Positions 1 to 36,265 of a stretch of DNA of 36,265 bases are shown one piece after another. Under the pieces are notes generated by a model, which saw nothing but the letters and a program-made list of their open reading frames with translations, was not told the origin of the DNA and searched no databases. Within the stretch, counting starts at the first letter, position 1, and every line of letters starts with the position of its first letter. Position numbers and translations under genes: made by a program. This DNA is from an uncultured Clostridia bacterium. GTDB taxonomy: Bacteria; Bacillota; Clostridia; Christensenellales; Borkfalkiaceae. Location of the stretch: the NCBI GenBank assembly GCA_947629725.1, contig CANREU010000002.1:1-36265 (forward strand), read 5' to 3'.

Positions 1-20
1 CCACAAGGGCGCCTGAACTT

Positions 21-620
21 TTACGCGAAGGCGTAGGTGAACGTTACGGGAGTGCCCGCGGAGGAGGTGTAGGAGATCGCGATCGAGCCAAGCTTTTCCG
101 CCGTGTAGGCTACCGTCACCGTCATCCCCGTGCAGGTGATGTCCGTCTGCAAGAAGGAGGCGGGTTCGGTGACCGCCGCGGAGAAGCTCCCCTCTTCCGC
201 TTTGACCTCGGCAAAGTAGCTCTCCGCAAACTTCAAGCCCTTCGCGGTGACGTCCGCCTCGGCGGGAGCGCCGCTCAATACGACCGTCTCGCCGTCCTTA
301 TACACCGTCTCGCCCGAAACGGTCGTCTTCGCCTCGGCGGGGATCTCGTAGCTGTCTCCCTCCTTTTCAAAGGTGTTCCACTGTTCGTAGGTGTAGGTGA
401 CCTTTACGCCGTCCTCCTGCGCCGTTGCGACAAACGTCCCCGTGAGGGTATCCGCGCCCGCGCCCGTCGTGACGGTGAGCGTCACCGTGCCATAGTCCTT
501 TGCCGCAAGGGCATTCAACGTTTTGTAGGGCTCCTTTTCTCCGCCGCCGCAGCCGACTGCTGCGATCGCGACTGTGAGCGCCACGCCCGCGCCGAGCAGG
601 GCAAACCACTTTTTCTTCAT
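21..620 (-). CDS. Small secreted lipoprotein, unknown function
   Basis: ORF with internal start MKKKWFALLGAGVALTVAIAAVGCGGG (lipobox-like signal peptide) preceded by AAGGAGGAAACGAAG; TAA stop at 21-23. Confidence 0.75.
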   Translation of the reverse strand: MKKKWFALLGAGVALTVAIAAVGCGGGEKEPYKTLNALAAKDYGTVTLTVTTGAGADTLTGTFVATAQEDGVKVTYTYEQWNTFEKEGDSYEIPAEAKTTVSGETVYKDGETVVLSGAPAEADVTAKGLKFAESYFAEVKAEEGSFSAAVTEPASFLQTDITCTGMTVTVAYTAEKLGSIAISYTSSAGTPVTFTYAFA

Positions 621-633
621 CTTCGTTTCCTCC

Positions 634-948
634 TTATAAGCTGTGTTTGATCGCCGCCCACACGGCTGCAAGCGCCGTTACGGAGGCAAGGGTGCCTGCG
701 AGCGCCTTCAAGGCGATCTCGAGCGCCGAATCAAGTTCTGCGTTCGCTGCTTCCGCCGCCGTGTTGTAGGATGCGATCACGGTTTCGAGCGCCGCATATT
801 CCGTTGCCACTTCGCCGCGGACGGAGAGCGGGAGCTCTTCATACTGTTCCAGCGCGGCCTTGATCGCGTTGTACTTCGCCGCCACGCCCGTTGCGGACTG
901 TGCCGCGGAGACGGACGCCTTGAAGGCGTCGACCTGCTCCTTGAGGTT
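634..948 (-). other. Same-frame continuation of the 949-3819 protein after TAG: helical segment plus C-terminal TM anchor
   Basis: Codons after TAG (949-951) stay open in the same frame: NLKEQVDAFKASVSAAQSATGVAAKYNAIKAALEQYEELPLSV...ALKALAGTLASVTALAAVWAAIKHSL then TAA at 634. Confidence 0.8.
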
Positions 949-3819
949 CTAGATCGTCACTTCCTTCGTCGCGGTGTACTCCTTGTCGACGGTGACTTTC
1001 GCGGTGTAGACGATCTTGCCGTCCGTCGTGTAGCCCGGTTCTGTGACTTGTTTGGTCACCGTGGCGGCCTTCGTCTCGACGTGGCCGCACCACTCCTTAT
1101 CGCAGGTGAGGGTGAGGGTCGCGGAGTAGCCGTCCTCCGTCTCCGTCCATGCCCAATCCTCGGTGTAGCTGTGCGCGGCGGCGTGGATGGTGACAGGGAC
1201 AAGAACTTCGCCCGCATACTCGCCCGTGACGGTGATGTGCGCGTAGGTCGAAAAAGGCTCCGAGGGGTCGCTCTCGGCGTTGGCGACTTGAACGGTATAG
1301 GTCGAAATGGCCTTGCCGTCTATCGTGAGGTCCGTGATCCCGAGGTCGTAGCTGCCGTCCGCCTTGTAGTGGAAGTTGGTCGTGCCTGCCGTAACGGTGG
1401 CGGCGAGCCCGAGGTCGGCAGTCACTTCATAGGTCGTGCAGAGCATGGGATAGCCGAGCTTTTCGGGGTGCACGCTGCCCTTCGCGATGTACTTGCCGTT
1501 TTCGACGACGACTTCCTTCCAGACGACGGGCACTTCCTTCTCGCCCTCATCCGAAAGTTTTGCGGAAGCGTTCACGGTTTTGAGGGAAGAAAGCACTTTC
1601 GCCGCGTCGGTGTTTGCGGTGACGGGGGTATTCGTGAGGCCCGCCGAAAGCGTTTCGGGTTTGATCGAGACTTCCTTCACGGAGGTGATGTTCTTCACGT
1701 CGGTGGAGATGACCCTGCCCGTTTCGAGGTAGCTTTGAACGAGCGCCTCATCCATCGCAAAGCCGTAGATCGCCACGTTGCGGAGAGACCCCTTCGCCGC
1801 CTTGTCGGCAGCGCCGTTGAAGCGGGAGCCGAGGGAGAAGCGATAATCGCCGTTCACCGCGCTCCAATCCTGCGGCACAGCCTTTTCCCAAATCTTTACG
1901 CCGTTCGCGTAGACGGTGAGGTTCCCGCCCTGCTGCAAGGAGCACACGACGCTCTGATATTCGTTTTCGGCGTCCCCGGGGAAGGTGTAGAACTTGCTAT
2001 CATAGAAAGGATTACCGGTCGAAGCGTCTTCTATGCCATGATAGAAAATCGCGATCTGCCTGTTCTCGCCGTTCGACCCCGCAGCTCTTCCTTGAATCGC
2101 AAAGCCTGCCTCGTTGCTTAAAGAGGCGAGCCCGAGATAGTGCTGCCACTCTTGATTTCCCGAGGTCTTGATCTCGAAGGCGATCGTGAAAGAGGTGAGG
2201 CTTGCGAACATGTTGCCGTCCGTCTGTGCGAGGCAGAGATGATTGTCGAAGGCAATGCCGCCGTCGTCGGGCGTAAACTGGTTCCAAAGCGGGTTGTTTT
2301 CGGGGGCGGAGCCGCCGATGTACTCATGGCCGAACTGAAGGTCGTTCTTGCCCGTGCTGTCCTTGCCGATGTTGCTTTGGTCCTTAAATTCATAGTGGGC
2401 AACGGGGTCGACGACTGCGGCCTCTTGTTTGATCGCGACGGTGACGTGCACCGCGCCGACCTCTTTGCCTTCTACGGTCGCCTTGCCCGTTACATGGAGT
2501 TCGGCGCCCACGATCGTGGCCTCGGTGAAGGTGACGTCCGCGGACTTTGTGGTGCCGCTGTCGCCGTAGGTCACCTCAACTTTCGCACCCCATTTGTTCA
2601 TTTCGGCGAGCATCTCCGCCTTCGTCATGGTGTCGGAAAGCTCTCCTTTCTGCGTATAGGTCACTTCTTGGGCGAGGGTCAACTTCTCGACGGTGAGCTG
2701 ATAGCGCACCTCGCGCGAGCAGACGACGGGAAGGCCGAGCTTGGTCGTATTCGCCGTGCCGACCGCGTAGTACTCTTCCCCGCTCTTTTCGACTTTCGTC
2801 CAAGTGATGGGCGAATTGGAGAAAACCTGCGGGCCGCCCTCGGAGAGGGTCGCCTTCACGTTCGCGGGGTTGAGTTCCGCGAACATCTCCGCCTCGGACA
2901 TCGAGGTGTTGAGTGCGGACTTGGTCGCGCCGCTCCCGCCGAAGTCGGGCTCGATGGCGGTGACGCGCTTGCTCGAGGAGAGGTCGTCCACCGTGAGTTT
3001 GCCGTTCGTGTTGTAAGCGGTAGCGCACGCCTCGTCCATTGCAAAGTCGTACAGCGCGACATTGCGAAGAGAGCCCGTCGACGGGTTAATTGCATTCCCG
3101 TTATACGCAGACCCGATGGAGAAGGTGCTCGGCTCAGCTTTGGCGGGAGACCAATCTTCGGGAAGAGCTGCGGGAAGTTTCTCTACATCATCATGCGTAG
3201 ACTCCTTTGTAACTTCCACGCCGTTCATCCAGCAGCGGAGCTGCCCGCCGGGCTGCGCCGAAATAATGATTTTAATGAAATCCTCGACGCTCGTAATGGG
3301 AAGGCTTGCAGTATTCCAATACTCGCCGATATTCGCGTTGCTCGTTCCTTCGGCAATCAAGCCGCCGTTGAGAGTTGCATCGCCGCGCGCTACGAACGCC
3401 AAGTCGTATGCGCTATTGCCGACGCCGACGTAGTGCCCCCACGAGCTGGAAGCGTCGGAAGTCTTGACCTCAAAGGCAAGCGTGAAGGCGGTGACGTCCT
3501 TAAACATATTGTTGGTTGTCGTCTGTGCCATGCAGAGCTGGTTGGTGAAAGAGATCCCGCCGCCGTCCACAAGCGTATATTTATCCCACAAATCGCCTGT
3601 CCCGCCATCAACCCATTTCCTTCCGAACACCAGATCGTACTTGCCCATGCTGTCTTTGAGCACGGTGTCCTCCGATTTGAACTCGTAGAGGGCGATGGGC
3701 TTCACCTCTGCGGGCTCTTCCGCACGTGCGGCAAAGGGCGCCGCCAGCCCGGCCGCACAGCTCATCGCGAGCGCCGCGCCGAGGACGAACGTCCAAATGC
3801 CTTTCGCTGTCTTTGTCAT
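949..3819 (-). CDS. Secreted tandem LamG/concanavalin A-like lectin domain surface protein, ending at an in-frame TAG
   Basis: 956 aa; signal peptide; two LamG-like modules (IALYEFKSEDTVLKDSMGKYDLVFG..., VAHYEFKDQSNIGKDSTGKNDLQFG...); RBS AAGGAGGAAAGGTATG. Confidence 0.85.
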   Translation of the reverse strand: MTKTAKGIWTFVLGAALAMSCAAGLAAPFAARAEEPAEVKPIALYEFKSEDTVLKDSMGKYDLVFGRKWVDGGTGDLWDKYTLVDGGGISFTNQLCMAQTTTNNMFKDVTAFTLAFEVKTSDASSSWGHYVGVGNSAYDLAFVARGDATLNGGLIAEGTSNANIGEYWNTASLPITSVEDFIKIIISAQPGGQLRCWMNGVEVTKESTHDDVEKLPAALPEDWSPAKAEPSTFSIGSAYNGNAINPSTGSLRNVALYDFAMDEACATAYNTNGKLTVDDLSSSKRVTAIEPDFGGSGATKSALNTSMSEAEMFAELNPANVKATLSEGGPQVFSNSPITWTKVEKSGEEYYAVGTANTTKLGLPVVCSREVRYQLTVEKLTLAQEVTYTQKGELSDTMTKAEMLAEMNKWGAKVEVTYGDSGTTKSADVTFTEATIVGAELHVTGKATVEGKEVGAVHVTVAIKQEAAVVDPVAHYEFKDQSNIGKDSTGKNDLQFGHEYIGGSAPENNPLWNQFTPDDGGIAFDNHLCLAQTDGNMFASLTSFTIAFEIKTSGNQEWQHYLGLASLSNEAGFAIQGRAAGSNGENRQIAIFYHGIEDASTGNPFYDSKFYTFPGDAENEYQSVVCSLQQGGNLTVYANGVKIWEKAVPQDWSAVNGDYRFSLGSRFNGAADKAAKGSLRNVAIYGFAMDEALVQSYLETGRVISTDVKNITSVKEVSIKPETLSAGLTNTPVTANTDAAKVLSSLKTVNASAKLSDEGEKEVPVVWKEVVVENGKYIAKGSVHPEKLGYPMLCTTYEVTADLGLAATVTAGTTNFHYKADGSYDLGITDLTIDGKAISTYTVQVANAESDPSEPFSTYAHITVTGEYAGEVLVPVTIHAAAHSYTEDWAWTETEDGYSATLTLTCDKEWCGHVETKAATVTKQVTEPGYTTDGKIVYTAKVTVDKEYTATKEVTI

Positions 3820-3950
3820 ACCTTTCCTCCTTATCCCGCACGGTGTCTCCGTGACGGTTATTTCTATAAACGCCGCTTTCGCGTTCGTTCCTTTTTCAAT
3901 CCCTCGCCCGCCCTCCCCCTCTCTCGAGGGGAAAAGCGGGGTTCAGGGGG

Positions 3951-4793
3951 TCATGGACAAGTTTTTGTTTGCAGCGGGAACACGGCGAGCCGCTCTTCGG
4001 GCGACAGGTTGGGGCGGTGAAGGGCGACGCGCCGCGTCCCCTCAAGGTCCGTAAAGATCATGCCGTGCCCGCCGTCCTTTTCAAAGATCATCCGCTCGAA
4101 GCGGTAGTCCCCCATCGGCTCCTCCGCCGTGCTCTTCGCCATGCAGTAGCCGTCCTTTGCAAAGGTGGACCAGTAGAGGGCGATCTTGCCCTCGTCCGCA
4201 AGGAAGGGCCCTTCCGCGACATAGCCGCGGCGGCCCGCGTCCTCGATCTCAACCGAAAATCCGCAGTGCTTTCCGCTCACGATCTTTTTTGGCTCGCCCG
4301 CAAGGGAACGCAGATCCTCCGTGAGGGGAGCGATGTAGAGCGCGCCGTCGCCGTCCGCCGTCACGGGAGACACCCACTCGTTGGAAAAGCAGAGGTAGGG
4401 CGTATCGCGGTAGACGAAGAGGGTCGCGTCGAGGCAGGTCCAGCCCGCGGGCGTGACGTAGTCCCCCGTAAGCGGAACAAAGGGCCCGCATAGAGACTCG
4501 GAGACGAAGATCATGCTCCCCCGCCCCTTCTCTTTACAGAAGAGGGAGAGGATGAGATAATACTTCCCGCGGTAGCGGTGCAGCTCGGGCGCCCAGCGCT
4601 GGATGTAGCCCGCAAGATGTTTTTCCTCCACGAGGGTGCAGACCCGCTCAAAAGTCTTAAGGTCGCGGGAGCGGTAGAGCGTGAGGTCGCTCCCGAGGTC
4701 CCAGCAGGCCTGCCCCGTCGTCCCGAGCAGATAATACACCCCGTCCTCGACGTAGACAAACGGGTCGCGGACGCGAAGTTCCTCTCTTTTCAT
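3951..4793 (-). CDS. Glycoside hydrolase family 43-like protein
   Basis: MKREELRVRDPFVYVEDGVYYLLGTT...WAPELHRYRGKYYLILS...; 5-bladed propeller-type motifs; start overlaps the GH36 stop (ATGA). Confidence 0.8.
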   Translation of the reverse strand: MKREELRVRDPFVYVEDGVYYLLGTTGQACWDLGSDLTLYRSRDLKTFERVCTLVEEKHLAGYIQRWAPELHRYRGKYYLILSLFCKEKGRGSMIFVSESLCGPFVPLTGDYVTPAGWTCLDATLFVYRDTPYLCFSNEWVSPVTADGDGALYIAPLTEDLRSLAGEPKKIVSGKHCGFSVEIEDAGRRGYVAEGPFLADEGKIALYWSTFAKDGYCMAKSTAEEPMGDYRFERMIFEKDGGHGMIFTDLEGTRRVALHRPNLSPEERLAVFPLQTKTCP

Positions 4794-6904
4794 ACCCTCT
4801 CCATGAGGAGCACGCACCCCCAAAGGGCGCAGTCCTTTGCCGTAAATTTCAAAACGCCGTCCTCTATGCGCACGTCCTCGGGGCGGTTATACGCCGCCTT
4901 CACGCGGAAATCGCCCGTATTTATCGCAAATTCCGCCTTCGGCGCGCGGATGGCATAGGCGTAGACGAGCTTCTCCTTCCCGTCGCCCGACTCCCGCACG
5001 AGATAGGTGCGGCCCACGGGATCGAGATAGGAGACGATCTCGCCGTCCCAAATGCAAACCGTCTTGCCCTCTTTTACGATGGGCGAGACCGTGCGGTAGA
5101 ACGAGACCGCCCGCCCGAGCTCTTCGAGGATCTCCCGCGGCTTATTTGCGAGATTGCCCGAAAGGCAGATCCGCCCGAGCATCGCCTTTGCCATCGTGAA
5201 GCGCACCTCTTCCAAACCGTATTCGTCGCGGATGGTCGCCCAGATCTGCAATTTGCGGGGCGGGATGTAGCGGTGCAGGTTGCACGCGACGTTGACCCCC
5301 GCGGGGTTCTCGTGCGCGTCCGAAAAGGACACCATGTCCGCCAGCTCCAAAAAGGCGGGCTCGTGCCGCATGCCGCCCGAGGAACAGATCTCGAGGACGA
5401 CCTCGGGGAGCTCCCTTTTCAGCTCGCGGTAGAAGTCGAGAACGCCCTCGATGTGGGCGCGCAGCCCCTCGCCGAGGCTCTCCGCGCCGTCGGCGCCGAG
5501 CCCCACGTTCTCGTTGTAATCGACTTTAATGTACCCCACGCCGTTCTCTCTCAGCGCGCGGATGACCTTTTCGCGGAGATATTCCCGCGCCTCCGCCTTG
5601 CGGAAGTCGAAAAAGACGACCCCGCGGTGGGAGATGGGTCTCCCCGCCCGCGTGAGGAAAAATTCGGGGTGCTCGCGGTAGATCTCGCACGCCGTGTTCG
5701 CGTTCTCGAATTCATACCAGAGCCCGAGCGACATGCCGTGGGAGCGTACCCTTTCGGAAAAGGCCTTGATCCCCCGCGGGAAGGCGGTCCTGTCCGTCTC
5801 CCAATCGCCGATGACTTTGCGCGCCGCGCCCTCGGCCTTTTTGAACCAGCCGTCGTCCACCACAAAATAGCGGCAGCCGAGCTCCTCCGCGGCGGAGAGG
5901 AGCTTTTCGAGCTTCTCCTCCGAGGGATTGCCCCAAGAGTAGCAATATTCGTTGTAGAGGACGGGAAGGTCCTCCTCGGTTTTCTTCACCGTCTCGCGGC
6001 GGAAGCGCTCCAAGAGACGGTGGCACGCCTCCTCCAGATCGCCCTTTACGACGGTGAGGAAGGCGCGGTCGGAGCAAATTTTCTCACCCCGTTTTAAGGT
6101 TTTGCGCCAATGGGCGGTGAGAAAGTCCCCTCTGCCGCCGCCCACGGAGATGTTGTTGTTGCGGAAGACCGTCTCGATCGTCCACGAGGCGGGCGCCTCG
6201 ATCGCCGCCGCCCAGCACACGCCGTGCGCACGGTCCTCCACGGCGACGAAAGGCAGCTGCCCGCGGGCGGGCATGGTGCCCGTTTGCGTCCACTTTTCGA
6301 TGCGGAGCCCCAGCCCCGACCACGAGGGCTCGAAGGCGATGCGGTCGGTCGGGACAGAGTAGAGCTTGCCCTCCCCGCTCCAATTGCTCACGAGCTTGTG
6401 GAGCACCACCTCCTGCGGAAGGTTCTGCCGCCCGTAGGGGGAGACCCCCGAAAAGTTGAAGCTCGGGAGCGCCTCGACGACGACGGGCTCCCCCGTGTTT
6501 TCGAGTTCGTTGCGGGAGGTGAGAAGCCCCTCGCCCTTGTACCATTCGAGAATGTTGCGGCAGACGAGCCCCTTGCCGTTTGCAAAGCGGGAGACGAGCA
6601 CCGTCTTTTTCCCCTCCTCGGAGAGCTCCTGCCCCTCGAGACGGAGGCCGAACGCCGTATCCGCATAGCGGAGGGTGTTCCCCGCGGCGAAATCGCGCGA
6701 AAAGCCGTCCCCCTCGAGCGCAACATGGAGCATGGGCTCGAGGTCGATCATCGCGCCGATGGGGCTCACGCCCGCGATTTTATCGTCGTTGACGTCCCCC
6801 TCCGTCCCGCAAGGGAGAAGGAGAAACTGCGTCACGCCGTTCACTGTGGCGAACAGCGCCGTCATATCGCCGAAGCGGAATGTTTTTTTCTCAAGATGAT
6901 ACAC
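4790..6904 (-). CDS. Alpha-galactosidase, GH36
   Basis: YFVVDDGWFKK, GLWYEFENAN, GYIKVDYNENVG and EICSSGGMRHEP motifs of the GH36 barrel; GTG start. Confidence 0.88.
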   Translation of the reverse strand: MYHLEKKTFRFGDMTALFATVNGVTQFLLLPCGTEGDVNDDKIAGVSPIGAMIDLEPMLHVALEGDGFSRDFAAGNTLRYADTAFGLRLEGQELSEEGKKTVLVSRFANGKGLVCRNILEWYKGEGLLTSRNELENTGEPVVVEALPSFNFSGVSPYGRQNLPQEVVLHKLVSNWSGEGKLYSVPTDRIAFEPSWSGLGLRIEKWTQTGTMPARGQLPFVAVEDRAHGVCWAAAIEAPASWTIETVFRNNNISVGGGRGDFLTAHWRKTLKRGEKICSDRAFLTVVKGDLEEACHRLLERFRRETVKKTEEDLPVLYNEYCYSWGNPSEEKLEKLLSAAEELGCRYFVVDDGWFKKAEGAARKVIGDWETDRTAFPRGIKAFSERVRSHGMSLGLWYEFENANTACEIYREHPEFFLTRAGRPISHRGVVFFDFRKAEAREYLREKVIRALRENGVGYIKVDYNENVGLGADGAESLGEGLRAHIEGVLDFYRELKRELPEVVLEICSSGGMRHEPAFLELADMVSFSDAHENPAGVNVACNLHRYIPPRKLQIWATIRDEYGLEEVRFTMAKAMLGRICLSGNLANKPREILEELGRAVSFYRTVSPIVKEGKTVCIWDGEIVSYLDPVGRTYLVRESGDGKEKLVYAYAIRAPKAEFAINTGDFRVKAAYNRPEDVRIEDGVLKFTAKDCALWGCVLLMERV

Positions 6905-6923
6905 GGATCTGCACGGCGGGCGG

Positions 6924-7835
6924 TCAGCTCTTGATCGCGCCCACCATCACACCTTTTGTAAAGTATTTTTGCAAAAACGGATAGATCGCCATGATGGGCA
7001 GGAGCCCGATGATCATCATGGCCGCGTTGGAGCCCTGCTCGAACACGCGGGAAGGATCCCAGCCGCCCCCCTGTCCTTCCCCTCTCGCGTTGTTGAGGCC
7101 TTCGCGGATCTTGAGGGCGAGCGGCGAGAGATTCTTCGCGTTGGAAAGGAGGAGAGAGGGCCAATACCAGTCGTCCCATTTGGCGACGATGTAGTAGAGC
7201 AGCACGGTCGCCATGCCCGCTCCCGAGAGCGGGAGGACGAAGGTGAAGAGGATGCGCCATTCGCTCGCGCCGTCTAAACGGCAGGAGTCGATGATGCTCT
7301 CCGGCACTTGGTTGAAGAAGTTGCGGAGAATGATCATATTGAAGGTGTTGATGCCGAAGGGGATCACGAGGCTGAAGAGATTATCCGTCCCCACCGTGTC
7401 CTTTATCGTGAGGTACATGGGCACGAGCCCGCCCCCGAAAAACATCGTGAACACGATGAAGAAGAAGATGATGCGGAGCCCCGGCACCCCCTTCTTGGTG
7501 AAGGCATACGCCCCGAGGGAGGTGAGTACCATCGAGTAGACGCAGCCGAAGATCGTCACGAACAGGGAGACCCCGAACGCCTGCATGATGTTGTCTTGAT
7601 AGAGGGTCACCTTGTAGTTCTCGAAGTTGAAATGGAGCGGGAACACGAGAACGGTGGTGCTGCTCGCCTGCAAATAGTCGGACTTGGAGGCAAAGCTCAA
7701 GAGCACGAGGTAAACGATCGGCATGACACAGACGAGGGCAAAGAGGGCGAAGAACGCGATGATGACGACGTCGAACGCCTTCACCTTCCTCTTTTTTCTC
7801 TTTTTCGCCGCGGGAGCGGCAACCGTTTCCTGCAT
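6924..7835 (-). CDS. Carbohydrate ABC transporter permease (LplC/AraQ type)
   Basis: Multi-TM permease; IIDSCRLDGASEWRILFTFVLPLSGAGMATVLLYY resembles the EAA loop. Confidence 0.88.
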   Translation of the reverse strand: MQETVAAPAAKKRKKRKVKAFDVVIIAFFALFALVCVMPIVYLVLLSFASKSDYLQASSTTVLVFPLHFNFENYKVTLYQDNIMQAFGVSLFVTIFGCVYSMVLTSLGAYAFTKKGVPGLRIIFFFIVFTMFFGGGLVPMYLTIKDTVGTDNLFSLVIPFGINTFNMIILRNFFNQVPESIIDSCRLDGASEWRILFTFVLPLSGAGMATVLLYYIVAKWDDWYWPSLLLSNAKNLSPLALKIREGLNNARGEGQGGGWDPSRVFEQGSNAAMMIIGLLPIMAIYPFLQKYFTKGVMVGAIKS

Positions 7836-7845
7836 ACTCCCCTCC

Positions 7846-8850
7846 TTAGTCGATCGTGAACATGCTGTAGCCGTTGATCTTCTTCGTGATGACGTTCCCC
7901 GCGATGAGGAAGGCGAAGTTGATCACAGACTTGAAGAGGTTCACTGCCGTCGAGAGCGCGTAGCCTCCGCCCCCCGTCTTCTCCGTGAACAGGCGGTAGA
8001 TGTAGGTGTCGATGATGTCCGCCGTGCCGTAGAGATAGGGATTGTAGAGGTTGTAGATGGGGTCGAAGCCCGCGTTCATGATGTTGGCGAGCTGCATGAT
8101 GAACATCACCGTGCAGACGGGCATGATCATGGGGAACGTGATGTGCACCATGAGCCCGATGCGCTTGCAGCCGTCGATCTTCGCCGCCTCGTAGAGGGTG
8201 GGATCGATCCCCGAGATCGCGGCGGTGTAGATGATCGTCCCCCATCCCGTGCCCTTCCATATCTCCGTGAGGAGCAAAATGGGATAGAACGCGCCCTGAT
8301 TGGTGAGGAAGGAGACGCGGCTCCCGCCGAATGCGACGATGATGTTGTTGAAGAGCCCGTCGTCCATTGCAAGGAGCATCTTCACGAGCCCGCCGAGGAT
8401 GACCCACGAGATGAAGTTGGGCAGATACATGCACGTCTGCACCGCCTTCTTGAAGCGCTTGCCCATGAGTTCGTTGAGCAGGATCGCCACGATGATGGGC
8501 ACGGGGAAACAGATCCCGAGGCGGAGCAGGCTGATGATGAAGGTGTTGCGGATGGCGCGTAGGAGATCGGGCTGGGAAAAGAGGGTCTGGAAGTTCTCCC
8601 AGCCGATCCACGGGCTCCCGATGATGCCGTATTTCGGCCGCCACTCCTTCCATGCGAGGATGACCCCGTACATCGGAACATAGCAGTAGACGATGTAGAA
8701 GATCACGACGGGCAGCAGCATGAGATAGATATGGCGGAATCTCCATACCTTACCCCAGAATTTATTCCAACGGCCCGTGTTTTTTCTCTTCGTCTCCTCC
8801 CGCTGCGAGGCGGAGACCGCCGCGGCGGGCACTGCTCTTTCCCGTTTCAT
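7846..8850 (-). CDS. Carbohydrate ABC transporter permease (LplB type)
   Basis: RHIYLMLLPVVIFYIVYCYVPMYGVILAWKEW... and YEAAKIDGCKRIGLMVHITFPMIMP EAA loop. Confidence 0.88.
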   Translation of the reverse strand: MKRERAVPAAAVSASQREETKRKNTGRWNKFWGKVWRFRHIYLMLLPVVIFYIVYCYVPMYGVILAWKEWRPKYGIIGSPWIGWENFQTLFSQPDLLRAIRNTFIISLLRLGICFPVPIIVAILLNELMGKRFKKAVQTCMYLPNFISWVILGGLVKMLLAMDDGLFNNIIVAFGGSRVSFLTNQGAFYPILLLTEIWKGTGWGTIIYTAAISGIDPTLYEAAKIDGCKRIGLMVHITFPMIMPVCTVMFIMQLANIMNAGFDPIYNLYNPYLYGTADIIDTYIYRLFTEKTGGGGYALSTAVNLFKSVINFAFLIAGNVITKKINGYSMFTID

Positions 8851-8858
8851 AGGCGCTC

Positions 8859-10535
8859 CTATACGATCGTCAACTGTTCTTTGAGGTCGGGCTTCGAGAA
8901 CTTCACGACGAGCTCGTTGTCCTTATGCGCTTCGGTGATGGGCATCCCGCAGAAATCGTAATTCGAGATGGTGATGTCCTCGATGGACCCGCCGCCCGAG
9001 AGATAGAGCTGGGCGGCGTACACGCCGAACTCCGCATGCGCGACGGAGATGTTCGCAAAGCGGATGTTCGCGAAATTCCCGCCTATGCCCGTTATCTGTA
9101 TGAGGATGACGTTGGGCGTCTTCACATAGTAGAGCTCGATGTCGCGGTATAAAACGTCAGACCACGTCTTGAGCGCGTTGGTGCCGAGGCGGCAGTCGAG
9201 CGGGGCGGAGAGAGGCGTCCATGTGGGAAGGGCGAATCCCACGCGGTTGTTGCGGAAGATCATGCCCTCCATGTCGCAATCGGACTCCCAAGTGAGGCAG
9301 TAGGCGCTCGCCTTGTCCGTCCAGACGTCGTTGTCCTCATACACGTTGCCGTTCCCGACGGCGGCGCCGCCCCAGCCCGTGCCCTTGAACTCGATCGCAT
9401 CGTCCCCCGTGCGCACGAAGTTGTGCGCGCCGTAGCCGTCGCGGCACTCGCTCATCATGATCCCGTCGCTGTACGTGCGGTAGCCGAGGAGGAGGTTATA
9501 CTCCGCGCGGGGGGCGTCGTCGTTGTAGAAGCACATCGTCCACGTGTTGGAGTTCACGATGGTGAGCCCGCGCGCCACGGGAGCCGTGCAGCCCGTTGCG
9601 TTGTACACATGCTTATACTTGTCGTCGCCGCCCTTGCAGGCGCCCATGTCGAGGAGCCCGCGGCCCAAAACTTTCGCGTTCTCCGTGCCCTCCGTGTGGA
9701 TGGCGGTGGTGCGGTTGTTGACGCCGCCGCTCACGCGGTCCTCGCATTTGAGGTAGGCGCCCCTTTCAAGCCAGATCACGGAGTTATCGGGGATCTTGAT
9801 GCTCGAAATGACGTGCAATCCCGCTTTGAATACGTAGTAGGTCTCCCCCTGCGTGAACTCGAGCTCGTCGTCGCCGTGCACTCCGGGCTCGATCTCGACG
9901 AGATCATAGCTCGAGGGCTTCACCATCTCCTCGTAGGGTGCCACAAAGAGGGTGACGGGCTCGAGGGTGGGATCGGTGTATTCGTCCCGCTCGTTCTTGG
10001 CAAAGGTAAACGTGAAAGTGCCGAAGCCTGTCGTGCGTGCGGAAACCTTGTCGCCGTCGAGCGACGCGGATACTTCCTTGCTCTCGGGGAGCACCACGCA
10101 CTTTTTATAGGCCTTTGAGGTGGTGAGTTCCACGTCGAGCACGAAGTCGTCCTCCGACGCTTCCACGTCGATCCACCCGAAGGAGTGGGAGCCCTTGCCG
10201 CAGCGCGCTGTGTAGACGGGAACTTCCGTCCCGTTCACTTTGAGGGTGTGCCAAGGGCTCTTGAGGAGCGCGTGCTCGGTGACCTCGTCGTTGTTCGCGG
10301 TAGAGCCCTTCTTGAACACTTCTCTCTGCCAGGTATCCATATCCTTGCCGAGGACCTCGGAGATCGAAACGACCTCGTCGTTGTCGTATTCGGTGGGATA
10401 GACCTCCACGTCCGTCGAGATGGGCGGAGGCGTCGGTTTATTCGGATCCACGGGCCCCTCCTCTCCGCATGCCGCGCACGTCAACGCAAGCGTCGCACAC
10501 AGCACAGCGGCCGAAATAAATTTTTTGAATTTCAC
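8859..10535 (-). CDS. Right-handed beta-helix lipoprotein, GH28/GH49-like polysaccharide hydrolase
   Basis: Lipobox TCAACG; beta-helix with YSDGIMMSECRDGYGAHNFVRTGDDAIEFKG (GH28-like acidic motifs); TAG stop. Confidence 0.65.
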   Translation of the reverse strand: MKFKKFISAAVLCATLALTCAACGEEGPVDPNKPTPPPISTDVEVYPTEYDNDEVVSISEVLGKDMDTWQREVFKKGSTANNDEVTEHALLKSPWHTLKVNGTEVPVYTARCGKGSHSFGWIDVEASEDDFVLDVELTTSKAYKKCVVLPESKEVSASLDGDKVSARTTGFGTFTFTFAKNERDEYTDPTLEPVTLFVAPYEEMVKPSSYDLVEIEPGVHGDDELEFTQGETYYVFKAGLHVISSIKIPDNSVIWLERGAYLKCEDRVSGGVNNRTTAIHTEGTENAKVLGRGLLDMGACKGGDDKYKHVYNATGCTAPVARGLTIVNSNTWTMCFYNDDAPRAEYNLLLGYRTYSDGIMMSECRDGYGAHNFVRTGDDAIEFKGTGWGGAAVGNGNVYEDNDVWTDKASAYCLTWESDCDMEGMIFRNNRVGFALPTWTPLSAPLDCRLGTNALKTWSDVLYRDIELYYVKTPNVILIQITGIGGNFANIRFANISVAHAEFGVYAAQLYLSGGGSIEDITISNYDFCGMPITEAHKDNELVVKFSKPDLKEQLTIV

Positions 10536-10559
10536 CTTTCATCTCCTTTCCGTGAATGT

Positions 10560-12365
10560 TTACTTGGACGGGACGTACTTTTCCAGCCCGTGCTCGGTGA
10601 TATAGGCGTTGTATTCCTTCTCCATCGTGCTCCCATAGTAAGAGCCGTTGTAGTCCGAGACGAACTTGTTCCAATAGCTGTCCATTGCGGCGCTCGCCGT
10701 GTAGAGAGCGGTCTTCCAGTCCGTCTTCCACGTCTTCGCGTTATACGTCCAATCCGCGGCGAGGGACTTGTCGATGAAGGCGGAAAGCACCTTCGTATCG
10801 AAGAAGTCGTAGGCGCCCTCCTGATGCTTCATCATCGAATCGGTGTAGAGGTCGGGATAGTCGGGAAGGACCATCGTCGCCGCCGTCTTTTGGTCGCGCT
10901 CGACGAGGATGTCGCCGTTCGTGAGGAGCGCTTTGGACTCGGGCGGGAGGTAGGTGAGATAGCCCGCGAACGCCGCCGAATCCGTCCAGCGGAGCTCCTG
11001 CAAAAATCCCTGCGGATCGGGCTCGCGGAGGGTCCTGCGCTTGGTGCGCGTCTCGTCCGTCCACTCCCAATGGGTCCTCTCCACGCCGTAGGTGATGAGT
11101 TCCACCCCCTCGGGGCTGTGGAGATATTCGAGGAGGTCGAGGCAGGCCTTCCGTCTCTCCTCGCTCATCCCCTCGCGGATGCACCAGCCGCGGTAGTAGT
11201 TGCTGTTGCTCTGCCCGCCGAAGTGTCCCGTCTTGCCCGCGGGCGGATCGCAGATGAGGATGCGGTCGCTCGCAAGCTCGATTGCGTCGGCGCCCGTAAT
11301 GCCGAGGGTGCTCATGTAGTTCGCGAGGATGACGTTATACCAGTTGTGCGCATACATCATGCCCGCCTTGCCGGAAGTAAATGCCCCTTCCTTCTGCTCC
11401 CTGCCCTTCGTGCCGTCCTCGAGGTTGACGATCCCCTCCGAGACGAGCTTGTTGAGGAAGGCGGTGGCGAGCTTGGAGCCCTCGGAGGTCGCGGTGTTGT
11501 GGTAGACGCCGTCCGCGTCCGCCGTCCAGCTCTTCCACGGGCTGTCGAAGGCGACGTGCAGCCACGAATCCATATCGCGGTTCGTCTCGGTGACGTATCC
11601 GTAGGTGTCGTCCTTACCGTTGCCGTCCGGGTCGTACTTGGTGAATGCCCGTGCGAGACGGTAGAATTCGCCGAGGTCTTTGGGGCCCTCCTCGGAGAAG
11701 CGGTACTCCGCGCGGATCTCCTCGGTGATCTCCCCTTTGCTCCCGACCACGCCCTCTTGGACCAGGATGTCGTCGAGCTTATTGTTGAGGTTGCGCACCC
11801 AGTCCCTGCGCACATAGAGGGACTTGTCGTTGTCGAGTTTTACGGGGACGAACCAGATCTCCCCCTGTGCGTAGGCGACGTTCGTCTTCATGTACTCAAA
11901 CTCTTTGAGGTACTCATAGAGATAGGGATATTCGTCCTTCGTCTCCTCGTTCACATAGTAGGTGATGGGGATGATCTCCCTGTCGCGGATGAGGCCGTTG
12001 TAGAGTTCGGAGCTCGGAGGCCCGGGGATGATGAAGAGCTCGTCGAGCTTGCCCTGCGTGCGCTGCAAGTCGAGCTGGGTGTAGTATGTTTCGAGAGAGG
12101 TGCTCCGCGCCTTCAGCCCAACCCCGATCTTGTTGGTGAGAACTTTGTAAATGTCGCTCTTCGCCTCCGCCGCCGAGTTGAACTGCTCCCAGTCGTTGCA
12201 GAACATGGTGATGGTATCGACGGAGTCCTCGTGCCACGGTTCGGGCGGCTCATAGGGCTCGCCGTCGTTGTAACGGGGAACGGCGCACGCGCCGACGGGG
12301 AGCAGGATCGCCGCCGCAAGAAGGGCGACGCCCGCGTTTCTGAAAAACCGTTTGCTCTTATTCAT
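10560..12365 (-). CDS. Extracellular solute-binding protein of a carbohydrate ABC transporter (LplA type)
   Basis: Lipoprotein signal ILLPVGACAVPRYN; TITMFCNDWEQFN; adjacent to matching LplB/LplC permeases. Confidence 0.82.
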   Translation of the reverse strand: MNKSKRFFRNAGVALLAAAILLPVGACAVPRYNDGEPYEPPEPWHEDSVDTITMFCNDWEQFNSAAEAKSDIYKVLTNKIGVGLKARSTSLETYYTQLDLQRTQGKLDELFIIPGPPSSELYNGLIRDREIIPITYYVNEETKDEYPYLYEYLKEFEYMKTNVAYAQGEIWFVPVKLDNDKSLYVRRDWVRNLNNKLDDILVQEGVVGSKGEITEEIRAEYRFSEEGPKDLGEFYRLARAFTKYDPDGNGKDDTYGYVTETNRDMDSWLHVAFDSPWKSWTADADGVYHNTATSEGSKLATAFLNKLVSEGIVNLEDGTKGREQKEGAFTSGKAGMMYAHNWYNVILANYMSTLGITGADAIELASDRILICDPPAGKTGHFGGQSNSNYYRGWCIREGMSEERRKACLDLLEYLHSPEGVELITYGVERTHWEWTDETRTKRRTLREPDPQGFLQELRWTDSAAFAGYLTYLPPESKALLTNGDILVERDQKTAATMVLPDYPDLYTDSMMKHQEGAYDFFDTKVLSAFIDKSLAADWTYNAKTWKTDWKTALYTASAAMDSYWNKFVSDYNGSYYGSTMEKEYNAYITEHGLEKYVPSK

Positions 12366-12377
12366 GTTTCTCCTCCC

Positions 12378-15233
12378 TTATTTCTTCTTTCCGCATACGA
12401 ACGCTGCCGCAAGCGCCGTCACCGTGAGGGCGATCGCGCCCGCCGCGATGCTTCCGCCGCAGCCCTTCTTCTTGCCGCTCTCCGTGCTGCCGCCGCCGTC
12501 GCCGCCGTCGGGCTCCCCGGGCTCGGCCGCCGCGCCCTGTGCGAAGGTCGCCTTCACGTCGAAGTCCTCCGTGCCGTACACCGTGAAGGTGTAGGTGCCG
12601 TCGCCGTTGTCCGTGTAGTCCACCTTCTCCATGCTGATGCTCGTTACGATCTCGAGCGAGGCGAGATGGTAGCCCTCCGAAGGGGTCGCCGTGACCGTGA
12701 CCGTGTCGCCGAGGTAGGGCGCCTCTTTATCCGCCGTCACCGCGCCCTGCCCCCTCTTCGTGAGGTTGACGCGGCGGGCCGCCTTCGTCACTTCCACTTC
12801 GTATTTTATCGTCTGTTTGGAGGTGAGCGCCGTGGCGTAACCGAGGTCGGCGGTATCGACCGTGGAGGTGAGGTACCACTTCCCGCCCTCCTGCACGAGT
12901 GCCTCCCAAAGGACTGCGATCTGCACCGTCTCGCCGTTCTCGAAGGTGATGTCCACCGTCGCGTCGTTGAGGCGCTGCTTGATCTGCGTCATGCTCAAGT
13001 TGTCGGTGAGGGGACGGGACTCGTCTTTGAGTACCGCGCCGTCCGCAAATTCCGCCTCTTCCGCGACCTCTTTCACGATCCTGCCGCCGAGGCTCTCCGC
13101 GTACACATTGGTGTTCTTCCAGAGAGCATTCGCCTGATCGAGGGTGAGGGCGAAGTTGTAGAGGCTCACGTCGTCGATCCAGCCCGTGAAGAGCTGATAG
13201 CCGTTCCCCCAGACCGCCTCGCCGCCGATGGCGAAGGACATATCGTAGTTTTTGAGATTCCAGTCGGCGGGGCAATCCTGCGAGAAGGTCTCCGCGCCGT
13301 TGACGAACACCTTGACCCACTCTCCCGGGAGAACGGAGACGGTGACGTCGTTCATGCGCTGCGAGCCGTCCGAGAGGACGACGGCGCCCCAGTAGGGGTC
13401 GGTCGCGCCCGCGATCTTGTGGGCGGTGAGACGGAGGTTGGTGCCGCCTCCGTCGATGAGGAGGCGGCAGAACTGCGTGGGCCCGTTCCAGCTGCTGAAG
13501 CCGAAGCTGCAGGGGGACGCCCAGTCGCTCGTGTTCGTGTTGGTGCCGTCCGTCATGTACTTATATTGGATGCCGTCCTGCCGGTAGCGGAAGGTGAGGG
13601 TGAAGCCGTGGGTGAGGTTGTCGCTGAGGTCCTTGTCCCGCGGGAGCATGAGCATGGACTTGCCGTCGAAGTAGATGGCGCCGTTGTCCGCTCTGCCCGT
13701 CCCCCACCGGTCGGTCTCGCTCGCATCGTGCGTGGAGACGGGGACGAGGTCGTTGTTGCCCACGCTGTCCTTCATGAGGTTTGCGGGATCGTTGAAGTCC
13801 CACCGCGCGACGGGCTTGAAGAGCCGCTTGCCCGCCTTGATCTCCACGGGGAGCTCGGTGCGCACTTCGAGATAGGAGGTCGCCCCGTCCTTCACGGTGC
13901 CGACCGCATAGTATTTGCCCTCCGCGTAGTCGAAGATGACTTCGTCGTAGGTGAGCGTAACGGTCTTTGCGTCCTGCCCCTTCAGTTTGAGGGAGACGGT
14001 CGAGGTGTTGACCTCGGCGAGCATCGCCTCCTCCGTCATGCTGTCGTCGAGCGGGCTCTTTACGACGGCGCCCGCAAACACGGGATCGCCGATGCTCTCA
14101 ACGAGGGCGACATCGAGTTCGTGCCGCACCTCGACGGTGTTCGCAAAGGGGGTGAAGCCGAGCGCCTTGCCGTCCACCTTCCCGACCGCGGTGTAGGTGT
14201 CCCCCGCCTTCTCGACGTTCGTCCACTGCACGGCGGGCGTCATCGCGGTCGTCCCCGCGGAGAGGGTGAGTTCCGCCGTCGCGGGGCTCAAAAGGGCGAG
14301 CATCTCGCTCTCCGTCATGAGGGAATTGAGGGGGGCCGCCGTGGGAGCCGCCTCGAAGTCTGCGGAGACTTTCGCCGAGGAAATGCGGGAGACGTCGCTC
14401 TCCTGCAAGCTCTTATCCGCGCGGTACGCCTCGACGCAGCCGTCGTCCATCGCGAAGTCGTAGCAGGCGATGTATTTGATGGAGCCCTTGCTGCCGCCCA
14501 CCGAAGCGCCGTTGTATTCGCCGCCGACGGAGAACACGCAGGAACCGTTCGCCGCCGTCCAATCGACGGGAACGATGTGCTCGTAGTTGTCCCCGGGAAC
14601 ATCCGACTTGTCGACGCCGTCCACCCACATGCGGAGGGTGTCGCCGGGGCGCACGCTGATGATGATCTCGTGGAAGTTGTCGTCTGCCTCCGCTCCCTGA
14701 ATGAGACGGGCGCTCTTGTAGTAATCCGTCGAGCTTACGTCGGCCTTGTTGCCGACCGTGAGGCACCCGAGCTGGGCACGGAATGCCCCCGCCTCGGTGT
14801 TCGGATCGCCCGTCGTGAAGGAGAGACTGCCGCGCACGCCGAGGTAGTGGCACCACGGGCTGTTCCCCTTGTCCGTCTTTACCTCAAAGGCGAGGGTGAA
14901 CGCCTTCGCCTCGGAGAACATGTTGTTGCCCGCGTCCTGCTTCAAGCACAGCTTGCCGTCGAAGGAAATGCCGCCGCCGTCGAGCATCGTATATTGGTTC
15001 AAAAGTTCGCCCGTGCCGCCCTGCACCCACGCATTGCCGAAGGTCATGTTGTAGTGCCCCATCGCGTCCTTGCCGATGTTCGCATCGTCGTCGAACTTGT
15101 AGAGCGCAATGGGCTCCACCGCGTCGCCGTCCGCCGCACGGACGGGAATGAGCGCGGAAACGCCCGCCGCGGCAAACGCAAAGGACACCGCAGCGAGGGC
15201 GTAAAGGGAAGATCTCCGGAGAGATTTGGTCAT
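12378..15233 (-). CDS. Tandem LamG-domain surface protein with InlB-type repeat and C-terminal TM anchor
   Basis: Start MTKSLRRSSLYALAAVS after GGAGGAAGGT; two LamG-like modules; C-terminal GGSIAAGAIALTVTALAAAFVCGKKK. Confidence 0.85.
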   Translation of the reverse strand: MTKSLRRSSLYALAAVSFAFAAAGVSALIPVRAADGDAVEPIALYKFDDDANIGKDAMGHYNMTFGNAWVQGGTGELLNQYTMLDGGGISFDGKLCLKQDAGNNMFSEAKAFTLAFEVKTDKGNSPWCHYLGVRGSLSFTTGDPNTEAGAFRAQLGCLTVGNKADVSSTDYYKSARLIQGAEADDNFHEIIISVRPGDTLRMWVDGVDKSDVPGDNYEHIVPVDWTAANGSCVFSVGGEYNGASVGGSKGSIKYIACYDFAMDDGCVEAYRADKSLQESDVSRISSAKVSADFEAAPTAAPLNSLMTESEMLALLSPATAELTLSAGTTAMTPAVQWTNVEKAGDTYTAVGKVDGKALGFTPFANTVEVRHELDVALVESIGDPVFAGAVVKSPLDDSMTEEAMLAEVNTSTVSLKLKGQDAKTVTLTYDEVIFDYAEGKYYAVGTVKDGATSYLEVRTELPVEIKAGKRLFKPVARWDFNDPANLMKDSVGNNDLVPVSTHDASETDRWGTGRADNGAIYFDGKSMLMLPRDKDLSDNLTHGFTLTFRYRQDGIQYKYMTDGTNTNTSDWASPCSFGFSSWNGPTQFCRLLIDGGGTNLRLTAHKIAGATDPYWGAVVLSDGSQRMNDVTVSVLPGEWVKVFVNGAETFSQDCPADWNLKNYDMSFAIGGEAVWGNGYQLFTGWIDDVSLYNFALTLDQANALWKNTNVYAESLGGRIVKEVAEEAEFADGAVLKDESRPLTDNLSMTQIKQRLNDATVDITFENGETVQIAVLWEALVQEGGKWYLTSTVDTADLGYATALTSKQTIKYEVEVTKAARRVNLTKRGQGAVTADKEAPYLGDTVTVTATPSEGYHLASLEIVTSISMEKVDYTDNGDGTYTFTVYGTEDFDVKATFAQGAAAEPGEPDGGDGGGSTESGKKKGCGGSIAAGAIALTVTALAAAFVCGKKK

Positions 15234-15250
15234 ACCTTCCTCCTTGTTTG

Positions 15251-15293
15251 TTTGCAAATTACAAATTATTTGAATTGCAAACACAAATTTGTG
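15251..15293. promoter_or_regulatory. Operator-like inverted repeats downstream of the operon -10
   Basis: Perfect palindrome CACAAATTTGTG (15282-15293) and TTTGCAA...TTGCAAA arms (15251-15281). Confidence 0.5.
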
Positions 15294-15298
15294 CACTT

Positions 15299-15329
15299 AT
15301 TATAGCACCCCCCCCCGAAATTTTTTCAA
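15299..15329 (-). promoter_or_regulatory. Promoter of the polysaccharide operon with G9 in the spacer
   Basis: Minus strand TTGAAA (15324-15329), 19-nt spacer containing G9, TATAAT (15299-15304). Confidence 0.6.
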
Positions 15330-15424
15330 GCCTTTTTGAAAAAATAAAAATAAGATATTTAAGACAGTCTTGGATATTTTTACTTTTTTTCGGAATTAAC
15401 AGGGAATTTTTTCGTTTTAACGTC

Positions 15425-15453
15425 TTGCATTGTGCAATTTGTTGTGATAAAAT
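15425..15453 (+). promoter_or_regulatory. AraC gene promoter
   Basis: TTGCAT-17 nt-TAAAAT, with -10 ending 7 nt before the ATG at 15461. Confidence 0.6.
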
Positions 15454-15460
15454 GACAGGT

Positions 15461-16507
15461 ATGAAAGAGTTTCGTTTCAAAGACATCGGAACGGCGGAGC
15501 CCGAAGCGGTCGCCTGTTATATCAAAAAGTTCACGCCCTCCTTCTATATGGGGATGCACAGCCACGTCTCCGTCGAGATGATGTATGCGAGCAAGGGGAA
15601 CTTCTCCCTCGAGATCATGCGGAAGGCGGGCGGCGAGGGGATCGGCGAGATCTTCAAGGTCACCGTCCACCAGGGGGAGCTCGTCTTCCTCGACGTGGGC
15701 GTCTTCCACCGCCTCCTCATCGACGAGGACGAGGTGACCATCTATAATGTGGAACTCGCGCTGCGCGCGCCCGTGAAGGAGGCCTCCTACCGCGTGAACG
15801 GCGTGCTGCCCGTAAACTATGCCGCGCTCATCGAGATGACCGCCCTCAAATCGCTCGCGGACGCCCCCGACGGCTACAAGATCGTGCCCAATCTCTCGCA
15901 GATCGACTCCTCCTTCCGCCGCCTCATCTTCACCGTGATGAAGCCGAGCACCTGCCTTGAGGACGCCTGTTGTGCCCGCGCGCGCATCCTCCTCTTCTTC
16001 ATGGAGATCGCCCGCAGCCTCACCCTCCTCGAGAAGAACGACGCCCACTATGTGAAGAAGGTGCAGCTCTACATCAAACACCACTATCACCTGAAGATCA
16101 CCCTCGACGACATCGCGAAGGCGGTGGGCTACCACAAGTCGTATATCTCCGCGCAATACAAAAACTACACGGGGAAGACGATCGTGCAGACGATCAACGA
16201 GCTGCGTATCTCCAAGAGCCTCCGCCTCTTGCGCGATACCAGCCTGCCCATTGCGGAGATCGCGCGGCAGGTGGGCTTCCCCTCCTATGCGCAGATGGTG
16301 CACGCCTTTCACCAGACGGTGCAGATGTCCCCCTCCGCCTGCCGCAAGGTGTTTCTGAACGACGAGATGGACTACGACGACCCGCAATACAGCTCCATCT
16401 CCATCCGGATCAACGAAGAGGACTTCCTCCTCGACGACGAGGAATTCAGTAACGCCTACTACAAAAAGGATGTGACGGGAAAGTCCAAAAAACTCCTGAA
16501 TTATTGA
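15461..16507 (+). CDS. AraC family transcriptional regulator
   Basis: N-terminal cupin-like sensor (FYMGMHSHVSVEMMY) and C-terminal double HTH (ITLDDIAKAVGYHKSYISAQYKNYTGKT...LPIAEIARQVGFPSYAQMVHAFHQ). Confidence 0.9.
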   Translation: MKEFRFKDIGTAEPEAVACYIKKFTPSFYMGMHSHVSVEMMYASKGNFSLEIMRKAGGEGIGEIFKVTVHQGELVFLDVGVFHRLLIDEDEVTIYNVELALRAPVKEASYRVNGVLPVNYAALIEMTALKSLADAPDGYKIVPNLSQIDSSFRRLIFTVMKPSTCLEDACCARARILLFFMEIARSLTLLEKNDAHYVKKVQLYIKHHYHLKITLDDIAKAVGYHKSYISAQYKNYTGKTIVQTINELRISKSLRLLRDTSLPIAEIARQVGFPSYAQMVHAFHQTVQMSPSACRKVFLNDEMDYDDPQYSSISIRINEEDFLLDDEEFSNAYYKKDVTGKSKKLLNY

Positions 16508-16526
16508 CATGGGGTCGGAAAAATCA

Positions 16527-16576
16527 AAAAAAGAAAGAGCCGTGCGGCACTTTTCGCAGGCTCTTTTTTCTTTTTA
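16527..16576. terminator. Bidirectional terminator between convergent genes
   Basis: AAAGAAAGAGCC...GGCTCTTTTTTCTTTTT. Confidence 0.7.
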
Positions 16577-16624
16577 ACTTTTACACTTTGCTTCCTCAAA
16601 AAGGGCGCCGCCCTCCGCCTGTTT

Positions 16625-17701
16625 TCAGCCGAAGACCGTCTTTAATACGACCTGCGCATACACGCGGTGCATGAAGTCGTTGGGGTGGTTGATCCCGTTG
16701 GAGAGGGTGTCGTAGAGGCTCTTCCGCTTCAAGAGAAGGCGGTGCACCTCCCCCACGTCGGCGAGCGCCGTCCGCTCCCGCGCGAGCTCTGCGCTCTTCA
16801 ATGCGTCGGGGTATTCCGCATGGTAGTGATACACGGAGGAGCCGAGGGAAAACCCGATGTTCGGGTTGGGCAGGATGGGCGAAACGAGCACGAACTCCGC
16901 CGAGGGCACCCGCGCGCGGATCTTGTCGATGATGGCAAGGATACGGCGGCGGAATTCCTCGGGGCGGAACACCCCCGCGTCGTTCATGCCGAAGGCGAGG
17001 AGGACGAGGTCGGGCTTCGCCACGATCACGGGCGCGAGGTTCTCGCTCTTCTCCCCCCAATCCGTGCACATGCCGCTCACCGCGCAGTTCGTAAAACGCA
17101 CCCTTCCCCCGCGCGCGCCGATCTCTGCCGCCACGAGCTCCGCATAGGGCGGACAGTAGGGCGGGCGGCGCACGTCCTTCATGCCGCTCGAGCCCCAGCC
17201 GTAAGTGATGCTGTCGCCGTAGCCGACGACGCTTATCTCCTCCCCCGCCGCACATTTCCGCAGGGTACGGGGGAATTTTTCCCTCTTTGCGGGGACAACG
17301 GCATAGGCGCCGCTCGGCGCATGGCGGTAGGTGACGGCGAGCTGGTAGGCGCGCAGCCCCTCGCGGTCGGCGAAGAGGTCCTCCACGCGGTAGGACCCGA
17401 GCCCGTCCGCCGCGGGCAGGATCCCGTCCTTCGGCTCAAAGGCGGGCAGGCGGTATTCCCTCCACGGGAGGAAGGGGATCTCCCCTCCCCTCGCGATCTC
17501 GAGCTCGCCGAAAGCGTTCACCGAGACCTCCTCTTTGTAGGAGACGGCGCGGTCCGCACTCGTCACCGAGAGGAGCTCGCGGACGGGATAGGCGAGACGG
17601 AAGGGCCTGATCTCGCCGAATACATCCTCGAAGACGGTGATAAATTCCTCATACACGGTATCTCCCTGCCAAAGCGGGACCAGCCTGTTTTCATCCATCA
17701 T
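16625..17701 (-). CDS. SGNH/GDSL-family hydrolase (carbohydrate esterase-like)
   Basis: GYGDSITYGWGSSG (block I), FGMNDAG (GxND block III); start MMDENRL after GAGGAAAGG. Confidence 0.82.
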   Translation of the reverse strand: MMDENRLVPLWQGDTVYEEFITVFEDVFGEIRPFRLAYPVRELLSVTSADRAVSYKEEVSVNAFGELEIARGGEIPFLPWREYRLPAFEPKDGILPAADGLGSYRVEDLFADREGLRAYQLAVTYRHAPSGAYAVVPAKREKFPRTLRKCAAGEEISVVGYGDSITYGWGSSGMKDVRRPPYCPPYAELVAAEIGARGGRVRFTNCAVSGMCTDWGEKSENLAPVIVAKPDLVLLAFGMNDAGVFRPEEFRRRILAIIDKIRARVPSAEFVLVSPILPNPNIGFSLGSSVYHYHAEYPDALKSAELARERTALADVGEVHRLLLKRKSLYDTLSNGINHPNDFMHRVYAQVVLKTVFG

Positions 17702-17818
17702 CCTTTCCTCCTCTTCGTTCCCGCCGCCGCGCGCGCAACGGCCGTGACCGCCGCAAAACGGGGCAAAAGTCTCATCCGGGACGCCCCTTTTTGTGAATTT
17801 CGTCCATTTGACGGATCC

Positions 17819-17847
17819 ATTATACAAGAAAAAGACCGTTTTGTAAA
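17819..17847 (-). promoter_or_regulatory. Promoter of SGNH hydrolase gene
   Basis: Minus strand TTTACA-17-TATAAT. Confidence 0.6.
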
Positions 17848-18004
17848 GCCCCGCTCGAACATGAACCTAAAAATATGGAAGGCAGCATGAAGTATTTTAA
17901 GCTGCAATGACCCAAGCAAAAGGCCTCAAACCCCGAAAAAGCAGGCGGGACGGCTCCCCGTCCCGCCGAAGATTTGCGGTGCTCTTTTCTCCTATGTCTA
18001 TCTT

Positions 18005-18643
18005 CTACACCTTGTTATATACTTCATTCACCGCTTCGATATAACATATAAAAGAAGAGTGATGGTCATTCTTTTGCAAATGTTGATTTTTTATTTTTAG
18101 GTATTTATCTCGAACAATATTCCAACGCCCCTCTTGCTTTAATATTCGCGCGCGTTTTCGTATTTCCGCAGAATTCCGCACTTTATTCCAATAATATCTA
18201 TCAAATGCAACTATCCCCGTTTTTTGGTGAATCAGTCTCTCCCATGTCCCTTCATCGTTCATTGTGACAATCGCAAGATCAATGGAAAATTCAGTTCTTT
18301 GCTTTCCCTCAAAATGAAACGGCTTCGTCGTCAATGATGCCGTTGAATCTTCTACATCGGGCAGCCTGCTTGTACGCATAACTCGATTGAATGCTTTGCG
18401 CACGATCTCCTTTATTGTTTTTCCGTCATCCCAATCATCACAGGATAAGACATTCAAATTATAGTCAAAATCGATTGGGCCGTCTCCATTTTGCGTAACC
18501 ATGTTTCTTGCTCCGCTTCCGACCAAGAACACCTGACCGTTTAGTCCGTTCCTGCGGCATTCGTCCTCAACCTGTTTTACGATTGTGCTACAATAAGATT
18601 GTGCCCTGTGCAAAAATTCTTTGTCCTCTACATAGTGAAACAT
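18005..18643 (-). CDS. Nucleotidyltransferase-fold protein
   Basis: VGSGARN...GPIDFDYNLNVL...EFSIDLAIV fits the pol-beta NTase pattern hGS...hDhD...hDh; AT-rich relative to its neighbours. Confidence 0.55.
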   Translation of the reverse strand: MFHYVEDKEFLHRAQSYCSTIVKQVEDECRRNGLNGQVFLVGSGARNMVTQNGDGPIDFDYNLNVLSCDDWDDGKTIKEIVRKAFNRVMRTSRLPDVEDSTASLTTKPFHFEGKQRTEFSIDLAIVTMNDEGTWERLIHQKTGIVAFDRYYWNKVRNSAEIRKRARILKQEGRWNIVRDKYLKIKNQHLQKNDHHSSFICYIEAVNEVYNKV

Positions 18644-18696
18644 TATCGTTCTCCTTCTTGCCCATGCCTCCCATTTGCCTCATGGCAAATCGTATG

Positions 18697-18724
18697 ATTA
18701 TACCATAAGACCCGTATTTGTCAA
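18697..18724 (-). promoter_or_regulatory. Consensus promoter of NTase gene
   Basis: Minus strand TTGACA-16-TATAAT, followed by hairpin ATTTGCC-ATGA-GGCAAAT. Confidence 0.7.
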
Positions 18725-18747
18725 TATCTTTTTTGAAATTTATAGAA

Positions 18748-18778
18748 AAAACTTACCCGAAAGTTCGGATAAGTTTTT
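18748..18778 (-). terminator. tmRNA terminator
   Basis: Minus strand AAAACTTATCCGAACTTTCGGGTAAGTTTTTT directly after the tmRNA CCA end. Confidence 0.75.
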
Positions 18779-18780
18779 CA

Positions 18781-19168
18781 TGGTGGACCTGCGCAGAGTT
18801 GAACTGCGGTCTTACAAGGTTCATCCGTGGACACTACACGCTTAGTCCGTGGTCGATCTCGCCGTAGCAAAGTCCGCGGACAAACTTTGATACGGCATGC
18901 TTCCGAAATTCATCGCGGGGAGGGGGTAGCCAGCCGCCCCGCGACGTTCCCTACTCAATGACGCCCAAACCCCGACCGTAGGCCTTCGGGGCAGGACGGA
19001 GCTTAACGCTGTTAAGCCGCAAGTGCTACGCGGCGAGCCGAAGCCCGACGAGCAGCGGTAGAACGTCTGCTTTTATTATCAGCATTTGAATTTTTTCCGT
19101 TTTTACGGAGCCGAGCCTCCGGCGTGCGTCCGACGAAATCCGCTTGCAATCGAATCCGTAACAGGCCC
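18781..19168 (-). ncRNA. ssrA: tmRNA
   Basis: 5' GGGCCTGTTACGGATTCGATTGCAAG and 3' CGCAGTTCAACTCTGCGCAGGTCCACCA; acceptor pairing GGGCCUG/CAGGUCC; tag ORF ending VALAA-TAA with the stop in hairpin GCTTAAC-AGC-GTTAAGC. Confidence 0.95.
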
Positions 19169-19191
19169 GTATTGAAACGTTCGTCCTCTTT

Positions 19192-19220
19192 ATTCTATAC
19201 CCAGCGGGCGGAAAAGTCAA
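19192..19220 (-). promoter_or_regulatory. tmRNA promoter
   Basis: Minus strand TTGACT-17-TAGAAT. Confidence 0.65.
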
Positions 19221-19319
19221 CTGTTTTCGTCTCCCCTCCCCTTTTTGTTCTTGTTACGGTTGCATTTTGCGTGAAAATATGCTATTCTTTTTGTGAAGTA
19301 CGAACGCGGGAGGAAAGCC

Positions 19320-19862
19320 ATGTTCTGCCGCTATTGCGGAAAAAAGCTCTTGGACGAAGCGCCTTTTTGCCCCTTTTGCGGTCTGCCTTTGGAGACGAAC
19401 TACTTTTGGGAGCCCCGCGCCGCCTCTCCCGACGGCGCAAAAACGGCGTCCGCGAATGAAACGGACGGGGCAAGCGGTGCAGGCACGCCGCCCGTAAAAT
19501 TCAAAAAATTTGCGCTTGCGGGGCTGATCCTCGCCGCGTGCTGTCTTCCCCTCCTCGTCCTCTTTGCCGCGCTCGCAGCGGTCTCCCGAAACGACGCTAT
19601 GATCGTCCTCTTCACCGTCCTCGCCCTTCTCCCCGCCTGCGGCGTTGTGACGGGGTTTGGCTTAACCGTTGCCGCGCTCGTAAAACTCCGCAGGGCAAAG
19701 GCGCCCATCGGGCTCGCCGTGGCGGGCGTTGCCGTCTCCTCGGCGGGGATGCTCGCCGTCGCGCTCTTGGTTGCCTTTGCGCTCCTCTTGACGGCCCTCC
19801 TCATGGCTTACGGCGCGGCGGCCGCTTCCATCCTCACCCTGCTCGCCATTGTGTTTGCTTGA
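19320..19862 (+). CDS. Zinc-ribbon multi-TM membrane protein
   Basis: MFCRYCGKKLLDEAPFCPFCGLPL followed by hydrophobic segments. Confidence 0.75.
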   Translation: MFCRYCGKKLLDEAPFCPFCGLPLETNYFWEPRAASPDGAKTASANETDGASGAGTPPVKFKKFALAGLILAACCLPLLVLFAALAAVSRNDAMIVLFTVLALLPACGVVTGFGLTVAALVKLRRAKAPIGLAVAGVAVSSAGMLAVALLVAFALLLTALLMAYGAAAASILTLLAIVFA

Positions 19863-19887
19863 CTATCTGTATAAAAAATATTATAAT
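19859..19887 (+). promoter_or_regulatory. Promoter overlapping the preceding stop codon
   Basis: TTGACT-17-TATAAT; the -35 contains the TGA of the zinc-ribbon gene. Confidence 0.65.
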
Positions 19888-19952
19888 ACTATTTCTATCT
19901 TTTTGTATCGTCGGCGCACCGTGTGATAAAAAGAGAATATACGAGGAGCAAT

Positions 19953-20417
19953 ATGGACGAAAAGCCTGAAGAAAGACAAGCGGATACACAAAAGAATATG
20001 GAGCAAGGAAAGGACGTCGGCAAACAAATCATTAAATGGACCGCTATTATTATAAGTGTCCTTGTTTTGTTTATTATAATTTTCAGCGTCATCATGTGCA
20101 ATCAACCGAAAATTGAATATGGAATCACAAAAACAGAATTCGGTGTTGACGCGGATGGAAACCTCGACAACAAGGTTGCTGTAGTAACTGTTACCGTCAA
20201 AAATCCAAAAAAGGAAAAAGTAACGATTTTTTGTTCTGTTAATGTAAAAAGTAAGGCAGATGATAGACTTATAGGTTTTAATTCACACTATATTATAGTT
20301 CAGGCAAATTCTACTGTAAGTAGTGCATTCGTGATTAAGCCATATTGGTCATACGATACGTTTGAAAATTGCTATTCAAGTATAGATAACTTTATGATTA
20401 TGCCGGAAATAAATTAA
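19953..20417 (+). CDS. Single-TM protein, unknown function
   Basis: ACGAGGAGCAATATG start; TM IIKWTAIIISVLVLFIIIFSVIM; AT-rich. Confidence 0.65.
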   Translation: MDEKPEERQADTQKNMEQGKDVGKQIIKWTAIIISVLVLFIIIFSVIMCNQPKIEYGITKTEFGVDADGNLDNKVAVVTVTVKNPKKEKVTIFCSVNVKSKADDRLIGFNSHYIIVQANSTVSSAFVIKPYWSYDTFENCYSSIDNFMIMPEIN

Positions 20418-20465
20418 ATTGCCATAAAATCGCTTCTTTCTTTATGTTGGCATCTATTCTATTAC

Positions 20466-20499
20466 GCCGCCCGTGCGCATGACGCGCACGGGCGGCTTT
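20466..20499. terminator. Hairpin between convergent genes
   Basis: CCGCCCGTGCGC-ATGAC-GCGCACGGGCGG followed by CTTT. Confidence 0.6.
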
Positions 20500-20708
20500 C
20501 ACCACTCCTCCCTCCCGCAGAGAAGGTCGATACTCACGCCGAAAAGATCGGCAAGTTTCCATAGGTACGAGAGGGTCGGCTCGATCTTCGCCCGCTCCCA
20601 CTCGCTCACGCACTGCTGGGTGACCCCCACCGCCTCCGCAAGCCTCCCCTGCGAGAGCCCGCGGTCCTTCCGAAGCGCCTTCAAATTTTCCGAAAACCGA
20701 TTGTCCAC
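20499..20708 (-). CDS. XRE family HTH regulator
   Basis: LKALRKDRGLSQGRLAEAVGVTQQCVSEWERAKIEPTLSYLWKLADLFGVSIDLL; GTG start. Confidence 0.85.
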   Translation of the reverse strand: MDNRFSENLKALRKDRGLSQGRLAEAVGVTQQCVSEWERAKIEPTLSYLWKLADLFGVSIDLLCGREEW

Positions 20709-20716
20709 ATGGAAAT

Positions 20717-20769
20717 TTTACAACTATAATTGTAAAATAATTGACTTACAAGAATACTTGTGATAGAAT
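20717..20769. promoter_or_regulatory. Overlapping divergent promoters with two ACAA-N6-TTGT operators
   Basis: Plus TTGACT-17-TAGAAT (20741-20769); minus TTGTAA-17-TATAGT; operators 20720-20733 and 20748-20761. Confidence 0.65.
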
Positions 20770-20798
20770 GGGGGAAAATTTGATACGGAGGAAAAAGT

Positions 20799-21206
20799 AT
20801 GTACTGTAAACATTGCGGAAAAGAACTCGCGGACGAAGCCCTGATGTGTCCCGACTGTGGCACGCCGACGGACGGAAAGCACACCGTCCGCAGGCCTGCG
20901 CCCGTGAGCGAACAACCGTCCCCTCTCGGCGCAATTGCCCTCTTTCTTGCCGTCTTCGCGTTTGTGACGGGAATTATTTTCGGCTCCTTCTTCTACGCGT
21001 TCACGGGGTCTGCGATCCTGCTCTACATGATCGGTGCGACGACGATCCTGCCCGCGCTCACTGCCATCTGCCTCGGGATCGCCGTGCTTATCCGCGGAGA
21101 GACGGGAAAAGATCGGGCCTTTGCGATCGCCGCGATCGCGCTTGCGGGAACGATGCTCCTCTTCCTGTTCCTCAGCGTGTGCATCATCGCAAGCGGCGTT
21201 CTTTGA
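20799..21206 (+). CDS. Zinc-ribbon multi-TM membrane protein
   Basis: MYCKHCGKELADEALMCPDCGTPT plus TM segments; RBS GGAGGAAAAAGT. Confidence 0.78.
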   Translation: MYCKHCGKELADEALMCPDCGTPTDGKHTVRRPAPVSEQPSPLGAIALFLAVFAFVTGIIFGSFFYAFTGSAILLYMIGATTILPALTAICLGIAVLIRGETGKDRAFAIAAIALAGTMLLFLFLSVCIIASGVL

Positions 21207-21217
21207 CGTTTGTTACG

Positions 21218-21254
21218 ACGCCGCCGACCGCAAATGCGGTCGGCGGATTTTTTA
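21218..21254 (+). terminator. Intrinsic terminator
   Basis: CCGCCGACCGCAAATGCGGTCGGCGGATTTTTT. Confidence 0.75.
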
Positions 21255-21394
21255 TTTTTTGGACAAGGTACACGCTCCTTCCTCTGTATCCCCCTCATTC
21301 CGAGGGAGCGCAGCGACCGAGTGAATCTTGCCTTTTCGCAGTACTGTAAGATACACTCCGCCGCAAAGAGCGCGGCGTCGGTATGAGGGAATAA

Positions 21395-21433
21395 CCCCCT
21401 TGCCTTCCCCCCGACGGGGGGAAGGCAAGGGGG
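21395..21433. repeat. Perfect 19-bp inverted repeat, 1-nt centre
   Basis: CCCCCTTGCCTTCCCCCCG-A-CGGGGGGAAGGCAAGGGGG. Confidence 0.8.
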
Positions 21434-21473
21434 GTGGGCGGGGCGGCTCGGGATGACGTGGCGGCCCGCCTTT

Positions 21474-23474
21474 TCAATTCATCACGACGTCCTTCAAGCT
21501 CTCGTACTTTGCCATCGCGGCGGCGCGGAGGTCCTCGCCGATCCCCGAGGCAAACGCTTCGTCCACGAGCTTTTTCGCCTTAAAAATGACCTCGGCGGAG
21601 TAGCGCAAATTTTTAATATCCGATAAGAATTTGCCGCTCTGGCGGGTGCCGAAGAAGTCGCCGCCTCCCCGCAATTCCAAGTCCTTTTCGGCGAGCTCGA
21701 AGCCGTCGGAAGTGTTTTTCAAAATATTTAGTCTCTCGCGCGCGACGTCGCTCTCCGCGCCCATGAAGAGGAAGCACCAGCTCTTGTCGCTCCCCCGCCC
21801 CACCCTTCCGCGGAGCTGGTGGAGCTGCGAGAGGCCGAAACGCTCGGCGTTCATCACGACCATGATGGTCGCGGCGGGCACGTCCACCCCCACCTCGATG
21901 ACGGTGGTGGAGACGAGGCAGTCGTAGTCCCCCCGTTTGAACGCCGTCATCACCTCCGTCTTCTCCCTCTCCTTCATCCTGCCGTGGAGGAGGGCGAAGC
22001 GGACGTCGGGGAGCTTTTGCCGAAGCTCGTCGTAGAGGGCGGTGACGGAGACGACCTCCCCCTCATCGTCGTCTATCTTGGCGCAGACGAAGTACGCCTG
22101 CTTCCCCTTCTTGGTCTCGCCGCGCACATATTGGAGCATGGCGTCGTACTTGAAGGCGGGCACGACGGAGGTCGCGATCTCCTGCCTCTCCTTCGGCTTA
22201 TCGGGGATGGTCGTCACGTCGAGATCGCCGTAAAAGATCAGGGAAAGGGTGCGCGGAATGGGGGTCGCCGACATCACCAAAACGTCGGGAGCGTCTCCTT
22301 TTTCACTCAATGTATTACGCTGCGCGACCCCGAAACGGTGCTGCTCGTCGCACACGCAGAAGGCGAGTTCGCGGAAGCGGACGTCCCCCTGCAAAACGGC
22401 GTGAGTGCCGCACAAAACGTCGATCTCCCCCGCCGCGAGCGCCCGCTTCACTTCCCTCTTTTCGGAGGCGGAAGAGGACCCTGCGAGGTACCCCACGCGG
22501 TAGTCGGGGAACATCTTTTGAAGGAGCAAAAAGTTCTGCTCGGCGAGGACTTCGGTCGGCGAAAGGTACACCGCCTGATAGCCGCTTTTTATCGCCATGA
22601 AGATGCCCGTGAGGGCGACCGCCGTCTTGCCGCTGCCGACGTCCCCCTGAAGGAGCCTGTTCATGCGCTCGGGGGAAGTCACGGCGTCGTAAATGGCCCG
22701 CACCGCCCCCTGCTGGCCCGCCGTGAACGCGAAGGGGAACCGCCTCTCGAAGGCGGCGACGTCCCGCTCGGTGACCGAGTAGATCCTGCGGCGCATCTCC
22801 CGCTTATCCCCCTTCACGAGCTTGAAGGCGGAGACGAGGGTGAAGTACTCCTCGAGGGCGATCCGCTCGGCCGCGGCGTACATTTCCCCCTGATTTTGGG
22901 GGTTGTGGACGGCAAAATACGCCGTTTTGAGGTCGGAAAGCCTGTATTTCTCGCGGAGGACGGGCGGGATCGCCGACTCGAATTTTTCAACTTTCAGGGC
23001 GGAGGAGACCGCCTCCCGCACCGCCCTTTGGGTGAGAGCCCCCTTCAAGGGGTAGACGGGCACGAGCCCCTTCAGGCGGTTGTTTTTTTCGATCGGCTCG
23101 AAGGTGGGATTGACGACGGAGAACTGCCCGATACGGTTCTGGACCCGCCCGTAGAAGAGGTACACCCCCTCCTTCATGCGGGAGGCGAGGTAGGGCATGT
23201 TGAACCAAACGGCGGGGAACGCCTCGCCGTCCTGCTCGAGCCAGGCGCGCAAAATTTTGAGGTTGCCCTTGCGGCGCACGGGCTCCGCGCCGATAAGGCG
23301 GGCGGCAAAGAGCGCCGTCTCCCCGTCGGGCACCGAAAAGACCGAGACACGGCTTGTCATGTCGAGATAGGCGCGCGGGAAGAAGCGGACGAGATCCCCG
23401 CTCTCGCGGATATTCAGTTTCGCGAATTCCTTCGCCCGCTTCTCGGTGACGAAGCGCAGATCGGTGATTTTCAT
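21474..23474 (-). CDS. recG: ATP-dependent DNA helicase RecG
   Basis: Wedge domain plus LLQGDVGSGKTAVA, CVCDEQHRFGVAQR, VMSATPIPRTL, QLHQLRGRVGRG. Confidence 0.97.
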   Translation of the reverse strand: MKITDLRFVTEKRAKEFAKLNIRESGDLVRFFPRAYLDMTSRVSVFSVPDGETALFAARLIGAEPVRRKGNLKILRAWLEQDGEAFPAVWFNMPYLASRMKEGVYLFYGRVQNRIGQFSVVNPTFEPIEKNNRLKGLVPVYPLKGALTQRAVREAVSSALKVEKFESAIPPVLREKYRLSDLKTAYFAVHNPQNQGEMYAAAERIALEEYFTLVSAFKLVKGDKREMRRRIYSVTERDVAAFERRFPFAFTAGQQGAVRAIYDAVTSPERMNRLLQGDVGSGKTAVALTGIFMAIKSGYQAVYLSPTEVLAEQNFLLLQKMFPDYRVGYLAGSSSASEKREVKRALAAGEIDVLCGTHAVLQGDVRFRELAFCVCDEQHRFGVAQRNTLSEKGDAPDVLVMSATPIPRTLSLIFYGDLDVTTIPDKPKERQEIATSVVPAFKYDAMLQYVRGETKKGKQAYFVCAKIDDDEGEVVSVTALYDELRQKLPDVRFALLHGRMKEREKTEVMTAFKRGDYDCLVSTTVIEVGVDVPAATIMVVMNAERFGLSQLHQLRGRVGRGSDKSWCFLFMGAESDVARERLNILKNTSDGFELAEKDLELRGGGDFFGTRQSGKFLSDIKNLRYSAEVIFKAKKLVDEAFASGIGEDLRAAAMAKYESLKDVVMN

Positions 23475-23537
23475 TTTCTTGAATTTACAAATATTTTCTT
23501 TCGGTTTTTTGAATGACGCCGAGGGCGGCGCGGATAA

Positions 23538-23564
23538 AGAAAAGAGCGGTTGCCCGCTCTTTCG
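23538..23564 (-). terminator. Terminator downstream of the DAK2 gene
   Basis: Minus strand AAAGAGCGGGCAACCGCTCTTTTCTTT. Confidence 0.65.
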
Positions 23565-23576
23565 TTCCGTATGTTT

Positions 23577-25223
23577 TTACTCCAGCGAGAGCAGGTAGTA
23601 GTAGACGGGCTGCCCGCCGAAGTGGTAGTCGACGTCGCAGTCGGGGAAGGCCTCGGCGACCTTTGCCGCGAGCGCCTTCGCGTCCTCCTCCTTCACGTCC
23701 GCCCCGTAGTAGAGTGTGATCACCTCGTGGTAGTCCTCCTTGAGCTTGTCGAGGAGCTTCAGAACGGTCTCGTCCACGGAGTTGCTCTTGGCGAGGATCT
23801 TCTTGTCGTCGAGCCCGATGATGTCCCCCTCCTTGATGGAGAAGCCGTTCACGTTAGTCGTGCGGACGGCGTGGGTCACCTGCCCCGCCTTCACGTTGTC
23901 GAGGGCGTGGATCATGTTGGTCTTGTTCTCCTCCGCCGAAGCGTCGGGCGAGAAAGCAAGCGCCGCCGCAAAGCCCTGCGGGACGTTCTTCGTGGGAATG
24001 ACGTGAATGGTGCGGTTCTCCACGAGCGCCTTCGCCTGTTCGGCGGCGAGAATGATGTTTTTGTTGTTGGGGAACACAAAGACGTTATCCGCGTTCACTT
24101 TCTGCACGGCGGTCGCGATGTCGGAGGCGGAAGGGTTCATCGTCTGCCCGCCCTCGATCACGCGGTCGACGAAGAGGTCCTTGAAAATATCCGAAATGCC
24201 CTGCCCCGCGCAGATGGCGAGCATCCCCTGCTCCTTCTTTTCCGCCTCCCTCTTTGCGCGGAGGGCGCGGTTCTGCTCGAGCATGTTCTCGATCTTGGGA
24301 CGGTCGAGCTCGCCGAGCTCCAGAGCGTAGGTGAGGGCGACGCCCGGGCAGTTGGTGTGCACGTGCACCTTGATCATCTCGAGGTCGCCGATGCAGATGA
24401 CGGAGTCGCCGATCCCCATGAGGTTCTCGCGCAATTTATCGATGTCCGCAAGGGTCGTGCTCTTTTTCAGATTGATGACGAAAAATTCGGTGCAGTAGGC
24501 GAATTGAATCTCGCCGAGGTCCATGTTGATGATGTCGGAATTGTCGCCGAAGTCGTCGTCCATAGAGACGGCGGAGGCGTCCGTCTGCACGTCGGCGACG
24601 TCCTCGTCCCCCATGATGGCGGCCTCGAAACCGCGCATGATGGTCATGAGCCCCACGCCGCCCGAGTCCACCACGCCCGCCTTCTTCAGAACGGGGAGGA
24701 GTTCGGGGGTCTTCGCGAGCGCCTTGTCTCCCTCCGCGATGACGGCGGGCAGGAAGGTCTCGAAGTCGCGGTGCTTGCCCGCGATCTTCACCGCGTATTC
24801 GCTCATCATGCGGACGACGGTGAGAATGGTGCCCTCTTTGGGGATCGCAACGGCGTTATAGGCGACTTTCGTGCCCTGTTCGAGCGCCTTTGCGAAGGTT
24901 TTCGTGTCGACTTCGGGCTTTCCGTCCCGCAAGACGGTGCACATGCCGCGGAAAATTTGCGATAAAATGACGCCCGAGTTTCCCCGCGCGCCCTTAAGGG
25001 CCCCCTTCGAGACGCTGTCGCACACCTCGCGGAAACTTCCCGAGGCGTTGGAAGAGAGCTCCTTCACCGCCGACTGGATGGTCAGCGACATATTCGTACC
25101 GGTATCTCCGTCGGGCACGGGGAAGACGTTCAACGCGTCTACCTTTGCCCGGTTGCTTTCGAGCAGTTTCGCGCCCGTGAGCACCATCTTTCGGAAGGTG
25201 GCGCAATTTATCGTTTTTTGCAT
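23577..25223 (-). CDS. DAK2 domain protein, FakA/YloV-like fatty acid kinase subunit
   Basis: LNVFPVPDGDTGTNMSLTI, GARGNSGVILSQIFRG, DSGGVGLMTIMRGFEAA; between asp23 and recG. Confidence 0.92.
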   Translation of the reverse strand: MQKTINCATFRKMVLTGAKLLESNRAKVDALNVFPVPDGDTGTNMSLTIQSAVKELSSNASGSFREVCDSVSKGALKGARGNSGVILSQIFRGMCTVLRDGKPEVDTKTFAKALEQGTKVAYNAVAIPKEGTILTVVRMMSEYAVKIAGKHRDFETFLPAVIAEGDKALAKTPELLPVLKKAGVVDSGGVGLMTIMRGFEAAIMGDEDVADVQTDASAVSMDDDFGDNSDIINMDLGEIQFAYCTEFFVINLKKSTTLADIDKLRENLMGIGDSVICIGDLEMIKVHVHTNCPGVALTYALELGELDRPKIENMLEQNRALRAKREAEKKEQGMLAICAGQGISDIFKDLFVDRVIEGGQTMNPSASDIATAVQKVNADNVFVFPNNKNIILAAEQAKALVENRTIHVIPTKNVPQGFAAALAFSPDASAEENKTNMIHALDNVKAGQVTHAVRTTNVNGFSIKEGDIIGLDDKKILAKSNSVDETVLKLLDKLKEDYHEVITLYYGADVKEEDAKALAAKVAEAFPDCDVDYHFGGQPVYYYLLSLE

Positions 25224-25266
25224 GATCGCTCCCTATGGATAAGAATGAAAAAACGCGGAGACGAAG

Positions 25267-25617
25267 TTACAATTTGAGGCCCATCACGTTGACGTTCACG
25301 GTGTCGACGATCATGCCCGTGAAACGTTCGACCTTATACTTGATCGCTTCCTTCAAGGATTCCGCGACCGCTTCGATGGAGACGCCGTATTTGATGAGGA
25401 CGTAAACGTCGATATAAATACGGTTGCCCTGGGTCGTCACACGGACGCCCTTGCCTCCCGCGTCTTTTTTCAGAAGCTCGGCGATCGTTTCGGTAAAACG
25501 GCGCGCTACGGTATCCACGATACCGTAGTGTTCCACCGCAGCTTGCGACGCGACTTTCGCGATCGCAATGTCGGATATGGAAATTTTGCCGTAAGCGTTG
25601 CTTGTGCTGACCGACAT
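25267..25617 (-). CDS. Asp23/Gls24 family alkaline shock protein
   Basis: YGKISISDIAIAKVASQAAVEHYGIVDTV...YIDVYVLIKYGVSIEAVAESLKEAIKYKVERFTGM. Confidence 0.92.
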   Translation of the reverse strand: MSVSTSNAYGKISISDIAIAKVASQAAVEHYGIVDTVARRFTETIAELLKKDAGGKGVRVTTQGNRIYIDVYVLIKYGVSIEAVAESLKEAIKYKVERFTGMIVDTVNVNVMGLKL

Positions 25618-25731
25618 AACCGCCCCCTGCTTCTTATCCCTTATTCTACTCCATTGCGGAGATTTTTGCAAGCATTATTCTAAAAAAATTCCCGCATTCG
25701 AGAAAATTTTCAAAAAAGACGCGGTTTTTAA

Positions 25732-25760
25732 TTGCTTTTTCGCAAATAACGTGGTATCAT
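25732..25760 (+). promoter_or_regulatory. rpmB promoter
   Basis: TTGCTT-17-TATCAT upstream of rpmB. Confidence 0.55.
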
Positions 25761-25830
25761 AGGCGTGTTGAAATCGTGCGGGCATTCCGCGCGGAAAAAA
25801 TTACGCAACGATCCGAGCGGAGGTAGAAAT

Positions 25831-26019
25831 ATGTCGAGAGTATGCAGTATCTGCGGAAAAGGTCAGGTCGCGGGGAACAACGTGAGCCACTCCCACCGCA
25901 AGACGAAGAGAACGTTCGCGGCGAACGTGCAGAAGGTCACCTATAAGAAGGACGGCAAGGTGACGACCGATTACGTCTGCGCGCGCTGCCTCAAGAGCGA
26001 CAAAGTCGAAAGAGTTTAA
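25831..26019 (+). CDS. rpmB: 50S ribosomal protein L28
   Basis: MSRVCSICGKGQVAGNNVSHSHRKTKRTFAANVQKV; RBS GGAGGTAGAAAT. Confidence 0.97.
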   Translation: MSRVCSICGKGQVAGNNVSHSHRKTKRTFAANVQKVTYKKDGKVTTDYVCARCLKSDKVERV

Positions 26020-26032
26020 TAGGAAAAGGAAG

Positions 26033-26063
26033 AGCGCCGCGGCAATTGCCGCGGCGCTTTTTT
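26033..26063 (+). terminator. rpmB terminator
   Basis: AGCGCCGCGGCAATTGCCGCGGCGCTTTTTTG. Confidence 0.85.
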
Positions 26064-26086
26064 GCTGCTTACTCCTTTGTCCACGG
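26035..26086. repeat. Direct repeat copy A (terminator plus C-terminal coding remnant)
   Basis: CGCCGCGGCAATTGCCGCGGCGCTTTTTTGCTGCTTACTCCTTTGTCCACGG; matches 28117-28167 with a single T indel. Confidence 0.9.
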
Positions 26087-26108
26087 GAGCGCCTTCCCTC
26101 CCGTAACA

Positions 26109-27746
26109 TTATAAATAAAGGTATGTCGTATCGGGATAGGTTATATTTATTCCCATATCAAAAAATTTAATATTGGACGTTAAGTTAAAGGGACCGCCTT
26201 TGCTTGAACCAGCGTAATATAGCGTAAGTTTTTTCTTATGGATAACGCCCGTACCGTCCAAATTCTCCACGATCCAATATTTTAGATCTCTCGAATGAGA
26301 CAGCTGCTTTGAGGCAAGGCAAAAATCGGAATTGCGTTCATTTCCTTCATACAACGCTATCTGCCCGGTCCCACTATAGCTTTCGTTCCCGCTTCCCCAC
26401 ATGAAATGGATCGAGAAAGAAATTTTTATTCCTTGCTCGCCGATATTCTTAATGTAGTTTGACAAATCAATGGAAATGCTTTTCGACTCCGTTAGTGAAT
26501 CGCTATCCGAGGCATATGCGCTACTTACATTGTTGTCGATCAAAGTAATACTTTTTTCGCTCTTCTTATACCACCCTGCCTTCAAGGCGATCCCCTCGGA
26601 GGGCATTTTCGTAGCAGTATACAGCTCCTTGTCCGCCGTGTACCAACCTGCAAAGATATAGCCTTCCTTCTCGGGCGCGGGAAGGTTTACGCTCTCCCCT
26701 GCCGCTTTGGAAATATCGGTGACGCCCGTACCGCCGTTTTCGTCAAATTCGATCTTTCCCTGCCATACCGCATTGAGCGTAACGCTCTCCGCGGGCATTG
26801 CGGAATAGCTCGCCGTTTCCCCATCTGCCGTCTCCCACCGCAAAAATTTCGCAAGAGGCTTTGTAGGCTCTGGTAAGATGACGGAAGACCCCGCACGGGC
26901 AACGATGGGCGGAATGTCCGCGCCGTTCAATTCGATGACGGGTGCCCATTCTTTTACATATAACTCCATCGCCCCCGTCACTTCACCGTGAAATTCATTT
27001 GCTCCATCCGCGTCCCTCGTCCAAACAAGTCCTGCCTGTTTTTTGTTGTTCCTTGTCTTGGGGACGACTTTATCAATTGGTGTGCCGTAAGGAACTTGCA
27101 CTGTTTCGGTCGGAAGGTCTCCGTCAAAATGGAACGTGACGGCGTATGTTTGAAGGTCAAAAGCCGCATACAAAATGACGCGTTTCGTCTCGTTCAGTTT
27201 GAAGTTGCTTTCGTTCAAAACAGAGACGACAGGGAGATTTCCGTATTTGTCGGAAATCTGCGTTCCGTTCCCGTCCGCCTCCGTATACCAACCCTTGAAA
27301 ACACTATGCACGAGCGTGAGATCGTGAGGAAGTTCAGGGAGCTCGGTGTTGTAAGGAACGGTGAACGAACGATCCCCTGTCACCGTCGCGTCGCCATAAT
27401 CGAGAACAACCGTATAATCTATAGGCTTGAAGTGCGGGAAGAGCACGATATTTTTCTTTTCATTATAGGTAGAGAGCGAAGCGCCGTCCGCGCCGACATA
27501 CTGCGTTCCGTCGGTCTGCGCGCTAAACAGCCCTAAAAACTCATAGCCAAACCGATACGGAATGCTCTCTAATGAGTAGGGCGAACCCTTTTTCACCGTT
27601 ATAAGGTGTATTCCCGCGTCATCAGAGTATTGAATCGTGTACTCCTTATCCCCTTCCTCCAACCCGAAGCAGCCCGTAAGCAGCAACGACGCCACCATGA
27701 CGACCATGCAAAACAGACTGAGGTTCTGAAAAAACTTGTGCTTCAT
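26109..27746 (-). CDS. InlB/Listeria-Bacteroides repeat (Flg_new-like) surface lipoprotein
   Basis: Lipobox LLLTGCFG; repeats such as YRFGYEFLGLFSAQTDGTQY, IEFDENGGTGVTDISKAAGESVNLPAPEKEGYIFAGWYTAD. Confidence 0.8.
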   Translation of the reverse strand: MKHKFFQNLSLFCMVVMVASLLLTGCFGLEEGDKEYTIQYSDDAGIHLITVKKGSPYSLESIPYRFGYEFLGLFSAQTDGTQYVGADGASLSTYNEKKNIVLFPHFKPIDYTVVLDYGDATVTGDRSFTVPYNTELPELPHDLTLVHSVFKGWYTEADGNGTQISDKYGNLPVVSVLNESNFKLNETKRVILYAAFDLQTYAVTFHFDGDLPTETVQVPYGTPIDKVVPKTRNNKKQAGLVWTRDADGANEFHGEVTGAMELYVKEWAPVIELNGADIPPIVARAGSSVILPEPTKPLAKFLRWETADGETASYSAMPAESVTLNAVWQGKIEFDENGGTGVTDISKAAGESVNLPAPEKEGYIFAGWYTADKELYTATKMPSEGIALKAGWYKKSEKSITLIDNNVSSAYASDSDSLTESKSISIDLSNYIKNIGEQGIKISFSIHFMWGSGNESYSGTGQIALYEGNERNSDFCLASKQLSHSRDLKYWIVENLDGTGVIHKKKLTLYYAGSSKGGPFNLTSNIKFFDMGINITYPDTTYLYL

Positions 27747-27939
27747 ATGTTACCTCCGAAAAAAGTTTTTTCGCAGTAAAAAGGACACAAAAAAGTGTGC
27801 CTTCAACCGAAGACACACTGCGTTGGTATCTCCGATTGTTGTCACACAAACTTCCAACCACTTATTGAGTATAGGAAATAAAGAGATACGCAAAGCCCAG
27901 TTTGCGTCCCTACTCAATAAGCTATACAGTTTGTGTGAC
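27747..27939 (-). ncRNA. Structured 5' leader/attenuator RNA, copy 1
   Basis: P1 GUCACACAAACU/AGUUUGUGUGAC, P2 CUUAUUGAGUA/UACUCAAUAAG, P3 ACGCAAA/UUUGCGU, pseudoknot GUAUCUC/GAGAUAC, terminator GUGUGUCUUC-GGUU-GAAGGCACAC-U6. Confidence 0.75.
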
Positions 27940-27945
27940 GAGACA

Positions 27946-27974
27946 AGTATACCACACTACAAAGAAAATTACAA
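27946..27974 (-). promoter_or_regulatory. Promoter of leader RNA copy 1
   Basis: Minus strand TTGTAA-17-TATACT; predicted +1 at the first base of P1. Confidence 0.65.
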
Positions 27975-28116
27975 GTCTTTTTCAAAATTATTCGAAAACC
28001 GTTGTTTCTCTCTCCTCTACCGCCCGCTATCCGTTCTCTCCACGCTGTTCCTCTCCCTACCTCCCTCCTCGCTGTCGGGGAGGGGGGGTAGGGAGAGGGG
28101 TCGCCTTTCCCAATAA

Positions 28117-28167
28117 CGCCGCGGCAATTGCCGCGGCGCTTTTTGCTGCTTACTCCTTTGTCCACGG
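28117..28167. repeat. Direct repeat copy B
   Basis: Same terminator and PWTKE-stop coding end as 26035-26086. Confidence 0.9.
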
Positions 28168-30297
28168 CTCTGCGAAACCGTCTATGCCGTAGCGCCACCA
28201 ATTGGCGCTCTGCCCCCACTGCTCCTCCGAAGGAGCCTCTGCGGAGAAGTAGGAAACGGTTGCACTCTTGAGCGCGCTGCTTCCCCCGCTGCCGTCGTTG
28301 AGCGTCGCCCAAGTCTCTTTATCGCCCTCGTAGAAGAAGGTCTTCAAAGACGAGGAAAACGCGTGGGCGAAATAGGTGACATCCTTCCCTATCACGACCT
28401 GCGTCAAATTCTCGCAGTTCATGAACGCGTCCTGTCCCACATTCTTCACGCCCTTGCCGAGCACGACCGCCTTGATGGGCGCGCCGTTGAAGGCGCTCAT
28501 CCCGACCTTTTCGATCCCCTCGATCACGATCGTTTCGGGCAAGGGAGAACCGTCGCCGAGATAGAGCGCGGCGGGCGTCTCGCGGAGCGGAGTTTTGAAA
28601 ATGTTCGCATAGCTGTTGCCGAATTCGATCGCCGCCCATTCGGAGACCGTCCCCGCATAATCGACGCGTTCGAGCGAACTGCTCCCCATGAACGCAAAGA
28701 ATGCGCCTGTACCGATCGTCTTCACGCTCTTCGGGATCGAGATCCTCGAAAGCGCGCTGCAGGAATAGAAGGCTCCCGAGCCGATCTCCTCCGTACCCTC
28801 GGCGATCGCGACTTCGGAGAGCGAGCTGCTGTACCCGAAGCAATATTGCCCGAGCGCGGTGACGCCCGAAGGGACCGTCACCTTCTCGAGCGTGCTCTCG
28901 TAAAAGGCGTATGCGCCGACCGCATAGGGCTTCCCGTCGTGCCCGCCGGGAAGCGTAAGCTGCGTTTCCTCCCCGAAATAGGCGTGCAGAGCGTCCGTAT
29001 CGGTGCGCCACACGAAGCCGTCCTTGTCGGGGTCGGTCACGACGCTCTTCTCGGAGAGCGACTTATGGATCACGGTCGTCTCCGCAAGCCCGAAGTCGTC
29101 CTCCAGATTGACGAACTCGATCTGCGAGAGGTTGTATATCTCCGCGATCCGGTTGCTGTCTCGGAAAGTACTTTCGATAGAGCCGCTCGCAATGCTTTCG
29201 ACGCTCGCGGGGATCGTAACGGAGGTGATGAAGGGATGCTCCCAAAAATAGGTGTATCCGTATCCGATCTTCTTTACGCCGTCGGCGATCACGACCCGCC
29301 CTTTGAGATACTTCGGCACATACAAGAGCTCCGTCTTATCCTTATTATAGAGAATGCCGCCCTCGGTGGAATAGGTCGCATTTTCCGCGCTCACCTCGAT
29401 GGATTCAAGCCCTGCGGGGAAGGTGTCCGACGTCACTTCCTGCGAGAACGCCTTGCCGAGGGAGAGCTCCCGCACGGCGTCCGAATCGTAGAAAGTATTC
29501 TTCGGAAGGCTCTCCACCCCGTCGCCGAATTCCGCCCGCTCGAGCGCGGGGCAGTAGCGCAAGAACTCGGTTTCAAAGTTTTCCGCGCCCTCGATCCGCA
29601 CATATTTGAGGGACGTGCAGCCGTAGAACGGATACTTCCCCACCGTTTTGAGATACCCAAGCTCCGCGCTCTCAAGCGCCGTGCATTCGCGGAGGGCGCC
29701 CTTCTGCAAATTTTCAAGATGTTCGAGGTTGATCTTCGTGAGTGCCGAGCAGCCGTAGAAGCAATACTCGCCCAACTCCTTCACCGACTCGGGGAGGAAT
29801 ACGGCGGTGAGCGTCTCGTCGCCCTCCGCCACGTAAAATGCCTGTTCGCCGACCGAGACGACGGGCTTTCCGCTGTATTCGGCGGGGATGACGAGATTGG
29901 TCCTGTCCGTCTCGCTCTCGCCCCAGCCGACCACGGAATACCCCGTCACCGTCTCGCCGTCCTCGCCGAGCACTTCTTCGTATTGCAACTTCGACGACGG
30001 AAGCGTGTAGCCGCAGACCGTGCAGGTCGTCCCCTCGAAGGTGTGGTTTTCGTGCACGTGGTTGCAGGTGCCGCAGACGCCGTTCACGTAATCGTGCGCC
30101 GCCTTGCCGCTCACCGCGTCCTCATGCCCGCAGGTCGACGCGTGCCAGTGGGAGGCGTCGTCCGAGCTCCAAGTTTCCGAATAGGAGTGCTCGTGCGGCG
30201 GGGGCGAGGGCTCCTTCTTTTTGCAGGCGGCGATCCCGAAGACTGCCGCCGTTGCCGCCGAGAACGCGAGCAGTCCGAGTACCAAGTTGTGCTTCAT
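28150..30297 (-). CDS. BspA-like leucine-rich repeat (LRR_5) surface lipoprotein
   Basis: Lipobox GIAACKKK; many LRR_5-type repeats (FYGCSALTKINL, GAFYSCSALSRISIPKSVKTIGTGAF). Confidence 0.88.
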   Translation of the reverse strand: MKHNLVLGLLAFSAATAAVFGIAACKKKEPSPPPHEHSYSETWSSDDASHWHASTCGHEDAVSGKAAHDYVNGVCGTCNHVHENHTFEGTTCTVCGYTLPSSKLQYEEVLGEDGETVTGYSVVGWGESETDRTNLVIPAEYSGKPVVSVGEQAFYVAEGDETLTAVFLPESVKELGEYCFYGCSALTKINLEHLENLQKGALRECTALESAELGYLKTVGKYPFYGCTSLKYVRIEGAENFETEFLRYCPALERAEFGDGVESLPKNTFYDSDAVRELSLGKAFSQEVTSDTFPAGLESIEVSAENATYSTEGGILYNKDKTELLYVPKYLKGRVVIADGVKKIGYGYTYFWEHPFITSVTIPASVESIASGSIESTFRDSNRIAEIYNLSQIEFVNLEDDFGLAETTVIHKSLSEKSVVTDPDKDGFVWRTDTDALHAYFGEETQLTLPGGHDGKPYAVGAYAFYESTLEKVTVPSGVTALGQYCFGYSSSLSEVAIAEGTEEIGSGAFYSCSALSRISIPKSVKTIGTGAFFAFMGSSSLERVDYAGTVSEWAAIEFGNSYANIFKTPLRETPAALYLGDGSPLPETIVIEGIEKVGMSAFNGAPIKAVVLGKGVKNVGQDAFMNCENLTQVVIGKDVTYFAHAFSSSLKTFFYEGDKETWATLNDGSGGSSALKSATVSYFSAEAPSEEQWGQSANWWRYGIDGFAEPWTKE

Positions 30298-30491
30298 GTG
30301 TTACCTCCGAAAAAAATTTTTTCGCAGTAAAAAGGGCACAAAAAAAGTGTGCCTTCAACCGAAGACACACTGCGTTGGTATCTCCGATTGTTGTCACACA
30401 AGTTTTTCCGAATATTTTGGCATACGGGAAAAAGAGATACACAATGCCCTTGATTGTGTTCCCAATACGCCGAAATATAAACTTGTGTGAC
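30298..30491 (-). ncRNA. Structured 5' leader/attenuator RNA, copy 2
   Basis: P1 GUCACACAAGUUU/AAACUUGUGUGAC, P2 GGCGUAU(U)GGGA/UCCCGUAUGCC, P3 ACACAAU/AUUGUGU, same pseudoknot and terminator with U7. Confidence 0.75.
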
Positions 30492-30497
30492 GCAATC

Positions 30498-30526
30498 AGT
30501 ATATCACGCCGCGGGGAAAATTACAA
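30498..30526 (-). promoter_or_regulatory. Promoter of leader RNA copy 2
   Basis: Minus strand TTGTAA-17-TATACT. Confidence 0.65.
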
Positions 30527-30620
30527 GTCTTTTTCAAAATTATTCGAAAACCGCACCTTTTTGTATACGCCCCTCATCCGTCCCCTACGGGGACACCTTC
30601 CCCCCTCGGGGGGAAGGCTT

Positions 30621-31718
30621 TCACTGTGCGCCCAAAACACGGGCGGCGTTTTTGAAGGCGATCTTCTCCGCAATGCGGGCGCCGAACGTCTTTTCGAGGC
30701 CGGAAAGAAAGCGGGGCATGGCGGAAGGGTCCCCGACATAGGGGCTCGGAGGCGCGCCGTCGAAATCGGTGCCGAGCGCCAAGACGTCCTCCCCTCCCCT
30801 TTTAAGGATGTGCCGCGCGTGGGAGAAAAGAGCGGCTTTCTGCCCAGCGGAGGTCTTGTCGTCCGACAAAAAGCCGTCGTAAAAATTGAGACCGACGACC
30901 CCGCCGCTCTCCGCGATGAGGCGGATCCCCTCGTCCGTGAGGTTGCGGGGGTGGAAATAGACGGCGCGGGCGTTGGAGTGGCTCGCGACGAAGGGCGCGC
31001 CTTTTTCTTTGCAGACGGCGGCGACCTCTCTTAAGAGGGCGTCGCTGCCGTGGGAGACGTCGGGGAGCATGTTGAGTTCGCACATGCGCGCGACGCACTC
31101 CCGCCCGAAGGGGGTGAGACCGAACGACACCCCCTCACCGCCGCAAAGGACGCGGCGAGAATTAGGATCGCGCTGCATCATACCTGCCCCCTTTGAAGGG
31201 GTGGGGGTTGGACTTCGTACTTCGGGATCCTTCGGTCGCAATGCTTCCTCAGGATGACGCGGTAAAAGGGGGCGGCGAGAATGGAGATGCGCTTCCCCAC
31301 CGCACGCCGCTCTCCCCTCTTGCCTCCCCCCTTTATAAGGGGGGAGGGTAGGGTGGGGGGTTGCGCACTCCCCTATCTCGTTCGGATAATTCCACGTGAG
31401 CCCGAAGATCTTCACGCCGCGGCGGGAGAGCGCTTCGAGCTTTTCAAGGTCCCCCTCGATTGCCTCCCCGCCCTCAACGGTGAGTACGGCGCACACCCCG
31501 CCGTCCGTGCGCGGGAGCCGCGAAAATCCCTCCCGCGCGCACATCTCATCGAACGCGTCGCAAAGAGAGAGCGCCCTCGCGTACCCCTCCCCCTTTCCTC
31601 CGTTCACGAACGCCGCAAAGCATTGGAGGGCGCAGCCGCCTGCCCGTAAACTCTCCATCGTAACGGAAGCGACGCCCTCCGCGGTGAGAGCGTCGCAATG
31701 CAGATCGATATATTTCAT
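30621..31718 (-). CDS. Membrane dipeptidase (peptidase M19) carrying an in-frame repeat insertion
   Basis: DLHCDAL, TVEGGEAIEGD, GLTWNYPNEIG, GLTPFGRECVARMCELNMLPDVSH, ASHSNARAV, GTDFDG. Confidence 0.88.
   Translation of the reverse strand: MKYIDLHCDALTAEGVASVTMESLRAGGCALQCFAAFVNGGKGEGYARALSLCDAFDEMCAREGFSRLPRTDGGVCAVLTVEGGEAIEGDLEKLEALSRRGVKIFGLTWNYPNEIGECATPHPTLPPYKGGRQEGRAACGGEAHLHSRRPLLPRHPEEALRPKDPEVRSPTPTPSKGAGMMQRDPNSRRVLCGGEGVSFGLTPFGRECVARMCELNMLPDVSHGSDALLREVAAVCKEKGAPFVASHSNARAVYFHPRNLTDEGIRLIAESGGVVGLNFYDGFLSDDKTSAGQKAALFSHARHILKRGGEDVLALGTDFDGAPPSPYVGDPSAMPRFLSGLEKTFGARIAEKIAFKNAARVLGAQ
31128..31370. repeat. Repeat-derived insertion within the M19 gene, two imperfect ~120-bp units
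   Basis: GCGGCGAGAAT...TGCCCCCTTTGAAGGGGTGGGGGTTG and GGCGGCGAGAAT...TGCCTCCCCCCTTTATAAGGGGGGAGGGTAGGGTGGGGGGTTG, about 120 bp apart. Confidence 0.7.
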
Positions 31719-31776
31719 CCTTTGTAGAACATCCGCACAAGGCAGCCGAGCAGCCTCGGGAGCTTAAAACAGACGA

Positions 31777-32254
31777 TCATACGACCTCCTCATTGATGAC
31801 GGCGAGCACGTACCCCTCCTTCACGCGGAACGAAAAGGTTTCGCCCGTCGTGAGATTGGAGATGCCGCGCGTGGAGCCGTAGCGGAGAAAAAGGTTTTCT
31901 TCCGCATACTTGAGCCCCTCCATCTTCATGATATGCACGCCGCCGCCGAAAGGCAACAGGGAGACCGTCTGCCCCCTCTTGCAGGAAAATCCGTGCTCCC
32001 CCTCGCCGCAGAGGGAAAGTTCGGCGCCGTTCGTCTTGAAGAGAATGTTCTTTATGCCCGCCGCCTTTGCCTTATAGAGGAGGTGGAGATTGCCGAGAAA
32101 GTGGTCCTCCCGCCCGCCTCCGCCGCCGTAAAAGACGAGGCCCACCGCGCCGAGCTCCAATGCCCTGTCCACGGCGAGTTCGCCGTCCGTCTCGTTCTTT
32201 TCGGAGGGAAACGTTTCCCGCGTTGAGGAGGATGACGACCGAGCTGCCCCTCAT
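31777..32254 (-). pseudogene. thiN: Thiamine pyrophosphokinase with internal deletion/frameshift
   Basis: N-terminal MRGSSVVILLNAGN (ATGA overlap with rpe) is in one frame; FPSEKNETDGELAVDRALELGAVGLVFYGGGGGREDHFLGNLHLL... is in another; the segment normally between them is missing. Confidence 0.8.
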
Positions 32255-32901
32255 CCGCGCAGCCTCGCGATCGTAGACGCCATGTCTTCGGACTTAAAGA
32301 CGGTGCTCCCCGCGACGATGACGTTCGCCCCCGCCGCGATCACGTCCTTCACGTTCTCCTCGGTGACGCCGCCGTCCACCTCGATGTCGAGCTCGGGGCG
32401 GCCCGCCTTCACGCAGTAATTGCGGACGGCTTCGAGCTTTTTGAGGGTCTCCCCGATGAATTTCTGCCCGCCCCAGCCGGGGTGCACGCTCATGAGAAGG
32501 AGCATATCCGCGCCCTCGTCCACGGCGGGAAAGAGCTTCTCCGCGGGCGTTTCGGGGTTGATGACGGCGCTCTTTTTTACGCCGCACGCCGCAATCTTTT
32601 TGAACAGCGCGGGGATATTGCACGCCTCGACGTGCACGGTGATGATGTCCGCACCCGCCTTTGCGAAGTCCTCGATATGCGTTTCGGGATGGAGCACCAT
32701 GAGGTGGCAGTCGAGGGGCAGCCCGATGTGCGGGCGGATCGCCTTCACCATCTGCGCGCCGAAGGTGATGGGCGGGACAAAACTGCCGTCCATCACGTCG
32801 CAATGCACATAGTCCGCACCGCCCTTTTCGAGCCTCTTTACTTCCTCGCCGACTTTGGAAAAATCGCTCGCGAGAATACTCGGCGCAATTTTGATGTTCA
32901 T
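32251..32901 (-). CDS. rpe: Ribulose-phosphate 3-epimerase
   Basis: MNIKIAPSILASDFSKVGEEVKRLEKGGADYVHCDVMDGSFVPPITFG...LLMSVHPGWGGQKFI...EVDGGVTEENV. Confidence 0.96.
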   Translation of the reverse strand: MNIKIAPSILASDFSKVGEEVKRLEKGGADYVHCDVMDGSFVPPITFGAQMVKAIRPHIGLPLDCHLMVLHPETHIEDFAKAGADIITVHVEACNIPALFKKIAACGVKKSAVINPETPAEKLFPAVDEGADMLLLMSVHPGWGGQKFIGETLKKLEAVRNYCVKAGRPELDIEVDGGVTEENVKDVIAAGANVIVAGSTVFKSEDMASTIARLRG

Positions 32902-32940
32902 GGTGTTTCCTCCCCCGTACATGGAAAAATTCATCGTTCG

Positions 32941-33261
32941 TTACAATTTCAGTTTCCCGAGGTCCATACGCGTATAACAAAAACGCAGAATGTTGATGCT
33001 GTCTTCGTTCTCGTTGATCTCGTAAATCAAAGCATAGTTACCTACGATAATATGGCGGATATTTTCATCCGCCACAAGAAACGATTTACAATCGGTTGCG
33101 GAATAGGGAAATTCGCAAATCGTCTCAATTACACCTTCGATCTTGTCCAAAAGGTCGATCGCAGCCTTCCCGTTACAGAGCGTTTCCGATATGTAAACAA
33201 GAGCCGCATCCACCTCCTGCTCGGCGAGCGGCGTCAGCTTATAGTCGTATTTACTTACCAT
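32941..33261 (-). CDS. RelE/ParE family toxin
   Basis: YKLTPLAEQEVDAALVYISETLCN...IIVGNYALIYEINENEDSINILRFCYTRMD; overlaps the antitoxin ORF. Confidence 0.85.
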   Translation of the reverse strand: MVSKYDYKLTPLAEQEVDAALVYISETLCNGKAAIDLLDKIEGVIETICEFPYSATDCKSFLVADENIRHIIVGNYALIYEINENEDSINILRFCYTRMDLGKLKL

Positions 33262-33511
33262 ACTTCGCTCTCAATTTTGCAAACGTGGCGGGACCATCTA
33301 AAAGCTCTCCGCGGTCTGCCTGCACCTTGCCCTCCATGATTTTGGAATACATTTCGACCTGCGCAAGCCTCTGTTCATACGCAGCCATACTCATAACAAC
33401 CATGTCGCCGTAGCCGTTTTTCGTGACGAAAATCGGCTCATTGCTCGCATTGCACATCTCCGAGAGCTTTGTCGTATCTCTTAAATCTCGAATAGGAATG
33501 ATCTGCGGCAC
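33251..33511 (-). CDS. Phd/YefM family antitoxin
   Basis: IIPIRDLRDTTKLSEMCNASNEPIFVTKNGYGDMVVMSMAAYE. Confidence 0.87.
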   Translation of the reverse strand: MPQIIPIRDLRDTTKLSEMCNASNEPIFVTKNGYGDMVVMSMAAYEQRLAQVEMYSKIMEGKVQADRGELLDGPATFAKLRAKYGK

Positions 33512-33548
33512 CTTTCACCTCCACAGCATTTTATGTTTTTGTGTCATC

Positions 33549-33577
33549 ATTATAGCACAATTATGCGCCAATGTCAA
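33549..33577 (-). promoter_or_regulatory. Toxin-antitoxin operon promoter
   Basis: Minus strand TTGACA-17-TATAAT; spacer contains the imperfect palindrome GCGCATAATTGTGC. Confidence 0.7.
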
Positions 33578-33603
33578 GAAAAATATAAAATAAATAAAAT
33601 CTC

Positions 33604-34644
33604 TTATTCCTTTTCCGCGATATAGCTTGCCCGAAGCTGGCCGCAGGCGCCTCCTATGTCGCTCCCCATGCTGCGGCGGAGGGTCGCGGAGATGCCGCAC
33701 GAGAGGAGCGTTTTTAAGAACGCCTGCGCCGTCCGCTCGTCCGTCCCCTTCAGATCCCGCTCCTTCACCGCGTTGAGGCGGATGAGGTTGACGTGGCAGG
33801 GCCTCCCCTTCAAAAGTTTTGCAAGGGCAAGGGCGTGCTCCTCGTCCGCATTCTCCCCTTCGATGAGGGAATACTCGAAGATGTACCGCCGCCCCGTCCT
33901 CTCGAAATAGTAGGCGCATGCCGCGAGGATGTCTGCGATTTGATAGCGGTTTGCAATCGGCATCGTGCGGGCGCGCTCGGCGTCCGTCGTGGCGTGGAGG
34001 GAGACGGTGAGGTTGAGGGGGATCCCCTCCTCCGCGAATTTTCTCATCTCGGGCACCAGCCCACAGGTGGAGAGGGAGATGTTGCGCGCACTCATGTTGA
34101 GCCCCTCCTTCGCGGTGAGGTTGCGCAGGAATTTCACGACGTTCCCGTAGTTATCGAAGGGCTCGCCGCTCCCCATGAGGACGATGTTCGTCACGGCGCG
34201 CTCCCCCTTCTTCCCGCCCTCAAGGCGGTTTACGGCCAAAATTTGTCCCAAAATCTCCCCCGCCGTGAGGTCGCGGAGCCGTCCGCCCAGCGTCGAGGCG
34301 CAGAACTTGCACCCCATGCGGCAGCCGACCTGTGTGGAGACGCACTGTGTGTTGCCGTAGGAATATTGCATGAAGACCCCCTCAACGAGGTTGCCGTCCG
34401 CAAGTTCAAAGAGGAACTTCTTCGTGCCGTCGCGGGAGACAAAGGTCTCCCGTATCTTTACGGGCTCGTCCTCGAATTCCCCGAGGAGACGGGCGCGGAG
34501 GGAGGCGGAGACGGGGATCTCCGAGAGTTTTTTGCCCTGCGCGATCCCCTCCGCAAGCTGCTTCGCGCGGAAAGGCTTCTCCCCCGCGGAGAGAACGAGG
34601 GCGCAGAGTTCTTCGTAGGAGAGATCCTGCAATACCTTCTTCAT
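33604..34644 (-). CDS. rlmN: Dual-specificity RNA methyltransferase RlmN
   Basis: Radical SAM CRMGCKFCAS; VLMGSGEPFDNYGNV; STCGLVPEMRKFAEE. Confidence 0.96.
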   Translation of the reverse strand: MKKVLQDLSYEELCALVLSAGEKPFRAKQLAEGIAQGKKLSEIPVSASLRARLLGEFEDEPVKIRETFVSRDGTKKFLFELADGNLVEGVFMQYSYGNTQCVSTQVGCRMGCKFCASTLGGRLRDLTAGEILGQILAVNRLEGGKKGERAVTNIVLMGSGEPFDNYGNVVKFLRNLTAKEGLNMSARNISLSTCGLVPEMRKFAEEGIPLNLTVSLHATTDAERARTMPIANRYQIADILAACAYYFERTGRRYIFEYSLIEGENADEEHALALAKLLKGRPCHVNLIRLNAVKERDLKGTDERTAQAFLKTLLSCGISATLRRSMGSDIGGACGQLRASYIAEKE

Positions 34645-35888
34645 GCCTTCTTCCTCAATTTGACGACGTAAAATCCCGCGCCGTATGCCCTGTCGGGCAA
34701 AAATTGCAGCCCGAATTGCGTGTTTTCATGTGCGAGCGGGGAGGAAACCTCCTCCGCCGAAAAGTCCTCCGCATTTTTCAGAAACGCCCCGACGGTGCCG
34801 TCGTTCTCGAACGGAAGGAGGGAGCAGGTGGAGTAGTAAAGGCAGCCGCCGTCCCTCACATACCGCGCGCAGTTTTTGAGGATCGCGAGCTGGACTTCGC
34901 GAAGTCCGGGGAGGTCCTCCTCCCTCTTGAAGAGGGAAATGTCGGGATTTTCGGCGAGGGTGCCGAGCCCCGAGCAGGGCACGTCACAGAGCACCCCGTC
35001 GAACGATTTTGCCCACATGGGGTCGAAAAACGTGCCGTCTCCCTGCACGGCGATCACATTCTTTGCCCCCATGCGGCGGGCATAGCTCTCGATGAGAGAG
35101 ACGCGGTGCGGGTGCAATTCTTCGGCGACGACCTCCCCGCATTTTTCCGCAAGGAGGACGGACTTCCCTCCGGGCGCGGCGCAGGCGTCGAGGAGCCTTG
35201 CGCAGGGCTCCACGGCGTCGCAGACGGCGACGCTCCCCACCGATTGGAAGGTGTAGTCGCCGCGATCGTACCCCTCCCCCCGCACAAAGTTCTTGAAAAT
35301 TTTGAGGGTATCGAACGGGGTGTCGGTGTGCTCCCGCCCGAGGTAGTTTTCCATCTTGCAGACAAAGCGGACGGAGACGCCACAGCTTTTCGCGAGAACG
35401 ATGTCCTTCACCCGTTCGCCGTAAGTTTCGCGGAGCGCCTTCACGGCAAAGAGCGGATAGTTGCTCTCGACGGAGAGCCCCTCGTCCCCTTCGGGAAGTT
35501 GCACGGCGGAGGCGTCGAAGCGGCGCAAAAAGGCATTCGCAAAGCCCGCCGCGCCCCCTTTGCCCACCCGTTTCAAGAGGTCCACCGCCGTATCCGTAAC
35601 CATGTAGCGCGGCTTTTCCAAAAAGAGGAAGTGGTAGAGGGCGATCTTCAAAGCGGCCTTCACCGCGGGCTTCGGCGGCTTCTCCGCAAAACTTGCGATG
35701 CAGAGGGAGAGATAGGCGTCATGTTCCAGAACGCCGTAAACCGTCTTCACGGTGCCCGCACGGCCCTCCTTCTCCGTCCCGCCAAGCTCCTCTGCGAGGG
35801 CGATCTTCAAGTGCGCCCCGCCGCGGTACACCCGCATGAGGACGTTATATGCGTCATAGAACGGGTTCAAAACGCGCCCCCTCGGCAA
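34641..35888 (-). CDS. rsmB: 16S rRNA (cytosine-967-C5)-methyltransferase
   Basis: NusB-like N-terminus; LLDACAAPGGKSVLLAE; CDVPCSGLGTLAENPDI; STCSLLPFEN. Confidence 0.93.
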   Translation of the reverse strand: MPRGRVLNPFYDAYNVLMRVYRGGAHLKIALAEELGGTEKEGRAGTVKTVYGVLEHDAYLSLCIASFAEKPPKPAVKAALKIALYHFLFLEKPRYMVTDTAVDLLKRVGKGGAAGFANAFLRRFDASAVQLPEGDEGLSVESNYPLFAVKALRETYGERVKDIVLAKSCGVSVRFVCKMENYLGREHTDTPFDTLKIFKNFVRGEGYDRGDYTFQSVGSVAVCDAVEPCARLLDACAAPGGKSVLLAEKCGEVVAEELHPHRVSLIESYARRMGAKNVIAVQGDGTFFDPMWAKSFDGVLCDVPCSGLGTLAENPDISLFKREEDLPGLREVQLAILKNCARYVRDGGCLYYSTCSLLPFENDGTVGAFLKNAEDFSAEEVSSPLAHENTQFGLQFLPDRAYGAGFYVVKLRKKA

Positions 35889-36265
35889 GTTTCCTTCCGT
35901 TGAGGAAGGCGGTATCCGTCATACATTTGCCGCCCGCGGGCTGCAAAAGGGAGATGCGCACCGCGCCTTCGCCGCATGCGACGATGAGCCCCGTTTTCGG
36001 GTCGGCGGAGAGGATCTCCCCCGCCTCGCCGCTCCCCTCCGCGGGCAGGGCGTAGAAGAAATTCAGGATAAGCCCCCCCACGGTCCCCCAGCTCCCGGGG
36101 GCGGAAGAGAGCCCGCGCACAAGCGCGGAAACTTCGCGGGCGGGTCGCGAAAAGTCGACCTGCGTGCGCTGCACTTTCTTGCAGACGAGCCCCTCCCCCT
36201 GTTTTTTGAGGGTGTATTTTCCGCTCTCAACGGCTTCGAGCGCTTCGGGGATCAGCTTCGCCGCG
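35854..36265 (-). CDS. fmt: Methionyl-tRNA formyltransferase, C-terminal part (runs off window)
   Basis: QRTQVDFSRPAREVSALVRGLSSAPGSWG...GLIVACGEGAVRISLLQPAGGKCMTDTAFLNG; synteny with rsmB/rlmN. Confidence 0.85.
   Translation of the reverse strand, partial: AAKLIPEALEAVESGKYTLKKQGEGLVCKKVQRTQVDFSRPAREVSALVRGLSSAPGSWGTVGGLILNFFYALPAEGSGEAGEILSADPKTGLIVACGEGAVRISLLQPAGGKCMTDTAFLNGRKLAEGARFEPVL

Follow-up and report, generated by a model that had tools for sequence, protein, structure and literature searches.

A large unnamed family of leader RNAs upstream of surface-protein genes in gut Clostridia: candidate orphan riboswitches with a predicted attenuator

Leader RNAs and genes at the locus

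The window (the whole stretch of DNA that was analysed, 36,265 nucleotides from an uncultured Clostridia bacterium of the Borkfalkiaceae, contig CANREU010000002.1) carries two lipoprotein genes on the minus strand, each preceded by a copy of the same leader RNA. The features are listed in the direction of transcription; positions are those of the window.

30498..30526, minus strand: copy 2 promoter (TTGTAA, 17 nt, TATACT)
30340..30491, minus strand: copy 2, entire leader; P1-P3 diverged from copy 1, linker and terminator identical
28150..30297, minus strand: gene 2, lipoprotein with BspA-type leucine-rich repeats (LRR_5)
27946..27974, minus strand: copy 1 promoter (TTGTAA, 17 nt, TATACT, the -10 box being extended by TG); predicted +1 at 27939
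27928..27939, minus strand: P1 5' arm GUCACACAAACU (fold and P1 covariation)
27923..27927, minus strand: 5' bulge GUAUA (consensus gAAUA), unpaired and conserved
27907..27922, minus strand: P2 5' arm GCUUAUUGAGUAGGGA (fold and P2 swap test)
27889..27906, minus strand: P3 hairpin CGCAAA-CUGGGC-UUUGCG with a conserved GG in the loop
27883..27889, minus strand: pseudoknot strand GUAUCUC, 3' bulge at the P3/P2 joint (swap test of inner region against linker)
27860..27876, minus strand: P2 3' arm (fold)
27841..27852, minus strand: P1 3' arm AGUUUGUGUGAC (fold)
27826..27838, minus strand: antiterminator 5' strand CAAUCGGAGAUAC, including the pseudoknot partner (swap test and shared linker nucleotides)
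27826..27832, minus strand: pseudoknot partner GAGAUAC in the linker; covaries in diverged homologs
27817..27822, minus strand: CGCAGU before the terminator, complementary to ACUGCG
27804..27816, minus strand: antiterminator 3' strand GUGUCUUCGGUUG, that is, terminator 5' arm and loop (fold and swap test)
27789..27819, minus strand: intrinsic terminator AGUGUGUCUUC-GGUU-GAAGGCACACU and U tract (covariation)
27772..27777, minus strand: ACUGCG past the terminator and ahead of the SD; could give the read-through RNA a second helix
26109..27746, minus strand: gene 1, lipoprotein with a List_Bact_rpt (InlB-type) repeat; SD GGAGG at 27757-27753

A sequence-only reading had placed the leader of copy 1 at 27939-27789 on the minus strand; the RNA was found there, and that description of its anatomy is correct in nearly all details. 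The copy 1 RNA folds with -62.7 kcal/mol, compared with a mean of -35.8 kcal/mol for shuffled sequences (z = -7.7), and none of 200 shuffles folded as well. P1 (GUCACACAAACU/AGUUUGUGUGAC) has the 12 bp given for it and P3, given as 7 bp, folds with 6-7 bp; P2 had been described as 11 bp and has to be corrected to 16 bp with one bulged nucleotide. The 3' bulge contains AUCUCU, and the proposed pseudoknot between GUAUCUC (27889-27883) and GAGAUAC (27832-27826) is exactly complementary, with support for the pairing. The GGUU-loop terminator was located at 27819-27794 (11 pairs, six U at the end), and 43 nt separate the U run from the ATG, as had been estimated. Transcription starting at the first base of P1 (27939) is plausible because the TATACT box at 27951-27946, with TG upstream of it, is seven bases ahead of this position. 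P1 and P2 are of similar length around the 5' bulge, which suggests that P1 folds back along P2; with this geometry, which is purely inferred, the short linker could reach the P2/P3 bulge.

The second copy that had been claimed is present at 30491-30340 (minus strand). Both copies fold alike, with P1, P2, P3, the GUAUCUC:GAGAUAC pseudoknot, an intrinsic terminator and an extended -10 promoter adjoining the start. The source genome carries four copies beyond these two; covariance models R2 and R1 (see below) counted five and six copies, respectively.

Competing pairings in the linker and terminator

The linker strand CAAUCGGAGAUAC pairs over 13 bp, wobbles included, with GUGUCUUCGGUUG in the 5' arm and loop of the terminator. 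When linker and terminator were folded alone, this antiterminator (-16.9 kcal/mol) and the terminator (-16.1 kcal/mol) were computed to be of similar energy; averaged over homologs, the terminator was favoured by about 2-4 kcal/mol, so the ON state would depend on the order of folding, a point against the switch proposed below. The final seven bases of CAAUCGGAGAUAC are GAGAUAC, the pseudoknot partner. Pseudoknot and antiterminator are therefore mutually exclusive, as are antiterminator and terminator, and three pairings compete. Among 117 homologs, the pseudoknot uses about 14 linker bases and the antiterminator about 13, with about nine common to both; at least four linker nucleotides are common to the two pairings in 115 of the 117 sequences.

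A further pairing spans the terminator. GCAGGGC, directly ahead of the terminator, can pair with GCCCUGC, which follows it directly and lies before the SD, and at least six contiguous pairs across the terminator flanks were counted in 38 of 77 family leaders (shuffled mean 3.2). This pairing is type-specific, the window type being CGCAGU:ACUGCG. In the read-through RNA the antiterminator loop could thereby be closed into a classical H-type pseudoknot; this role is inferred.

Covariation

Loss of the claim would have followed from an absence of covarying homologs outside the source genome; many were found. In a MAFFT alignment of 44 diverse sequences, changes on both sides occurred in 19 of the 22 P1 and terminator pairs, and 95.6 % of the cells were paired, compared with 78.2 % after shuffling and 30-55 % after sliding. 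Double changes were found in all 12 P1 pairs among 69 family sequences.

Pairing was also assessed by a swap test, in which partners were exchanged between sequences (33 sequences from outside the family, 5000 permutations). Native pairings were stronger than swapped ones for P1 (-16.1 vs -9.9 kcal/mol), the pseudoknot (-16.2 vs -12.0 kcal/mol), the antiterminator (-14.5 vs -9.9 kcal/mol) and the terminator (-17.4 vs -10.0 kcal/mol), each with p = 0.0002; these p values are inexact because the permutations leave shared ancestry in. The P2 arms gave -13.6 kcal/mol for native and -4.7 kcal/mol for swapped partners, and nearly all pair types were seen at each outer position. As the limits of the P2 helix were taken from folds, the pair counts are biased in favour of the structure, and the swap test is affected less. 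In the main family type there is no covariation evidence for the pseudoknot or the antiterminator because the sequences hardly vary there. Individual variants are instructive as well and include L093 and L157, in which an extra A in the linker is matched by an extra U in the terminator loop, and L211 and L212, copies in the window's own genome, with CAAUUCGGGG:CCUCGGAUUG and CAAUGAGGGA:UCCUUCAUUG, respectively.

An antiterminator between CACAC of the P1 5' arm and GUGUG of the terminator had been proposed. It retains weak support: for P1 5' arm and terminator 5' arm, native and swapped partners of the main set gave -6.4 and -5.8 kcal/mol, respectively, and the diverged set yielded p = 0.05. 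As the main antiterminator it was rejected, the signal being small in comparison with the values given above for the linker antiterminator in the distant set.

The same data bear on the possibility that the element acts as DNA, either as an operator whose P1 inverted repeat is bound by a repressor or as a MITE-like mobile repeat. The P1 arms do form a long inverted repeat adjoining the promoter, and the two window copies have flanks in common; however, P1 varies in sequence between copies of one genome with its pairing kept, all internal helices and the antiterminator covary, and the element's place between promoter and terminator is constant. The DNA-level explanation is disfavoured by the variation of P1 within one genome and is considered the most improbable of those weighed here. 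Chance hairpins are ruled out by the z-score of the fold and by the lack of matches in 348 other genomes of the phylum-wide sample.

Comparison with known RNA families

A match to a known Rfam class would likewise have refuted the proposal, and no family matches the leader RNA. Scanning of the window and 19 distant loci against Rfam 15 (4227 models) at the gathering score returned only tmRNA and tRNA, and E-value scans of 18 family-member and 16 distant loci gave no plausible sub-threshold match on the motif. Known riboswitch, T-box, ribosomal and other Rfam classes were thus excluded by cmscan at both kinds of threshold. No description of the RNA was found in the open literature searched; an earlier description in subscription papers or in preprints outside the search is not excluded. 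The sole Rfam match within the window itself is a tmRNA gene (18781-19168, minus strand).

The c-di-GMP-I and c-di-GMP-II riboswitches (RF01051 and RF01786) are alike in having many copies per genome, surface and adhesion genes of Clostridia under their control and a transcription termination platform, and GGGACGCAAA in copy 1 resembles the c-di-GMP-I core. The fold differs, however, cmscan gave no match, and the likeness of GGGACGCAAA is not conserved in homologs. No match to GGDEF was obtained in six motif-bearing genomes (G009, G042, G055, G085, G056 and G552), several of them near-complete; the near-complete carriers without GGDEF include G552, with 14 motif copies, and the window's own genome has one GGDEF. 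Because many carriers lack GGDEF domains, c-di-GMP is unlikely to be the general ligand.

Pseudoknotted OFF riboswitches with terminator/antiterminator platforms are a general type. As in these, a strand common to pseudoknot and antiterminator decides between terminator and antiterminator; the leader RNA differs in its long 5'-terminal bulged hairpin, in a pseudoknot made of the 3' bulge and the linker after P1, and in the absence of any sequence or model match. T-box leaders share the 5' position, the choice between terminator and antiterminator and the occurrence in Firmicutes, but did not match by cmscan, and neither aminoacyl-tRNA synthetase nor amino-acid genes lie behind the leaders here. 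Ribosome-mediated leader-peptide attenuators similarly place alternative hairpins ahead of a terminator, whereas copy 1 is predicted to be transcribed from the first base of P1 and has no AUG between 27939 and 27789 that could open a leader peptide (homologs were not covered systematically).

Distribution and subtypes

A DNA search gave matches in 46 of 201 Borkfalkiaceae genomes. Pattern scanning of named genomes yielded 77 stretches, at least four of them chance matches, nearly all from uncultured Clostridia, among them species of Candidatus Coproplasma and of Borkfalkia; from these named relatives the window was inferred to belong to Borkfalkiaceae. Two covariance models were built, R1 from 69 sequences and R2 from 44 diverse sequences. 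R1 detected the RNA in 153 of 301 genomes of the family and in 58 of 392 genomes of the class; R2 (E <= 1e-4) detected it in 98 of 384 class genomes, representing 55 of 219 genera. A phylum-wide sample comprised 348 further genomes, and R2 matched none of them at E <= 1e-3. The highest copy numbers per genome were 17, 16, 14, 11 and 11. A -10 promoter element precedes P1 in all 116 homologs checked, mostly at a spacing of 4-6 nt, with an extended TG in 94.

A short pattern matched 23 viral contigs, seven of which contain the full RNA, and the full RNA was also found in phage record MT835845. Viral copies (L341, L343, L346, L355, L356, L358, L337 and L360) include one in an unannotated human-faecal phage record, and several related phages have the RNA ahead of a gene for a protein of about 180-340 aa, the function of which is unknown. 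No plasmid copies were found by blastn with one distant copy as the query.

Complete copies also occur in tandem, about 200-300 nt apart (L321, L287, L324, L290, L311 and L294; contig C22 of G474); in L321, L287 and L324 each copy has its own promoter-like box and terminator, and the copies stand before one gene or none. A second subtype has the linker GGAGUUUGCGUUUU with its pseudoknot partner AAAACGCAAAUUCC in P3, and several members have a GCCAAACAA-type P1; it comprises L071, L072, L080 and L082 within the family and L327, L329 and L334-L336 in other families.

Downstream genes

The 64 downstream proteins in the family include 32 with LRR_5 (BspA-type) domains, five with zinc ribbons and three with List_Bact repeats, and the majority start with a lipoprotein signal. 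Among 43 downstream proteins from other families, LRR_5 occurs in 13 and a copper amine oxidase N-terminal domain in four; further types are GDSL lipases, proteins with RCC1 repeats, small proteins and a single AMP-binding enzyme. Overall, most downstream genes encode surface proteins, LRR_5 proteins foremost, zinc-ribbon proteins or small proteins. Surface proteins are thus the theme common to distant lineages, without a shared pathway. A signal for cell state or a second messenger fits this theme better than product feedback. The gene context points to no specific metabolite, and this counts against a small-molecule reading.

Proposed mechanism

The proposal of a new structured leader that attenuates transcription of a surface lipoprotein gene is supported at the level of sequence, both by the lack of an Rfam match and by the covarying homologs. 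Our main reading, to which we assign a probability of roughly 70 %, is that the leader belongs to a large unnamed family of cis-acting transcription attenuators, candidate orphan riboswitches, in which the pseudoknot frees the terminator. The pairings, their mutual exclusivity, the covariation, the adjacency of the promoter and the gene context were read from the DNA; ligand and RNA-level behaviour are inferred.

The transcript would begin directly with a long bulged hairpin made of P1, P2 and P3, and the 3' bulge at the P2/P3 joint would pair with the linker after P1 to give the pseudoknot. With the pseudoknot formed, the linker would be held, no antiterminator could arise, the terminator would fold and transcription would stop (OFF). 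Without it, the linker would pair with the nascent 5' arm and loop of the terminator and the surface-protein gene would be read (ON); the antiterminator is expected to form first in this case because its strands precede completion of the terminator 3' arm. The OFF polarity is itself inferred. The pseudoknot is probably stabilised by an unidentified ligand, and the presumed signal would most likely be a small molecule that binds to the P1-P3 domain.

Two features expected of a riboswitch are met, namely a conserved folded domain with compensatory changes across species and an expression platform with pairing that is either incompatible with the sensor fold or dependent on it. The leader works like a riboswitch, but membership cannot be claimed without a shown ligand.

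The main rival keeps the same three-way switch and has it set by an RNA-binding protein on P1 or the P3 loop in place of a small molecule. The middle pairs of P1 (ACAA/UUGU) hardly vary in sequence even though they are base-paired; this could also reflect recognition by a protein and to that extent counts against a small molecule; the GG of the P3 loop is conserved too, many copies per genome would suit a global regulator, and the regulated genes have no metabolic pathway in common. Such a protein would, however, have to be as widespread as the RNA, which spans many families of the class and phages, and aptamers are the more usual setting for complex covarying helices with bulges and a pseudoknot. 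We regard a protein sensor as unlikely, though it cannot be dismissed.

Extended beyond the attenuator, the riboswitch interpretation becomes tentative, and taken jointly its parts fall slightly short of an even chance. It would hold that this is a new riboswitch class that responds to a global signal (a second messenger or a cell-state metabolite) and controls the surface proteome and small genes in many gut Clostridia, that it is also phage-borne and occurs in tandem, that its pseudoknot takes the antiterminator strand, and that some lineages use it to control stand-alone small RNAs that can pair with P1 of sister copies.

The RNA is present in about a quarter of the sampled genomes of the class, in up to 17 copies per genome; new orphan riboswitch candidates seldom form classes this large. 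The surface proteins encoded behind it are ones that gut bacteria expose to host and phages, and the identity of the ligand would tell which cue determines the surface of many gut Clostridia that are uncultured. Where orphan riboswitches have been solved, the signal has often turned out to be one that was unknown or under-appreciated. The anatomy of the leader offers clear mutants for testing.

Stand-alone copies and a possible complementary small RNA

In three genomes of another family (f22), the RNA also occurs in stand-alone copies that lack a downstream gene and have only TTGTCGCCAAACAA and a second terminator after them (G352:C9:48315; G556:C88:82026, L332; G659:C33:6804 and 7113, L333 and L324). 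This 14-mer is complementary over 14-18 nt to the P1 3' arm and linker start of sister copies within these genomes, located at G659:C13:471, G352:C14:38022 and G556:C17:49507. It is possible that these loci produce a switch-controlled small RNA that acts on sister copies. As a general explanation, a trans-acting small RNA that pairs with P1 or the linker and alters the fold would draw on these loci; they are confined to a few genomes, though, and could be an offshoot, and the window's own genome contains no TTGTCGCCAAACAA. We consider it very improbable as the general mechanism.

Organisation of the two lipoprotein genes

The two lipoprotein genes share promoter, leader, start region and a 28-nt identical 3' stretch. 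Their terminator hairpins are 91-94 % identical, and the shared 3' regions lie at 26030-26086 and 28112-28167. As the coding parts differ (InlB-type and LRR_5) and the ends are shared, a cassette-like exchange of the middle is indicated.
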